A stretch of DNA of 55,421 bases, taken from IMG/VR virus record IMGVR_UViG_3300044729_001120, positions 1-55,421 of that record; one strand, given 5' to 3'. The stretch's first letter is position 1. The number at the start of each line of letters is the position of its first letter. Position numbers and translations under genes: made by a program. Origin of the DNA: a virus. Below, in pieces: positions 1-55,421 of the stretch. The notes under the pieces are model-generated. The model saw only the letters and a program-made list of their open reading frames with translations. It did no database searches and had not been told where the DNA came from.

Positions 1-109
1 GGATCGAACCGGCGCACTGAAGCAGATGTATGAAGAGGACTTCCAGAGAGCGGCGCTGGAGGATAGAGACACGGCGAGCTTCCACATAGTGCCTGATTTC
101 GGGGTGTGA
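1..109 (+). CDS. 3' part of small structural-region protein split by window ends
   Basis: An open frame runs from base 2 to a TGA at 107-109 and encodes about 35 residues with no start inside the window. It joins in frame to the truncated gene at 55345: the last two bases (at) plus base 1 (g) make one codon, giving a 61-residue protein if the molecule is circular. The product is charged (QMYEEDFQRAALEDRD) and has no domain I recognise. The adjacent gene starts two bases after its stop, so it belongs to the head/tail gene run. Confidence 0.7.
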   Translation, partial: DRTGALKQMYEEDFQRAALEDRDTASFHIVPDFGV

Positions 110-110
110 A

Positions 111-461
111 ATGGCGTTTGCAACGGGCAAGTTTTCTTATGCACTCTGCGATAACTGCGGACAGCGATACCCGTACAAGGTTTTAAGAAAGAACTGGCGC
201 GGGTTCATGGTTTGTCCTGACGACTATGAGCCAAAAGAGCCACAATTGCAGCCGTTGCGGTATACTGGTGATGCAATTGCGCTGCGAGATCCGCGTCCTG
301 ACAGGGTGGAGCCGCAGGTGATTTTCGTAGGCTTACCGGGTGACGCAGCCTTCCAGAGTATCGGCAGCGCAAATGGCGGCACAAACATGCGGCCTTTCCC
401 TGAGCAGAACGCGGTTCAAGGTGTTGGATCCATTGGCAAAGTGACGATAGTGATAACCTGA
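111..461 (+). CDS. Conserved phage protein with N-terminal CxxC zinc-finger-like motif
   Basis: A 116-residue protein. Near residues 13-35 a CDNCG motif is followed by a VCPDDYEP motif, so a small zinc-binding knuckle with three or more cysteines is likely. The rest is proline rich, and the C-terminus resembles the GVGSIGKV repeat style of the protein at 1875. It sits just before the head-tail adaptor gene, with one base between them. A virion or assembly role is inferred from position only. Confidence 0.75.
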   Translation: MAFATGKFSYALCDNCGQRYPYKVLRKNWRGFMVCPDDYEPKEPQLQPLRYTGDAIALRDPRPDRVEPQVIFVGLPGDAAFQSIGSANGGTNMRPFPEQNAVQGVGSIGKVTIVIT

Positions 462-462
462 T

Positions 463-1119
463 ATGACATACGACGAGCTAGTCACAAACATTAGGAACTA
501 CACCGAGGTGGACGCTAACGTGTTCACCAACGCGGTTATTAACACGTTTATCACGATGGCCGAGAACCGTATTCTTAGGGACATCGATCTTGATGTGTAC
601 AAAAAAGAGTCAATAGGCTCCATGACCTCCGGCAATCGATTCCTGACGTCGCCAACAGATATTCTGACGCATCGCTACATGTTCATTACCGTTGGCACGG
701 ACAAGGTTTATTTGGATTTTCGCGACACCTCCTTCATGCGTGAGTACTGGCCCAATCCTGCTCTGACGGGTGTGCCAAAGTACTACGCGGTGTGGGATCA
801 GGATACGTTCAACATTGCGCCAACGCCCAATGCGAACTACGCCGTGGAAATGGGGTACATCTACCGCCCTGCACAGCTGTCACCCGCCACCCCAACAACG
901 TGGATCAGCACCAACGCCCCCGAGGCGCTGCTGTACGCATGCCTGATTCAGGCATACAGTTACACCAAGGGCCCAGCTGAGATGCTTGGGTACTTTGATA
1001 ACAGCTACAAGCAGGCCATACAGGGCTTGGGCATTGAGCAGCAGGGTCGCCGACGTCGTGACGAGTTCCGAGACGGCATGATCCGCATACCCATTCGATC
1101 AGATTCACCGGGACCATAA
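463..1119 (+). CDS. Phage head-tail adaptor protein (gp4/SU10-adaptor type)
   Basis: 218 residues, mainly helical at the N-terminus (MTYDELVTNIRNYTEVD, then a helix ending MAENRILRDID) with a beta-rich middle (residues 50-130). This is the usual layout of podovirus adaptor proteins that form a ring under the portal. The basic C-terminal tail (QQGRRRRDEFRDGM) is typical and may reach into the portal. Its position downstream of the capsid genes fits a portal-to-nozzle connector. The family call rests on pattern recognition and position. Confidence 0.7.
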   Translation: MTYDELVTNIRNYTEVDANVFTNAVINTFITMAENRILRDIDLDVYKKESIGSMTSGNRFLTSPTDILTHRYMFITVGTDKVYLDFRDTSFMREYWPNPALTGVPKYYAVWDQDTFNIAPTPNANYAVEMGYIYRPAQLSPATPTTWISTNAPEALLYACLIQAYSYTKGPAEMLGYFDNSYKQAIQGLGIEQQGRRRRDEFRDGMIRIPIRSDSPGP

Positions 1120-1121
1120 CG

Positions 1122-1409
1122 ATGTTTACGACAAGCGGTGGAGGGGCACTGGGCTTAATTAAATCAGCATCCGTCTCGGGCCGAGGCTTTACGCCTGAAG
1201 AGCTGGCTGAAAGTGCAGTGGATAAGATAATTTATATTGGTCGAAGCTCAGACCCGGTCATACGGGCTCAGGCCGAGGCTTACAGAGAACAAATCAAGGC
1301 GGTGTTGATAGCGGCGATGCATCAAGCGATACGCTCCAACAACACCACGCTGATAAACCGATTCCGCGCCGCTGGGCATCCGGAACTTGTAAAATTACTG
1401 GAGAGTTAA
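1122..1409 (+). CDS. Small conserved phage protein, probably virion-associated
   Basis: 95 residues, mostly alpha-helical after a glycine-rich start. The second half (AQAEAYREQIKAVLIAAMHQ and on) looks like two amphipathic helices. It lies two bases after the adaptor and one base before the next gene, so it is co-transcribed with them. I recognise no enzymatic motif. Helical proteins of this kind sit at the same place in other podovirus-like genomes, but their role is unknown. Confidence 0.7.
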   Translation: MFTTSGGGALGLIKSASVSGRGFTPEELAESAVDKIIYIGRSSDPVIRAQAEAYREQIKAVLIAAMHQAIRSNNTTLINRFRAAGHPELVKLLES

Positions 1410-1410
1410 C

Positions 1411-1866
1411 ATGCCTATTAGCATCACAACCGCAATGCCCACCAGCTTTAAAGTAGAAATCCTGAAAGCGGTGCATGACTTTACTGCCTCAACCGGCGAC
1501 ACGTTTAAGATTGCTCTGCTTAAGGCAGCGGCAGCTGGATCTGGCACCTTTGGCGCTGCGACCACTAACTACTCTAATCTAGGTTCGGATGAGCTTGGCA
1601 GCGGTAGCGGCTACACCACAGGTGGCAACACGCTGGTCTCCATCACTCCGGTAGCTGACGGCACCACGGCGATCTGCGACTTTGACAACACGACGTGGAG
1701 TGCGGCTACGTTTACGACCAGTGGCGCGTTGATTTATAACGACACCTCGTCTGACACTGCGGTTGCGGTGTTGAGCTTTGGCGGCGACCAGCAGGTAAGT
1801 TCCGGCGATTTTCAGATTCAATTTCCTACTGCTGCAGCCGCTACCGCGATTATTCGCATAGCGTGA
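1411..1866 (+). CDS. Putative virion structural protein, beta-rich
   Basis: 151 residues rich in Thr, Ser, Ala and Gly with regular beta strands and no lysine-rich or catalytic motif. The N-terminus (SFKVEILKAVHDF) and the body with DTFKIALLKA resemble small phage tail or decoration proteins found next to adaptor genes. The start has a GGAGAG motif 6-7 bases upstream. Function is inferred from composition and location only. Confidence 0.65.
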   Translation: MPISITTAMPTSFKVEILKAVHDFTASTGDTFKIALLKAAAAGSGTFGAATTNYSNLGSDELGSGSGYTTGGNTLVSITPVADGTTAICDFDNTTWSAATFTTSGALIYNDTSSDTAVAVLSFGGDQQVSSGDFQIQFPTAAAATAIIRIA

Positions 1867-1874
1867 GGTGAGTC

Positions 1875-2696
1875 ATGAGCGCCACTACCTACACTAAAGG
1901 TTATGGTGAAGGCGCTTGGGGCATTAATGGCTTCGGGGGCATAGCCCCTGCTTATGCGGTAGACGGTGTAGCGGGTACGGGTGCGGTAGAGCCTGTCACT
2001 ATCCTTGTAACCAAGGTAGTTGCGGTAACAGGTGTCTCCGGCACTGGCAGCGTTGGCGATATATCCCTGCAGATTAACTCCACGATTGTCCCAACGGGTG
2101 TTCAGGGCGTCGGTGAAATAGGCGGGTTCCAAGTCGTCGTAGATGACATTGTGATCCCCATAGGTGTTTTTGGTACGGGCGCAGTTGGCACAGTTGCTAT
2201 TGCGGTCAACGATACGGTGGTTGCGACTGGCATTGAGGGAACAGGAGCCGTTGGCACTGTCTCGATTGCAATAAACGCAACGGTCGTAGCCACAGGCGTA
2301 GAAGGCACAGGCGCGGTTGAAGACGTCGCCCTGCAGATAGACAGCAACGTCACCCCAGTGGGCGTGGCGAGCACGGGCGCAGTTGGCACAGTAGTTTTAG
2401 TATACGATGCAGATGTTACGGCCACCGGCATTGAAGGCACGGGCGCGGTAGGCACAGTTGCGATACAGGTTAACGATACGGTTATCCCCGTGGGGGTTAG
2501 CGCAACCGGCGCGATTGGGCAGGTTCAGATAGCGGTAAGCGAGCTTATAGTCCCCGTCGGAGTAGCTGGTGTAGGCGCTGTTGGTAATGTAAGAATAATT
2601 GGTTGGAACATCGTAAACGATGCGCAGACACCGAACTGGAATGAAATAAACGATGTTCAAACCCCGAATTGGATTGAAGTAGACGACGCTGCGTAG
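1875..2696 (+). CDS. Tandem-repeat (22-residue) beta-solenoid-like tail or fibre protein
   Basis: 273 residues built almost wholly of ten 22-residue repeats that start at residues 31, 53, 75 and so on to 229, of the type TGVEGTGAVGTVAIAVNDTV. Each repeat ends with an alternating hydrophobic strand. The C-terminus has a second short repeat with the motif QTPNW twice, a signature common in phage structural proteins. Such regular short repeats suggest a solenoid or fibrous shaft. It lies just before a tail-fibre-like gene. The exact role is unknown. Confidence 0.65.
   Translation: MSATTYTKGYGEGAWGINGFGGIAPAYAVDGVAGTGAVEPVTILVTKVVAVTGVSGTGSVGDISLQINSTIVPTGVQGVGEIGGFQVVVDDIVIPIGVFGTGAVGTVAIAVNDTVVATGIEGTGAVGTVSIAINATVVATGVEGTGAVEDVALQIDSNVTPVGVASTGAVGTVVLVYDADVTATGIEGTGAVGTVAIQVNDTVIPVGVSATGAIGQVQIAVSELIVPVGVAGVGAVGNVRIIGWNIVNDAQTPNWNEINDVQTPNWIEVDDAA
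1965..2600 (+). repeat. Tandem 66-bp repeats coding for 22-residue units
   Basis: Ten in-frame units of 66 bp. Consecutive units keep the GTGAVG core but differ at many third positions. This shows old duplication held by selection on the protein rather than a recent slippage array. Confidence 0.8.
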
Positions 2697-2704
2697 GAGC
2701 TGAC

Positions 2705-3424
2705 ATGGCAAGTTATTCAAATGATCTACGACTAAAGGAAATCGCCACGGGCGACGAGTCAGGCACATGGGGCACCAGCACCAACACCAACCTCGCCCTG
2801 ATCGCTGACGCGTTTAGCCTTGGCACCAAGCAGATGGCCGCTGACGCCAACGAAACATTCACAATGCCGGATGCCACGGCGGACGGTACACGCTCGCTGT
2901 ACCTGAAGATTACCTCTGCGGTGTCCTTGACGGTAACGCGCACCGTGACACTGGCGCCGAACACGGTGTCCAAGGTCTGGATCATTGAGAACGCTACGAG
3001 CGGCAGTCAGTCGATTACGATATCACAAGGCTCAGGTGCTACGGTAACCATTGCCAACGGCAGCAAGGTGATGATAGTAACCGACGGTGCGGGCGGCGGT
3101 GCGGCGGTAACTAATGCCAACCCAACTACAACGGCGGGTACGGTCACCTCGGTAGGCGGCACAGGCACAGTTAACGGCATTACGCTCACAGGTACAGTCA
3201 CAAGTTCTGGCAACCTTACGCTGGGTGGTACGCTGTCTGGTGTGTCATTGACGACTCAAGTCACTGGAACCCTTCCTTTTGGTAACGGTGGCACAGGCTT
3301 GGCTACGCTTGGAACGGCTGGTCAGGCTTTGATTGTTAACTCTGGAGCCACAGCGTTAGAGTACGGTAGCGCAGGTGTATCAACAGGCAAAGCCATTGCG
3401 ATGGCGATGATTTTCGGATTCTAA
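2705..3424 (+). CDS. Tail fibre-like protein
   Basis: 239 residues. The N-terminal segment (YSNDLRLKEIATGDESGTWG followed by TNTNLALIADAF) is a common start of phage tail fibre proteins that anchors to the tail. The middle is a Thr/Ser/Gly beta region (TVTSVGGTGTVNGITLTG). The C-terminal motif with PFGNGGTGLATLGTAGQAL is also typical of tail fibres. The start has GGAG 8 bases upstream. No chaperone or peptidase domain is visible. Confidence 0.75.
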   Translation: MASYSNDLRLKEIATGDESGTWGTSTNTNLALIADAFSLGTKQMAADANETFTMPDATADGTRSLYLKITSAVSLTVTRTVTLAPNTVSKVWIIENATSGSQSITISQGSGATVTIANGSKVMIVTDGAGGGAAVTNANPTTTAGTVTSVGGTGTVNGITLTGTVTSSGNLTLGGTLSGVSLTTQVTGTLPFGNGGTGLATLGTAGQALIVNSGATALEYGSAGVSTGKAIAMAMIFGF

Positions 3425-3435
3425 GGAGATAGAAC

Positions 3436-3822
3436 GTGGCTAACCCCAACATAGTTAACGTCACAACGATACTGGGCAACACCAGTACCACACTGATCAG
3501 CTCAACGGCTAACCCGTTTGCGACTGCGCTTGTTAACAACGCGGCATCCAGCGGCAAGGTCTACAAGATCAACTCCATTGTTGCTGCGAACGTGGACGGC
3601 TCGTCTGCTTGCGATATCACGATCAGCATCTTCTCTCAGGACGATCTGGGCGGCACGGGTACTGCGATTGCCTCAACGATCTCTGTTCCTGCTGACGCAA
3701 CGCTCATAATCACAGATAAGACCACAACATTCTATCTCTTGGAAGACAGGTCTATTGGTGCTACGGCCAGCGCAGCGAATGACATCGTTGTTACAATCTC
3801 GTGGGAAGAAATATCAAGCTGA
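3436..3822 (+). CDS. Putative virion protein, beta-sandwich-like
   Basis: 128 residues with alternating beta strands, low charge and few aromatic residues. It resembles the proteins at 15687 and 55043 in size and composition (N-terminal stabilising segment, then STISVPADATLIITDK). These three may be a family of small decoration or adhesion-support proteins, by inference. Its start follows AAGGAGAT and it precedes the first RCC1 propeller gene. Confidence 0.6.
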   Translation: MANPNIVNVTTILGNTSTTLISSTANPFATALVNNAASSGKVYKINSIVAANVDGSSACDITISIFSQDDLGGTGTAIASTISVPADATLIITDKTTTFYLLEDRSIGATASAANDIVVTISWEEISS

Positions 3823-3834
3823 TAGGAGTGGCTT

Positions 3835-5031
3835 ATGTCGATGCGATTTAAGGGCGGGGTGATCTCCGCGACTCCCCCGACAACGCTTAGTGGAGTATGG
3901 ACACTTCAACAACAAATGCAAAAACTTGCCGCTGGGTATTGGTCTGGGGTATATCAACTTTGGGCATGGGGGTCTGGGTCCCAATCAGAGCTGGGGCTTG
4001 GTAATAACAAAGCTTATTCTTCTCCAAAACAAGTAGGTTCCCCTACAAACTGGAATTTTGTGGGGGCGACAAAAGAAGGTTCTTTTGCAATTAAAAAAGA
4101 CAACAGTTTATGGTCTTGGGGAAACGGCCAATACGGTCAATTAGGGAATGGTCTTGCTGGCGGTACTAATTTCTCAACGCCTGTTCAAACCGGATCGTTA
4201 ACTAACTGGTTGCAAATAAGTGGCGGCCTATTCAGTGTTCTTGCTGTTAAAACCGACGGAACTTTGTGGAGTTGGGGACGCAACGAATACGGGCAACTTG
4301 GTCTTAACAACGCAGGTGCCGGCGACGCAACTGCCCGATCCAGCCCTGTTCAAGTTGGTGCTTTAACGGGGTGGGCTACGACGTCTGCTGGATCTTATCA
4401 TTCCGTTTCTATTAAAACTGATGGCACACTCTGGAGTTGGGGGCGTAACAATCAAGGGCAGCTGGGTCTTGGAAATAACACTACTTATTCTAGCCCGAAA
4501 CAAGTCGGCGGATTAACTAGTTGGAGTAAAGTGGCTTGCGCTAATGAATCAACGGCGGCCATTAAAACGGATGGCACATTGTGGAGTTGGGGGCGAGGTT
4601 ACGGTGGGCAGCTCGGCATAAATAACACCTTTAACTATAACAGCCCCAAACAAGTTGGCGCGCTAACGGATTGGAGTAAAATTTCAGCTGGATTTAGAAA
4701 TTTTGTTGCGGTTAAAACGGACGGAACACTTTGGTGTTGGGGTTTTGGTGGTCGTGGTGAACTAGGTCAAAACAATACTACGACCAGCTCAAGTCCTGTT
4801 CAAGTAGGGGCATTAACAACGTGGTACGAACCGGGATCAGGAAATTCGTCATTTTTTTGTATTAAAACAGATGGCACACTGTGGGCTTGGGGCTATAACG
4901 GTTCTGGGAGACTTGGTCTCGGAAATACTGCAAACCGTTCAAGCCCTGTCCAGATAGGTACTGCAACTACTTGGACTACGATAGTAAAATCTGGAACTTC
5001 CTATCACACACACGCTATTAAAACTCCTTAA
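3835..5031 (+). CDS. RCC1-repeat beta-propeller protein, likely receptor-binding tail protein
   Basis: 398 residues. After an N-terminal segment (FKGGVISATPPTTLSG, shared in style with the gene at 6806), it has about seven copies of the RCC1 blade motif (IKTDGTLWSWG, then GQLG and SSPVQVGALTNW). RCC1/BLIP-II-type seven-bladed propellers are binding scaffolds. In phage tails such a protein probably contacts host surface glycan or protein. The coding sequence looks AT-richer than its neighbours, which fits a variable host-range locus. It pairs with the paralogue at 6806 around the sulfotransferase gene. Confidence 0.8.
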   Translation: MSMRFKGGVISATPPTTLSGVWTLQQQMQKLAAGYWSGVYQLWAWGSGSQSELGLGNNKAYSSPKQVGSPTNWNFVGATKEGSFAIKKDNSLWSWGNGQYGQLGNGLAGGTNFSTPVQTGSLTNWLQISGGLFSVLAVKTDGTLWSWGRNEYGQLGLNNAGAGDATARSSPVQVGALTGWATTSAGSYHSVSIKTDGTLWSWGRNNQGQLGLGNNTTYSSPKQVGGLTSWSKVACANESTAAIKTDGTLWSWGRGYGGQLGINNTFNYNSPKQVGALTDWSKISAGFRNFVAVKTDGTLWCWGFGGRGELGQNNTTTSSSPVQVGALTTWYEPGSGNSSFFCIKTDGTLWAWGYNGSGRLGLGNTANRSSPVQIGTATTWTTIVKSGTSYHTHAIKTP

Positions 5032-5039
5032 AGGAAGTC

Positions 5040-6809
5040 ATGAACAAAACCCTACATTTCCTCTCAGGCGTACCCCGTTCAGGCTCAACGGTCTTGGCGG
5101 CTATCCTGAATCAGAACCCAATGACGCATGTGTCTACTACGTCTGCTCTAGGCGCAGCTCTGGACGGTCTGGCTACGGCTTGGCATCGTGACAACCTTCT
5201 CGTAAACAACGATCCTGATCGCAGCAAACTGGCTCACACCATGCGCGGAGTGATTGATGCTTTCTACGAAGATGTCCCGAAACCCGTCATTATCGACAAG
5301 GCGCGTAACTGGCCGATCCCGGTCATCATGCAGGCGATGGGTCAAGTGCTGGGTCACAAGCCCAAGATCATCGCGACAGTGCGCTCTATCCCTGACTGCA
5401 TGGCATCCTTTGTCCGTGTAGCCAAGCCAACCAACTTGGATGACTTCCTTGTTAACAGCTCACTCACGAACCACCTGAAAGGCTCCTACCAGACGCTACA
5501 GGGCGGCTACGCTTACGATCCTGAAAGCTTCCTCTTTGTTGAGTACGAAGACCTGCTGGCCGACCCAAAGGCTCAGTTGCAGCGCATACACGCATTCCTT
5601 GACCTGCCTGACTTTGACTACGACTTTGCCAACATTGATGGCTCAACGGTCAAAGAGGATGACGAGAACCTGCACGGTTACTCTGGCCTGCACGACATCA
5701 AGCCGGTACTGGAAAGACAGCATCAAGAAAGCCCCAAGGACGTACTGAAGCACCACTACCCGCAGTTCTGTCAGCCTGAGTTCTGGCTTGAGCGTCCTCG
5801 CACAATCCCTGAGATACACGACCTTGATTTGCAACTGGTGGCCTCACGAATGGGCGACTTTGCCGAGGGCTGGAGACTGTGCCAGAAGCTGGAAAAGGAC
5901 GAGCCTGATAACCACCGTGCAGCCTACAACCGTGGCTGGTACTTGCTGCGTCAGGGTCAGATTCAGAAGGGCTACCAACTGCTGGATCGTGGCCGCATTG
6001 TTAACGTCTTTGGTAACGCCAAGCCAAGCGTCCCCACTCAGCCGTGGGATGGTAAGAGCAAGGGCATCGTTATGCTGCACCTTGAGGGTGGTCTTGGCGA
6101 TCAGATACATCAGGTGAGATACGCCAAGCTGATTGCTGATCGTGGCTGTAAAGTGATCGTGTCCTGCTCTGGCCCACTGGCCTCCCTGTTTGTTGACGTT
6201 GAGGGCGTGTCTGCGGTCATCCAGCACGAAGCGAGCTTTGGCATCTACCATGACTTCTATGTGCAGGGGATGTCTGCTGTAGTGCCTCTGGGGCTTGAAT
6301 TAAGCGATCTATCTGGCAAGCCGTACATCACGAAGCCTAAGACCATTAAAGCCCGTAGAAAGCGTATAGGGCTGCGCTGGCAGGGTCAGTCAGCATTTGA
6401 GCATGACCACAACAAGAAGTTTCCGTATGACCTGCTGTTTGACGCGGTGAAGGATGCAGACGCTGAGTTCATCTCCCTGCAACGCGATGAGGGTGCTGAT
6501 TCGTGCCCGTCTTGGGTTAAGCAAGTCCCGCTGGATAGCTGGGAAGATACCCGTGCTGCTGCGGCATCGTGTGACTTGGTGATCTCATCTTGCACCTCGG
6601 TCAGTCACTTGGCTGCGGCGATGGGTGTGGAGACTTGGGTCGTCACGCCCGTCATGCCATACTTTCTGTATGCCTTAGAGGGCGACACCTGTCCTTATTA
6701 CGATACAATGCGCCTGATGCGTCAGGAAGTGTTCGGTGACTGGACTGCCAGCTTTGAGAAGATCAAAGAGCGTCTGGGTGAGAAACAAGCCTTGAGGAGA
6801 GTTAAGTGA
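5040..6809 (+). CDS. Sulfotransferase - TPR - GT9-like glycosyltransferase fusion
   Basis: 589 residues in three parts. Residues 1-245 are a sulfotransferase: FLSGVPRSGSTVLAAIL at the N-terminus is the 5'-phosphosulfate loop of PAPS-dependent enzymes, and the VRSIPDCMASF stretch matches the 3'-phosphate-binding segment. Residues 265-325 look like TPR-type helices (AAYNRGWYLLRQGQ). The C-terminal half contains HLEGGLGDQIHQVRYAKLI, SCTSVSHLAAAMGV and WVVTPVMPY, as in GT-B enzymes of the ADP-heptose transferase (GT9) or TPR-glycosyltransferase class. It lies between two RCC1 tail proteins and overlaps the second by four bases. Likely reaction: sulfate transfer, and possibly sugar transfer, onto a surface glycan or virion protein. 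The acceptor is unknown. Confidence 0.8.
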   Translation: MNKTLHFLSGVPRSGSTVLAAILNQNPMTHVSTTSALGAALDGLATAWHRDNLLVNNDPDRSKLAHTMRGVIDAFYEDVPKPVIIDKARNWPIPVIMQAMGQVLGHKPKIIATVRSIPDCMASFVRVAKPTNLDDFLVNSSLTNHLKGSYQTLQGGYAYDPESFLFVEYEDLLADPKAQLQRIHAFLDLPDFDYDFANIDGSTVKEDDENLHGYSGLHDIKPVLERQHQESPKDVLKHHYPQFCQPEFWLERPRTIPEIHDLDLQLVASRMGDFAEGWRLCQKLEKDEPDNHRAAYNRGWYLLRQGQIQKGYQLLDRGRIVNVFGNAKPSVPTQPWDGKSKGIVMLHLEGGLGDQIHQVRYAKLIADRGCKVIVSCSGPLASLFVDVEGVSAVIQHEASFGIYHDFYVQGMSAVVPLGLELSDLSGKPYITKPKTIKARRKRIGLRWQGQSAFEHDHNKKFPYDLLFDAVKDADAEFISLQRDEGADSCPSWVKQVPLDSWEDTRAAAASCDLVISSCTSVSHLAAAMGVETWVVTPVMPYFLYALEGDTCPYYDTMRLMRQEVFGDWTASFEKIKERLGEKQALRRVK

Positions 6810-8032
6810 GTCAAAAATATCCCGGCGGTTTGATTAGAAAGACACCTCCCACCACTGTCGGCCCTGTCGATGGCGAGGGCGGCTCTGCGCCGGGTATCTG
6901 GACACTTGAGCAGGCAATGGAGTTGCAGAAGCAGAACCTGTGGCCGAAGCCGTTGATACCAAGAGCGCTTTATAGTTGGGGACAAAACGCCGCGGGTCAG
7001 CTTGGTCAAGGTTCTACCACCAACCTTTCCAGCCCTGTACAAGTAGGGTCTGCGACTGATTGGGGCAAATATGCTGCTATCGGTAATGCTCATGCATTAG
7101 CCCTAACATACAGAGGCGCACTGTTTGCTACAGGGCAGAATGCTAGTGGTCAACTTGGTTTTGGCTTCACGTTTATGGATTTCTCAACTTTTTCACAAGT
7201 TGGAGCATTGACAAACTGGCTTGATGTAGTGGCAACAAACGCTTCTTCTTCATTTGCTGTAAAGAAAGATGGAACTCTATGGTCTTGGGGTTTTGGAGGC
7301 TCTGGTGTTTTAGGTCACAACAACACTACCAGTTTTTCATCACCCGCGCAGGTTGGTTCTTTGTCTACTTGGTATCAAGTAACCTCGAACAATAGTTTTA
7401 CACTTGCAATAAAAACAGACGGCACCCTTTGGAGCTGGGGGGAAAACAGCTACGGTCAGCTTGGTCAAAATAATACAACTAACCGCTCTAGCCCTGTTCA
7501 AGTTGGTGGATTAACTAATTGGGAGCATGTATCTGCTGGCAGTAATCAATGTGTTGCTATCAAAACGGACGGCACCTTGTGGAGCTGGGGTCGGAACGCT
7601 AATGGTGAACTTGGTCAAGGTGATACCACCCACCGTTCCAGCCCTGTACAAGTAGGGGCGCTAACTAATTGGGCTAAGGTTTCGTCCGGCCAAAATTTTT
7701 GTCTTGCTATTAAAACAGACGGCACCCTTTGGAGCTGGGGTCAAAATACTTCAGGACAACTTGGTATTAATAGCGCCGCTGGTGAGAATCGCTCTAGTCC
7801 TGTACAAGTAGGGGCTTTAACCAATTGGGCACAAATATCGGCTGGTGAAGGTCACGGCTTAGCTATGGACACGAGCAATAAATTGTTCGCGTGGGGATTC
7901 AACTCCTCCGGACAGATAGGTCAAAACGATACAGCCAGCCGCTCTAGCCCTGTTCAAGTTGGTGCTTTAACCTCGTGGACAAAGTTGGCAACTAACCAAG
8001 GAAACTCATCTTTGGTCATAAAATTGCAATAA
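6806..8032 (+). CDS. Second RCC1-repeat beta-propeller tail protein
   Basis: 408 residues. It starts with GTG overlapping the TGA of the upstream gene (GTGA), which indicates translational coupling. The N-terminus (YPGGLIRKTPPTTVGP) parallels that of the protein at 3835, followed by six to seven RCC1 blades with the same DGTLWSWG and SSPVQVG signatures. It is a clear paralogue, so two propellers flank the glycan-modification enzyme. Alternate receptor-binding heads or a hetero-oligomer are possible; which one cannot be told from sequence. Confidence 0.8.
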   Translation: MSQKYPGGLIRKTPPTTVGPVDGEGGSAPGIWTLEQAMELQKQNLWPKPLIPRALYSWGQNAAGQLGQGSTTNLSSPVQVGSATDWGKYAAIGNAHALALTYRGALFATGQNASGQLGFGFTFMDFSTFSQVGALTNWLDVVATNASSSFAVKKDGTLWSWGFGGSGVLGHNNTTSFSSPAQVGSLSTWYQVTSNNSFTLAIKTDGTLWSWGENSYGQLGQNNTTNRSSPVQVGGLTNWEHVSAGSNQCVAIKTDGTLWSWGRNANGELGQGDTTHRSSPVQVGALTNWAKVSSGQNFCLAIKTDGTLWSWGQNTSGQLGINSAAGENRSSPVQVGALTNWAQISAGEGHGLAMDTSNKLFAWGFNSSGQIGQNDTASRSSPVQVGALTSWTKLATNQGNSSLVIKLQ

Positions 8033-8045
8033 CAGGAGATACCAA

Positions 8046-8444
8046 ATGCTTTTCGTCAAAATAGTAAACAATGAAGTAACGCAGTGCTGGGACACTCAGC
8101 CTCCCGCTGGTGAGTCAGGCTGGAAGTCAGCCATCGAAGTGCGCCCTGCTCTGACACCTAACCGTCAGCAGTACACAGCTCACAGTTTTGACATCACTAA
8201 AGACCCCGTAGAGATCGTCTGGGGCGTGGTTGACATTACTGCTGAAGACCGTAAGGGTGGACTGCGCTCACAGGCTGCTGCTGCGTTCCAGCAAGTTGTG
8301 CAGGAAGAGATGCGTAAAGAAGTCGATGACTTCCCAGAAACTCAGTACAACGCTGCAACGGTTGACGCTGCTCGCATTGCCTTTGAAACTCGCGTGACTG
8401 CAATCAACGCAGCCACTACGCATGACGAGCTTGATGCGCTGTGA
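8046..8444 (+). CDS. Tail fibre assembly-like small protein
   Basis: 132 residues. The N-terminus (MLFVKIVNNEVTQCWDTQPP) and the long C-terminal helical region with charged repeats are typical of short proteins that follow phage receptor-binding genes and act in fibre assembly or as a C-terminal cap. It starts after GGAGAT at 8036 and ends overlapping the next start (GTGAG). The role is inferred from position and general shape. Confidence 0.5.
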   Translation: MLFVKIVNNEVTQCWDTQPPAGESGWKSAIEVRPALTPNRQQYTAHSFDITKDPVEIVWGVVDITAEDRKGGLRSQAAAAFQQVVQEEMRKEVDDFPETQYNAATVDAARIAFETRVTAINAATTHDELDAL

Positions 8445-9136
8445 GACTGAACTTCTCGTATGACATGATTCCATCGTGCGCCTACATCATTCGGGTGGTG
8501 GGCAACGCTGCCTCTGAAGAAAAGGCCAAGCGGTGTGCTATGTCGTGCGAGAGAGCGAATCAGCCCTACGAGTTCTGGGATGCCTATGACGGTACGGGTG
8601 AGGGTATTAAAGAACCCAATCATCACAATGTCATCATGGACTGCATCAAGGTTACTGACCACTACCTGACCCGTGGTGAAGTAGCCTGTGCGTTGAGCCA
8701 CATCAGTCTATGGGCAAAGTGCGTACTTGAAGACAAGCCGCTGGTTATCCTTGAGCATGACGCGCTGATGGCTAAACCCTACACGCAACACGCGGTGTTT
8801 AATTCAATCTGCTACTTGGGATCGCACGAGCAGGTGAAGCTTGGCTGGCAGGTATCGGCTACGCCACCTCACGCAACTGAGGGTGAGAATTACCACTTTT
8901 TGTGCCGCGCACATGCGTATGCGATTGATCCGGCTGTAGCAAAGAACCTGCTGGCCTATGTGATGAAGATGGGCATCTGTACCTCCCTTGATATGCTGAT
9001 TCGTGCTGACCTCTTCCCCATCCACCAGATGGGTGTCTACGCCTACAACGTGTATGAAAGCCGAGAAGAAACAACGATCAAGGGCAGGGCGTTAGAGGGC
9101 AGGGCAACCAAGCGCAACGATGGGCTGGTGGTATGA
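8441..9136 (+). CDS. Glycosyltransferase family 25 (LPS-type) enzyme
   Basis: 231 residues with the GT25 pattern: CAYIIRVVG at the N-terminus, then TRGEVACALSHISLWAKC, then PLVILEHDALM as the acidic metal/nucleotide-sugar motif (the usual form is EDD, here EHD). GT25 enzymes add hexoses to lipooligosaccharide or to collagen-type hydroxylysine. The start is a GTG overlapping the previous TGA, and the end overlaps the next gene's ATG by four bases. It forms an operon with the next glycosyltransferase and the APS kinase. Confidence 0.8.
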   Translation: MRLNFSYDMIPSCAYIIRVVGNAASEEKAKRCAMSCERANQPYEFWDAYDGTGEGIKEPNHHNVIMDCIKVTDHYLTRGEVACALSHISLWAKCVLEDKPLVILEHDALMAKPYTQHAVFNSICYLGSHEQVKLGWQVSATPPHATEGENYHFLCRAHAYAIDPAVAKNLLAYVMKMGICTSLDMLIRADLFPIHQMGVYAYNVYESREETTIKGRALEGRATKRNDGLVV

Positions 9137-9843
9137 TACCCAAGAAGGTACACCTTTCTTGGAAGACTAAAGACTTGTTAGACAGTAAAAGCCCGTTGGT
9201 TGTACACGGGGTTAAACGGCTGGTGGACTTAAACCCAGACTGGGAAGTGACGATCTACGACGATCAAGAGGTAGACGACTACCTTAAAACCCAGTTAGAG
9301 CCGCAGGTGTATGCCCTGATTGCCAGCAAGCACATTGTGCAGAAGACTGACCTGTGGCGCTTAATTAAGCTGTATGAAGAGGGTGGACTGTACATTGATG
9401 TCGATAGATTTGTGGACACACCACTAAATGATCTGGTGGACGAGAACACAAAATGGGTCTTGCCAACCTACCGCGACTACGACTTTTCCCACGACTTCAT
9501 GATGACTGCGCCACACAATCCGGCTTATCGTTTGGCCGCGCAAATGTACATAGAGCGAATGAATCAGGGGCATACAAGCGTTTATTTTCTTGGCCCACAG
9601 ACATACATGCACGCGGTGACGCAGACCCTGACCGGGGAAATGCTCAACACTGATTTAGGCATTGCAGCCTTTGACAGGCTCAGAGACATCATGAAGAGCT
9701 GCGGGTTTATAAAGACGTTTCGAGAAGAGCCACCCTATAATACAATCGTGTATCGAGGCGAGAACTTAGGCTTAGATTGGGAGCAGGAAAAGCGTAAGTT
9801 TTATGCAGAGTCAGGGTTAAAGCATTGGTCTGGGGACTGGTAA
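9133..9843 (+). CDS. GT32-like glycosyltransferase with DXD motif
   Basis: 236 residues. The N-terminal IPKKVHLSWKTK, the middle KTDLWRLIKLYEEGGLYIDVD and the MTAPHNPAYRLAAQ segment are the hallmarks of the sugar-binding-DXD glycosyltransferases (OCH1/capsule mannosyltransferase type, GT32). DVD is the metal-binding motif. It uses a nucleotide sugar to extend a polysaccharide or glycoprotein glycan in the cytoplasm. Translation is coupled to the GT25 gene through an ATG-TGA overlap. Confidence 0.82.
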   Translation: MIPKKVHLSWKTKDLLDSKSPLVVHGVKRLVDLNPDWEVTIYDDQEVDDYLKTQLEPQVYALIASKHIVQKTDLWRLIKLYEEGGLYIDVDRFVDTPLNDLVDENTKWVLPTYRDYDFSHDFMMTAPHNPAYRLAAQMYIERMNQGHTSVYFLGPQTYMHAVTQTLTGEMLNTDLGIAAFDRLRDIMKSCGFIKTFREEPPYNTIVYRGENLGLDWEQEKRKFYAESGLKHWSGDW

Positions 9844-9844
9844 G

Positions 9845-10285
9845 ATGAAGATTCTGGTGATGGGCTTACCCGGTTCTGGCAAGACAACCTTTGCTCGGTT
9901 CCTCGCTGAATACTTTCGGTGTGTGCATTTTAACGCTGACGACATACGCGAGAACGTCAACAAGGACTTGGGGTTCAGCCTTGAGGATCGTATTGAGCAG
10001 GCTCGGCGCATGGGGCATCTGTGCAACGTTGCTGGCCGCTGGGGTTCGACTGTGGTTGCCGACCTTGTGTGTCCAACCGAAGAGACACGTGAGGCGTTTG
10101 GTGCAGACTTTGTCGTGTGGATGAACACCACCAAGCAGGGCAGGTTTGAGGACACCAACGCGATGTTTGTGCCGCCTGCACACTATGACTACCGAATTGA
10201 TGACTTTGCGATGCAGATGACGTATCACGCCAAGGAGATTGCGAACCTGTGGACACAAAAAAACGCAGCATCATCAAAACAATAA
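9845..10285 (+). CDS. cysC: Adenylylsulfate (APS) kinase-like protein
   Basis: 146 residues. The P-loop GLPGSGKTT is at residues 7-15, followed by FNADDIRENVNKDLGFS, the CysC signature in which the Asp/Arg/Asn residues hold APS, and then EDRIEQARRMGHLC and VVADLVCPTEETREAFGADF. The order matches APS kinase, which phosphorylates APS to PAPS. It is shorter than cellular CysC (about 200 residues) because the C-terminal segment differs. PAPS is the donor used by the sulfotransferase encoded at 5040, so the two probably work together. A related nucleotide kinase activity is a less likely alternative. Confidence 0.72.
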   Translation: MKILVMGLPGSGKTTFARFLAEYFRCVHFNADDIRENVNKDLGFSLEDRIEQARRMGHLCNVAGRWGSTVVADLVCPTEETREAFGADFVVWMNTTKQGRFEDTNAMFVPPAHYDYRIDDFAMQMTYHAKEIANLWTQKNAASSKQ

Positions 10286-10452
10286 CGTGGCGCATAACGG
10301 GCAGCACAGCGACTTTTTTGATATCCTATGCCGTCTCTGGAAGTTTTGCGGCAGCAGGAACGATAGCAACGATTCAACTGATTTCTAATACTATTCTGTA
10401 CTACATGCACGAAAGAGCGTGGAACCGACTGAGGAGTGAATCGTGGACATAG
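10249..10452 (+). CDS. DUF2061 small membrane protein
   Basis: 67 residues starting at a GTG inside the 3' end of the kinase gene (37-base overlap, different frame). It shows the DUF2061 pattern: RSIIKTITWRITGSTATFLI, then a second hydrophobic segment, then LYYMHERAWNRL. Two transmembrane helices are predicted. The deep overlap with the APS kinase gene suggests coupled expression and a shared function, perhaps sulfate or sulfur handling at the membrane. That link is inference. Confidence 0.75.
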   Translation: MDTKKRSIIKTITWRITGSTATFLISYAVSGSFAAAGTIATIQLISNTILYYMHERAWNRLRSESWT

Positions 10453-10688
10453 ACGAACTCGCGTTACGCAGGATCATCAGAGAAGAGATGAAGTCGGCTC
10501 TGAAGGAAGTCGGTCTACACGATGAAGAGGCCGGTGACGATGTACGCGACTTGCGTAGTCTGATTACTGATTGGCGGGGCATCAAGAAGACGGTGCTGAA
10601 CACGCTGGCGAAAGCTGGCACGTTGTTCGTCCTTGGCCTGCTGATGCTGGGTGCATGGGGCAAATTTAACGGTGGCGGTAGCGAGTAA
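10443..10688 (+). CDS. Single-TM small membrane protein, lysis region
   Basis: 81 residues. A charged, probably coiled N-terminus (DELALRRIIREEMKSALKEV) is followed by one strong C-terminal hydrophobic helix (LFVLGLLMLGAWG) and a short GGGSE tail. It starts with GTG overlapping the upstream gene and its stop overlaps the next ATG (TAATG). Proteins of this shape are common before phage lysozymes and may be holins, antiholins or holin partners. Confidence 0.6.
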   Translation: MDIDELALRRIIREEMKSALKEVGLHDEEAGDDVRDLRSLITDWRGIKKTVLNTLAKAGTLFVLGLLMLGAWGKFNGGGSE

Positions 10689-11164
10689 TGCTTGATCCGG
10701 TTTCCGCGTTAGCCATAGCCACATCTGCCTACAAAGTCATTAAACGTGGCATTGAGATGGGCCGTGAGCTGGAGGACATGGGCGGCCAGCTGGGGACTTG
10801 GTTCAAAGCCGTCAGCGATGTTAAGAACGCGGAAGAAGAGGCCAAAGACCCGCCGTTATTCAAAAAGCTCATGTTCTCTGGCAGCGTTGAGCAAGAGGCG
10901 ATGCAAGCACTTGTAGCCCGAAAGAAAATTGAGCAGCAAGAGAAAGAACTGCGCGAACTGATAGTCTACAAATGGGGCGTTGAGGAGTACACGGCAATGA
11001 TGCGTGATCGCGCCAAGATTAAAGACACGCGGGAAAGAGCGACGCTCAACCAGCGGCGCAAGATGCGTAAGTTCATTGCAAATACACTGACCATTACTGC
11101 AATCCTTGGTTTGGTGGGTGCAATAGTGGCTTTTGGTATCGGCATTATTCAGAATCTGGGGTAA
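10688..11164 (+). CDS. Membrane-anchored coiled-coil protein, lysis region
   Basis: 158 residues: an N-terminal helical segment (DPVSALAIATSAYKVIKRG), a long charged region, and a C-terminal transmembrane helix (ILGLVGAIVAFGIGIIQ). Overlapping start and stop with the previous gene imply coupling. It resembles phage proteins placed between the tail and holin/lysozyme genes; a spanin-like or holin-associated role is possible. No signal peptide is seen. Confidence 0.55.
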   Translation: MLDPVSALAIATSAYKVIKRGIEMGRELEDMGGQLGTWFKAVSDVKNAEEEAKDPPLFKKLMFSGSVEQEAMQALVARKKIEQQEKELRELIVYKWGVEEYTAMMRDRAKIKDTRERATLNQRRKMRKFIANTLTITAILGLVGAIVAFGIGIIQNLG

Positions 11165-11169
11165 ATACT

Positions 11170-11655
11170 ATGTTGAGTTTAATATCAAGTTTGATGGGTT
11201 TTGCTGCTGGCGGCCTGCCGAAGGTACTGGATTTCGTACAAGATCGTGGCGACAAGAAGCACGAACTGGCTTTGATGGCGGCTAACCGCGAGCGTGAGAT
11301 TGCTCTGGCGAAGGAAGGCTTTATTGCCCAAGCCCGTGTCGAGGAGATTAAGACCGATCAGATTGCAATGCAGACACAGGCGCAGGAAAAGCTCGCTATG
11401 TGGAAGCACGACATGAAGATTGGTGAGGGTGCCAGCACGTGGGTGATTAACCTGAGAGCCTCTGTGCGACCCGTCGTCACGTACTTGTTTGTAGGTCTCT
11501 TGATCGTAGTGGACGTTGCCGGCATCTGGTATGCGTACAGCACTGGTGTCGCGTTTTCTGTAGCGATGGAAATGGTTTTCTCTGATGACGAGATGGCAAT
11601 CCTTGCTGCAATAATCAGTTTTTGGTTCGGGTCGCAGGCTTTCAGTAAGAAATGA
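11170..11655 (+). CDS. Holin of the 3-TM (GTA-type) superfamily
   Basis: 161 residues. A helical N-terminal region (KHELALMAANREREIALAKEG) is followed by NLRASVRPVVTYLFVGLLIV and a further hydrophobic segment (MAILAAIISFWFGSQA). The layout fits the holin family described for gene transfer agents and many phages, which makes lesions in the inner membrane to release the lysozyme. The stop overlaps the lysozyme start (ATGAG), which supports a holin-endolysin pair. Confidence 0.72.
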   Translation: MLSLISSLMGFAAGGLPKVLDFVQDRGDKKHELALMAANREREIALAKEGFIAQARVEEIKTDQIAMQTQAQEKLAMWKHDMKIGEGASTWVINLRASVRPVVTYLFVGLLIVVDVAGIWYAYSTGVAFSVAMEMVFSDDEMAILAAIISFWFGSQAFSKK

Positions 11656-12137
11656 GTACATCCGAGGCGGGTATTCAGTTGATCAAATCCTTTGAGGGCT
11701 GCCACAACAGCCCTTATAAGTGCCCCGCGACGTTGTGGACGATTGCCTACGGCCATGTGCTGTACCCTGATCAAGCGCGGTTAAAGAACGACGAGAGAGC
11801 CAACTACCCGCTCAAAACTGAGCACAATAGGACGTTTTCCGGTGATGAGATTGATACGTTGCTTGAGAAAGATTTACAACGCTTTGAGGCAGGGGTACTA
11901 CGATTATGTCCTGCTGCTGCTGATAATCAGTGCCATCTTGACGCGCTGGTCAGCTTTGCGTTCAATGTGGGGTTAGGGAACTTGCAGTCATCTACCCTAA
12001 GAATGAAGTACAATCGTGGCGACTACGATGGCGCAGCAGATGAGTTCCTCAAATGGAACAAAGCTGGCGGCAAGGTCTTGAACGGACTGGTCAGGCGTAG
12101 AGAGGCCGAGAGAGCTTTATTCTTATCCGGAGGCTAG
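11652..12137 (+). CDS. Endolysin, GH24 lysozyme (T4/P1 lysozyme family)
   Basis: 161 residues. Catalytic triad pattern Glu15-8 residues-Cys24-5 residues-Thr30 (KSFEGCHNSPYKCPATLWT), followed by IAYGHV. This is the Glu/Cys-or-Asp/Thr arrangement of phage muramidases that cut the MurNAc-GlcNAc bond. The rest (ALVSFAFNVGLGNLQSSTL, GLVRRREAERALF) is the conserved C-lobe. No signal or SAR peptide is obvious, so it should need the upstream holin to reach the periplasm. Confidence 0.92.
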   Translation: MSTSEAGIQLIKSFEGCHNSPYKCPATLWTIAYGHVLYPDQARLKNDERANYPLKTEHNRTFSGDEIDTLLEKDLQRFEAGVLRLCPAAADNQCHLDALVSFAFNVGLGNLQSSTLRMKYNRGDYDGAADEFLKWNKAGGKVLNGLVRRREAERALFLSGG

Positions 12138-12821
12138 ATGTATCTTATAAGCAACATCCCGTACTTTAAGTGTTGGGTACGCAAAGAGTTCACTAACGGT
12201 CATCAAAACTACCACGGCGAGTACGTCCATGCGCTGGCGGTTGCGGTTACTACGATGCCTGATCGGTGCTTGTCGTTTCAACTGATCTTTACTGGGTGTG
12301 AAGCCGACGACGGCAGTCAACCCAACGTACACGGCGGGGCAATGTGGGCACGTATGCCCATCACAGCTTTGGTTGGTGACATACCGCTCGAAGAGTGGCC
12401 GGAGAGGATGGAAACGCACTTTGTGCAGCCGTGGGATTGCAGCTCTTATCACCACAGTATTATCTCCATCGACCGAGCCAAACCGTCCCAGTGGATGTGC
12501 AAGATCAACAATCAGTTCTTCAAGGGTCGCTATTTGTTTACGGTTGACTACGCTGAGAGCGAGGTGTCCGAAGACCCTGCACAGCACAAGCAGACCCATG
12601 TGCTGATCTTAACTGATGCTGGTAAATGGACTGGTAACATCGTAGCATTGCCTAACAACAGAGTCCGTGTCACTAGCCCAGCTTACTGGGTAACGGGTGA
12701 AGGCGCACCGGACTTTAAACCGAGTCAGTGGATACACTGCGCAGAGCAAGATGATTCGTATCTGGACCCTAATGTAACTTTTAATAATCTGTATGCGGAG
12801 AAAGAAAATGATGAAAGCTAA
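12138..12821 (+). CDS. Conserved hypothetical phage protein
   Basis: 227 residues, globular, cysteine and tryptophan containing, with mixed beta strands (YLISNIPYFKCWVRKEF, HALAVAVTTMPDRCLSFQLI). It starts directly after the lysozyme TAG and its 3' end overlaps the next gene. There is no catalytic motif, signal peptide or membrane helix that I recognise. Position between lysis and tail-nozzle genes suggests a virion-associated or late function. Confidence 0.65.
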   Translation: MYLISNIPYFKCWVRKEFTNGHQNYHGEYVHALAVAVTTMPDRCLSFQLIFTGCEADDGSQPNVHGGAMWARMPITALVGDIPLEEWPERMETHFVQPWDCSSYHHSIISIDRAKPSQWMCKINNQFFKGRYLFTVDYAESEVSEDPAQHKQTHVLILTDAGKWTGNIVALPNNRVRVTSPAYWVTGEGAPDFKPSQWIHCAEQDDSYLDPNVTFNNLYAEKENDES

Positions 12822-13089
12822 AGGTATGGCGGCAGGCGGCATGAGTGCCAAGGGCATGAAAGCAGGCGGCGCAATGAAGATGGTTGAAAAGGACGGCAAG
12901 AAAGTCCCAGCATTTGCAGCAGATGGCAAGGGCAAGATGGCCGAAGGCGGCATGATGAAGAAGGGCTACGCAGCTGGTGGCATGGCTACCAAAGGAGGCG
13001 CTGCAGGTGGTGCAGCTAAAAAGCTTGGTGGCAAAGTGCGTGGCGCTGGTGTGGCTATCAAGGGCACACGTCCTGCAAAAATGATGTAA
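12808..13089 (+). CDS. Lys/Gly/Met-rich low-complexity basic protein
   Basis: 93 residues from the ATG at 12808, preceded by GGAG with suitable spacing (a longer start at 12793 lacks this). It consists of repeats such as KAKGMAAGGMSAKGMKAGG and AAGGMATKGGAAGG and is strongly basic with almost no hydrophobic core, so it is likely disordered. It may bind DNA inside the capsid or serve as a processed virion component. Other structural proteins of this genome also carry AKGG-type motifs. Confidence 0.7.
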   Translation: MMKAKGMAAGGMSAKGMKAGGAMKMVEKDGKKVPAFAADGKGKMAEGGMMKKGYAAGGMATKGGAAGGAAKKLGGKVRGAGVAIKGTRPAKMM

Positions 13090-13102
13090 TTAGGGCTGTG
13101 TA

Positions 13103-14971
13103 ATGGCGTACTTTAGACTGACCCTTGCTCCCGGCATCGATAAGCAAAACACCGAATACGGTGCCGAGGGCGGCTGGACGAACTGCGATAACGTGCGGTT
13201 TCGCTATGGCCTGCCCGAGAAAATAGGGGGTTGGAACTACTTTACGGGGGAGCCCGTCTATCTTGTCGGTAGCGGGAGTGACCTTTTCTCGTGGAACTCC
13301 TTGATCGGCGTCCCATTCTTGGCCCTCGGTACTTCTAAAAAGGTCTACGTCAGCTCGGGCGGTGCGTGGTACGACATCACCCCGCTGCGCAGCACAACCG
13401 GGGCAGGCGATGTCACGTTTGCTGCGGCCACTGGATCGACAACGCTCACGGTTACCGACACTAACCACGGCGCTGACGAAGGCGATTTTGTTACCTTCTC
13501 GGGCGCGGTAAGCTTGGGCGGCGTCATCACAGCGGCTATTCTTAATTCAGAATACCAGATCACTACGGTCATCAACTCCTCAACGTACACCATCACCGCG
13601 CCCGTGGCGGCCAACTCCAGTGACAGCGGGGACGGCGGCGCGTCAGTGGTGGGCGCATATCAAATCAGCACAGGCTCTGATGTGAGCTTTTTTGACTTCG
13701 GGTTTGGCACCGGATCGTGGGGCGTTGGAACGTGGGGCACTCCTCGAACTACAAGCGAAGTGACGACATTGTCATCACGCGTGTGGAAGTTCGACAACTT
13801 CGGCGAAACGCTTGTTGCGCAGCTTGTGAACCGGCAGGTGTTTAAGTGGAACCCGACAACCGACGGCGTTGGGGTCAGAGCCTCTATTGTTTCGGGTGCG
13901 CCTACCGCAAACGCCTACATGCTGATATCCAGCCCGGACAGGCACATGGTCGTCTTCGGCACCGAGACCACCATCGGCACTCCCGGCACACAAGATCCGA
14001 TGTTCGTGCGGTTCTCGAATCAGGAGGACATTAACACCTTTGCGGAGTCGGCCACCAACACGGCGGGCGGTCAGCGGCTGTCAGACGGCAGTGCAATCGT
14101 CTCTGCAGTGCGCTCGCGCGGGCAGATACTGATCTTTACCGACACCTCTTTGCATGGCATGCAGTACATCGGACCACCCTACACCTTTGGGTTCCAGCAG
14201 CTGGCGGCCAACTGCGGATGTATCGGCCCACACGCAGCGGTGGACGTTAACGGTCTGGCGTTCTGGATGGGCAAAGAAGCGTTTTACGTGTTCGACGGTA
14301 CAGTCAAAAAGCTTCCCTGCAGTGTGCAGGACTACGTGTTTAACGACATAAACCTCGTGCAGGACACCAAGGTCTTCGCTGCGCTGAACACGGACTTTAA
14401 CGAAGTCACCTTCTTCTACTGCAGCTTCACCAGTGACTTTATCGACCGCGCAGTGACACTGAATTACCTTGAGAACGTGTGGTCCATCGGCACTCTGGCC
14501 CGCACGGCGTGGCAGGATGTGGGCAGCTTTGAGAAGCCTGTGGGTGCGGAGTTCCTGCCCAACAGCACTGAGCCCACGCTGAACACCATTTATGGCCTGT
14601 CCCCGGGCCGCTCAGTGGTGTACAACCACGAAGACGGCGTTAACGCTGCCGGCCAACCGCTGCCCGCGTTCCTCGAATCTGGGTATTTTGACATCGGTGA
14701 TGGCGACAACATGCTCTTGATGAGCCGGTTCATTCCTGACTTTAAGAACCAGCTGGGCAACATCACTGTGAACTTGTTCCTGCGGCCTTATCCTCAAGCC
14801 ACAGCCAGCCCAAGCTCGCTGGACCCGTATGTGATCACGCCTACGACACAGAAGGTGGACACCCGTGCCCGTGGTCGGCAGATCGCGCTTCGCATGACCA
14901 GCACGGCAATCAATACGTCGTGGCGGTTCGGCACGATGCGTGTTGACATCCAGCCGGACGGCTTGCGATGA
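13103..14971 (+). CDS. Tail nozzle / gp10-like podovirus tail protein
   Basis: 622 residues, almost entirely beta strands. The N-terminus (APGIDKQNTEYGAEGGWTNCDNVRFR with RYGLPEKIGGW) and blade-like motifs such as TDTSLHGMQYIGPPYTF are those of the P22 gp10/SU10 nozzle class, which plugs and extends the portal channel of podoviruses. An Ig-like insertion is likely near residues 105-180. The stop overlaps the next start. This gene is the best evidence for podovirus morphology. Confidence 0.75.
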   Translation: MAYFRLTLAPGIDKQNTEYGAEGGWTNCDNVRFRYGLPEKIGGWNYFTGEPVYLVGSGSDLFSWNSLIGVPFLALGTSKKVYVSSGGAWYDITPLRSTTGAGDVTFAAATGSTTLTVTDTNHGADEGDFVTFSGAVSLGGVITAAILNSEYQITTVINSSTYTITAPVAANSSDSGDGGASVVGAYQISTGSDVSFFDFGFGTGSWGVGTWGTPRTTSEVTTLSSRVWKFDNFGETLVAQLVNRQVFKWNPTTDGVGVRASIVSGAPTANAYMLISSPDRHMVVFGTETTIGTPGTQDPMFVRFSNQEDINTFAESATNTAGGQRLSDGSAIVSAVRSRGQILIFTDTSLHGMQYIGPPYTFGFQQLAANCGCIGPHAAVDVNGLAFWMGKEAFYVFDGTVKKLPCSVQDYVFNDINLVQDTKVFAALNTDFNEVTFFYCSFTSDFIDRAVTLNYLENVWSIGTLARTAWQDVGSFEKPVGAEFLPNSTEPTLNTIYGLSPGRSVVYNHEDGVNAAGQPLPAFLESGYFDIGDGDNMLLMSRFIPDFKNQLGNITVNLFLRPYPQATASPSSLDPYVITPTTQKVDTRARGRQIALRMTSTAINTSWRFGTMRVDIQPDGLR

Positions 14972-15681
14972 GTAAGATTCAGAACGTCCGCCTGCCCAAC
15001 GCGGTCAGCGGCGACTACAGCCCGGAGCAGTTTAACCAGCTAGTGCGCTCGTTGGAGCAGGTTATTTTCCAGCTTAACTCAAGCTACACGCCCATCGTCA
15101 GCCAAGACACTGCTGGTGCGGCAACGTGGATGAGCGCGGGCAGCGGAGCTGGAGGCGGGTTTGCCGGTGGAATACGCGGGTTCCAGATATCCAACGGCAT
15201 GATGCAGCCTCACGCGATGTTGCTGTCCGACGCTGATCAGACAAGCGCCGGCATTACCAGCGAAAACTTGGTCACTTTCAACATTGTTGCGCTCACCAAC
15301 GGCATTCGCGTGGTGGACAACACCAAGATCTTTGTGCCCTGCAGCGGTCAGTATCTGGTGACCTTTACCCTGCAGATGACCAATCAAAGTAACACAGCAG
15401 CGGAGTTTGAGATCTGGGCCAAGGACACTGGGGTCAACTACCCGCTCAGTAATACCAGATTTGATATACCGGCGCGGAAAACAGCACTAATTTGGTCGCA
15501 TGTAGTGCCTGCCGTGACTGGGATTTTCACGGTCACCGACCCTGCGGTTAACTACTTAGAGATCGCGTGGTGGTCTGACAACGCAGACGTGTATATTGAG
15601 CATTACGCTGCCGGCACAAGCCCCACACGGCCAGCGATACCGTCTGTGATCCTCACCATCAACTTTGTGTCAGCCGGGTAA
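14968..15681 (+). CDS. Tail protein with coiled start and C-terminal beta domain
   Basis: 237 residues. An N-terminal helix (QFNQLVRSLEQVIFQLNSSY) probably trimerises. The C-terminal domain contains LVTFNIVALTNGIRVV, CSGQYLVTFTLQMTNQSN and YLEIAWWS, which has the look of a C1q/TNF-like jelly roll seen in phage fibre heads. It overlaps the nozzle gene by four bases, so it is probably an attached spike or fibre. Confidence 0.65.
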   Translation: MSKIQNVRLPNAVSGDYSPEQFNQLVRSLEQVIFQLNSSYTPIVSQDTAGAATWMSAGSGAGGGFAGGIRGFQISNGMMQPHAMLLSDADQTSAGITSENLVTFNIVALTNGIRVVDNTKIFVPCSGQYLVTFTLQMTNQSNTAAEFEIWAKDTGVNYPLSNTRFDIPARKTALIWSHVVPAVTGIFTVTDPAVNYLEIAWWSDNADVYIEHYAAGTSPTRPAIPSVILTINFVSAG

Positions 15682-15686
15682 TCAGC

Positions 15687-16019
15687 ATGGCGAATAAATA
15701 CTTTAGAAAACCGCTTATACCGGATGCGACGACAGAGACGACCATCTACACGGTGCCGGCGGCGAACTCGGCAGTGCTGTCGTCGCTGCGCGTGACCAAC
15801 ACCAACGCCTCTGTTGCTGCTATTTCGGTCAATCTTTTTCCGCTTGGTATTGCCACTGCGCACTCGTTGCTCAAAACCTACCAGCTGCCCACAAGCCAGA
15901 CGATGGATGTGTTCAGCGGAGTGCCTTGCATTCTTGAGGCGACAGACGTACTCAAGGTAACCGCCAGCGTAGCAAATGTGACGTTTGTGCTGTCCTATTT
16001 AGAGACGGATCGGTCTTAA
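15687..16019 (+). CDS. Small beta-rich virion protein
   Basis: 110 residues with TTIYTVPAANSAVLSSLRVTN and ISVNLFPL motifs, a beta-sandwich pattern seen in small phage decoration/adhesin proteins. It follows the fibre-like gene by five bases. It has the same general design as the genes at 3436 and 55043. No enzymatic role is visible. Confidence 0.65.
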   Translation: MANKYFRKPLIPDATTETTIYTVPAANSAVLSSLRVTNTNASVAAISVNLFPLGIATAHSLLKTYQLPTSQTMDVFSGVPCILEATDVLKVTASVANVTFVLSYLETDRS

Positions 16020-16026
16020 CAGTAGA

Positions 16027-16054
16027 CAACGAAGGCATCTTCGTTGATAATTTT
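16027..16054 (+). terminator. Candidate hairpin terminator after 15687 gene
   Basis: A perfect 8-bp inverted repeat (CAACGAAG, loop GCAT, CTTCGTTG) is followed by ATAATTTTA. The T-run is short, so it may be a weak or attenuating terminator, or a processing hairpin. It sits in the 101-bp gap before the ejection-protein genes. Confidence 0.45.
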
Positions 16055-16120
16055 AGGTATTTTCGCGACCCTCCCCGGCGCGCAGCCCCGTGTGGCTTTT
16101 AACTTCTAAAGGAAAAAGAC

Positions 16121-18061
16121 ATGGTTACTATGCCGGGAATGGGCGCCCCCCAAATGGCTCCCACTGAACCTTCCGTTGACCAGCTTGCTGCATTTGAACA
16201 GATGCGCGAGCAGGTTTCACCTACGGAAATCAATCGTGAAATGCTGATGACTGCCGAGCAGGCAGATCCTGTCGCAGTGGCCGAGTTCCGTAAAGAGCTG
16301 GCAGAGCTTGAGGTGGCCCCCGAGGTCATCGACATGCTCAACACGATGGTGGATGAGGTGCTCGCCAATCCCAATGAGTATCCTGCCATTCGGCAGAAAT
16401 ACCTTGATATGGGCGTGGACGAGGAGATCCTACCGGAGGCTTTTGATGCGGGGCTTTTTGCCGCACTGAACATCGCATTGGACGAGCTGCGTGGACCGGA
16501 AAGCATGCTGCCGCCACAGGGCTTTGCTAAGGGCGGTATCGCCAGCTTAAATCCGATGGCGCGTGAGATGGCAGAGGCTGGACGCTACGGCGACACCATG
16601 CTGGCTCATATCAGCCCGGTTGAAGCCCAGATTCTGCGCCGTTACGGCGGCAGTGGCACAATCAACCCAATGACTGGAATGCCCGAGTTCTTCCTGAAGA
16701 AAATGTTCAAGAAGCTTGGTAAGGCCGTCAAGAAGTTTGCCAACACCACCATAGGCAAGATTGTAATTGGCACCGCGCTGTTCATGGTTGCCGGCCCTGC
16801 CGCTGCTGCAATGCTGGGTGCCTCTGCCGGCGGCGCGGCTGCTGCTGGTATTAGTGGCTTTGTCAGTGGCGCTGGAACATCCCTGCTCGCGGGGGGCAAC
16901 CTGAAGGATTCGCTGAAGGCTGGTGCTATCGGCGGCATCACTGCGGGTGTCTCAAAGGGTGTCATGAATCGCATGGGCACACCTGCAGCGGCAGCAGCTC
17001 CTGAGATTGCCCAGCAGCCTTTGCGACCCTTGGATCTCTCTGTCCCAAGGGGAGACGCTTTGCCGTTGCAGTCAATAAGCCCCACGCAGGCTGCTGTGAA
17101 CATTCCACCCGGCGGGATTGGTAGCTTGCCCGTTGCAACCGGCCCAACAGCAGACAGTTTTACCCCAAGGCTCACTCTACAGGATACTTTGGCACAGGCT
17201 TCGCGAGTTACGGCGCCAATACAGCCTTCTGCCAGCAGTGGAATGGGTTTCCCTCGGACGACTGCTGCTCCGGGAACACTATCCTCGGGCACGACAGTTG
17301 ACTTAGGGGCTCTTGATAGAGCATCCCCCACCCTGAAAACCCCCGGGTTTACTCCGAGGGCTGAGGTAGCCGCAACGGGAGGGTCTGCGCCACGAAACCT
17401 TCTTCAACAAGGTATCGACAAGCTGTCGCCCGGTAGGTTTGACGCTGCTGCACAAAAAGCTGGGGAAAAAGCCTTTAAAGACACTTTTGCGCAATATGGT
17501 GGAGACCGTCTTGTTCAGGGGACTGATGCATTTGCTACGGCAATCACTAAGGCTAACGAGGCAAAAGCTGCGGCCATTGCATCAAACACTCCCGGCGTAT
17601 TTCGCCAATATGCCCCACTCGCCGCTACCGGCCTCGGTATCATGGCGCTCGCTGGCGGCTTTGATGAAGAGGAGATTGCTCCGCCCGAGGGCTTTGAGGA
17701 CATGGGCGGAATCGGTGCCGGAGAGAGGCTGTTGGCAGAAAACCCACAGAAGTACGGTGCGAACTACGGTGGCGTGTTTACAACGGCCATGAGCCCACAG
17801 TACAACCCCTACACCTTCGTTCCGCCGCCCGTGCGTACCGCTGCCAAGGGCGGCAGCATGGACAAGGAGTTTCCACGTAAGACGGGTCCGATCAACGGCC
17901 CGGGTACTGGCACATCAGATGACATCCCCGCGATGCTCTCGGACGGCGAATTTGTGTTTACTGCCAAGGCCGTGCGCGGCATGGGCAACGGCTCTCGACG
18001 AGCAGGAGCGAAAAAAATGTATGCTCTCATGAGAAAGTTGGAGGGTCGCAAAAATGGCTAG
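16121..18061 (+). CDS. Putative internal virion/ejection protein 1
   Basis: 646 residues. The N-terminal 120 are acidic and helical, followed by FAKGGIASLNPMAREMAEAG, a glycine/alanine-rich membrane-active-looking stretch (residues about 210-290), and a long low-complexity Pro/Thr linker. The C-terminus (GPGTGTSDDIPAMLSDGEFV with FTAKAVRGMG) is a motif widely found in phage virion proteins. Size, composition and position after the nozzle fit an ejected protein that crosses the host envelope. The start has AAAGGAAA upstream. Confidence 0.6.
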   Translation: MVTMPGMGAPQMAPTEPSVDQLAAFEQMREQVSPTEINREMLMTAEQADPVAVAEFRKELAELEVAPEVIDMLNTMVDEVLANPNEYPAIRQKYLDMGVDEEILPEAFDAGLFAALNIALDELRGPESMLPPQGFAKGGIASLNPMAREMAEAGRYGDTMLAHISPVEAQILRRYGGSGTINPMTGMPEFFLKKMFKKLGKAVKKFANTTIGKIVIGTALFMVAGPAAAAMLGASAGGAAAAGISGFVSGAGTSLLAGGNLKDSLKAGAIGGITAGVSKGVMNRMGTPAAAAAPEIAQQPLRPLDLSVPRGDALPLQSISPTQAAVNIPPGGIGSLPVATGPTADSFTPRLTLQDTLAQASRVTAPIQPSASSGMGFPRTTAAPGTLSSGTTVDLGALDRASPTLKTPGFTPRAEVAATGGSAPRNLLQQGIDKLSPGRFDAAAQKAGEKAFKDTFAQYGGDRLVQGTDAFATAITKANEAKAAAIASNTPGVFRQYAPLAATGLGIMALAGGFDEEEIAPPEGFEDMGGIGAGERLLAENPQKYGANYGGVFTTAMSPQYNPYTFVPPPVRTAAKGGSMDKEFPRKTGPINGPGTGTSDDIPAMLSDGEFVFTAKAVRGMGNGSRRAGAKKMYALMRKLEGRKNG

Positions 18062-19181
18062 TACTTACGAAACTTTATATCAGCGCGAAGCGCCGAATAT
18101 TGAAGCCCGCAAAATTGGGTTAATGGATGCAGCCAAAGGGCTGTATGAAAGCCCCCTGTCGCTGCCTGCTATCGAGGCAGCGGGTCTGTCCATCGGTGAG
18201 CAGCAAGCGATGGATCTGGCCCGTCAAGGTATTGGATCTTTTGAGCCGTTTATCCAAGGCGGATCGCAGGCCATCACGCAGGGTATGGATCTCACCCAGC
18301 GCGGTGCTGTGGCAGCGGGCGGCGTTCAAACCGCACCTCAGTTTCAAGAGGCGCAGAACGTACTTGGCCGCGCCATGCCGGTGCTCGGTCAGGGCATTGG
18401 CGGCATTCTAGGCTCTGCTCGAACGTATGACCCAAATGCTGCCGTCAATTACATGAATCCCTACCAGCAGGAAGTAACGCAGCAGGCTTTGGGCGAAATG
18501 CGCCGGCAGGCAGACATTGCTCGTCAGGGTCAGGCAGCCCAAGCCGTGGGCGCAGGAGCGTTCGGCGGCACCCGTGAGGGTGTTCAGCGCGCCGAATTTG
18601 AGCGCAACGTGCAAGATCAGATGCAGCAGCGCATCATGCAGGACTACGCCCAGAACTACATGCAGGCACAGCAGGCTGCGATGCAGGGCTTTGAAAGCCA
18701 GCAGGGGCGTCAGTTGGCAGGATCTCAGGCGCTGGGTCAGGCTGCGATGCAGTACGGTCAGCTTGGTCAGGGCATTGGAGCACTTACCGCGCAGCAGGCC
18801 GGCATTGACCTGTCCAAGGCGCAGGCACTGGGCGGTCTTGGCACCCAGATGGGCGCACTGGGCACACAGATGGGCGCGATGGGCGAGGCTACTCAGCAGC
18901 TGGGCGCAGCCGATGTGGGACTGCTCGGCAGCGTAGGTCTGCTCGAGCGCCAGAACGCGCAGGCACAGATCGACGCGATGCGTCAGACGCAGATGCAGGA
19001 GGTCATGGATCCGTATCAGCGGCTCGGCTTCCTGAGCGACATCTACCGTGGCGCACCGTCAACGCAGATGACAATGACGTCGCAGACTGCCCCCTCAGCG
19101 AGCCCCCTGCAGACAGCGGCTGGCCTTGGCATAGGCGCACTATCGAGCGTTGGCGCGGCACAAAAAGCAGGACTCCTCTAA
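18054..19181 (+). CDS. Putative internal virion/ejection protein 2
   Basis: 375 residues, Gln/Ala/Gly rich, with long helices (DLARQGIGSFEPFIQGGSQA and EVTQQALGEMRRQADIARQG) and repeats such as LGTQMGALGTQMGAMG. Its N-terminus (ASTYETLYQREAPNIEARK) and extended coiled character fit podovirus ejection proteins. It overlaps the preceding TAG by eight bases. Confidence 0.6.
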   Translation: MASTYETLYQREAPNIEARKIGLMDAAKGLYESPLSLPAIEAAGLSIGEQQAMDLARQGIGSFEPFIQGGSQAITQGMDLTQRGAVAAGGVQTAPQFQEAQNVLGRAMPVLGQGIGGILGSARTYDPNAAVNYMNPYQQEVTQQALGEMRRQADIARQGQAAQAVGAGAFGGTREGVQRAEFERNVQDQMQQRIMQDYAQNYMQAQQAAMQGFESQQGRQLAGSQALGQAAMQYGQLGQGIGALTAQQAGIDLSKAQALGGLGTQMGALGTQMGAMGEATQQLGAADVGLLGSVGLLERQNAQAQIDAMRQTQMQEVMDPYQRLGFLSDIYRGAPSTQMTMTSQTAPSASPLQTAAGLGIGALSSVGAAQKAGLL

Positions 19182-19188
19182 GGTGAAT

Positions 19189-20925
19189 ATGATGGCAAAA
19201 CAGAAAATGCAGATGGTCGATGACGACGAGATCGAAAACGTCGGCATCATGTCCGGATTTATGGATGACATCGAAGACCTGATGGAAGAGATCGAGAACG
19301 AGAGTCAAGTGGAGGAGGGTGATGATGCCGACATGGCGCGAATCCTTGACCGGCGCCCAAACTCACCCGAGATCCTGATGAACAACCTGCGAGGCGACTA
19401 CCGCTCCATCGATGCACGGCGAGAAGAGCTGGCGGACAGGGTTGGCTACAACGCCGCCCAGCAGACCCCGGACGAAGTGCTGGCGATGCTGCAGCCTGTT
19501 TTTGCACAGCAGGGCATTGCCGCGTTGCCAATGGGCAGCGCAGATGTGGGCGCTCTGCCGATGGACGCCATGACGGGTATGCCTCCACCGGGCGGTATGC
19601 CACCACCGGCTGGTATGCCAATGGATCCAGCAATGATGGGAATGCCACCAGAGATGATGGGCATGGCACCCGAGGGCATTGCTTCGTTGCCGATGGACCA
19701 AGGCGCAATGCCCCCGATGCAGATGGCGCGCGGTGGGATTGTGCAGTATTTCGCGGAAGGTAGCACTCCGGCGGGCGTTACCAAAGCAACTCCGTCGGCG
19801 ATAGACGACCTTTTGGCGGGCGAGCGACAGGAGGTTATTGATCCTATGGTTCGTACCAGAGAGCTAACGCCTGAGTATCAAGAACTTCTGGGCATATCAG
19901 ACAGGGGCGCTACTCAGGCTCAGATGCTGTTCGACATCGCACAAGCGGCGCTTGGCTACGCATCCAACGTAGGCCCTGATGGGCAGCCTTTGCGCGGTTC
20001 AGGCGCCGCTCGTCTTGCTGGCGCCACACGGGCATTACCCGGCCAGATCGGTGCCCGAGCTGCAACGATGCAGGATGACCAGACCCGAGCTCGTCTGGCA
20101 GCACTGCAGCAGGCGCAGGATGAGCAGGCTGCTGCACAGGCAGCTAACACGGCGCTGTCCTCCAATAAGCTGGCGGTGCTGCTGGCTAGAGAGGAGCAGG
20201 CAAATGAGCTTGCGAACCGGGCTCGTTACAGGATGGCTACGCCGGAGGAGCTGGCTAGACTTGGCAACCCTACCGGCCTTGTGCAATTTGATGAAACTGC
20301 TCAAAAGTTTGAGATTTCTCGCGATCCGGTGACAAATATCAATACGGGCGGCGGAAAGTTGAGCGACGTCTTGAGCACTAATGCGGCAAATCAGCTTAAT
20401 GAGTCATACACGCAGGCCAATGCCGCTCTGGGTACGCTGAACACGGTGAATAGCGTCCGTCCTCTGCTGGAGCAAGAGTTGTTTAATGGTCCGCTGAGCG
20501 GGTCGGCGATGTTCGTATCCAGACTCGGTCAGTCCCTCGGTGTTGGTGGGGAAAGCAGTCAGGAGATGTTGCAAAACACGGTTTTGGCTATGCAAGGTCT
20601 TGCAGAATTTGAGCTTCTTGCTGCACAAGCGATGAAAGGGCAGGGCACCATTACTGAAAATGAGCGTGCGTTGATACGCAGAGCTTCAGCTGGCGATCTT
20701 GCCACGATGACACAGGGAGAAGTTACAGAGCTGATGGGCGCGCTAGAGAAGACGGCAAATTACCGCATCAATTCTCATGAGAATCGATTGGCTCAATATG
20801 CTAATGTGCTGAAGGATGACCCTGCCTCTACGCAGCTGCTAGGGCTGTATCAGCTTGGCAATGCGCCAACCATGCCAGCGCCGACCGTATTGCGCTTTGA
20901 CGAGCAAGGGAACCGAATCCAATGA
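19189..20925 (+). CDS. Putative internal virion/ejection protein 3
   Basis: 578 residues from the ATG at 19189, which has AAGGTGA upstream; an earlier in-frame codon overlaps the previous gene and is less likely. There is an acidic N-terminus (DDIEDLMEEIENESQ), a Met/Pro/Gly-rich low-complexity segment (GMPPPGGMPPPAGMPMDP at about residue 135-165), then a helical C-terminal half. The RGGIVQYFAEGS motif matches the style of its neighbours. Its stop overlaps the next start (ATGA). An ejection or internal scaffold role is inferred. Confidence 0.6.
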   Translation: MMAKQKMQMVDDDEIENVGIMSGFMDDIEDLMEEIENESQVEEGDDADMARILDRRPNSPEILMNNLRGDYRSIDARREELADRVGYNAAQQTPDEVLAMLQPVFAQQGIAALPMGSADVGALPMDAMTGMPPPGGMPPPAGMPMDPAMMGMPPEMMGMAPEGIASLPMDQGAMPPMQMARGGIVQYFAEGSTPAGVTKATPSAIDDLLAGERQEVIDPMVRTRELTPEYQELLGISDRGATQAQMLFDIAQAALGYASNVGPDGQPLRGSGAARLAGATRALPGQIGARAATMQDDQTRARLAALQQAQDEQAAAQAANTALSSNKLAVLLAREEQANELANRARYRMATPEELARLGNPTGLVQFDETAQKFEISRDPVTNINTGGGKLSDVLSTNAANQLNESYTQANAALGTLNTVNSVRPLLEQELFNGPLSGSAMFVSRLGQSLGVGGESSQEMLQNTVLAMQGLAEFELLAAQAMKGQGTITENERALIRRASAGDLATMTQGEVTELMGALEKTANYRINSHENRLAQYANVLKDDPASTQLLGLYQLGNAPTMPAPTVLRFDEQGNRIQ

Positions 20926-23417
20926 TAGAAATTCAATTGCCTGATGGAACAGTTCTCCAATTTCCTACCGGGACATCTCAAAGTGTCATTGACGGCGTGG
21001 TTAGCAGTATAACAACTTCGCGTCAGCAGCCTTCTGAGCAACAGGCGGCCCAGCCCGCAGCAACGGGGCTGCAGGTCATTTCCACCACGCCGGATGGCGG
21101 GCGTATTTATCAAATGCCAGATGGCTCGCGCGCCTTTGCGTCTGCCGGCTACTCCACAACAGATCCTGCTGAAATAGATAGGCTCATGGAAGGCGCTACG
21201 CCTGAACAGCTGGTTAGAAGCAGCATCAGCGAGCAAATAATCAGGGAGCGCCCTATCGCCTCGCGTGTAGCTACAGCAGCGCAGGGAATCCCGTTTGTTG
21301 GGTCATATACTGATGAGCTGGCTGCTGCAATAAGTCCAGAAGCTGTAGATCGTACTCGTAGGGCTGTTGAGGCCGTGCGCGAAGAAAGACCGGGGCAGGC
21401 GCTTGGGCTTGAGGTCGCAGGCGCAGTAGCTTCTATACCCGCGATCCTCGCTGCCACCCCTGCATCGGTGCCGACCTTTGTTGCCGCCGCGCCTGCGCTT
21501 GGCGGACAGACCTTGCGCGCCGGATTGGTTGGAGGTTTGGCGGGCGTCACTGAGGGGCTTATTGGCGGGTTTGGTAGAGGCGAAGAGGGCAGTCGAACAG
21601 AATCGGCTATTGAGGGTGGCACATATGGGCTGCTAGGTGCTCCAATCAGCATGGCGATTCCACTTGCTGGGGCTGGTATTAAATACGCATGGCAAAACTT
21701 TAAAGGTCGGGCAGTGCCAGAAATAGCCCGCATGTTGGGTATCTCAAATGACGCCGCAAAAGTTGTGCGCACGGCTCTGAAGAACGATGATCTTGAAGCA
21801 GCTTCGCGGGCTTTAGAGCGCGCCGGGTCCACATCCATGCTGGCGGATGCTGGACCAGCCACACAACAACTTTTGGATGTGAGCATAACAGCTGGGGGCA
21901 CTGCGCCTAGAATCGCTAGAGAAGCAGTAGATGCTCGCGCAGTAGAGTCTGGGACTCGCATGAATCAAGTGCTTGACGATACGCTGGGATCGCCAGAGGG
22001 CACTGATGCGCTGCGCAGGAACATCCGTGAAGAAACTTCTTTGTCGCGAGATCTTACCTATAAGGATGCCTATAGTCAGCCTATTAACTACGCTGGTCGC
22101 AGAGGTAGACACCTTGAAAACCTTATGAGGCGTGTACCTAAGTCTGCTATAGATCAAGCGAATAATTTGATGCGCATCGAGGGTGTTCAAAGCCAACAGA
22201 TTCTTGCAGACATAGCTGCTGATGGGTCAATTACATTTAGTCGCCTGCCAGACGTTCGTCAACTTGATTACATTACCCGAGGATTGAAGGATGTTGCCGA
22301 CGCACAAAATGCCGCTGGAGAACTCGGTGGCACAACGCAGCTTGGTCGCGCAACTCAAAACCTAACTCGCGATATCAGACAGACGTTGCGCAATGAAGTT
22401 CCAGCATATGGCGTTGCATTAGACACTGCTGCTGATGCCATTAGCCGCTCAAACGCTGTTGTCCTTGGTGCATCTATATTTAACCCGTCAACCACTCGGG
22501 AAATGGTCAGAGATGGACTTAAGGGTGCAAGCAAAGCCGAGAGGGACGCGGCAAAAGCTGGTTTACGCTCAGCCATTGATGAAAGGTTGGCAAATGTTAA
22601 CGCTGTGGCGTCAGACTCAAACATTGAAATTAGAGAATTTCAAAAAATGGCAAACGAGCTTCGCAGTCGTGCGATGCGCGAAAACATGGAGGTTTTGCTT
22701 GGAAAATCCGCTGCCGACAATCTTTACAAGCAGCTTGATGAGCAGGTTGTTGCGTTAGAGCTACGAGCTGCTGTTGCCAGAAACTCCGCTACTGCGCGCA
22801 GGCAGGCTATTGAGGGGCAAGTTGACGATATACTTGCACCGGGTATTCTAGAAACATTTGTTACTCAGGGGACTGAAGCTGGGCCAATCAACGCCATTAA
22901 ACGGCTTACCGCTGTCATGACCGGAACTACTGCAGAGGCTAGGGCCCTTCGCCGAATGGGAATCTACGATGAGATTGCTAGGGTGCTGGTGACAACTCGC
23001 GGACCGCAGGCTGGCTTGGCGATAAAACTTGTTGAAAGGGCGATGGCTGGTGAAGCTCTTAATGATGCACAAGCAAAAATAATCGCTCGCGCAATAACCA
23101 CCCCCGCTGCAATGGCGACATACGCCGCTACTGCGCGACCAGAACCCGAAGCAGGGGAGCCGAGAACTTATTCCACACCAACTCCCACACCAGCTCCTGT
23201 TTTAAATAGGGTTGATTCGCCAAGTGTGCCAGCTCCCACACCAGCCCCCACGCCAGCTCCCGTGCCACCACCACAGGCTCGGGTACCCCCCACAACTTCG
23301 CCCACCAGAGGCGTACCGGCGCTGGACATGCCGGCTGCTCCGGCTGGCGGACAGGCACCACCACCTCCCCAGCTTGCTGCAGCTGAGATGTATCGGCAGC
23401 TGTTTCCGTTCGGTTGA
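20922..23417 (+). CDS. Large internal virion/ejection protein 4
   Basis: 831 residues. The N-terminal motif QLPDGTVLQFPTGTSQSVID is a short domain common in phage and transporter-like proteins. Alanine/glycine-rich hydrophobic segments follow (GLEVAGAVASIPAILAATPA, GLVGGLAGVTEGLIGGFG), then a long helical body. A proline-rich C-terminal tail has TPTPTPAP and APTPAPTPAP repeats (residues about 755-805). This fits an ejected trans-envelope channel protein. It ends one base before the convergent HTH gene. Confidence 0.6.
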   Translation: MIEIQLPDGTVLQFPTGTSQSVIDGVVSSITTSRQQPSEQQAAQPAATGLQVISTTPDGGRIYQMPDGSRAFASAGYSTTDPAEIDRLMEGATPEQLVRSSISEQIIRERPIASRVATAAQGIPFVGSYTDELAAAISPEAVDRTRRAVEAVREERPGQALGLEVAGAVASIPAILAATPASVPTFVAAAPALGGQTLRAGLVGGLAGVTEGLIGGFGRGEEGSRTESAIEGGTYGLLGAPISMAIPLAGAGIKYAWQNFKGRAVPEIARMLGISNDAAKVVRTALKNDDLEAASRALERAGSTSMLADAGPATQQLLDVSITAGGTAPRIAREAVDARAVESGTRMNQVLDDTLGSPEGTDALRRNIREETSLSRDLTYKDAYSQPINYAGRRGRHLENLMRRVPKSAIDQANNLMRIEGVQSQQILADIAADGSITFSRLPDVRQLDYITRGLKDVADAQNAAGELGGTTQLGRATQNLTRDIRQTLRNEVPAYGVALDTAADAISRSNAVVLGASIFNPSTTREMVRDGLKGASKAERDAAKAGLRSAIDERLANVNAVASDSNIEIREFQKMANELRSRAMRENMEVLLGKSAADNLYKQLDEQVVALELRAAVARNSATARRQAIEGQVDDILAPGILETFVTQGTEAGPINAIKRLTAVMTGTTAEARALRRMGIYDEIARVLVTTRGPQAGLAIKLVERAMAGEALNDAQAKIIARAITTPAAMATYAATARPEPEAGEPRTYSTPTPTPAPVLNRVDSPSVPAPTPAPTPAPVPPPQARVPPTTSPTRGVPALDMPAAPAGGQAPPPPQLAAAEMYRQLFPFG

Positions 23418-23597
23418 TCAAACCGTCTCAAGCAGCTTGAGTTCATCACTCAGTTTCTTGACGACGGCGTAGGACACGCTTTTATCATCGCCAGCCGCCA
23501 ACTTGCGCACCGTGCCATAACTGAGCCCGGTGGCCTTGGCTATTTCCGGCAGCCGCCTGTGCTGCAACTTCTCGCGAACCTCTTCCAGTGTGTACAT
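23418..23597 (-). CDS. Small Cro/CI-like helix-turn-helix regulator (59 aa)
   Basis: 59 residues: YTLEEVREKLQHRRLPEIAK, then TGLSYGTVRKLAAGDDK, then VKKLSDELKLLE. The LPEIAKATGLSYGTVRKLAAG part is a Cro-type HTH. The start ATG at 23597 has AGGAG 8 bases upstream on the minus strand. It abuts the stop of the upstream ejection gene (one base). It is related to the HTH gene at 34544. A promoter with a TGCAATC-type operator lies just upstream, so it probably represses itself and the early cassettes. Confidence 0.75.
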   Translation of the reverse strand: MYTLEEVREKLQHRRLPEIAKATGLSYGTVRKLAAGDDKSVSYAVVKKLSDELKLLETV

Positions 23598-23626
23598 CGC
23601 ATATCTCCTGTGTGTGTTTGACCGTG

Positions 23627-23659
23627 TGCAATCTTATACACGACAGCAACACCTGTCAA
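23627..23659 (-). promoter_or_regulatory. Promoter/operator of the 59-aa HTH gene
   Basis: On the minus strand TTGACA (23659-23654) lies 17 bp from TAAGAT (23636-23631). The -10 overlaps the plus-strand element TGCAATCTTATACA (23627-23640), the same operator-like motif found in the early cassettes. Autoregulation is inferred. Confidence 0.6.
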
Positions 23660-23702
23660 ACTGACTGTTGTTAAATATATTTACGATTGCGTATAAATAT
23701 TG

Positions 23703-23731
23703 TTGTGTTCGTGTATATGATCGATTATATT
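23703..23731 (+). promoter_or_regulatory. Early promoter cassette 1
   Basis: TTGTGT - 17 bp - TATATT, followed by ACTCACATCGGC and then a GC-rich leader with GCGGCC. It drives the zinc-knuckle gene at 23772. This copy has the weakest match to the TGCAATC operator of the set but shares the -10/leader part. Confidence 0.6.
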
Positions 23732-23771
23732 ACTCACATCGGCGGCATGGTGCGGCCAAGTGGAGAAGAAG

Positions 23772-24413
23772 ATGAACAAAGCTAACATTCAGATTCGCGG
23801 TAACTGTCAGTGCTGCGGTAACGACCAAGCTGTTGTGCGCGGTTATGCAAGTAAGCACGGCTACACCGTGAACAACGGCTGGTTCAATGGCGTCTGCTCT
23901 GGTCAACACTACGAGCCAGTCCAAGTAAGCCGAGTGCAGGCTGACCGGATTGTCGAGTCGGTTCGTGAATCGGTTGCAGCATTGAGGGTTGAACTCGAGG
24001 CTGTAGCGTCTGGCAAGGTAACGCCAAAGACAATCGTCAAGGGATACGGCAAAAATCGCACTGAGATTAAGTTTGCCGATGCAGCCTTGTACGAGCAAGA
24101 AGGTGCGGTAGAAGATCTAAAGCGTGCCATTGCCCACCGCATCAATGCTGGTGAGGACTTTGCCAAGCACTTGGAAGCGGTAGCTAACAAGTACCACGGC
24201 AAGCCCCTGACTGAAATCAAGCTGGACGAGGTGGGCATAGTTGTTGGCTCAAGCGTCAAAGTTCAAGGCTCTGTAGTAACAGTAACTAAAATTGAATATC
24301 GGGTGGCGCGAGGCGTTGGCCCAAGCATCAACGGACAGCACATCTTGCATGTGTGCTTTGAGCGCAACGGAAAAGAATTTGCATACCCAAAGCGTTTTGC
24401 GAAATTAGTCTAA
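23772..24413 (+). CDS. Hypothetical early protein with N-terminal zinc knuckle
   Basis: 213 residues from the ATG at 23772 (GGAGAAGAAG immediately upstream; a GTG at 23760 would overlap this). The N-terminus has CQCCGND, then a stretch ending CSGQHYEP, a CxxC type zinc site plus Cys/His. The middle has repeated helices (EDLKRAIAHRINAGEDFAKH) and a C-terminal beta part. It is first in the early block under cassette 1. Its function is unknown, probably host takeover or DNA/RNA binding. Confidence 0.65.
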   Translation: MNKANIQIRGNCQCCGNDQAVVRGYASKHGYTVNNGWFNGVCSGQHYEPVQVSRVQADRIVESVRESVAALRVELEAVASGKVTPKTIVKGYGKNRTEIKFADAALYEQEGAVEDLKRAIAHRINAGEDFAKHLEAVANKYHGKPLTEIKLDEVGIVVGSSVKVQGSVVTVTKIEYRVARGVGPSINGQHILHVCFERNGKEFAYPKRFAKLV

Positions 24414-24426
24414 CCAACCATCAGCA

Positions 24427-24442
24427 GCCCCCTACGGGGGGC
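24427..24442 (+). terminator. GC-rich hairpin between early genes
   Basis: GCCCCC-TAC-GGGGGGC lies between the stops at 24413 and the next start, without a T-run. It could be a stabilising or processing hairpin rather than a terminator. Its distal side runs into the GAGGAG ribosome site of the next gene. Confidence 0.4.
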
Positions 24443-24456
24443 AGAGGAGCAGCACC

Positions 24457-24687
24457 ATGATCAAGACATCAAAGAAGGCAGCACAGAAGCTTGGCGCGGA
24501 TCTGGCGACAGAGCTGCACGCTCAGACCACCATAGCAGCGCGTGGCGGCGTGCTGGCAGCGCGGTTCGTAATACTGTCCCAGCTAGACTACGAGGCCCAG
24601 ACGGAGTTCTACGCTGGGTTCGACGCACAGCTGGATCTGCTGGAGCCGCTGGCGGCACCGCGTGTAAGCTACGGGTTCAGGATATAA
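24457..24687 (+). CDS. Small early protein, unknown function
   Basis: 76 residues, helical (KKAAQKLGADLATELHAQTT, then ARFVILSQLDYEAQTEFYAG). GAGGAG lies 7-12 bases before ATG. No motif is recognised. It is GC-richer than its neighbours and ends 7 bases before the inverted repeat of cassette 2. Confidence 0.6.
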   Translation: MIKTSKKAAQKLGADLATELHAQTTIAARGGVLAARFVILSQLDYEAQTEFYAGFDAQLDLLEPLAAPRVSYGFRI

Positions 24688-24693
24688 TATATT

Positions 24694-24743
24694 CTCGATT
24701 GCATACAAAAAGTGTTGCAATCGAGTATGTACTGAACTATTCT
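24694..24743 (+). promoter_or_regulatory. Early promoter/operator cassette 2
   Basis: A perfect 10-bp inverted repeat CTCGATTGCA (24694-24703) / TGCAATCGAG (24716-24725) overlaps the -35 box TTGCAA (24715-24720). A 17-bp spacer leads to TATTCT at 24738-24743. A leader beginning CATATCGGCAGC follows. The palindrome marks a dimeric-repressor binding site. Confidence 0.7.
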
Positions 24744-24784
24744 ACTCATATCGGCAGCGATTGGCGCAGCTAGAGGAGATAAAA

Positions 24785-25159
24785 ATGGCAAAGTTTCAAG
24801 TAGGAGCAGTGAGCGATTTGTTTGATGCCGGTCGTACCAACGATGGTGAGGTTTTTGCGGCAGAAGTTTATTACGTAGTAGTCGAAAATGGTGCAGGTCG
24901 TCGTTGGGCCTCTTATGATCGTTTTTACGGCGCTCGTCGTGTGGTTGATGATGAGGGTTGGGTTGGGTTCGACGATCTTCGTGAAGAGGCATCAGCTGCT
25001 GCCGAAGCACTGGCAGCCGCTACAAATCAGGTTCTGGTGTCAGGCGGCAAATTGTCTCTTGAAGATTGGTATCAGATTGATCCTGCTTACGGCTCTCGCG
25101 CTTATCAAGCAGATGGGATCGAAGAGATCCGCGCTTACGAAGATCGTCAGGCAGCTTAA
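24785..25159 (+). CDS. Small early protein, unknown function
   Basis: 124 residues from the ATG at 24785 (AGAGGAGAT upstream; an earlier in-frame ATG at 24761 is in the leader). It contains the acidic beta-rich stretch FAAEVYYVVVENGAGRRWAS and a helical C-terminus (EEIRAYEDRQAA). No homologous family is recognised. It is transcribed from cassette 2. Confidence 0.65.
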   Translation: MAKFQVGAVSDLFDAGRTNDGEVFAAEVYYVVVENGAGRRWASYDRFYGARRVVDDEGWVGFDDLREEASAAAEALAAATNQVLVSGGKLSLEDWYQIDPAYGSRAYQADGIEEIRAYEDRQAA

Positions 25160-25168
25160 TAACCAACC

Positions 25169-25206
25169 TCGGCCAAGGACGGCCACCGCTCAAAGGAGCA
25201 CTGATC
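25169..25206 (+). repeat. Repeated intergenic translation-initiation linker
   Basis: CGGCCAAGGACGGCCACCGC, then TCAAAGGAGCAC precedes the ATG at 25207. Close copies lie at 25411-25440 and 25701-25742, and a fragment at 27307-27320. Copies carry the ribosome binding site, so they travel with the genes. Confidence 0.65.
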
Positions 25207-25410
25207 ATGGCAAATTTCGCAGCAGTCAACAAAGCACTCAAGGCCGCCTACCCAGCACTTGATGTAGAAGCAGTTCGCGGCGCAGGGTACGTCTACTTCG
25301 GCGGCGATGACGGGTTCGACAAGATCGACTCGATCTTCGTCCACCCAACCAGCACCAGCACGGCAGACCTGACGCGCATCGTGATCGAAGCGGTCTCAGA
25401 CCTAATCTAA
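25207..25410 (+). CDS. Small early protein, intact paralogue of 25746 pseudogene
   Basis: 67 residues (FAAVNKALKAAYPALDVEAV, then RGAGYVYFGGDDGFDKIDSI). The second half resembles the conserved phage motif GYxYFxxDD. AAAGGAGCAC is placed correctly. Length and layout match the interrupted gene at 25746, so the pair arose by local duplication. Confidence 0.65.
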   Translation: MANFAAVNKALKAAYPALDVEAVRGAGYVYFGGDDGFDKIDSIFVHPTSTSTADLTRIVIEAVSDLI

Positions 25411-25448
25411 CCAACCGGCCAAGGACGGCTATAACTAAGGAAATCAAA

Positions 25449-25700
25449 ATGCAAATCAAATACAACACCGCTGTTTTTACTCCTGCTGGCTGGCGCTCCG
25501 AAGTGGTCACAGCGCAAGCCGAAGCGATCAGCCCCAAACGACTGCGGGTTGTTGAAGTCATAGACATTGGCGGCAACGGATCAACTGGGTACGCATCCCG
25601 TACCGGCGCAAAGCGTCAGGCGTACAGCGTAGTGGGTGTGGCAAAGCGCGAGATAGGTGCGATAAAGCTGCTCGGCAAAGTGGAAGTGTTAGCGGTTTAA
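25449..25700 (+). CDS. Small early protein, unknown function
   Basis: 83 residues, beta-rich (QIKYNTAVFTPAGWRSEVVT, then KRLRVVEVIDIGGNGSTGYAS). It starts after a linker copy with AAGGAAAT. No motif is recognised. It is downstream of cassette 2 and most likely in the same operon as 24785 and 25207. Confidence 0.6.
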   Translation: MQIKYNTAVFTPAGWRSEVVTAQAEAISPKRLRVVEVIDIGGNGSTGYASRTGAKRQAYSVVGVAKREIGAIKLLGKVEVLAV

Positions 25701-25745
25701 TAAATCACCCGGCCAAGGAAGGCTACCGCTCAAAGGAGCACGAAC

Positions 25746-25955
25746 ATGATCAAGCGCATCAACCAAGCCATCGCCAAGATTGACCCGCACTGTGAGCTGG
25801 TCAAGGGTGATGGCTACCACTACTTCTAGTACGACGATCAGGATGCTGGGATCTACGAGACTGAGTCAGTCATGGTGATGTACACCAGCCACCATTCCAA
25901 GGATCGGTGGCTAAGTGAGGCGGCTGACTTCATTAATATATGCATACGCAAATAA
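25746..25955 (+). pseudogene. Paralogue of 25207 protein interrupted by an in-frame amber codon
   Basis: From ATG 25746 (linker with AAAGGAGCAC) a 69-codon frame runs to TAA 25953, but codon 28 is TAG (25827-25829). The parts read INQAIAKIDPHCELVKGDGYHYF, stop, then YDDQDAGIYETE, matching the GYxYFxxDD core of the protein at 25207 directly. TAG is used as a real stop elsewhere (11652 and 16121 genes), so this is a nonsense mutation, suppression, or a read error. Confidence 0.65.
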
Positions 25956-25961
25956 AAAGTA

Positions 25962-25990
25962 TTGCAATCGTATACATAGTGCCTTATTAT
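25962..25990 (+). promoter_or_regulatory. Early promoter/operator cassette 3
   Basis: TTGCAA - 17 bp - TATTAT, with the operator-like TGCAATCGTATACA (25963-25976) in the -35/spacer and a related ATGCATACG upstream (25940s). The leader CATCGGCAGC ... GCGGCC follows. The upstream half overlaps the end of the pseudogene frame. Confidence 0.7.
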
Positions 25991-26034
25991 TCTTACATCG
26001 GCAGCACAAAGCGGCCATCAACTGAGGACAAAAC

Positions 26035-26286
26035 ATGCCTTATACTACCAAGACTTCCAGATCATCGCCGGTGACAAGCCCAAAGGCTTTGAGTCGCATT
26101 GAGTCTGCCGATGGCTCGCGCTGGGCATACAGCCGCGCACGGAAGGTCTGCTCGGCTAACGGCACTTATGTGATCGTTCAATCGTGGGTCTGCAAAGCTC
26201 GCGTTAATGGCAAGGCGGTCACAGTTAACGCTGACGCATATGAGTCAGCAGCCATCGAATTTGTCAACCAAGGAGCAACATCATGA
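26035..26286 (+). CDS. Small basic early protein, unknown function
   Basis: 83 residues with basic, Ser-rich start (TKTSRSSPVTSPKALSRIES) and a beta-type body (GTYVIVQSWVCKARVNGKAV). AACTGAGGAC lies upstream of the ATG. It is the first gene after cassette 3. Its stop overlaps the ATG of the next gene. Possible nucleic-acid binding is only a guess from charge. Confidence 0.6.
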   Translation: MPYTTKTSRSSPVTSPKALSRIESADGSRWAYSRARKVCSANGTYVIVQSWVCKARVNGKAVTVNADAYESAAIEFVNQGATS

Positions 26287-26495
26287 ACGCGATTGACCAG
26301 TGGGAAGCCGAAGAAGCCGCAGCGCAGCTGGCGGCTTTAAAAAAGGAGGACGCAGCGTTTGCCGCGCTGCCCGCTGAAGAGCGAACACGAATCAGCCAAG
26401 CGAAGTTCGACCGCTTGGAAGCGGTTGCGGTTGCGGCAGAAGCGACCGATGAGGATGAGGATGAGGATGAGGATGAGGACGAGGACGAGGAATGA
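26283..26495 (+). CDS. Small acidic early protein with Glu/Asp C-terminal repeat
   Basis: 70 residues. The helical N-terminal two thirds (MNAIDQWEAEEAAAQLAALK) end in a run of alternating Asp and Glu from about residue 56, coded by GATGAG-type hexanucleotide repeats. Such acidic tails in early phage proteins may mimic DNA to inhibit host DNA-binding proteins. No direct evidence exists for that. Confidence 0.6.
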   Translation: MNAIDQWEAEEAAAQLAALKKEDAAFAALPAEERTRISQAKFDRLEAVAVAAEATDEDEDEDEDEDEDEE

Positions 26496-26532
26496 CCAAG
26501 GCCATAATATTCGCGATTGAGTGCTAAAGTAG

Positions 26533-26561
26533 TTGCAATCGTATACATAATGCCTCATTAT
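26533..26561 (+). promoter_or_regulatory. Early promoter/operator cassette 4
   Basis: TTGCAA - 17 bp - CATTAT (or TTATTC with a 19-bp spacer), with TGCAATCGTATACA at 26534-26547, identical to cassette 3. Leader CATCGGCTGC ... GCGGCC runs up to the ATG at 26602. Confidence 0.68.
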
Positions 26562-26601
26562 TCTCACATCGGCTGCGGTTGTCGCGGCCTTCGGGGGTAA
26601 C

Positions 26602-27300
26602 ATGAACACAGTCATCCACAAGAGCTTCCAGTTTGGCACAGCTCCTTTTCGTTTTGTTGCTATCTGGTCAGCGCCATCTAAGGCTCTGGCTGAAGCCAAC
26701 CCAGAGGCGTACAACGCGCAGCTGCGCAACAAGCCAGAGTGCTGCCACTTCAGCTGCGACCATTGCGGCACCAGCATCAACAACCACTGCATCATCGTTG
26801 ATGCAACCGGCAAGCGTTTCACTGTCGGCACTGACTGCGTTGAGAAGACCAACCACACTGAAGTGGTCAGCAAAGTAAAGCTGGCGCTCAAGCAGAAAGC
26901 CAAAGCAGTACGTGAAGCCAAGCGTCAGGCAGAACAGCAGGCTCGTCTGGCTGCATACGATGCAGAGCTGCAAGCGCAGCGTGATGCCAACGGTGGCTTG
27001 ACTGACTCTGAGGTCGCCCACAAGAAGGCATACGCAGCACGTAAGGAGCAGTTGGCGCGTACCAATGCCATCGTTGCCCCGGTAGTCAGTGTTCTGGATG
27101 CCGCTGGTGGCGACTTCTGCTTCAGTATCGCGCAGAACTACCGCAACGGCTTGTTACCACAAGGCCGCGCCAAGGACATCGTGATTGAGATCGTTGCCAA
27201 GCAATCTGGTCGCAAGGGTTCAGCAGCTTATGACGCTGCTCTGGCTGGCGCTCAAGAGCTGGTGGAATCAATCGAGACGGCAATTAAACAGAACTATTAA
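26602..27300 (+). CDS. Zinc-ribbon early protein with long helical region
   Basis: 232 residues. A zinc-ribbon-like segment (CHFSCDHCGTSINNHCIIVD through FTVGTDCVEK, residues about 49-81) is followed by a charged coiled-coil (REAKRQAEQQARLAAYDAEL) and a C-terminal globular part. The CDHCGxxI...VGxDCV pattern is frequent in phage early proteins of unknown role. It is expressed from cassette 4 and ends at the convergent structured region. Confidence 0.7.
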   Translation: MNTVIHKSFQFGTAPFRFVAIWSAPSKALAEANPEAYNAQLRNKPECCHFSCDHCGTSINNHCIIVDATGKRFTVGTDCVEKTNHTEVVSKVKLALKQKAKAVREAKRQAEQQARLAAYDAELQAQRDANGGLTDSEVAHKKAYAARKEQLARTNAIVAPVVSVLDAAGGDFCFSIAQNYRNGLLPQGRAKDIVIEIVAKQSGRKGSAAYDAALAGAQELVESIETAIKQNY

Positions 27301-27311
27301 AAATCACGGCT

Positions 27312-27456
27312 AAGGATGGCCGCATGGCTGCGTCACTGATTGAGCAGGGACTTATTGCTGGATGATCGCCATCTATTGATGGCACTTAGTCCCATCCTTG
27401 ACAAGGCCCCCGGCCCCGTGACTGCGCACCCATTACTTGGTTAATGGTGGGCCGAG
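27312..27456. other. Structured convergent intergenic element (terminator or RNA candidate)
   Basis: The 182-bp gap between convergent genes carries nested inverted repeats: AAGGAT (27312) / ATCCTT (27394), inside it CGCA/TGCG and GGGACT (27347) / AGTCCC (27388), a hairpin GCCATC-TATT-GATGGC (27368-27383), and downstream CGGCCC / GGGCCG (27411-27416 / 27449-27454) enclosing CCATTA/TAATGG. No clear T-run is seen in either orientation. It could be a bidirectional terminator or a structured RNA; sequence alone cannot decide. Confidence 0.5.
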
Positions 27457-27482
27457 GGTTTCGTGCTCAGTTTACCCCCAAG

Positions 27483-28202
27483 TTAAATTGCGTTTTCTTC
27501 GTCTTCCTCTTTAGGTTGAACTTCAAAGAATATAACCTCCACACTTCCATCCGGGAAGTGAACGATCTCGGTCGCCGCCCAGTCTGTCTTTTTTGCTTTT
27601 GTTATGTTGGGTAATAAACCCCGGTGCAATCGGTGCTTCATCCTCCGCATTGCTTTTATTTCGATCTGCCTAACGCGCTCTTGACTAACTCCTAGTATCT
27701 TCCCCACTTTACTTAGCGAGTGTACTTCGGGGTTGTCAGGATCAAAACCAAACCGGAGGCGCAATACTTTCTGTTCTCGGGGGGTCAACTGATCTAATGC
27801 TGCATACAAAAACTCTATTTTTTCCGCTTTTTCCGCTACATCATCCGCTAACAATAGGGTTTCCAGCGGGTCAACGGAGCCTTCCAAGAGATGCGTCGGC
27901 ATTAACTCGTCGCGATTGGCCTCAATGAACACCTTGTTCAAGGGCAGCGATTCCTCTAAATGCTGCGGGGGAAAGATATCTTCGGGGTTGCAGGTAAAAA
28001 ATTCGCACAGTTCTTTAGCGGCGGCATAGACGTCGCCTTTTTTTGTATACGCGGCTTTCTTCAGATTTAACATGCCCCCGATACGGGCGTGGCTTATACC
28101 CGTTGCCCTGCTTAAATCTGCAGCAGTTTCTAGCCCGTGCTGCTGCATCATGGTCAGCAGGTAGTTGTTCTGTACTTTAAGGGTGAGGCGGTAGTCTTTC
28201 AT
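27483..28202 (-). CDS. XRE-type HTH fused to sigma-70 region 4 domain
   Basis: 239 residues. Residues 20-80 hold an XRE-like HTH (ETAADLSRATGISHARIGGML, then ELCEFFTCNPEDIFP). Residues 138-192 are a sigma region 4 (LTPREQKVLRLRFGF, then LSKVGKILGVSQERVRQIEI). Region 2 is absent, so it is not a complete sigma factor. It may recruit RNA polymerase to -35 elements or act as an activator/appropriator. It is the last gene of the minus-strand operon, with the start overlapping the upstream stop. Confidence 0.8.
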   Translation of the reverse strand: MKDYRLTLKVQNNYLLTMMQQHGLETAADLSRATGISHARIGGMLNLKKAAYTKKGDVYAAAKELCEFFTCNPEDIFPPQHLEESLPLNKVFIEANRDELMPTHLLEGSVDPLETLLLADDVAEKAEKIEFLYAALDQLTPREQKVLRLRFGFDPDNPEVHSLSKVGKILGVSQERVRQIEIKAMRRMKHRLHRGLLPNITKAKKTDWAATEIVHFPDGSVEVIFFEVQPKEEDEENAI

Positions 28203-28408
28203 GTCTTCCCCTCATTAAGCTTGCGCATGCGGGACTCGTTGATCCAGCTGCGCATGGGCACGTCGCTGAACTTTGAGTACCCGGTGGGCACGTCCGTTAT
28301 CTTGCCGCCCTTTGCCAGATAAGCTTTGATGTCCTGCGCGATCTTCGCGCCGGGGTCCTCTGGCAAGGGCTTGAGCTTGTCGTCCAAGTATGTTCGGTAT
28401 CGATTCAT
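28199..28408 (-). CDS. Small early protein, unknown function
   Basis: 69 residues starting MNRYRTYLDDKLKPLPEDPG at 28408, where the ATG overlaps the upstream TGA and GAGGGA precedes it. The middle (KITDVPTGYSKFSDVPMRSW) is predicted helical. Its end overlaps the start of the XRE-sigma gene. No motif is recognised. Confidence 0.6.
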   Translation of the reverse strand: MNRYRTYLDDKLKPLPEDPGAKIAQDIKAYLAKGGKITDVPTGYSKFSDVPMRSWINESRMRKLNEGKT

Positions 28409-28764
28409 TGTTCTTCCCTCGCCGGCCTGCTGCACCACGTTAGCTGTTTGATGTGCGGCCAGTAATCGGCGTGGGTGTTTGTGACTTCCACGGGCTGCAC
28501 ACCTATGTAATCAGAATCTTCGATCCTTATGACTTGTCGTTGTGTTTCGCAGTCGAGCGATGAGTCGATGACGGTATCGCCGAAACGCCAGTTGCGCCAG
28601 TCGTTCATGTCCTGCGCGGGTTCTGCTTCATCATCCAAAAACGGACTCAACTTGCCAAGCGTATACCCCATGTCTGCTAAGACCTCCCGCAGCTCTGCCT
28701 CAAGGTCAGGGATACATTGCGCTGTTTCGTGTGCGCGTTTTAGTGTGTTCAACAAGTCACTCAC
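28405..28764 (-). CDS. Hypothetical early protein, 119 residues
   Basis: The GTG start at 28764 overlaps the stop of the upstream short gene (GTGAGT) and is preceded by GGAGGTGAG. The N-terminus is helical (LLNTLKRAHETAQCIPDLEA), followed by a more beta-like half ending near CSRPAREEQ. No motif is recognised. It is a member of the tightly packed minus-strand operon. Confidence 0.6.
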   Translation of the reverse strand: MSDLLNTLKRAHETAQCIPDLEAELREVLADMGYTLGKLSPFLDDEAEPAQDMNDWRNWRFGDTVIDSSLDCETQRQVIRIEDSDYIGVQPVEVTNTHADYWPHIKQLTWCSRPAREEQ

Positions 28765-28880
28765 TCCTCACCTCCCTTGCTCGTTTTTTCTTCCACGCTA
28801 ATCCAGATTGGCTGGATGAAAAACAGGTAAGAGTATGCGACATAAACACCCGCGACAAACCCTATAAGTTGGTCAATCAT
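28761..28880 (-). CDS. 39-residue membrane peptide
   Basis: MIDQLIGFVAGVYVAYSYLF followed by FIQPIWIS: one predicted transmembrane helix, then a charged tail. GGAGGTGAG lies directly upstream of the ATG at 28880. Both ends overlap neighbours (ATG/TGA and GTG/TGA). Below 60 codons but strongly supported by coupling signals and hydrophobic profile. Confidence 0.6.
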   Translation of the reverse strand: MIDQLIGFVAGVYVAYSYLFFIQPIWISVEEKTSKGGEE

Positions 28881-29070
28881 GCTCACCTCCTTTGCCTGCT
28901 CGCGGCAGCCAATTCGTAAAAATAAAATCAAATATGCCCGGAGACATTGTTAGCACGTGGTCAATGTGAGGGTCAGCGCATTCACATGCTTGAGACTTTG
29001 CAAACGTACCCGCCCTTGATGTGTACAAAACAAAGCATTTTTTACATCTATCCGTTGTTGTTGTCACCAT
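28873..29070 (-). CDS. Small Cys-rich early protein
   Basis: 65 residues from the ATG at 29070 (the GTG one codon upstream is less likely). CKKC and CECADPHIDH form a possible zinc site (Cys4 or Cys3His). The ribosome site GGAGGTGAGTG is shared with neighbours. Function unknown; it could bind a host protein or nucleic acid. Confidence 0.55.
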   Translation of the reverse strand: MVTTTTDRCKKCFVLYTSRAGTFAKSQACECADPHIDHVLTMSPGIFDFIFTNWLPRAGKGGEHD

Positions 29071-29261
29071 CACTCACCTCCCTTGCCTGCTGATATCAGC
29101 TCAGACTTTACAATCTCAAGGACGCCCACTGCTAACGCCAGCGGTATAGTGTCGGCGTGTTTATAAATGGCAGAATTTATTTCATCAGCTAGTTCGGCAG
29201 CTATATACGCATGTGATTTGCTGGCTATCGGCATAAACTTTATCGGGTCTGTTTTTCCCAT
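29070..29261 (-). CDS. Small helical early protein
   Basis: 63 residues (MGKTDPIKFMPIASKSHAYI, then helices to ELISAGKGGE). The ATG at 29261 has GGAGGTGAGTG upstream; the stop overlaps the next start. No motif is recognised. Confidence 0.55.
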   Translation of the reverse strand: MGKTDPIKFMPIASKSHAYIAAELADEINSAIYKHADTIPLALAVGVLEIVKSELISAGKGGE

Positions 29262-29551
29262 CACTCACCTCCCTCAGTTACCCACTCGCCCCTGAGTACA
29301 CAGACTCGCATAGGCATCATTGTTTTTGTAGCTGCGTTGTATGTAAGTCGGGACTCGTACTCCACGCACGGGTTTTCTTGTTCGTACTCAGCCAATCCAT
29401 TTATAACCAACGCCAACATCACAACGGCAACACCTCCGTATACCCATGCGCGTAAGTCACCCGACCCGTTTTCTGCAAACCAAATCACGCTTTTACCCGC
29501 CGCAATAAACCACAAAATTACAAAAAGTATTCCTCCTATGATTTCGATCAT
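29261..29551 (-). CDS. Two-TM membrane protein, early operon
   Basis: 96 residues from ATG 29551 with GGAGGGCGAG upstream. There are two hydrophobic segments (GGILFVILWFIAAG and VYGGVAVVMLALVINGLAEY) separated by a short loop, then a soluble tail with two cysteines (NPCVEYES and RVCVLRGEW). Position in the early operon suggests membrane-targeted host control or exclusion, by inference. Confidence 0.6.
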   Translation of the reverse strand: MIEIIGGILFVILWFIAAGKSVIWFAENGSGDLRAWVYGGVAVVMLALVINGLAEYEQENPCVEYESRLTYNAATKTMMPMRVCVLRGEWVTEGGE

Positions 29552-29613
29552 CTCGCCCTCCTGCACTCAATGCGGTGCAGCAAATAAGTTATGTAATGTT
29601 GGTTGTGTTTCAT
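29548..29613 (-). CDS. 21-residue coupled micro-ORF
   Basis: MKHNQHYITYLLHRIECRRA plus one Arg, with ATG overlapping the upstream TGA (ATGA at 29610-29613) and its own TGA overlapping the next ATG. The double overlap argues it is translated, perhaps only to deliver ribosomes to the downstream gene. Confidence in a functional peptide is low. Confidence 0.4.
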   Translation of the reverse strand: MKHNQHYITYLLHRIECRRAR

Positions 29614-29828
29614 CGCCCGTGCCCCTCTGGCTGCTCTACCCTGTCTCTTTCGTACCACATCTTGGCTGGTTCGTAGATAGAGAGAAAGTGCATTACATCG
29701 CTGTCAGTTAAGCAGGCAGTGGCTGAATAGAACGCCTGCTGATTCAGGCCGCACCTACGTAGCTGATCGGCAATTTGATGCTCGTCAATCTCTAACCCGC
29801 GCTCATCCCTTATAATGCGCTTGCTCAT
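29610..29828 (-). CDS. Small early protein, 72 residues
   Basis: MSKRIIRDERGLEIDEHQIA then ADQLRRCGLNQQAFYSATAC. The start at 29828 overlaps the upstream TGA; a longer in-frame reading is really the upstream gene in another frame. Helical and charged. No motif is recognised. Confidence 0.6.
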   Translation of the reverse strand: MSKRIIRDERGLEIDEHQIADQLRRCGLNQQAFYSATACLTDSDVMHFLSIYEPAKMWYERDRVEQPEGHGR

Positions 29829-29983
29829 CGCCCATGCCCCTGAGGCTTCGGCTCTTCGCCGTATGATGCTTCCATCGCGTGGCGTACCTCGGCTATCTCC
29901 CGCTGCTGCATGATCCAAACAACTGCGACGATGCACAGCACCAGCACAAGGATCGAACCCATAATCTTGTCGTCATTTCTCAT
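29825..29983 (-). CDS. 52-residue single-TM protein
   Basis: MRNDDKIMGSILVLVLCIVA and VVWIMQQREIAEVRHAMEAS: one N-terminal transmembrane helix (SILVLVLCIVAVVWI) then a charged cytoplasmic or periplasmic tail. Start and stop overlap neighbours. Too short for standard cut-offs but supported by the operon pattern. Confidence 0.6.
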   Translation of the reverse strand: MRNDDKIMGSILVLVLCIVAVVWIMQQREIAEVRHAMEASYGEEPKPQGHGR

Positions 29984-30119
29984 GATTGTTCTCCATCTTG
30001 AGCAGGGCTTGTAGGAACCTGATTGCGTTTTCTATATCAGCTCTGGGGTTGGCGCTTTGCCCTGCGTACTTCGTTACAGCGACATTTCCTGCACGGTATG
30101 AGCACTCTATTTCGCTCAT
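29973..30119 (-). CDS. 48-residue early protein
   Basis: MSEIECSYRAGNVAVTKYAG then a helical part (DIENAIRFLQALLKMENN). Start overlaps the upstream gene's TGA (TGATG at 30117-30121) with GGGGGAAG before it. No motif is recognised. Confidence 0.55.
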   Translation of the reverse strand: MSEIECSYRAGNVAVTKYAGQSANPRADIENAIRFLQALLKMENNHEK

Positions 30120-30286
30120 CACTTCCCCCTCGCAGCCACTGCCGCTTCTGCCAATTTGCGATCAAATTTTTCTCTGTTTGCACGGTACCAGTAGCTCACT
30201 GTCCCGGCGCTGACGCCGTGATGCCGCGCCAGAGCCTTTGCCCGGATGCCCACGCGCTTGCAGTGGGCGGATGCGCTGTCAGTCAT
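30119..30286 (-). CDS. 55-residue HTH-like protein
   Basis: MTDSASAHCKRVGIRAKALA then RHHGVSAGTVSYWYRANREK: the pattern of a short HTH (ALARHHGVSAGTVSYWYR) with basic flanks. GGAG precedes the ATG by 8 bases. Likely a small DNA-binding regulator within the early operon. Confidence 0.6.
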   Translation of the reverse strand: MTDSASAHCKRVGIRAKALARHHGVSAGTVSYWYRANREKFDRKLAEAAVAARGK

Positions 30287-30467
30287 CTGGATGCTCCACG
30301 CGCGCGATGCGATCAGGGCGGAACCAGATGGAGGACTTCATGAGTACCGTGTGCAGTCTGTTGCGCTTATCGATCCACCAGAACGAGTCGTCCGGGGCAT
30401 TGACGAAATCAGGGTTGCTTATCTCCCCTTCATCGTCGTATTGGCATTCGATCCACTTAGTAGTCAT
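30279..30467 (-). CDS. Small acidic early protein, 62 residues
   Basis: MTTKWIECQYDDEGEISNPD, then FVNAPDDSFWWIDKRNRLHT. The ATG at 30467 with GGAGATGC upstream is preferred over a longer in-frame start that overlaps the upstream gene. Beta-rich, tryptophan-containing. No motif is recognised. Confidence 0.55.
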   Translation of the reverse strand: MTTKWIECQYDDEGEISNPDFVNAPDDSFWWIDKRNRLHTVLMKSSIWFRPDRIARVEHPDD

Positions 30468-30723
30468 TCTGCATCTCCTCCAGCTCCGCGCTCCACAGCT
30501 CGGTGGCCTCGACGTCGGCTTCGCGCACCAGCTCATCGCTGCCCTGCCACTTCGCGTAGGGGACTTCTGTGCCGTCCTCGTCGATCATCACGCTAACGAT
30601 CCGACCGTGTAGGTACGTGAACAGGGTGTCGCCGACAACGACATCGCCCGAATACTCATGCTCCTCCGGATCTTCTTCTGGGAGCATGGCGTCGTAACGC
30701 GCTTGCGCCCTAGTGAAGCTCAT
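30457..30723 (-). CDS. Small acidic early protein, 88 residues
   Basis: The preferred start is ATG 30723 (MSFTRAQARYDAMLPEEDPE); an upstream in-frame extension reads through the preceding gene. The middle is beta-like (VVVGDTLFTYLHGRIVSVMI) and the tail acidic (ELWSAELEEMQNDY). No motif is recognised. Confidence 0.55.
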   Translation of the reverse strand: MSFTRAQARYDAMLPEEDPEEHEYSGDVVVGDTLFTYLHGRIVSVMIDEDGTEVPYAKWQGSDELVREADVEATELWSAELEEMQNDY

Positions 30724-30958
30724 CTTTATTTTCCCCGGATTCAAGCTCTGCCTGCATCTGCGCCTTAATCGCATCAGTCACCATCTCTGACGGCACACCT
30801 ATATGCGCAGCTAATGACGCAATTATTCTTGTCATCGCGCTCATAACGACAGCCAATTTCTCCGGCTCCTTCTGGCCGTCGTGGTTGTCCATATACTCGT
30901 CCACAGTACGAACTATTTTTAGGATCACCATCCGTATTTGCTTATCGCTGATAGTCAT
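30710..30958 (-). CDS. Small helical early protein, 82 residues
   Basis: MTISDKQIRMVILKIVRTVD and helices onward to an acidic C-terminus (LESGENKDELH). AGGAGAAG precedes the ATG at 30958. No membrane segment or motif is recognised. Confidence 0.6.
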   Translation of the reverse strand: MTISDKQIRMVILKIVRTVDEYMDNHDGQKEPEKLAVVMSAMTRIIASLAAHIGVPSEMVTDAIKAQMQAELESGENKDELH

Positions 30959-31139
30959 TGCTCTTCTCCTGCAAGCATAAATGCGCCCGGTTGTTGTAGT
31001 CAGGCCAGCCCAGTTCGCCGGCAGAGGATGTCCACAGCGCGACCATCTCGCAGTGATGCTTGAGCACTGCTGCGTCTAGGTCTTGATCAGTTGACGGCTG
31101 GCAGGCAGCCAACGCAAACAAAATTAGAAGGACTCTCAT
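30942..31139 (-). CDS. Small lipoprotein (lipobox LAAC)
   Basis: 65 residues from ATG 31139. The N-terminus MRVLLILFALAACQPSTDQ has a hydrophobic signal and a lipobox (LAAC, lipidated Cys at residue 13), so it should be exported and lipid-anchored. The rest has two more cysteines. An exclusion or Rz1-like role is possible, but it sits in the early operon far from the lysis genes. Confidence 0.65.
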   Translation of the reverse strand: MRVLLILFALAACQPSTDQDLDAAVLKHHCEMVALWTSSAGELGWPDYNNRAHLCLQEKSNDYQR

Positions 31140-31351
31140 ACCTGCCTCCAAATTCGGATGCCGTCACCTTCACGGCGCGCGATAAACTTTTTGTTGTGGC
31201 GGTCGCCACAAGACTTGGCTGCACGGTAGGCTCGGCCATTGAGCGCCTCGCCCGGATAGGCCACAGACTCTCCGACCTCCATGTCGGCAAATGGATACTT
31301 GGTTGCCCGCTCCCCGCGAGGGATGGGGATGTCTTTAACGATCTCGGTCAT
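31136..31351 (-). CDS. Conserved phage protein, KYPFxxMEVGES type
   Basis: 71 residues: MTEIVKDIPIPRGERATKYP, FADMEVGESVAYPGEALNGR, and KKFIARREGDGIRIWRQV. The IPIPRG...KYPF..MEVGES..FxxRREGDGIRIWR pattern occurs in many phage genomes with no known function. GGAGGTACAGC precedes the ATG. It follows a 71-bp AT-rich gap that may hold a promoter. Confidence 0.7.
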   Translation of the reverse strand: MTEIVKDIPIPRGERATKYPFADMEVGESVAYPGEALNGRAYRAAKSCGDRHNKKFIARREGDGIRIWRQV

Positions 31352-31374
31352 GCTGTACCTCCTTTGACTATTAG

Positions 31375-31412
31375 AGGAATTATTATATTTATTATATGCA
31401 CAAAAGAAAACA
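31375..31412 (-). promoter_or_regulatory. AT-rich candidate promoter inside minus-strand operon
   Basis: The gap 31352-31422 carries two TATAAT hexamers on the minus strand (31396-31391 and 31387-31382) in AT-rich sequence. No good -35 box is present, so an activator could be needed. It would drive genes 31351 down to 27483. Confidence 0.35.
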
Positions 31413-31422
31413 TTTATTTACT

Positions 31423-31746
31423 TTAATCTGACAGATTTGTGACGCGATCCGAATATATGCCGCCCTCAGCATACGTCTCTGCGATTGCAGCTGCGCGCTC
31501 TGGATCTGACAGCGCCAGCACTTTGCAGTACTCTCGCACGACCAGAGCGCCGGCCAGTCGCATGAGCGGCGTCTCGTAGTAGTCCGCCAGCTCGCGCAAC
31601 ATGTAGTAGTGCTCTGGCCGCATAATCACAGCTGTCGCATTACGCTTTACGAAGTTGACCCCGAGCCGAGGACCGGGCTTCCTGCTCAGTGCTCGTTTCT
31701 TTCTTGGCTTTTTTACGGGGGCGTCAATATCAGTTGTCGTGGTCAT
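31423..31746 (-). CDS. Basic small protein, possible DNA-binding
   Basis: 107 residues with a strongly basic N-terminus (DAPVKKPRKKRALSRKPGPR) and a helical core (MRPEHYYMLRELADYYETPL). It overlaps the start of the small terminase gene's stop by four bases. The shape suggests nucleic-acid binding near the terminase, perhaps a ribbon-helix-helix-like protein. This is uncertain. Confidence 0.55.
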   Translation of the reverse strand: MTTTTDIDAPVKKPRKKRALSRKPGPRLGVNFVKRNATAVIMRPEHYYMLRELADYYETPLMRLAGALVVREYCKVLALSDPERAAAIAETYAEGGIYSDRVTNLSD

Positions 31747-32399
31747 TTCTGCTGCTCCGGATCAGGTTCGTACTCTTCGTCGTACTCTTCGTCGTACTCC
31801 TCATCAACAATATCCTCAGCGATCTCTTCCACAATGGGCGTGACATCGATTACCTGCGCGGGGTCGCCGTACATCGCCTTGATCTCCTCCAGCTTCTTTC
31901 GCACTTCATCTGCGCTCATGGTGTCGATGGTCCCGTGGCGGATCTCTTTGCGCTCGACGTAGATCGTTCCCAACGCCTGACCACGGCGGTACTCTGCCTG
32001 TACTGCCGCACTGTAATTGCCGGCCTCCAGCGCCTTGTCGCGGATGATCTGTAGATCCCTCATGTGCCGCTCTATCGTCGTGCCATACCTCTCAGCAACG
32101 TCCTGCCGGTATCGCTGAATGGCAGCGACTATGTGGGGATTGAGTTTTGCACTTGTCAGGTTATAGCCCATAGCCGCCGCAGACCCTTTCGAGTAGCCGG
32201 CGGCCAAGGCTGCTTGAGTCAGAGTCACCTGCCCGTCGCCATCGACCAGCTCCTGAATAAACTTCCACTGCTGCGGTGTTACCGGGCGCGTCTGGTCCTC
32301 AAGCGGCGCTACTGGTGCTTTGAGGCGCTCATTGAGCTTGTTCCGGCGCACCGGTGACTGGTTAAACAGTGTTGCCATGCGACCTTTTTGGACGGTCAT
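31743..32399 (-). CDS. terS: Terminase small subunit-like protein
   Basis: 218 residues. The region around residues 40-95 (TPQQWKFIQELVDGDGQVTL, then TQAALAAGYSKGSAAAMGYN) is the HTH DNA-binding fold of small terminase subunits. A long charged helical part follows (RYGTTIERHMRDLQIIRDKA), and a C-terminal acidic repeat EEYDEEYDEEYEPDPEQQK coded by 12-bp tandem repeats. It lies on the opposite strand from, and about 8 kb away from, the large terminase at 40254, which is unusual. Confidence 0.75.
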   Translation of the reverse strand: MTVQKGRMATLFNQSPVRRNKLNERLKAPVAPLEDQTRPVTPQQWKFIQELVDGDGQVTLTQAALAAGYSKGSAAAMGYNLTSAKLNPHIVAAIQRYRQDVAERYGTTIERHMRDLQIIRDKALEAGNYSAAVQAEYRRGQALGTIYVERKEIRHGTIDTMSADEVRKKLEEIKAMYGDPAQVIDVTPIVEEIAEDIVDEEYDEEYDEEYEPDPEQQK

Positions 32400-32418
32400 A
32401 TACGATCCTCAGCTTAGT

Positions 32419-32796
32419 TTAAAACGGAATATCTGCGTCTAAGTCGTACATTGCCGGGGCAGGGTTAGTGCGACGTGTTGATGGTGCTGAGGCGCTATCC
32501 TCCCGCTTTCCACCGATCAGGCTGATCGATGACACACGACAGGTTAGGTAGGTTTTACCCTCATGCTCACGTGTGCTGAGTTCGCCACTAACCGCTACCT
32601 GCGCGCCCTTAGTCAGGTACTGAGGCAACTTACTTTCTGCCTGCTTGCCCCACAGCGCGCAGTCAAGCCACAGCGTTTGTTCTTTATCGCCATAACCGGA
32701 CTTAACTGCCACGGTAAAATTGCACACTGCAGTACCGCCTTGATTGCCGCTCCTGCAATCCTTGCCCAAGTTGCCTGTAAATGTGAATACGTTCAT
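32419..32796 (-). CDS. ssb: Single-stranded DNA-binding protein
   Basis: 125 residues. OB-fold start MNVFTFTGNLGKDCRSGNQG, then CNFTVAVKSG and WLDCALWGKQAESKLPQYLT, and KGAQVAVSGELSTREHEG. The acidic tip DLDADIPF at the C-terminus is the protein-interaction tail of SSBs. It lies downstream of the RecE-like and annealing-type genes, supporting a recombination/replication set. Confidence 0.9.
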   Translation of the reverse strand: MNVFTFTGNLGKDCRSGNQGGTAVCNFTVAVKSGYGDKEQTLWLDCALWGKQAESKLPQYLTKGAQVAVSGELSTREHEGKTYLTCRVSSISLIGGKREDSASAPSTRRTNPAPAMYDLDADIPF

Positions 32797-32798
32797 TT

Positions 32799-33008
32799 TT
32801 ATTCTCCTTCAATCAAATCAATTAGGGTAATCACTGCTGATGCAGCCTCAAAAAACAGTTCATCTGCTTTGTTCATCGCATACTCTGGGTCACCTTCACC
32901 AAGCTTGCCAAGGTTTTCCAAAATGCTGCGATCAATAGACCCCTGCATAATTATTGCCGCCATATCTTCGAGTTCGTCACATATTGCTCTAAGCCTGTTG
33001 ATCATCAA
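32799..33008 (-). CDS. Small helical early protein
   Basis: 69 residues, predicted all-helical (MINRLRAICDELEDMAAIIM, then KADELFFEAASAVITLIDLI). It overlaps the upstream gene's stop and sits between the annealing-type gene and ssb. Function unknown. Confidence 0.6.
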   Translation of the reverse strand: MMINRLRAICDELEDMAAIIMQGSIDRSILENLGKLGEGDPEYAMNKADELFFEAASAVITLIDLIEGE

Positions 33009-33604
33009 AACACCTCGCCATCTTCTTCATCATGGGTCACTTCAACAGGTGCAGCAGCCTCGAGCTGTGCGAGTTGTTCCGGCGTGAGTTGTCCGGTTTT
33101 CTGGCACTGCGCAACTATCTGCTGCAGAGTCATCTTGCCCTCTGCCATTGCCTTTACCATTGCAGGCAGGGAACTCTCAAACTTGTCAGCCGGGTACGCT
33201 TTAGATTGCACCTTAAGCAGCGGGACGTGGTACGACTCGCGCTTAGTCTTACTGATTGTTAACGCGCAGCTCAGGCCAGCTGCTGGAATGTCTGACAAAG
33301 CTTTAACGCGGATGCCACCGACTTCTTTTCCAGCATAAATTACGGACGGCTCAAACATCAGCTGAGCTGATTTCCCAATCCATGCGTCTGAGTCTCGACC
33401 CCAAGCTGCAGCTAAAATGCGGCGCATACCTTTGGACGGCTTCCAAGGGCGGTTGTTGTCACCGTCAAAAAAAATCCAGACGGGCTGTTCTGCTGATTCC
33501 TTTAATTGAACATCCCGCACACGTATCACTGGCTCTGCCCCGAAGATATCGGTTGCGTTAAGCTGATCGCTTTTTGCTTCAAGTGTTGCGCTTATATCTG
33601 CCAT
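33005..33604 (-). CDS. Conserved phage recombination-associated protein
   Basis: 199 residues from ATG 33604, which follows the RecE-like stop by one base. ISATLEAKSDQLNATDIFGA, VWIFFDGDNNRPWKPSKGMR, RILAAAWGRDSDAWIG, and LSCALTISKTKRESY recur in many phages between ssb and exonuclease genes. By context a single-strand annealing or exonuclease partner is likely; no fold is proven here. The C-terminus is acidic (THDEEDGEVF). Confidence 0.65.
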   Translation of the reverse strand: MADISATLEAKSDQLNATDIFGAEPVIRVRDVQLKESAEQPVWIFFDGDNNRPWKPSKGMRRILAAAWGRDSDAWIGKSAQLMFEPSVIYAGKEVGGIRVKALSDIPAAGLSCALTISKTKRESYHVPLLKVQSKAYPADKFESSLPAMVKAMAEGKMTLQQIVAQCQKTGQLTPEQLAQLEAAAPVEVTHDEEDGEVF

Positions 33605-33605
33605 T

Positions 33606-34454
33606 TTAGTATATGCCCTCATCATTGTTATCAAGTGCCGCCAGCACAAACTCTGGCAGCGTTACTACGCCTGTCCCGCTATATGATTCCCAGCTGTTGT
33701 TTTTGAGTGACTTCGCATACGACTCCAACGCCTTCCGGTACAACTTGTGCCCGTACTGCAGCGCCAGCGGGTCAATGTCGTACAGCACGTTAGCGCAAGG
33801 CGGCTGCTCCTCAACTGCCAACAGCTTGAACGATTGCAACGGCTTGCCAAAAACCAGTTCATACACGTGCGAATACATGGCCGCTTGCACATGGTAATTA
33901 TAGTTGTGCAGGCTGCGACTGAAGGCCAGCTCACGGCAGTCCTGAGTCTTTTTAAGGTCAATGCAAACGCCTTCATCAGTGAGCCAGTCAAAGCGGCACC
34001 GCATGTAAACACCTGTCTCAGGATCAATCACAAACGCTGATAGCTCGGCATGGCCTGCTTGTGTCAGCAGACTGTTCGCCGGGCTGTTGGACCGGATAGA
34101 CTCGGCCATCACACTGACCGCTGCCCCTTCAGTTTCCGTAAGTGCTTTGTCGCCGCCATAAATCTTCGCGGCATCCTTGTAGGCGCTAACCCGGCGATCA
34201 TCACATCCAGTGACAACGACGTACTCAGCTGCGTAACGATCAGGCTCGAGCAGGGCAGCGTGGAAGGCTGTGCCGATCTCCATAGCCCGTGAGCTGCTCG
34301 GTTTCGGCGCATGGTAATAGTGCGCAGGACTGCGCGCGACCAGCGACAGGCCGCTGTTACTGATGCTTTCGTGTAGATGGTAATCAGCGTTTGGCATGCC
34401 GGAGACCAATGCTGGGTAGGTGCCATCCCAATCTAAATACGGTGTAATTTTCAT
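33606..34454 (-). CDS. RecE/YqaJ-like exonuclease (PD-(D/E)XK)
   Basis: 282 residues starting MKITPYLDWDGTYPALVSG at ATG 34454 (GGAGGG upstream). Features: NADYHLHESISNSGLSLVARSP, GTAFHAALLEPDRY, CIDLKKTQD (catalytic D..K motif) and YNYHVQAAMYSHVYELVFG. This matches the RecE exonuclease VIII C-terminal nuclease fold (PF12684-type), which degrades one strand of dsDNA ends for recombination. First gene of the minus-strand operon, so probably strongly expressed early. Confidence 0.8.
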   Translation of the reverse strand: MKITPYLDWDGTYPALVSGMPNADYHLHESISNSGLSLVARSPAHYYHAPKPSSSRAMEIGTAFHAALLEPDRYAAEYVVVTGCDDRRVSAYKDAAKIYGGDKALTETEGAAVSVMAESIRSNSPANSLLTQAGHAELSAFVIDPETGVYMRCRFDWLTDEGVCIDLKKTQDCRELAFSRSLHNYNYHVQAAMYSHVYELVFGKPLQSFKLLAVEEQPPCANVLYDIDPLALQYGHKLYRKALESYAKSLKNNSWESYSGTGVVTLPEFVLAALDNNDEGIY

Positions 34455-34474
34455 AATCCCTCCAATTAACGGTA

Positions 34475-34509
34475 TTGAAAACATTAACGCAGGCGTGTAA
34501 TCTTGTCAA
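34475..34509. promoter_or_regulatory. Overlapping divergent promoters
   Basis: Plus strand: TTGAAA (34475-34480) - 17 bp - TAATCT (34498-34503), driving 34544. Minus strand: TTGACA (34509-34504) - 17 bp - TAATGT (34486-34481), driving 33606. The boxes interleave, so polymerases compete. The repeat ATTAACG occurs at 34465 and 34483. This arrangement is typical of a phage switch controlled by the neighbouring HTH. Confidence 0.6.
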
Positions 34510-34543
34510 CTCAGGTGCAAATATTTTTACGGGAGTGATAATT

Positions 34544-34726
34544 ATGATGACCCCTGACGAGGTCAGGAGTGCCTTGCAAGATCGCAATCTACAAAAGGTT
34601 GCGGAAGGATCCAAGGTTGCCCCTGCAACAATCTATCGGTTTATGAACACGGCCAGCCGACCAACTTACGAAACAGTGAAGGCGCTATCTGATTATCTGG
34701 AGAGCCGTAATGATAAGCCTGCGTGA
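34544..34726 (+). CDS. Small HTH regulator, paralogue of 23418
   Basis: 60 residues from ATG 34544 (GGGAGTG upstream). TPDEVRSALQDRNLQKVAEG, then SKVAPATIYRFMNTASRPTY, then VKALSDYLE. The last part matches the VKKLSDEL motif of the 59-aa HTH protein on the minus strand at 23418. Its 3' end overlaps the helicase start. Probably a repressor controlling the divergent promoters beside it. Confidence 0.7.
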   Translation: MMTPDEVRSALQDRNLQKVAEGSKVAPATIYRFMNTASRPTYETVKALSDYLESRNDKPA

Positions 34727-36179
34727 ATATCAGCTGTCCGGCGTGGGTAGGCTGCGCGACTCTATTAGACAGCACAAGCGGTCAATACTCGTTGCACCAA
34801 CCGGCGCCGGCAAAACCCGCATGGCGATCAGGATCATGCAGGGCGCTGTGGAGCAGGGTAACCGCTGTTGGTTCGTCGTTCACAGGCGCGAGCTGTGCAC
34901 TCAGACAAGCAAGGCGCTGTGGGACGCAAAGCTGGCGCACGGCATGATCATGTCTGGCAAGGGCAGATCCCCTCAGCTGGCGCAGATAGCTACGGTCATC
35001 ACTGCAGCCAATCGGATCAATTCAATGCCTGTCGATCAGAGGCCAAAGGTTATTATATTCGATGAGTGCCATCGCTCAGTCAGCGAATCTTACAAGCGAA
35101 TAGCGAATGCGTGTCAAGGAGCTTACATCATAGGATTGACTGCCACGCCTGAACGCACTGACGGACGAGGCTTACGTGAGCTCTATTCTGATATGGTCCA
35201 AGTGCAGGACATGGGCTGGCTGATAAAAGAGGGGTTCCTTTCGCCGTATCGATTGATTGCCCCGGTAGAGGGCCCAGACCTGAGCTCTATCAAAACCAAG
35301 GCTGGTGACTACGATACCCGCGAAACTGAGGCGGTTATGGATCGACCGACGATCACAGGTGATGCGATCCGCGCCTATCGTCAATACGCTGACGGCAAGC
35401 GTTGCATGGTGTTCTGTGTTTCCATTGCGCACTCTGAGCACACATGCGCTCAGTACAACGCTGCCGGCATCCCAGCAGAGCACATCGACGGTACATACAC
35501 AGACAAAGAGCGGGAGGGTGCACTGGAACGGTTCCGCGCAGGCCAGACGCTTGTGCTTTGCACTGTACAGCTTGCCATTGAGGGGCTCGATATCCCGGCG
35601 GTTGAGGCAGTCCAGCAACTGCGCCCCACTCAGTCCGTGATCGTGTACCTACAGCTCATCGGGCGCGGCCTGCGGGTCGAGGATAATAAGCGCGAGCTGG
35701 TAATCTTAGATCAAGTAAATAACTGGAAGCGACACGGCTTGCCTGACGATGTGCGAGAATGGTCACTCGACGGTAGGAAAAAAAGAAAGAGATCATCGCA
35801 AGATGATGAGCCAGAGCTGCAGATACAACAGTGCAAGGAATGCTTTCACATTTTTAGAAAAGGCGTTTCAGAGTGCCCACACTGTGGCGCAGAGATTGAG
35901 GTTACAGGTCGAAAAATTCAACAGGTTGATGGGCAACTGGCCGAAGTCGATCTCGATGCAGTAAGACGCGAACGAGGAAGAGAGCAGGCTAAGGCTCGAG
36001 GGCTTGTAGACTTAGTTTCGGTTGGCGTTTCTCGTGGAATGAAGAACCCGGCTGCTTGGGCAGCGTTTGTAAATGCAAGCCGAGAAGGTCGCAAACCAAC
36101 ACCCTCCGAGTTCAAGATGGCAGGCGTAATCTATGAAAGAATCACAAATTCAAGTGCGAATACTGCTGGCTCTTTCTGA
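34710..36179 (+). CDS. Superfamily 2 DEAD/DEAH helicase with C-terminal zinc ribbon
   Basis: 489 residues. Motif I APTGAGKTR at 29-37; DECH box (IIFDECHRS) near residue 116; GLTATPERTDG near 146; motif VI LIGRGLRVED near 315. The C-terminus has CKECFHIF...CPHCGAEIE, a CxxC/CxxC zinc ribbon. This is the SSL2/UvsW-like helicase class of many phages, for recombination or replication restart. The end overlaps the VRR-NUC gene by 47 bases. Confidence 0.85.
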   Translation: MISLREYQLSGVGRLRDSIRQHKRSILVAPTGAGKTRMAIRIMQGAVEQGNRCWFVVHRRELCTQTSKALWDAKLAHGMIMSGKGRSPQLAQIATVITAANRINSMPVDQRPKVIIFDECHRSVSESYKRIANACQGAYIIGLTATPERTDGRGLRELYSDMVQVQDMGWLIKEGFLSPYRLIAPVEGPDLSSIKTKAGDYDTRETEAVMDRPTITGDAIRAYRQYADGKRCMVFCVSIAHSEHTCAQYNAAGIPAEHIDGTYTDKEREGALERFRAGQTLVLCTVQLAIEGLDIPAVEAVQQLRPTQSVIVYLQLIGRGLRVEDNKRELVILDQVNNWKRHGLPDDVREWSLDGRKKRKRSSQDDEPELQIQQCKECFHIFRKGVSECPHCGAEIEVTGRKIQQVDGQLAEVDLDAVRRERGREQAKARGLVDLVSVGVSRGMKNPAAWAAFVNASREGRKPTPSEFKMAGVIYERITNSSANTAGSF

Positions 36180-36477
36180 GGCCGGCTGTACAGTGTGGCG
36201 ATGCGAAACAGCGGGCGCGTGGGTTGGCCGAGTCGTGCACCAGATCAGCAAGACTGTTACGATTGCAGAGGCTCGCATGATTCACGCGGGTCTCACGAAG
36301 GGCGGTTCTGACATCATCGGGATCGCACCAGACGGCAGATTTCTGGCCGTTGAGGTGAAGACTACCACTGGTCGCATACGACCTGAGCAGCAGCGATTTA
36401 TTAATGCGGTGATTGCTGCAGGCGGTGTCGCTGGTGTTGCAAGATCGGTAGAAGATGCTTTAAAGTTGATTCAATAA
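36133..36477 (+). CDS. VRR-NUC nuclease domain protein
   Basis: 114 residues. SQIQVRILLALSEAGCTVWR, KGGSDIIGIAPDGRFLAVEV (catalytic SD...EVK of the PD-(D/E)XK fold), and the RPEQQRFINAV end. VRR-NUC domains cleave structured DNA such as Holliday junctions and flaps. It is coupled to the helicase gene by the overlap. Confidence 0.82.
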   Translation: MKESQIQVRILLALSEAGCTVWRCETAGAWVGRVVHQISKTVTIAEARMIHAGLTKGGSDIIGIAPDGRFLAVEVKTTTGRIRPEQQRFINAVIAAGGVAGVARSVEDALKLIQ

Positions 36478-36517
36478 CAAGCGACTGGGCTGCGGCCCTA
36501 AACCCTAAGAGGTGAGT

Positions 36518-36745
36518 ATGAATGAGCCCTGCCGTCATGAACGGTGGCAATATTGCCGCCGTAAGTTCTCAAACGGAACACTGCACTTTGGCGTTCAATG
36601 TCTAGATTGTCTCAATGTCATTAAGCTAGAAAAACACAGCCAAAAGCTGTGGCTCAAGCCTGAAGACATTCCCGTTCACGCACCCATTCACGCATGGATT
36701 GATCCTGACTTAAGTTCAGACCAGAGAGGTCTGTTCGATGAGTAA
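36518..36745 (+). CDS. Small Cys/His protein, possible zinc ribbon
   Basis: 75 residues from ATG 36518 (AAGAGGTGAG upstream). CRHERWQYCRRK and VQCLDCLNVIK give Cys-His-Cys and CxxC, likely one zinc site. It overlaps the primase start by eight bases. Function unknown, replication-associated by position. Confidence 0.65.
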   Translation: MNEPCRHERWQYCRRKFSNGTLHFGVQCLDCLNVIKLEKHSQKLWLKPEDIPVHAPIHAWIDPDLSSDQRGLFDE

Positions 36746-39065
36746 GCCAATCAGTTGGTACGCCCGCCGCTACACCGAACGCTTCGGCATGCATCTTGTG
36801 CCCATCGAGCCGGGTAGAAAATTCCCAAGATCTGCAGACTGGGGTAACAACACGATCAGCGACCCAGTAGAGGCCGAGAAGTTCTGGGAGCAGAGGCCGG
36901 ACTGGAACATGGGCGTGGCGCTCGGACCTTCCCGCATGTGCTCGCTTGATATCGATTGCGACGTCTCCTTTTCGCATATCTGTGCAGAGTATGGGATAGA
37001 TCAGAGCACCCTTGATGCGTATCCAATTATCCAAGGCCGAAGCAAGGGGCGGCGCGTCATGTTTCGTGTGCCTGCAGAGATTATGCTCGGCTATCACAAG
37101 CTAGACTGGCCGTCACGCAATGACCCAACGGGCGACAAGCACAAGGCAGCCATGTCCGCTGCTGCTGCCGCAAAGGCCAGTGGTGACTCAGCCCGAGAGG
37201 CGCGCATACGACTGGTTGCCCAACGCTGGGCTCGCTACACAGTGTTCGAGCTGCGCTCATCGTGCGACGGTAAGCAACGTCAAGACGTGCTGCCGCCATC
37301 AATTCATCCAGACACCGTTCAGCCCTATCGGTGGCTTATTCAGCCTGTTGATGACTGGCCTGAGCCTCCTCAGTGGCTCCTCGCAATGTGGAAGGACTGG
37401 GAGCGGTTCAAGCCGCAGGTCAAAGGCATGTGTCCGTGGTTACCAGAGGACAAAAAGCCAGAGGTCTCACTGCACAAAAGGTCCAACACATCCGGCACCG
37501 TGCGCGGTAGTGTAATCGACGCTTTCACTGATGCGCACGACCTGATCACCCTGCTTGAGCAGTACGGATACCAGCGCAAGGGATCGCGTCGTTACCTGTC
37601 GCCACACAGCGGTACCGGGTTGCCCGGCGTTATTATATTCCCAAGTGGTGACTCATGCTGGATACACCACAGCAGCGACCCCCTGTGCTCAGAGGAGTCT
37701 GGCAAGCCCGTCAACGCATTCGATCTGTACTGCTATTACGAGCACGGCGCAGATATGAAGCGAGCCGTGAAGGCAGCTGCCGTCCTGCTGGGCATGGAGA
37801 GTACGCCGGCACAGACGCAGCGCAACCCAGCCCAGACGCAGCGCGCGCTAGACGACACCAGCGTCACTGAGCAGACCCGCGAGAGCGATCACCTGAGCCC
37901 CTTGCTGTGGACTGACGACAAGCTGAGGCCGCTGCGGCACATAGACAACCTGCGTGAGATCTGCCACCGGCTCGGCGTCGTGATCCGCTACAACGTGATT
38001 AAGAAGTCCGAGGAGATCATCATCCCCGGCGAGTCATACACGATGGACAACGAGGCCAACGCATCGCTCGCGTGGCTGACAAGTGAGTGCAGCCTGTTCA
38101 AGTTCCCAGTGGATCACATGGGCGACTTCATCACCTACCTTGCCGACGAGACGCAGTTCAACCCGGTGGTGTCGTGGATAGGTTCGCAGGCGTGGGATGG
38201 CAAACCGCGTCTACAGGCTCTGTGCGACACGATCACCGCTAAGGGCGACAACGCCATGAAGGACACGCTGATCAGGCGCTGGATGGTGGCTGCGGTGGCT
38301 GCTGCGTTCATGCCGAACGGGATATCGGCGCCGGGCGTTCTGACGCTGCAGGGCGCTCAGTACCTCGGCAAAACCAAGTGGTTCAAGACACTGGTGCCAT
38401 CAGAGATGGATCTGATTCAGGAGGGTATGATCCTCAAGCCCGACGACAAGGACTCGGTGAAGCAGTGCACATCCTATTGGCTTGTGGAGCTCGGTGAGCT
38501 GGACAGCACCTTCCGCAAGTCCGACATCGCACAGCTCAAGGCTTTCATCACAAAGCAGGTAGACGTGCTGAGGCTCGCATACGCACGGCGTGAGTCCCGC
38601 TTCCCACGGCGCACTATGTTCTTCGGCTCGGTCAACCCCCGCGAGTTCCTGCACGACGCCACCGGCAACCGCCGCTTCTGGACCATCGAGTGCCAGCACA
38701 TCAACCACGACCACGGTCTGAACATGCAGCAGGTCTGGGCAGAGGTTCACACACTGTGGCAGTCAGGTGAGAGCTACTACCTCAGCGCAGACGAGATGGA
38801 CGCACTGAACGCCCACAACAGCGACTTCATGGGCGTAGATCCGATTGAGGAGCGGGTGCTGGACGAGCTGGACTGGAGTGCTCCAACAACCGTGTGGCGA
38901 TGGGCACAGGCATCAACCGTGCTCATAGAGTGTGGTATCGACAGGCCAACCAAGGCAGACACTATGACCGCCAGCACGCTCATCAGAGCCAAGAACGGTG
39001 ATCAATCCCGCCGTGGCAACGGTCAGCGCCTTGTGCTGTGTCCCCCAAAGGCTTACCGCAAGTGA
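36738..39065 (+). CDS. Primase-polymerase / VapE-type SF3 helicase
   Basis: 775 residues. The N-terminal 300 are a primase-polymerase-like domain (MHLVPIEPGRKFPRSADWGN with SLDIDCD acidic motif). The C-terminal half is a VapE/SF3 helicase: Walker A LQGAQYLGKTKWF near 535-547, then YWLVELGELDSTFRKSDIA and FGSVNPREFLHDATGNRRFW. It should prime and unwind DNA at the origin, and lies just upstream of the candidate origin. Usual size for this class. Confidence 0.85.
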   Translation: MSKPISWYARRYTERFGMHLVPIEPGRKFPRSADWGNNTISDPVEAEKFWEQRPDWNMGVALGPSRMCSLDIDCDVSFSHICAEYGIDQSTLDAYPIIQGRSKGRRVMFRVPAEIMLGYHKLDWPSRNDPTGDKHKAAMSAAAAAKASGDSAREARIRLVAQRWARYTVFELRSSCDGKQRQDVLPPSIHPDTVQPYRWLIQPVDDWPEPPQWLLAMWKDWERFKPQVKGMCPWLPEDKKPEVSLHKRSNTSGTVRGSVIDAFTDAHDLITLLEQYGYQRKGSRRYLSPHSGTGLPGVIIFPSGDSCWIHHSSDPLCSEESGKPVNAFDLYCYYEHGADMKRAVKAAAVLLGMESTPAQTQRNPAQTQRALDDTSVTEQTRESDHLSPLLWTDDKLRPLRHIDNLREICHRLGVVIRYNVIKKSEEIIIPGESYTMDNEANASLAWLTSECSLFKFPVDHMGDFITYLADETQFNPVVSWIGSQAWDGKPRLQALCDTITAKGDNAMKDTLIRRWMVAAVAAAFMPNGISAPGVLTLQGAQYLGKTKWFKTLVPSEMDLIQEGMILKPDDKDSVKQCTSYWLVELGELDSTFRKSDIAQLKAFITKQVDVLRLAYARRESRFPRRTMFFGSVNPREFLHDATGNRRFWTIECQHINHDHGLNMQQVWAEVHTLWQSGESYYLSADEMDALNAHNSDFMGVDPIEERVLDELDWSAPTTVWRWAQASTVLIECGIDRPTKADTMTASTLIRAKNGDQSRRGNGQRLVLCPPKAYRK

Positions 39066-39244
39066 CAGGCAAGAGACCGCGCCAATACGCGCAGGCTTAT
39101 CTCAAGGCTACGGGCAGGGACGCCCAGAGAGCCGCCCTCAAGGGTTGCCCGCCGCAGTGGCAGGATCTGGTGCGGCTGCACATCAAGATTGCGAGACAGA
39201 GAGAGCAAAAATCCTGCCCTTTCATCGCGACGCCTAAAACATAG
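39062..39244 (+). CDS. Small basic protein coupled to primase
   Basis: 60 residues beginning with GTG at 39062, whose GTGA overlaps the primase stop. The sequence reads TGKRPRQYAQAYLKATGRDA, then LVRLHIKIARQRE, basic and helical. A start further upstream in the same frame lies inside the primase gene and is unlikely. It resembles short replication-associated proteins that bind DNA. Confidence 0.5.
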   Translation: MTGKRPRQYAQAYLKATGRDAQRAALKGCPPQWQDLVRLHIKIARQREQKSCPFIATPKT

Positions 39245-39299
39245 CTTGCCCTTTCATCGTGCGGGCTCTTGGAAGAAAGGGCAGAAAACATCCCACTAG

Positions 39300-39565
39300 G
39301 TGGCACTGAGTGGCACTGTGGTGGCACTGTGGTGGCACTGTCTTAAATACCTGTTATATATGACCTTTTGTTAATATAGTGCCACTAGTGCCACCTTTTT
39401 AGGTAAACACTTGGTACTTGATAATGGGTAGTGAACGGCAGATATTATATTGCCGTTAGGCTGACTTGAGGGGGGGTCTATATAGAAACAGCGGCACTAG
39501 GTGGCACTGGTGGCACTGTTTTGGTCATATTAACAACAATATCAACAACATAGCACAGTGCCACC
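39300..39565. repeat. GTGGCACTG iterons, candidate replication origin
   Basis: Direct copies of GTGGCACTG start at 39300, 39310, 39321 and 39332 (10-11 bp phasing, one helical turn). Inverted copies AGTGCCAC sit at 39378 and 39387, more direct copies at 39501 and 39510, and CAGTGCCACC at 39556. The first and second clusters flank an AT-rich 37-bp stretch. Iterons plus an unwinding element, next to the primase-helicase, suggest an origin. Confidence 0.6.
39434..39457. other. Inverted repeat inside the iteron region
   Basis: AACGGCA (39434-39440) / TGCCGTT (39451-39457), perfect 7-bp arms around an AT-rich 10-base loop. It could form a hairpin used in origin function. Confidence 0.5.
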
Positions 39566-39569
39566 TGCT

Positions 39570-39810
39570 CATAGACCAGTGAATGCGAGCCAACAGAACC
39601 AAAAAAACTAAACAACCATAAAAACGTCCAAATTTAACCCATAAATAAAACATATAATGCTTTGACCATACTATTGATTTGGTGAATGTAAATATATGGA
39701 CACACACTATGGCAATCTGGACATAGGGAATAGAGAAACTGGGAATAGCCCCCTCGGCCAGTCCCAAAGGCCGAAAAACCGAGGAATTTCCCCCGACCAA
39801 CCGCCATGAC
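39570..39810. other. AT-rich spacer without genes
   Basis: This part of the non-coding region is AT-rich to about 39720 and then turns GC-rich. Short frames here show no ribosome sites and no protein-like composition. I see no clear gene. Confidence 0.5.
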
Positions 39811-39823
39811 CGGGTCGCTCCGA

Positions 39824-39865
39824 CTTGATCCCGGCTGGTCCCGCTTGGTCCCGGCTTAGTCCCAG
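39824..39865 (+). repeat. Phased GGTCCCG tandem repeats
   Basis: Four imperfect copies CTTGATCCCGG, CTGGTCCCG, CTTGGTCCCGG, CTTAGTCCCAG at 39824, 39835, 39844 and 39855, about one helical turn apart. They resemble protein-binding arrays such as terminase pac sites or origin elements. Confidence 0.5.
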
Positions 39866-39958
39866 CTGGACGTTTTCGGCACCCCAAAACACAAGATGTA
39901 GTGTTTCGCGTGTTCCGATGCGCGCTGAAATAGCTAAGTCGTTGATTTCATTGACATC

Positions 39959-39992
39959 GCTATTTCCGGTAATTAGTATTACCGGAAATAGC
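39959..39992. other. Perfect 15-bp inverted repeat
   Basis: GCTATTTCCGGTAAT (39959-39973), loop TAGT, ATTACCGGAAATAGC (39978-39992). No T-run follows, so it is not a standard terminator. It may be a recombination or protein-binding site. Confidence 0.65.
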
Positions 39993-40035
39993 AAAGGCGA
40001 GCGAGAAGCATTCTCATTTGCAAGGTACCCTAGCG

Positions 40036-40105
40036 CCGATTCGTTTGGCGGGCTGGCCGGGATCGAGCCGCGCACCCGCCGCAGCGGCCACGTGCGCGAC
40101 CCCGC
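40036..40105 (-). other. GC-rich fragment resembling a degenerate tRNA 3' end
   Basis: On the minus strand GGCTCGATCCCGGCC then AGCCCGCCA resembles the T-loop and acceptor 3' end of a tRNA, with GGCGGG upstream able to pair with CCCGCC. The T-stem and D/anticodon arms do not fold well, so no functional tRNA is called. It could be a relic or an attachment core, but no integrase gene is present. Confidence 0.3.
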
Positions 40106-40253
40106 CGCTTTAGCTGGCTTTCGCACAGTAAATCTCACGGCCAAAAGTGTTTTCGCTCTCTCCCCCTGATTGCGATATGGTTAAATACCCCCCCATGTGA
40201 TGTGGAATTGATTGGCTCAAAAATTTTTTGCAAATTTTTAAAAGGTGGCGTTT

Positions 40254-41729
40254 ATGCACATGGATCCCAAGGAAGTTGAGGCGCAGCGGTTGAGGCTGGA
40301 GTTGAGGCTGGCGTTGTTGGATCGTCGGGAGAGGAGCAAGGCTAGTTTTCTGGACTTTGCGCGGTACGCTTGGCCGGAGGCTATTTTCTCGGCGCATCAC
40401 AGCAAGATGGCGGATGCGTTTGATCGGATCATCAGTGGTGATCTCAAGCGGCTGGTTATCAACATGCCGCCGCGTCACACGAAGAGTGAGTTTGGCTCGT
40501 ACTTGTTGCCGGCGTATGCGATGGGTCGAAAGCCGGACTTGAAGATAATTCAGGCAACGCACACGGGCGAGCTTGCGGTTCGCTTTGGTCGCAAGGTGCG
40601 TAACCTGATGGACACGCAGAACTACAAGGATCTGTTTGAGGGGGTTGAGCTGCAGGCTGACAGTAAGGCGGCGGGGCGGTGGGAGACGAGCAAGGGTGGT
40701 GAATACTTTGCGGTGGGTGTTGGTGGTGCGATGACGGGACGGGGCGCTGACCTGTTGATCATCGATGACCCTCACAGCGAGCAGGACGCGATGTCGTCGC
40801 TGGCGCTTGATAATGCGTGGGAGTGGTACAGTGCGGGTCCTCGCTCGCGGTTGCAGCCGGGCGGGGCGGTTGTTGTGATCATGACGCGCTGGGGGACGAA
40901 GGATCTGACTGCTCGGCTGATCAAGAGTCAGAACTCGTTTGGCTCGGACAAGTGGGAGGTGATTGAGTTCCCGGCGATCTTTGATGAGGGTACGCCCAAG
41001 GAGCGTCCGCTGTGGCCGTCGTTTTGGAAGCTTGAGGAGCTGCAGGCGGTGCGAGCTCAGCTTGGGGTGCAGCGCTGGAACGCGATGTACCAGCAGCGTC
41101 CGACGGCGGATGAGGGTGCGATTCTCAAGCGTGAGTGGTGGCGGACGTGGGAGCGTGATCAGTTGCCGTCGGTTGAGTACATTATCCAGTCGTATGACAC
41201 GGCGTATTCCAAGAAGGAGACGGCGGACTACTCGGTGATCACGACGTGGGGGGTGTTTTACCCGACGGAGGATGCGGGTCCGAATTTAATTCTGATGGAC
41301 ATGCGCAAGGGTCGCTGGGACTTTCCTGACCTAAAACGCATTGCGAAGGATCTGTACACGTACTGGCAGCCGGACAACGTCCTCATTGAGGCGAAGGCGA
41401 CGGGCACGACGCTGCAGCAGGAACTACGGCGCATGGGGATTCCGGTAACGATGTACAGCCCGGGTGGTCGCCGTGCTGGTCACGACAAGGTGTCGCGCGC
41501 GAATGCAGTCGCGCCGATGTTCGAGTCGGGCATGATCTGGGCAACCGAGGATCACTGGGCTCAGGAGGTGATCGAGGAGTGTGCTGCCTTCCCGAACGGG
41601 GACAATGATGATATCGTTGACAGCACGACGCAGGCTCTGCTGAGGTTTCGCGCTGGGAACTTTATTTCGTTGCAGTCGGACGAAGAAGACGAGAGCAGTG
41701 ACGAATCGCTTGTGCCGGAGTATTATTGA
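40254..41729 (+). CDS. terL: Terminase large subunit
   Basis: 491 residues from ATG 40254, placed because AAAGGTGG lies 5 bases upstream; a GTG at 40245 is possible. ATPase: INMPPRHTKSEF (deviant Walker A) and ADLLIIDDPHSEQ (Walker B with catalytic acid). Nuclease: QSYDTAYSKKETADYSVI, NVLIEAKATGTTL, and DDIVDSTTQALLRF as RNase H-like acids. It translocates DNA into capsids. Unusually, no small subunit gene is adjacent. Confidence 0.92.
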   Translation: MHMDPKEVEAQRLRLELRLALLDRRERSKASFLDFARYAWPEAIFSAHHSKMADAFDRIISGDLKRLVINMPPRHTKSEFGSYLLPAYAMGRKPDLKIIQATHTGELAVRFGRKVRNLMDTQNYKDLFEGVELQADSKAAGRWETSKGGEYFAVGVGGAMTGRGADLLIIDDPHSEQDAMSSLALDNAWEWYSAGPRSRLQPGGAVVVIMTRWGTKDLTARLIKSQNSFGSDKWEVIEFPAIFDEGTPKERPLWPSFWKLEELQAVRAQLGVQRWNAMYQQRPTADEGAILKREWWRTWERDQLPSVEYIIQSYDTAYSKKETADYSVITTWGVFYPTEDAGPNLILMDMRKGRWDFPDLKRIAKDLYTYWQPDNVLIEAKATGTTLQQELRRMGIPVTMYSPGGRRAGHDKVSRANAVAPMFESGMIWATEDHWAQEVIEECAAFPNGDNDDIVDSTTQALLRFRAGNFISLQSDEEDESSDESLVPEYY

Positions 41730-41766
41730 GTTAAAATATCGTAAATTTTGCTAAGGCGGTGCCGAC

Positions 41767-44700
41767 ATGCCCAATTTAACTGCGCGAGAGATGTTGTTAC
41801 GGCTTCCGATGCGGATGGCGGAGGGTGGAGCGGTGGACACGGCTCCGGGAGTGTCGGCGGCGTATCGCAGAGCGATGCAGGTCGGCGGTCAGCAGACGGT
41901 TGACGACTACTACGCCAATCTTCGTGCTGATGCAAAGGCGTACCTTGCCAATCCCAACGCGCCGACTGGCGCTGAGGCGTACAACGTGCTGCTGCAGTCT
42001 GGCATCAGCACCTCTGACCTGATCAATGCGGGCGTGGATCAGGCGGTGCTGGACAAGATCTTTGCGGTCAAGATGCCGATTATCCCGCAGTCGCAGTTTG
42101 TGACGCCAACTGGCATGACCTCGGCGTATGAGCGCAGTCCCGATCTGGCGTTTGAGTCGCAGCGCTTAACCGCGCAGGGGCAGGATGGCCGGGCGATACT
42201 AGACAAGCAAGGCCGTGACTACATTGCGAACCTGCAGCAGGGCGGCATTGATGCGGCTGAACGTGCGCAGATGCTGGAGTACGCTACTGAGCGCGGGTAC
42301 TCGTTTGATGACCTGATGAAGGCCGGCGTGGATCCCAATGTGCTTTTCACCCGTCCGCAGGCTGCTCCGCCACCGCCCCCGTTCCCCGATCCCGTGCCGT
42401 ACACGCCGATAACGGTGTACCAGCCGCTGCCGACGCAGCCCGACATCTTTGCTGCTGGGCAGCCTGCTCTGGACACGACGTTCAGGGAGAGCTCTCCGCG
42501 CACCGCGATCCCCGGCATGCCGGGCCAGTTCGACTACAGCCCAGCGGCGAAGTTAAGACCCGCAACAGGCGCAGGCTTTACCTTCACGCCGCCAAGCGTG
42601 ACCTCTCGTCCGCGCTCGTTACTAAGCCCGAGGGAGATCCAAGCCTACGGCGGGCTGACGTCGGCCTCGCAGCGTTTTGCGCAGAACCGACAGCTGTTGG
42701 ACAACAACCTGCGCAGGCTGGCGCAATCAACACCCGCGCTTAAAGACCTTAAAACCTACAATCAGCTGCGCAACATGATGATGTCGAGTTATTTTGCTGC
42801 TGACCCCAACACGTTATCAGATCCCCTCTTGGCGTTTGACCCCAAGACGGTTGAGGGGCAGAACCTTCAAAAGTACCTTGCTGGTTTGCCTGCGCCCAGC
42901 ACGCAAAAGCCTGATCCCATAGTTGTCACTGACGGCATGACCGGCAAGGACGTTGAGATTGACGCGCCTGTGTACGGTGGCTTTTTGCCCTTTGCCAAGG
43001 GCGGCTACGTAAAAAAGTCTGATGGGTCGGCAAGGGATGGGCTGGCTCGCTTTCAGGAAGGCGGTGAGGTTAGTGGTCGCAGGCCGCTGAGTCCGAATGA
43101 TCCGTTGTACATCAGGCAAGATGCGCCTGTTAATCTAGATGAGCTACGGCGCCGGCAGCTGGGGGATGTTGCCCCCGCAGCCGATGCGCAGTTGCCGCTA
43201 GACGAACTGCTGCGTCGTCAGCTGGAGGGTATCGACAACACGCCGTCAACGGCGCGAACTGCAGGATCGCAGCAGAGCGAAAGCCGCAATATGCTGCAGA
43301 ACATTGTCGCTGGCGCTAAGCAGATCCCCGGCACTGTCTTTGACTACGGCAGGGGCATTGCGCAGAGCGAAAATCCCTTGGCACAGATTCGCTCTGATGT
43401 TGGTGCGATGGGCGGGGCGATGATAGAGGGCGCCAAGCAAGACCCATTGGGCTTTGCTTTGGACATGACGCCAATTATCGGTGAAATACGATCTGGCATG
43501 GACGCAAAGAAATACTCGGACATGGCGAATGAGGCTGACAGGGCTGGAGATTATGAACTTGCTGACAGCTACCGGCAGGTTTCCACGATGGCAGCGGCAG
43601 GAGCAGTTCCCTTTGGCGGCATCGGCGCTCGCGGCGCGCGACGCGCGGCAATGAGTGATATGGCTGATGTGCCGCCAGACAGCGCCAGAGGGATGCTGGA
43701 CGCGCTAACGCCTGAAGCTGGCGTTGACGCCCCAAGAACACCCGGCGAAGACGTTGACGCCTTGACTGCACTGGACCAGCCGCCGGCAGGCAGTGCTGCG
43801 GCGATGTTGGATGAGGTGGATGCTGCGGCCCCAAGCGCCAGATTGAGTAGAGATGAGCTTGGCAGGATAAATGCCAGCGTTGGCTCTAATAGAATTAAAC
43901 AGCGGGCCATGAAAGAAGAGACTCGAAGAATTAAAAATAACTTTCTCCCTGATGATGGCTGGGAAAGGATTAATTTTTCAGGCGTTAAAGAAAACAAGCC
44001 GGATTTTAAAAAAATAGCCTATGGGTTTCAAAAGCCTCCAGAGGGGCTTGATAAGGGAGAGTGGGCAAATCGTCTTTCTGACAACTTAGTTTCAGAGGTA
44101 GACGGGGTAGTGCAGCGCGCACGATCAGGAGATCAGGCAGCAATTGATATACTGCGGCAGGCTAATTGGTATCGTGGAATGCGAGACCAGCTGCGCTCCG
44201 AGTTTGGAGGCATTGGTGACGTTTTTGCAGACGTACTTGGCACAACGAGCGCTCAGACAAATGTAGAGCAAAATTTCCGTAACGCCACTGAAATATTGCG
44301 CAGATATAGCCGGGGAGAGTTTGACACTGAGCTGCAAGCTTATGAAAACAGAATAAAACAAGGCATCCCTGTGGATGGAAAAACTTTAACTGCGTTGCAC
44401 AAAGCAGGAGAATTTCCGTTAATTACCAACTCCGCTGGGAAACTATTTAACACAAACAGCCCGTCCTCAATGGGGGCGCTGCTGGACATGTTCCGATCAG
44501 TAAAGACTGGTAGCGCGCCAAAAACACCAAACTTTACCGGCAACCTTATTGGCCTTACCAATGAAGCAACAGTAGATGTTTGGGCAGCACGAATGCTGCG
44601 CAGGCTTTCGGGACAGTCGCGCATACCGCCTGTGGCTGAACAAGGGGTCACCGGAACTCACTTGGTTGGATCCAGTCTTGGGAATCCAAGGGTTGGTGGC

Positions 44701-47700
44701 GAGTTCGGTTTTGGTCAAGATGTCTTTAGAAGTGCTGCAAACAGGATTAACGAATCTGGTAACGTAAAGTCTGTTGTTCCTGAAATGGGCGATCTTGGTC
44801 CTGACGACCTGCAGGCGGTTGCTTGGTTCATGGAAAAAGAAAGATGGACAAACAATGGCTGGACAACAAAAGCCGGTGAAGGCGGATCTCTTGAATACGA
44901 AATGTCCCTAGCCGGAAGCCCGGATCAAGTTCGCATTGATGATTTGCGTCGAGAAATTAATACAGGCTTTAAAACCCCAAATAAAAGAAAAAAAGAAACT
45001 GATGCCGAATATGCAGAGAGAGTAGCTCAAGCAAGGCGCGTCTATGACAACCGGCAGGAGCTGGCAGGCATAGAACTGCAGTCGCTTCAGGCCCCGCTGC
45101 AGCGTTATACAGTTGGCGTTTCTGGAGAGCGTCCTGATTTGCCGATGAGTAATTACGCTCAGGCAGAACTTGCAGCTGAGATTGATGACGTGGTTCGTAA
45201 TGATTCTTCAGTGCTTGGATATAACCTTGCTAATACCTATGGATCTTTCATGGGAAATACAGAAAGAGCATTAAATGCTGAATTTGTAGTCCAACAAAAT
45301 TTTAATCCAAGTGCTTTGATTAGAAGACTGGTTGAGCAGGGTAAAAATTACAATCAGGATGCCGTATTCATATCTCGCTCCGTTCCTGCTGGCTCTCCAA
45401 ACGCAAGGCCGGGGGCAGAGATATTTTTTAAAGAAGAAATATCTCCGAAGGAGCTTGCCAAGATTACAGCTCGTTTAAGGGAATATGGAGTGGACGGATT
45501 TACTTATATAACAGACATGAGGTTTGATGACAGAATCAACCGTCAGGCTCGATCAGGAGCTCCCGAGACGGCAAAATTAACTGGATTGCGGTTCCAGTAC
45601 ATACCTGAATTTGACGAAGGATTTGACCCAAGACGCGCTGATGAGATTTATAAAGAAAAAGAAGATTTGTTTGCAGCGATTCTTGCGGATACAATGGCAG
45701 ACCAAAACGTATCTGACATAAGATATAATTTTTACGATACGCAAGTCTTTTTTAGGGATGGCTACGATGAGTACCTTACAAGAAATACTCCAGCGAGTGG
45801 AAGCCAAGCAGGGGGAGAAGTCTCCAGTGGCGCAGGCTCTGCGCAATCAAATCGCGGCAGAGAAGGGCAAGCAGAGCTTCCAGAACCTGTACGTGACCGG
45901 AGCGGTCAAGCGGCCCGCGCAAGCCCCCAAGAAGGCATAGATAACTTCGCCAAAGGCGGCGCAGTCACCTCCTCGCGTCGCATGCTAGAGAACCTCATTG
46001 GAAAAAAGCCTGAAGGCCAGCGCGTTGATGCGACTGGCCTGCTTGGCTTTGCCAATGGTGGAGAGGCTCGTGTAGGCGGCAGCGCCCCAGCAGTTGCTGG
46101 CCGCACGGGCAGGGCTGCTCAACTAGCAGCACAAAGGGCAGAGGAACCACAGACTGAAAGCCGCGCCATGCTGGAGCGTTTAGATGCGGCCACGCCTGTT
46201 GAGCGCGCCGTGTTTGAATCAACGGGCATGGAGCCGGGTCTGGACAGAGCCATGATGTTACCCTTTGCGGGCAGCCGTGAAGAGGGGAACCTGCAGCTTG
46301 CCGCGCCGGGCTTTGTCTACGACGCAGCAAGGGCGTTTGTCACCCCGGGCATGGCCGCCAGAGGTCAGCGGGTGTCGGATGAGGACATCCTTAACACTGC
46401 TATGAACGTCATGGGCGGCGGCGTAGGCGCGAGTCGAGTTGCAGGGCCTAGAACCGCTCCGGACGAAATGCTGCTGGGTATGGGGGTTGGGTCGAATGTT
46501 ATAAAATTGGGGAATACGGGCGGAAGTAACGCACGTAACGCTGCGGATGAGTTAAAGGAGATTTTTGCAGAAAACCCGCTTAATTCAAGGGAGTTGATAA
46601 GCAACACGGCAGGTGCAACAGTGTACTCAATGGGAGACACGCTACACCTGTCTGATATTCGTACATTCGACCCCGGAAAAGGTGGGGCATCAAAAATGTT
46701 GCGCAGCATTTTAGAAGTTGCAGACAAAAACAATGTCCCTGTTACATTGACCGCAGACAATTATAGTGGGGATGGACTTACCACAGCACAACTTGTTGAC
46801 TGGTACAAACGCAACGGCTTTGAGGTTGAAAACGACTTTGGGGATGATGGCGTAGACATGATCCGTCAGCCTAGAAATATTACTGAAGAGGCTTCCGGTG
46901 CAGCTAGGTCTACACCAACCGCCGCTGACGACCTTGCTGCGTTGACGGATCGGGCTCCGACTACCAGTAGCATAGCTGCTAGGTCTGCGAATGTAGTAAC
47001 CGCTTTAAATAAAAGCGGAGACCCTTTAGGCATAAACGTAGCCGTAGATCCGCGTAACGGAACGGATTACGCGGACCTTATTGTCAGCGGCGCTAAAAAG
47101 TTTGAAAGCCGAGAGACAGCATCCCTAAAGCCTTACGTGGGTAAGAGAGTAGGTATTGTGCGTACTGGTGCAGGTCAGGCAGAAGTTATAGGCTCTGTTG
47201 AAATAGGTCAACCTATTAAAGTTAATGAAAAACAGTTTAATCAGCTTAGGGATCAACACCTAGTTGCAGAAGATTCTTCGTTTAACATTAAAAAAGGCCA
47301 AACTAAATTCCTTTATCCCATGATAGACCCCACATCTACGCCTCCTCAAAAAGTCACGTCTAAAGGAATTGTAGCTAGGGCTATCCCCACCGGGCAAAGG
47401 GCCGCCGACGACCTTGCTGCGTTGACGGATCGTGCCCCCAAGCTTATTGATTCATTGCCGGGAAGAAACGAATTAAATTATTGGATTGATGGTGGTCAGG
47501 ACGCAGTTGAAAGAGGGTTCCCTGAAGAGCCTTTCATCCTCTTAGACAAACTCTACATTGACCCGCAAAACAGAGGCCAAGGCGCTGCTCGACAAGTGCT
47601 AGTAGAAGGCTTGCAAGAAATGGCAGAGCAATATCCCGGTATGGACGTTAGGCTTTTGGCCGAGCCACTTGATAGATCAACAAATCAAAGTGACCTAGTA

Positions 47701-47901
47701 AGGTTGTATGAGTCTGTTGGGTTTGAGGTTGACAATTACCAAGATGGAATGAGCTCAATTCCGATGTCTCTACGACTTCCCAAAAAAGTCGCAAGGACTG
47801 GGGGCAACACACCACCCGCTGCACTAGGCTACGCCAAAGGCGGCGCAGTCACCAAGAACAACGTAGAACGCATGCGCAACGATAATCGAAAGTATCTTTA
47901 G
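41767..47901 (+). CDS. 2044-residue polyvalent (multi-domain) protein
   Basis: Very large protein between terminase and portal. The N-terminal 700 residues hold helical and low-complexity parts with FAKGG motifs. Residues about 700-1340 include GDVFADVLGTTSAQTNVEQN and NFTGNLIGLTNEATVDVWAA, seen in phage polyvalent proteins. Near 1620-1700 a GNAT-like acyltransferase (FDPGKGGASKMLRSILEVAD); 1750-1880 an ASCH/PUA-like domain (YADLIVSGAKKFESRETASL); 1925-2000 a second GNAT domain (LYIDPQNRGQGAARQVLVEG). Probably co-injected effectors. Two identical DNA linkers flank the ASCH part, and a second frame is open at 45767. Confidence 0.65.
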   Translation: MPNLTAREMLLRLPMRMAEGGAVDTAPGVSAAYRRAMQVGGQQTVDDYYANLRADAKAYLANPNAPTGAEAYNVLLQSGISTSDLINAGVDQAVLDKIFAVKMPIIPQSQFVTPTGMTSAYERSPDLAFESQRLTAQGQDGRAILDKQGRDYIANLQQGGIDAAERAQMLEYATERGYSFDDLMKAGVDPNVLFTRPQAAPPPPPFPDPVPYTPITVYQPLPTQPDIFAAGQPALDTTFRESSPRTAIPGMPGQFDYSPAAKLRPATGAGFTFTPPSVTSRPRSLLSPREIQAYGGLTSASQRFAQNRQLLDNNLRRLAQSTPALKDLKTYNQLRNMMMSSYFAADPNTLSDPLLAFDPKTVEGQNLQKYLAGLPAPSTQKPDPIVVTDGMTGKDVEIDAPVYGGFLPFAKGGYVKKSDGSARDGLARFQEGGEVSGRRPLSPNDPLYIRQDAPVNLDELRRRQLGDVAPAADAQLPLDELLRRQLEGIDNTPSTARTAGSQQSESRNMLQNIVAGAKQIPGTVFDYGRGIAQSENPLAQIRSDVGAMGGAMIEGAKQDPLGFALDMTPIIGEIRSGMDAKKYSDMANEADRAGDYELADSYRQVSTMAAAGAVPFGGIGARGARRAAMSDMADVPPDSARGMLDALTPEAGVDAPRTPGEDVDALTALDQPPAGSAAAMLDEVDAAAPSARLSRDELGRINASVGSNRIKQRAMKEETRRIKNNFLPDDGWERINFSGVKENKPDFKKIAYGFQKPPEGLDKGEWANRLSDNLVSEVDGVVQRARSGDQAAIDILRQANWYRGMRDQLRSEFGGIGDVFADVLGTTSAQTNVEQNFRNATEILRRYSRGEFDTELQAYENRIKQGIPVDGKTLTALHKAGEFPLITNSAGKLFNTNSPSSMGALLDMFRSVKTGSAPKTPNFTGNLIGLTNEATVDVWAARMLRRLSGQSRIPPVAEQGVTGTHLVGSSLGNPRVGGEFGFGQDVFRSAANRINESGNVKSVVPEMGDLGPDDLQAVAWFMEKERWTNNGWTTKAGEGGSLEYEMSLAGSPDQVRIDDLRREINTGFKTPNKRKKETDAEYAERVAQARRVYDNRQELAGIELQSLQAPLQRYTVGVSGERPDLPMSNYAQAELAAEIDDVVRNDSSVLGYNLANTYGSFMGNTERALNAEFVVQQNFNPSALIRRLVEQGKNYNQDAVFISRSVPAGSPNARPGAEIFFKEEISPKELAKITARLREYGVDGFTYITDMRFDDRINRQARSGAPETAKLTGLRFQYIPEFDEGFDPRRADEIYKEKEDLFAAILADTMADQNVSDIRYNFYDTQVFFRDGYDEYLTRNTPASGSQAGGEVSSGAGSAQSNRGREGQAELPEPVRDRSGQAARASPQEGIDNFAKGGAVTSSRRMLENLIGKKPEGQRVDATGLLGFANGGEARVGGSAPAVAGRTGRAAQLAAQRAEEPQTESRAMLERLDAATPVERAVFESTGMEPGLDRAMMLPFAGSREEGNLQLAAPGFVYDAARAFVTPGMAARGQRVSDEDILNTAMNVMGGGVGASRVAGPRTAPDEMLLGMGVGSNVIKLGNTGGSNARNAADELKEIFAENPLNSRELISNTAGATVYSMGDTLHLSDIRTFDPGKGGASKMLRSILEVADKNNVPVTLTADNYSGDGLTTAQLVDWYKRNGFEVENDFGDDGVDMIRQPRNITEEASGAARSTPTAADDLAALTDRAPTTSSIAARSANVVTALNKSGDPLGINVAVDPRNGTDYADLIVSGAKKFESRETASLKPYVGKRVGIVRTGAGQAEVIGSVEIGQPIKVNEKQFNQLRDQHLVAEDSSFNIKKGQTKFLYPMIDPTSTPPQKVTSKGIVARAIPTGQRAADDLAALTDRAPKLIDSLPGRNELNYWIDGGQDAVERGFPEEPFILLDKLYIDPQNRGQGAARQVLVEGLQEMAEQYPGMDVRLLAEPLDRSTNQSDLVRLYESVGFEVDNYQDGMSSIPMSLRLPKKVARTGGNTPPAALGYAKGGAVTKNNVERMRNDNRKYL
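45767..45940 (+). CDS. Nested +1-frame ORF of 57 residues inside polyvalent gene
   Basis: MSTLQEILQRVEAKQGEKSP, then VAQALRNQIAAEKGKQSFQN: helical, normal composition. The enclosing frame here reads Gly/Ser/Arg-rich low complexity, as expected for an out-of-frame reading. AGGG lies 10 bases upstream of the ATG. It may be a real overlapping gene, or a relic of an ancestral separate gene absorbed by readthrough. Confidence 0.45.
   Translation: MSTLQEILQRVEAKQGEKSPVAQALRNQIAAEKGKQSFQNLYVTGAVKRPAQAPKKA
46927..47432 (+). repeat. Direct 26-bp linker repeats flanking ASCH-like domain
   Basis: Identical stretches GACGACCTTGCTGCGTTGAC plus GGATCG occur at 46927-46952 and 47407-47432, exactly 480 bp (160 codons) apart. 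Both encode DDLAALTDR. They bracket the ASCH-like domain and one junction of each GNAT domain, which suggests modular insertion or deletion by recombination. Confidence 0.8.
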
Positions 47902-47910
47902 GACACCGAC

Positions 47911-50277
47911 ATGCCCATAGACAAGGTAGTAAATCTAGCCCCGAGAACCGACCTCATCGAGATTGGTGAGGAGGACGGTCAGGACATTGAGATCATCATT
48001 GAGGATGACGGCAGTGCTCTGATTGAGATTGGCATGGGCGATGAGGAGCAGGGTTTTTACGACAACCTTGCGGACAGCATCGATCCGCAGGATCTTGGGC
48101 ACATCTCCATCACGCTGCAATCTCTGTTCGACGCGGATAAGAGCTCTCGCGGGCAGTGGGAGGAGATGTACGCCAAGGGTTTGGACCTGTTGGGCCTGCG
48201 GATGGAGGATCGCACGCAGCCGTTCCGTGGCGCGTCGGGCGTTGTGCATCCAATGCTGACCGAGGCCATCATTCAGTTCCAAGCGCAGTCGTTTAAGGAG
48301 CTGATGCCAGCGGGTGGTCCTGTGCGAACGCAGACACTGGGCAAGGAAACTCTGGATAAAGTCCAACAGGCTGCACGTGTACAGGATTTTATGAATTACC
48401 AGATCACGGCTGTGATGAAGGAGTACACGCCGGAGTTCGACCAGCTGCTGTTTTACACCGGATACGGCGGCTCTACCTTTAAAAAAGTGTACTACGACTC
48501 GCAATTGGGTCGTATGGTCAGTCGTCTGGTGCTTGCCGACGACCTTTACATCCCCTACCACGGCTCGAGCGTGATTTCTGAGTGTCGGCGCATCACGCAC
48601 CGCATTGCGATGGACTCAAACGAGTTTAAAAAGCGTGTTTACGCGGGTGAATATATTGACATTGAGGTGTCTCCTGACGGTTCTGGTATTTCGCAGGATC
48701 AAATTGGTGCCACCATTGACCGAATTACCGGCATGCAGTCTGCTGGCGAGCCAGAAGAGATCGCTTTGCTGGAGTTTCACGTCGATTTGGACATCCCCGG
48801 CTACGAAGACGTGGACGAGGACGGCGAACCGACTGGGATCAAGCTGCCGTATGTGGTTACAACCGACGAAACCAGTGGTCGAGTGATCAGTGTGCGTCGA
48901 AACTGGGCAGAAGAAGACCCTCTGCACCTTAGAATTGAGTATTTTGTGCATTACATGCTCGTTTCTGGCCTCGGTGCCTACGGTTTGGGCTTTGTGCACC
49001 TGATTGGCGGCCTTTCTAAGACTGCAACCTCTGCACTTCGTCAGTTATTGGACTCTGGCACGCTTTCTAACCTGCCTGCGGGCTTCAAGGCCAAGGGCGC
49101 GCGGATCGCGGACGACGACAAGCCCATCCAGCCGGGTGAATGGCGTGATATTGACGCTGGTGGGGCTGAACTGGCCTCATCACTGCTGCCGTTGCCCTAT
49201 AAAGAGCCCAGCCAGACTCTATTTGCGCTGTTAAGCTTCACCGTGGACGCCGGCAGACGTCTTGCCAGCATTGCAGACATGCAGGTAGGCGACGCCAACC
49301 AGCAAGCGGCAGTGGGCACCACTCTTGCGCTGCTTGAGCGCGGCTCAATGGTGATGAGCGCCATCCATAAGCGCCTGTACTACGCACAGACGCAAGAGTT
49401 TGAGATGCTTTTCCGAGGTTTTGGTCAGTACTTGCCCCCCGAGTACCCCTATGATGTACCGGGAGCGTCTCGTTTAATCAAGCAGTCTGACTTTGACAAC
49501 AAGGTTGCCGTGCTGCCGGTTGCTGACCCCAATATCTTCTCCGCTGCGCAGCGCATCACCTTGGCACAGACCCAGCTTCAGCTGGCGCAGAGCGCGCCAA
49601 ACATGCACAACATGTACGAGGCGTACTACCGGGTTTACCAGTCGATGAACGTGAGGGACATCGACGGCATTCTGAAGACCCAGACCAACCAGATGCCCAA
49701 GGACCCGGCAAGCGAGAACATCGATGCGATTGACGGCAAGCAGCTTAAGGCGTTTGCCGGCCAGCAGCACGACTCGCACATTGCCTCGCACCTGATCATG
49801 GGGCTCTCGCCCTTGGTGCAGGGCAACCCGCTGGCCGCTGTTGAGTTGCAGAAACACGTCATGGAGCACGTTAAGCTCAAGGCAGAAGAAGACGCCGAGG
49901 CCGAGCTGTTCCGTCAGTACGGCAGCGACCCTGACCGTATGGTCTCCGACATGCAGCGTGAGGCGATGATCTCGCTCAACATTGCTCAGTACCTGATGGA
50001 CGTCAAGGCGATGCAGACAACGCTCTCTGGCGAGGGAGCCGGCGCACCTGACCCGGTCATCGCGCTCAAGGAGCAGGAGCTTCAGCAGCGCGCGGCGAAG
50101 GATCAGGCTGAAATACAGCTCAAGCAAGAGGGATTGAAGAACGAGCAGATGCGCATCCAAGAGAGCTCACAGGCCAACGATGAGCGCATTGCATCGCAGG
50201 AGAAGATCGCTCAAGGGCGGTTTGAAGTTGCCAGAGAGCGCATTAACACACCAAAACAAGGCCCGGGGGGTGCGTGA
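47911..50277 (+). CDS. Portal protein
   Basis: 788 residues, close to large P22/SP6-class portal size. Motifs: [40 protein letters not shown], a clip/stem part, and a long C-terminal helical barrel-like coiled region ([20 protein letters not shown]). It forms the dodecameric DNA gate at one capsid vertex. Located after terL/polyvalent gene and before scaffold, as expected. The stop overlaps the next start. Confidence 0.8.
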
Positions 50278-50492
50278 TGCCTTTAAGACAGGGAAAAAGC
50301 CAAAAAGTTATCAGTGACAACATAAAAACTGAAATTAAAGCGGGCAAGCCACAAAAGCAAGCCATTGCCATTGCTTTGAGCCAAGCGGGGAAAACCCGCA
50401 AAATGAAGGAGGGGGGTATCGTAAAACCAAAGATAATTAAACCGAGGATCATTAAGAAAAAAGATGGCAATAGAGACGTAAAAATCTATTGA
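50277..50492 (+). CDS. Small conserved basic protein after portal
   Basis: 71 residues starting [20 protein letters not shown] at ATG 50277 (TGATG overlap with portal). [19 protein letters not shown] is characteristic of short phage proteins found near portal or terminase. Basic C-terminus ([16 protein letters not shown]). Possibly DNA- or virion-binding. Confidence 0.65.
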
Positions 50493-50531
50493 TTTACGCC
50501 TTTCAGACGGTGGCGACTACCTTCTGCTTAC

Positions 50532-50729
50532 ATGGAAATGACCATGCTCACTTTTGCTGAAAAAGTACTAAAAGAAATGAGGAAGATAGAACACGACACG
50601 CAGCAGCTTGTGCTGGGTGGGAGTGTCAGCGACATGGAGAGATATAGGTATCTGATGGGGCGGTTAGAGGGTATTCGACTTTCAGAAAGTATTGTGAAAA
50701 GCGAACTTGATAAGCACTCAGAGGACTAA
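50532..50729 (+). CDS. Small helical protein in head operon
   Basis: 65 residues (TFAEKVLKEMRKIEHDTQQL, then YRYLMGRLEGIRLSESIVKS). All-helical, maybe a coiled dimer. ATG at 50544 is an alternate start. No motif is recognised, but similar proteins occur near portals in other phages. Confidence 0.55.
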   Translation: MEMTMLTFAEKVLKEMRKIEHDTQQLVLGGSVSDMERYRYLMGRLEGIRLSESIVKSELDKHSED

Positions 50730-50732
50730 CCT

Positions 50733-51191
50733 ATGCAACCAAAGCTGACAGCTCTAGAACAGAAATGGGCAGACGATAAGGCCAACCAAAAACCCTCGCT
50801 GAACGATGCCTACACAGATGATGGCACTGTTCCAGAAAGCGGTCTCACACAAAGCGTCTTAGACTTGATACCGCAACCGACTGGGTGGCGCCTTGCGCTG
50901 CTACCTTACCGGGGTGCCGGTACGTCAAAGGGCGGCATTGTGCTGACCAAAGAAACAACTGAACGCACTCAACTGGCAACAAACGTGGGCTACGTGCTCA
51001 AGCTTGGACCACTCGCCTACGCGGACGAAAGCAAGTTCCCCGACGGCGCATGGTGCAAACCCGGTGACTGGGTGGTGTTTGGTCGTTACGCGGGCTCCCG
51101 CATCCAGATTGAGGGCGGTGAGATTCGCCTTCTGAACGACGACGAGATTTTGGGAATTGTGTCCGATCCTGCAAGCATTTTGCACAAGTGA
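50733..51191 (+). CDS. GroES-like co-chaperonin
   Basis: 152 residues. The central region TGWRLALLPYRGAGTSKGGI, VLTKETTERTQLATNVGYVL and KPGDWVVFGRYAGSRIQIEG match the Cpn10 beta-barrel (usually KVLVxP, then GxxxxVKxGDxVxY). An extra N-terminal extension is present, as in viral co-chaperonins such as gp31-like proteins. Encoded in the head operon next to the scaffold, it probably helps host GroEL fold the major capsid protein. Confidence 0.75.
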   Translation: MQPKLTALEQKWADDKANQKPSLNDAYTDDGTVPESGLTQSVLDLIPQPTGWRLALLPYRGAGTSKGGIVLTKETTERTQLATNVGYVLKLGPLAYADESKFPDGAWCKPGDWVVFGRYAGSRIQIEGGEIRLLNDDEILGIVSDPASILHK

Positions 51192-51204
51192 AGAGGAAAG
51201 TATC

Positions 51205-52101
51205 ATGATTGATTCAAATGAAAAGTTAGAATTCGATATTGGAGAAAACGAGGAGGCGGCTACGGTCACCATCTCGGAAGACACCGAAGGCAAGAGCACC
51301 AGTGTCGTGGAGAGCGGTCCGAACGCGGAGGAGCTAGATCAGTACTCCGACAAGGTCAAAAAGCGCATCGACAAGCTCACCGCGCGCCTACGTGAGACCG
51401 AGCGCCGTGAGCAGTCGGCACTGGAGTACGCAAAGAGCGTACAGTCTCGCAACGAAGAGCTGCAGAAGCAGTATGAGCAGACAGCAGTTGCGCGTGTGGG
51501 TGAGGCCAAGGGGCGGGTTGAAACGCAGATTACCGCGCTCAAGAACGTGATTCGTCGCGCGCGGGAAGAAGGTGACATTGACACCGAGACCGAAGCGCAG
51601 CAGCGGCTGACGTCAACTATCATGGAGCAGCACCAGCTGGCGAACCATGAGGCGCAGGTTAGCCGGATACGACAGCAGCAAGAGCGGGCGCCCGCGCAGC
51701 AGCAGGCACCCGCACAGCAGCAGGCACCCAGAAGGAACGATCCGCGTGCAGAAGAGTGGGCGGAGAAAAACACATGGTTTGGCTCGGACGTGGTGATGAC
51801 CAACACGGTTCGTGGTATTCATGTGGAGCTTGTTAAAAACGAAGGATTTGACCCGCAGACAGATGAGTACTATGATGAGATAGATCGCAGAATGCAGGAT
51901 CTCTTTCCGAAGAAGTTTTCTGAGTCTGCGCCCCAACAAACCAGAAGCAGCCGACCCGTGCAAACCGTTGCCTCTGCGACCCGATCTTCGGGACTAAATA
52001 ATTCAGCACGCCGTAGTATCCGGCTTAAACCTAGTGAAGTTGCAATGGCAAAGAAACTAGGCGTACCGCTTGAAAAATACGCACAATACGTGAAAAGGTA
52101 A
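51205..52101 (+). CDS. Head scaffolding protein
   Basis: 298 residues from ATG 51205 (GAAGAGGAAAG upstream). Acidic N-terminus, a central coiled coil (DKLTARLRETERREQSALEY, QEQRA/AQQQAPAQQQAP run), and basic C-terminus (RSIRLKPSEVAMAKKLGVPL), typical of scaffolds placed between portal and capsid genes. It should be lost after capsid assembly. Confidence 0.72.
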   Translation: MIDSNEKLEFDIGENEEAATVTISEDTEGKSTSVVESGPNAEELDQYSDKVKKRIDKLTARLRETERREQSALEYAKSVQSRNEELQKQYEQTAVARVGEAKGRVETQITALKNVIRRAREEGDIDTETEAQQRLTSTIMEQHQLANHEAQVSRIRQQQERAPAQQQAPAQQQAPRRNDPRAEEWAEKNTWFGSDVVMTNTVRGIHVELVKNEGFDPQTDEYYDEIDRRMQDLFPKKFSESAPQQTRSSRPVQTVASATRSSGLNNSARRSIRLKPSEVAMAKKLGVPLEKYAQYVKR

Positions 52102-52106
52102 ATACC

Positions 52107-52595
52107 ATGAGCGAAAACGACATCGTTGTACCAAAGTTAAATCGCAGCACCCGGGGCACTGAGTCTCGAGAAACCACTGCGCGTCGCAAGCCTTGGGCAC
52201 CTCCATCACGACTCGATGCTCCTCCCGCCCCAGACGGTTACAAGCACCGCTGGATTAGACGAGAAGCCGGTGGAATGGATGACAGAATGAATATCTCCTC
52301 AAAAATGAGAGAAGGCTACGAGTTAGTGCGCGCCGACGAATACCCTGAATTTTCGGGGCAGGGCTTGGATGACGGGCGACACGCGGGCGTGATCTCGGTA
52401 GGCGATGTGGTTCTGGCACGAATTCCAGAGGAAACAGCAGACGAGCGACGGGCGTTTTATAAAAGCCGTACACACGATCAAATCAAGGCTGCAGACAACG
52501 ACCTGTTGAAGAGCAACGCGCATTCAAGCATGCGTATCTCGGCGCCAGAGCGGCAGTCAAAAGTAAGCGTCGGCGGATCTCGATCCTCCGAATAA
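52107..52595 (+). CDS. Hypothetical head-region protein
   Basis: 162 residues, charged and Pro/Arg-rich (TARRKPWAPPSRLDAPPAPD), with YKHRWIRREAGGMDDRMN and an ISVGDVVLARIPEETADERR segment. Likely DNA- or capsid-binding; no fold recognised. Conserved position between scaffold and decoration proteins is frequent in marine podoviruses. Confidence 0.6.
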   Translation: MSENDIVVPKLNRSTRGTESRETTARRKPWAPPSRLDAPPAPDGYKHRWIRREAGGMDDRMNISSKMREGYELVRADEYPEFSGQGLDDGRHAGVISVGDVVLARIPEETADERRAFYKSRTHDQIKAADNDLLKSNAHSSMRISAPERQSKVSVGGSRSSE

Positions 52596-52619
52596 CCTAT
52601 ATTTAAAGGAACTTTCACT

Positions 52620-53204
52620 ATGGCAAACGTAGACAAAGCATTTGGCCTGCGCCCGCTTGGTAACTTGTCCGCCACTGGAGCTCAGAAGCAGTTTGCTTAT
52701 GAGATCGAAGACAATCAGACTGGCGCCATTTTCCAAGGGGATCTGGTCACACTCGTTGGTGGGTATGTCGTGAAATACGACTCCACGCTGCACACATCGG
52801 CACTGGGCGTATTGAACGGTGTTTTTTATGTTGATCCTACAAGTGGCAAGCCCACTTTTAAGAACTTCTATCCGGGTTCCGTTAACATTACTTCCGGTGT
52901 AATTACCGCAGAAGTGGTGGACGATCCCAGCCAGCTGTTCTTGATCCAAGCAGACGAAGACATTGTGCAGGCAGACATTGGCAAAAACGCCAACATTGCC
53001 TACACCGCCGGCAGCACTACTACTGGCCTGTCTGCGACCGAACTTGACTCATCTACCGTTGCTAACACAGCGGGTCTGGTGTTAAAGATCGTGGGCTTCT
53101 ACAACGCACCCAACAACACACGTGCTGAAAATCACGTTGACGTTGTGGTTAAAATCAACACTCACCTGTACGGCAGCACTGGTGTTGCCAATACAGCGCC
53201 ATAA
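52620..53204 (+). CDS. Probable capsid decoration/head protein
   Basis: 194 residues, beta-rich (ANVDKAFGLRPLGNLSATGA start; GDLVTLVGGYVVKYDSTLHT). The start follows AAAGGAAC. Placed directly before the major capsid gene and of the size of decoration proteins. Many phages carry a similar MANVDKAFGLRP protein. Confidence 0.65.
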   Translation: MANVDKAFGLRPLGNLSATGAQKQFAYEIEDNQTGAIFQGDLVTLVGGYVVKYDSTLHTSALGVLNGVFYVDPTSGKPTFKNFYPGSVNITSGVITAEVVDDPSQLFLIQADEDIVQADIGKNANIAYTAGSTTTGLSATELDSSTVANTAGLVLKIVGFYNAPNNTRAENHVDVVVKINTHLYGSTGVANTAP

Positions 53205-53217
53205 TAGGAGCTAGCAC

Positions 53218-54126
53218 ATGGCTATTTCTCGTTCCCAATTAGTCGCCGAACTTGAGCCGGGTCTTAACGCTCTGTTCGGTATGGAGTACGACACCTACAA
53301 AGATGAGCACACGGAGATTTATTCAATCGAATCTTCCGACCGCGCATTTGAAGAAGAAGTTATGCTCTCTGGTTTTGGCGAAGCACCCGTGAAGTCTGAA
53401 GGCGCAGGTGTCGAGTACGACAACGCGCAAGAAGTCTACACCGCTCGCTACACCCATGAAACCATTGCTTTGGCTTTCAGCCTGACCGAAGAAGCCGTAG
53501 AAGACAACCTCTACGACCGTCTGTCAGTGCGTTACACCAAGGCTCTGGCTCGCTCAATGGCTCAGACCAAGCAGATCAAAGCAGCTGCTATTCTGAACGG
53601 TGCTTTCACCACTTCAATCGGTGGCGACGGCGTTGCGCTTTGCTCAACAGATCACCCCACGCTGAGTGGTCCAAATCTGCGTAACGAGCTGTCTGTATCT
53701 GCAGACCTCTCTGAAACCTCACTGGAGCAGGCGCTGATCGACATCGCTGCCTTCACTGATGAGCGCGGTTTGAAGATTGCGATTCAGGGTCTGAAGCTGA
53801 TCATCCCGAAAGAGCTGCAGTTCACTGCTGACCGTATCATGAAGTCAACCCTGCGCGTAGGCACAGCGGATAACGACATTAACGCGATCCGCAACATGGG
53901 CATGGTTCCGCAGGGCTACACTGTTAACCACTTCCTCGTTGATCCAGATGCGTTCTTCATCAAGACCGATGCGCCTAACGGCATGAAGATGTTCAACCGT
54001 GCTGCGATCAAAACCGGCTTTGAAGGCGACTTCGATACTGGTAACGTTAGGTACAAAGCGCGGGAGAGATATTCATTCGGATTTTCTGATCCCCGTGGTA
54101 TCTTTGGTTCGCCCGGCACTCCGTAA
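53218..54126 (+). CDS. Major capsid protein (HK97 fold, Mu gpT-like)
   Basis: 302 residues. AISRSQLVAELEPGLNALFG start; YTARYTHETIALAFSLTEEA and CSTDHPT, then PKELQFTADRIMKSTLRVGT, VPQGYTVNHFLVDPDAFFIK and RERYSFGFSDPRGIFGSPGT. These match the Mu gpT-like major head subunit family. Preceded by GGAG; a strong terminator follows. Most abundant virion protein expected. Confidence 0.78.
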   Translation: MAISRSQLVAELEPGLNALFGMEYDTYKDEHTEIYSIESSDRAFEEEVMLSGFGEAPVKSEGAGVEYDNAQEVYTARYTHETIALAFSLTEEAVEDNLYDRLSVRYTKALARSMAQTKQIKAAAILNGAFTTSIGGDGVALCSTDHPTLSGPNLRNELSVSADLSETSLEQALIDIAAFTDERGLKIAIQGLKLIIPKELQFTADRIMKSTLRVGTADNDINAIRNMGMVPQGYTVNHFLVDPDAFFIKTDAPNGMKMFNRAAIKTGFEGDFDTGNVRYKARERYSFGFSDPRGIFGSPGTP

Positions 54127-54145
54127 TAGGTATCCGGTTATAAAG

Positions 54146-54176
54146 AAGGGGGGCTCTTGTAGCTCCCCTTTTTTTT
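54146..54176 (+). terminator. Rho-independent terminator after major capsid gene
   Basis: Stem AAGGGGGGCT, loop CTTGT, AGCTCCCCTT (10 bp with one G-U), followed by eight Ts. It should stop most transcripts after the capsid gene and set capsid expression above downstream genes. Confidence 0.85.
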
Positions 54177-54277
54177 ATATATAGTGTTTCCATTCTCGGA
54201 ACAATTTACGCGCTGCAGACCGACCGAGCGGACGACATGCAGACTGAAGCGCAACACTCGCATGTGAGGATTCTAAA

Positions 54278-54871
54278 ATGGCAACTACTACCTTTTCTGG
54301 GCCAGTTAACTCGTTAAATGGCTTTGTTGTCGGCACCTCCGATGACCCAGTTAGCGTAACCACCGCAACAAACATCAACAGCAACTTTGCCACAAGCTCC
54401 GCTACTACTGGCGACACCCGTCTCAGCTTCAATCGTCTGACCATAAGCTCAACGGGCTCTGGTGAGACTATTCGTGCTTTGACTCGCGTCACGGGCGCAG
54501 GCGCTGCAACTGGCGGCACTGTTAACGGCGCACATATCTCTACAGCCATTCTGACTGGCGGCACAATTTCCGGCGCTGCGAACGCGCTTCGAGCGACCAT
54601 TGGCGCCTCTGTTGCGTCTCCGGGCGGCACTCTGGCTGCACTGCAGCTTGATACTGACTTCGCATCGGGCACTACTCTTAGTGCTGACAGCGCATTTATC
54701 CGCGTAACTGACTCTGGCGCTGGCGCCGGCAAGATGACGCGCTTGATGAACATCGCTACTGGAACCGGCGTGTTCACTGCTGCAACCAGCTCAAGCACCT
54801 TGGCTGGCGGCATTAGAGTTCGTATTGGTGGTGTTGACCGTTTCCTAGTTGTTGCAAGCGCGATTGCGTAA
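54278..54871 (+). CDS. Putative virion structural protein
   Basis: 197 residues, Thr/Ser/Ala/Gly-rich with regular short beta strands (TTTFSGPVNSLNGFVVGTSD, then TGGTVNGAHISTAILTGG). It resembles capsid or fibre decoration proteins. GTGAGG precedes the ATG by several bases. It lies after the capsid terminator in a separate transcript or readthrough unit. Confidence 0.65.
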   Translation: MATTTFSGPVNSLNGFVVGTSDDPVSVTTATNINSNFATSSATTGDTRLSFNRLTISSTGSGETIRALTRVTGAGAATGGTVNGAHISTAILTGGTISGAANALRATIGASVASPGGTLAALQLDTDFASGTTLSADSAFIRVTDSGAGAGKMTRLMNIATGTGVFTAATSSSTLAGGIRVRIGGVDRFLVVASAIA

Positions 54872-55056
54872 TGCAGATCACTAAGGAATTTCTGTTAACA
54901 GAGATTGCCGAATTGCAAACTGAATCAAAGAAGGCCGAAACCTTTTTAATTCAAGCGCAAGCGACAATCGCTGCTTACCAGATGTTGGTGAGTCGATTAG
55001 ACGCGCCAGAACCAGTTGAAACGTGCCAAGAGGTAAATCTAAATGAGCTTCAGTAA
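54871..55056 (+). CDS. Small coiled-coil protein
   Basis: 61 residues, helical (QITKEFLLTEIAELQTESKK, then FLIQAQATIAAYQMLVSRLD). ATG overlaps the TAA of the previous gene, and its end overlaps the next ATG. Possibly a chaperone or connector piece. Confidence 0.6.
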   Translation: MQITKEFLLTEIAELQTESKKAETFLIQAQATIAAYQMLVSRLDAPEPVETCQEVNLNELQ

Positions 55057-55345
55057 TATTCAATCGGTCACCAAGACTGCAGATGCTTCTGCGGTCGTTG
55101 GGCGGTGCAGATTGGTGGGGGTTTACTTCACCAATACTGGCGTTGCGGCTTCCTTTGCGCTTAAAGACGGCACGAGTACCGCCGGCACAGCAAAGCTCAC
55201 GATCTTCACGCCGGCAGCGGCGGGCGGTCAGGATGTGATCATTCCGGACATGGGTATCCTGTTTGAAACAGGCATATTCATTGACGTTGCAAGCGCAGAA
55301 GTGTTGAGTGTAACGCTGTTATTTGAAGGCGGAGCGGCTGCCTAA
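55043..55345 (+). CDS. Small beta-rich virion protein
   Basis: 100 residues (CRLVGVYFTNTGVAASFALK, then GTAKLTIFTPAAAGGQDVII). Similar design to the proteins at 3436 and 15687, perhaps duplicated. ATG 55043 overlaps the upstream gene's end. Stop shares its A with the next ATG. Confidence 0.6.
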   Translation: MSFSNIQSVTKTADASAVVGRCRLVGVYFTNTGVAASFALKDGTSTAGTAKLTIFTPAAAGGQDVIIPDMGILFETGIFIDVASAEVLSVTLLFEGGAAA

Positions 55346-55421
55346 TGGCTACCAAGGGCATGGGGATTAAAACCTCCGTGAAATCCGGCAACTTCCGCCC
55401 CACTAAAAAAGGGGCGGGAAT
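55345..55421 (+). CDS. 5' part of small protein crossing the circular junction
   Basis: Starts ATG (MATKGMGIKTSVKSGNFRPT) and is cut after 25 codons plus two bases. It continues in frame at base 1 to TGA 107-109, forming about 61 residues. Basic N-terminus, acidic C-terminus. Function unknown. Confidence 0.65.
   Translation, partial: MATKGMGIKTSVKSGNFRPTKKGAG

Follow-up and report, generated by a model that had tools for sequence, protein, structure and literature searches.

The window (the whole stretch of DNA analysed, 55,421 nucleotides) is a phage genome: it is an IMG/VR virus record and contains terminase, portal, helicase, primase and tape measure genes. Positions 3835 to 10452 hold a cassette of closely spaced genes (Table 1). 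A sequence-only reading had described this cassette as two RCC1 propellers flanking a sulfotransferase, followed by GT25, GT32-like, APS kinase-like and DUF2061 genes. We found Pfam matches to all of these, with scores above the gathering cut-offs, as for all Pfam assignments of cassette genes. The gene overlaps that had been claimed were borne out by the coordinates, in four overlapping pairs of gene ends (6806/6809, 8441/8444, 9133/9136 and 10249/10285). No ATP sulfurylase gene was found among the genes of the cassette, and the small protein 8046 had no informative Pfam match. The earlier observation on the cassette as a whole largely holds, and its first interpretation is partly supported.

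Table 1. Genes of the cassette, with coordinates in the window and the basis of each assignment.
Feature	Coordinates	Strand	Basis
RCC1 beta-propeller protein a, putative tail or receptor-binding protein	3835..5031	+	Pfam RCC1 and WD40_RLD far over cut-off; N-terminal motif; divergence
Putative sulfotransferase (Sulfotransfer_3 N-domain, weak TPR, C-terminal domain)	5040..6809	+	Pfam; invariant motifs; PDB profile matches; cyanophage homologues
RCC1 beta-propeller protein b	6806..8032	+	Pfam; start overlaps sulfotransferase stop codon
Small protein 8046 (132 aa), steadiest partner of the module	8046..8444	+	Downstream of sulfotransferase in 18/18 clusters
GT25-type glycosyltransferase, accessory	8441..9136	+	Pfam Glyco_transf_25, 1.2e-16
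GT32-type (DXD) glycosyltransferase, accessory	9133..9843	+	Pfam Gly_transf_sug, 1.4e-11
Compact lid-less APS-kinase-like protein, predicted PAPS-forming	9845..10285	+	Pfam APS_kinase; AlphaFold model; fold matches; APS-site residues; linkage
DUF2061 small membrane protein, accessory	10249..10452	+	Pfam, 4.9e-21

We found that the N-terminal domain of the 5040-6809 product has the features of a sulfotransferase. Residues 7-192 match Sulfotransfer_3 (5.5e-16; 59.9 bits against a cut-off of 27) and Sulfotransfer_1 (6e-11), and Pfam sulfotransferase matches were present in 14/14 members of the family. PDB profile matches over residues 5-190 were to tyrosylprotein and CurM sulfotransferases. Conservation of the PAPS loop among homologues had been named earlier as a check on this assignment. 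The 5'-phosphosulfate loop, G10-x-P-R-S-G-S-T17 (P12-R13-S14-G15-S16-T17), was invariant in 14 diverse homologues, as were R115 and S123 of the 3'-phosphate-binding motif. Based on its family and these motifs, we regard the domain as a putative PAPS-dependent sulfotransferase.

For the rest of the protein, the proposals of the sequence-only reading found little support. A GT9-like domain was not supported: Glyco_transf_9 was absent by Pfam from the 14 family members, and hhalign against a phage GT9 protein gave a probability of 0.3%. The proposed TPR domain gave Pfam matches solely below the cut-off (residues ~267-310, 17.6 bits against 32.7). The C-terminal domain (residues ~288-587) is common to cyanophage proteins annotated 'TPR', and one cyanophage homologue of it adjoins tail-fibre and BNR genes. 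The C-terminal two thirds are conserved to the same degree as the enzyme domain. This might indicate that the protein is a structural or regulatory one that no longer catalyses anything, that the kinase acts elsewhere, and that no sulfation occurs. We consider this highly improbable: the PAPS-loop and 3'-phosphate motifs stay invariant at an overall identity of ~70-85% among the 14 homologues, and every family member retains its sulfotransferase match.

The compact kinase (9845-10285) matches Pfam APS_kinase over residues 3-84 (2.5e-13), and its PDB sequence matches are mostly PAPS synthetases and CysC. It had been asked earlier whether this protein is a different kinase by structure. In a PDB fold search with its AlphaFold model (pLDDT 92), the top 50 matches were without exception APS kinases (50/50), the best being human PAPSS1 with APS (TM ~0.83). 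Residues corresponding to the APS site (D32, R35, F44, R49 and R55) were fully or almost fully conserved across 92 sequences. The protein thus resembles CysC and the PAPSS kinase domain in fold and APS-site residues, and alignment with E. coli CysC showed that the P-loop is kept. In contrast to CysC, the lid (DPKGLYKKAR) is deleted, with a GRFEDTN..F.PP motif in its place, and the score of 46 bits is under the NCBIfam apsK equivalog cut-off of 138.7. The equivalent of CysC Ser109 is Cys or Ala in this family. From the fold, the conserved APS-site residues and the linkage to sulfotransferases described below, we predict that the protein converts APS to PAPS; it probably makes the sulfate donor for the 5040-6809 enzyme.

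This pairing of an enzyme that makes the donor with one that uses it, part of the sequence-only reading, is strongly supported, because members of the kinase family are repeatedly linked to sulfotransferase genes, both in further phages and in bacterial genomes, once as an in-frame fusion. In several of the loci L095-L107, reached by a kinase-first search of phages, distinct Sulfotransfer_3 genes lay 0.7-0.9 kb upstream, and Sulfotransfer_2 genes accompanied the kinase in 11/35 further phage contigs. The in-frame fusion, in locus L190, joins Sulfotransfer_2, the kinase and a small nucleotidyltransferase (NT). In bacteria, a sulfotransferase-like gene called by motif lay within ~4.5 kb of the kinase in ~24/80 loci, a count over the whole set of 80, and Pfam confirmed most of a sample of these calls. 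Bacterial genomes have just ~1.5 Sulfotransfer_3 genes each as background. A probability of 2e-26 computed from 20 genomes does not serve as a test here, since those genomes were partly picked after their neighbourhoods had been viewed; we rely on the full set of 80 loci in its place. The bacterial kinase/sulfotransferase loci adjoin genes for an autotransporter passenger, a TPS adhesin and an RTX protein. Cultured Stenotrophomonas phages have a kinase-NT fusion and no annotated sulfotransferase nearby.

The window kinase is a member without NT of a kinase(-NT) family, and no NT gene adjoins it. Its bacterial relatives are often fused to the NT. The kinase and NT together may constitute a miniature PAPS synthase, since SAR11 and SAR86 genomes with both are mostly without a classical ATP sulfurylase: among 18 SAR11/SAR86 genomes with the kinase, the counts were 0 for CysD, 2 for ATP sulfurylase and 13 for Sulfotransfer_3 genes. 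Like PAPS synthase, a fusion of APS kinase and ATP sulfurylase, many cellular relatives join the kinase to an adenylyltransferase-type domain, but the fusion is ~260 aa rather than roughly 550-630, and its NT is NMNAT-like in sequence. We suggest, tentatively and at somewhat less than even odds, that the lid-less kinase and the small HxGH NT form a so far unrecognised PAPS synthase of miniature size (~260 aa, as a fusion or as two proteins) that is spread among alphaproteobacteria, SAR11, SAR86 and the phages of these, serving dedicated sulfotransferases that act on secreted adhesins in bacteria and on receptor-binding propellers in phages. In other phages and bacteria the NT would possibly supply APS to the same kinase, making a self-contained PAPS synthase, and the version in the window phage would rely on host APS.

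PDB profile search, single-sequence hhalign and Foldseek of a model of the fusion, whose C-terminal part is of low confidence, did not establish the NT as an ATP sulfurylase. The best Pfam match of the NT was CTP_transf_like, with PF01747 at 17.2 bits against a cut-off of 24.3, and the second half of one kinase-NT member matched PRK05537 at 1.3e-5. A second kinase, beside a canonical ATP sulfurylase in a Pelagibacter genome, was rejected as direct proof: this APS-kinase-like protein, with a DGDHVRKF motif, is distinct from the compact kinase and lies in an apparent surface-glycan cluster. The best PDB matches of the NT profile were NMNATs (2e-10), not ATP sulfurylases. This match, the missing lid and a NADAR gene adjoining the fusion in Stenotrophomonas phage Bhz60 are what one might expect if the protein were no APS kinase but a salvage kinase that produces NAD or a sugar nucleotide with the NT of its relatives, its position beside the sulfotransferase reflecting a common mobile tail region. 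We think this quite unlikely. The window gene has no adjoining NT partner, its top 50 fold matches are exclusively APS kinases, the APS-site residues are retained, and the family is linked to several sulfotransferase families, and to one by fusion, in unrelated genomes.

We surveyed 91 sulfotransferase loci in 22 clusters. The core order was RCC1, sulfotransferase, RCC1, small protein 8046 and kinase. This arrangement is more than chance, because the same gene order was found again in many diverged IMG/VR contigs. An RCC1 gene was upstream of the sulfotransferase in 18/20 clusters and immediately downstream in 15/21; 8046 was downstream in every cluster with enough flank. The kinase was present in 13 of 18 RCC1-sulfotransferase clusters and missing from 5. 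A DNA search for cultured phages with the whole cassette gave no match.

The glycosyltransferases had been taken as members of the pathway, but GT25 was found in only 3/18 sulfotransferase clusters and GT32 in only 2/18, as was DUF2061 (2/18). These genes are accessory, lineage-specific additions to the module. DUF2061 was also rejected as a sulfur-linked gene: it had no match in 10/10 larger genomes that have the kinase, and in bacteria it was not consistently associated with sulfur genes. Locus L225 alone has DUF2061 on both sides of the kinase.

The RCC1 proteins look like virion proteins or receptor binders, judging from their location, divergence and common N-terminal motif. Pfam found 7 RCC1 stretches in propeller a and 6 in propeller b (212 and 221 bits). 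The motif GGVI..TPPTT..G(V/I)WTL of propeller a resembles that of propeller b and those found in 45 RCC1 ORFs from relatives. Between phages, the propellers are only ~50-60% identical (propeller a ~48-57%) where the sulfotransferase is 93-99% identical.

Our results are most consistent with the locus being a sulfation module of the phage, in which the compact kinase supplies PAPS and the 5040-6809 enzyme sulfates, most likely, a propeller protein or a glycan on it; we give this a probability of roughly 0.6. The kinase would phosphorylate host-made APS to PAPS, whose sulfuryl group the sulfotransferase would then pass to an acceptor, most likely the propeller protein (a tyrosine or other side chain) or its glycan. 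The propeller is the likeliest acceptor because the sulfotransferase gene lies within the virion region between fast-diverging RCC1 genes, and moves together with these and with 8046. Such sulfation may adjust how the phage binds its receptor or help it evade recognition by the host. However, the GT25- and GT32-type genes overlap within one gene run in the window, and other phages with the kinase have glycan-modification neighbours, such as an FkbM methyltransferase and a GT9 protein. These might instead indicate that host LPS, capsule or other surface glycans are what the module sulfates during infection, with GT25/GT32 adding glycosylation, so that adsorption of competitors is blocked or receptors are hidden. 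This is the main rival, and we judge it rather unlikely, given that GT25 and GT32 are missing from most sulfotransferase clusters where RCC1 and 8046 are near constant, and that the cassette is in the virion-structure region. From its genomic surroundings, the module is more likely to act on tail proteins than to block superinfection.

Dedicated enzymes for PAPS supply are encoded with a sulfotransferase in known bacterial systems. Rhizobial NodPQ-NodH, which acts in Nod-factor sulfation, combines APS/PAPS-making enzymes with a sulfotransferase. The window cassette shares this logic but is phage-borne, with a lid-less 146-aa kinase, no CysN/CysD partner, and a sulfotransferase that is fused to another domain and placed among propeller genes. 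Xanthomonas RaxPQ-RaxST is chromosomal, uses a classical ATP sulfurylase and APS kinase, and sulfates a tyrosine of RaxX, a secreted peptide. It is similar in joining PAPS supply to a sulfotransferase and in protein sulfation as the output (here proposed). Unlike NodPQ- and RaxPQ-type operons, the window cassette has no ATP sulfurylase gene. Phage glycosyltransferases can glycosylate virion proteins; the proposed modification of tail proteins by the phage itself is comparable, with sulfation in place of glycosylation. Sulfotransferases recur in marine phage genomes, and their function has been called unclear (PMC10580990). Those of Synechococcus phage S-SKS1 and OM43 phages (PMC10580990) have a similar annotation or Sulfotransfer_3 domain, but they have been described with neither a donor-making kinase nor linkage to propellers. 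The sequence-only reading knew of no described phage system of this composition, and our literature search for a phage sulfotransferase with APS kinase, cysC or RCC1 likewise found no relevant paper.

The module suggests that sulfation serves some phages as a way of modifying either their own tail or the surface of the host. The conserved donor-maker and donor-user pair, tied to propeller genes, gives phage sulfotransferases a testable pathway and a defined class of substrate. If virion sulfation is true, phage host recognition would gain a further post-translational modification. If the kinase-NT pair acts as proposed, it would explain the source of PAPS for sulfotransferases in organisms without the usual sulfate-activation genes.

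Our window is a 55,421 bp phage genome fragment (an IMG/VR record) that encodes terminase, portal, helicase/primase and tape-measure proteins. We found that the genes proposed as a sulfation and glycosylation cassette in the sequence-only reading are true open frames, in a single direction and with short overlaps. Pfam bore out the RCC1, Sulfotransfer_3, GT25, GT32-type, APS_kinase and DUF2061 assignments, all above curated cut-offs. Two other domains proposed for the sulfotransferase 5040 (ORFs are named by their start in the window) did not hold up: the GT9-like part was without support, and the TPR matches in Pfam fall under the cut-off. Elsewhere, a single very long ORF (41767-47901, 2044 aa) has terminase and portal on either side, and a 273-aa protein of similar short repeats (1875-2696; ...GVEGTGAVGTVSIAIN...) is encoded ahead of the module, in the structural region.

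Features of the window and related bacterial fusion genes
ORF or locus	Feature	Basis
3835	RCC1 repeats	Pfam, above curated cut-off
5040	Sulfotransfer_3, residues 7-192	Pfam, above curated cut-off
6806	RCC1 repeats	Pfam, above curated cut-off
8441	Glyco_transf_25	Pfam, above curated cut-off
9133	GT32-type DXD domain	Pfam, above curated cut-off
9845	APS_kinase	Pfam, above curated cut-off
10249	DUF2061	Pfam, above curated cut-off
L163:9959-10759, L176:9803-10762, L182:9980-10762, L207:9983-10771, others	Lid-less APS kinase-HxGH nucleotidyltransferase fusions, Alphaproteobacteria	

We found that the core of the module is the propellers, the sulfotransferase, the small protein 8046 and the kinase. 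IMG/VR searches with the sulfotransferase and with the kinase gave 80 loci each, in partly overlapping sets, and the order RCC1, sulfotransferase, RCC1, 8046, kinase occurred repeatedly. We grouped 91 sulfotransferase loci at 90% identity into 22 clusters. RCC1 was upstream of the sulfotransferase in 18/20 clusters and downstream in 15/21; 8046 was present in 18/18 and the kinase in 13/18. These counts define the core, since GT25 (3/18), GT32 (2/18) and DUF2061 (2/18) were rare. The kinase slot is filled by the window type (motif DLGFS) or by a sister type with NDWDFS, in which fusion to a small nucleotidyltransferase (NT) is common. One well-supported branch parts the two; many forks of the tree are unresolved. 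Propellers were only ~48-60% identical between phages with sulfotransferases 93-99% identical, a divergence that would fit proteins pressed to change, such as receptor binders.

The 146-aa kinase 9845 is APS-kinase-like, with probable APS kinase activity, but short of a proven CysC. We chose this name because it passes the Pfam cut-off, falls short of the NCBIfam apsK cut-off, and lacks the DPKGLYKKAR lid of E. coli CysC, having GRFEDTN..F.PP in place. Compared with that enzyme, it keeps the P-loop, D-x-x-R, and the GFS phenylalanine and following arginines. PDB sequence matches were mainly PAPS synthetases and APS kinases. The best 50 PDB fold matches to its AlphaFold model (pLDDT 92) were all APS kinases, the top one human PAPSS1 with bound APS.

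5040 is a putative PAPS-using enzyme, and its N-terminal features are those expected of one. The PRSGST loop and the R115 and S123 positions were invariant across 14 diverged homologues, and a PDB profile search matched residues 5-190 to protein-tyrosine sulfotransferases and the CurM sulfotransferase. The C-terminal domain (residues ~288-587) is common to cyanophage proteins (23-33% identity), some annotated TPR; in phage BUCT-ZZ01 its homologue follows tail-fibre, hypothetical and BNR-repeat genes.

Kinase and sulfotransferase are also linked outside this group of phages. At several of the loci retrieved with the kinase (among L095-L107), a distinct Sulfotransfer_3 gene lies 0.7-0.9 kb upstream, and 11/35 further kinase contigs have Sulfotransfer_2 genes (E up to 0.05; 8 above cut-off). 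Bacterial carriers of the same kinase include Bradyrhizobium, Methylobacterium, Rhizobium, Chelatococcus, Pelagibacter and SAR86. By motif, ~24/80 bacterial loci have a sulfotransferase-like gene within ~4.5 kb of the kinase. A Pfam scan of candidates found Sulfotransfer_3 in L163, L165, L176, L182, L188 and L207, Sulfotransfer_2 in L190, and zero matches for L196. In L190 (Rhizobium sp. BK376), Sulfotransfer_2, kinase and NT form a single frame. A sample of 20 kinase-bearing bacterial genomes had only ~1.5 Sulfotransfer_3 genes per genome, so linkage by chance is expected well below 1%, a soft figure because of the many truncated contigs and the close relatedness of some genomes. Several bacterial kinase loci also encode large surface proteins: L207 has a PATR autotransporter passenger, L175 a TPS-secreted protein, L219 an RTX/cadherin protein and L210 an Ig-like protein.

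At L175:5660-20350, two large TPS-type adhesin-like genes with identical first residues flank the kinase and sulfotransferase. Carbamoyltransferase-like proteins (by eye) lie near the kinase and NT at L143:3870-13649 and L149:3936-5534, the former with a Sulfotransfer_2-like gene; both loci are possibly surface-sugar modification clusters.

For a module with the observed families, motifs, fold and linkage, we infer the following activities and acceptor. APS from host ATP sulfurylase would be converted to PAPS by 9845, and 5040 would then sulfate the acceptor. As acceptor, the propeller protein or a glycan that it carries agrees best with the order of the genes, the divergence of the propellers and the parallels in bacteria; the chief alternative is glycans of the host surface. 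Phage sulfotransferases are already known, their function termed unclear (PMC10580990). Among openly licensed papers, we found none tying them to APS kinase or propellers.

The lid-less kinase together with the small NT may be a miniature PAPS synthase. Most larger-genome bacterial members examined have a C-terminal NT domain with GRYQPFHDGH...NPF...YGRDVGY...ISATEIR, and the alphaproteobacterial fusions are often close to sulfotransferases. The NT domain is nearest to NMNATs by sequence; the second half of one member weakly matches an ATP sulfurylase/APS kinase profile. In cultured Stenotrophomonas phages a kinase-NT fusion is set among nucleotide-metabolism genes, and in vB_SmaS_Bhz60 (L240:5556-6732) a NADAR-domain gene immediately precedes it. 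This setting hints at an NAD-related role for some family members and counts against synthesis of APS by NT.

A Pelagibacteraceae contig (G070 contig 7, L244:3913-5326) has a short ATP sulfurylase adjoining a different APS-kinase-like gene, inside an apparent surface-glycan (NeuB-like) cluster.

Among 18 kinase-bearing SAR11 and SAR86 genomes, all partial so that absence is not proof, CysD was found in 0, PF01747 ATP sulfurylase in 2, NT (fused, adjacent or elsewhere) in 16 and Sulfotransfer_3 in 13. Most would have a kinase without an APS source unless NT makes it. PAPS supply with a sulfotransferase is a known kind of system, and a new PAPS synthase possibly lies behind the module. The streamlined SAR11 and SAR86 genomes (L220-L239) combine kinase and NT genes with sulfotransferases and mostly lack a recognisable ATP sulfurylase, which raises the question of where their APS comes from.
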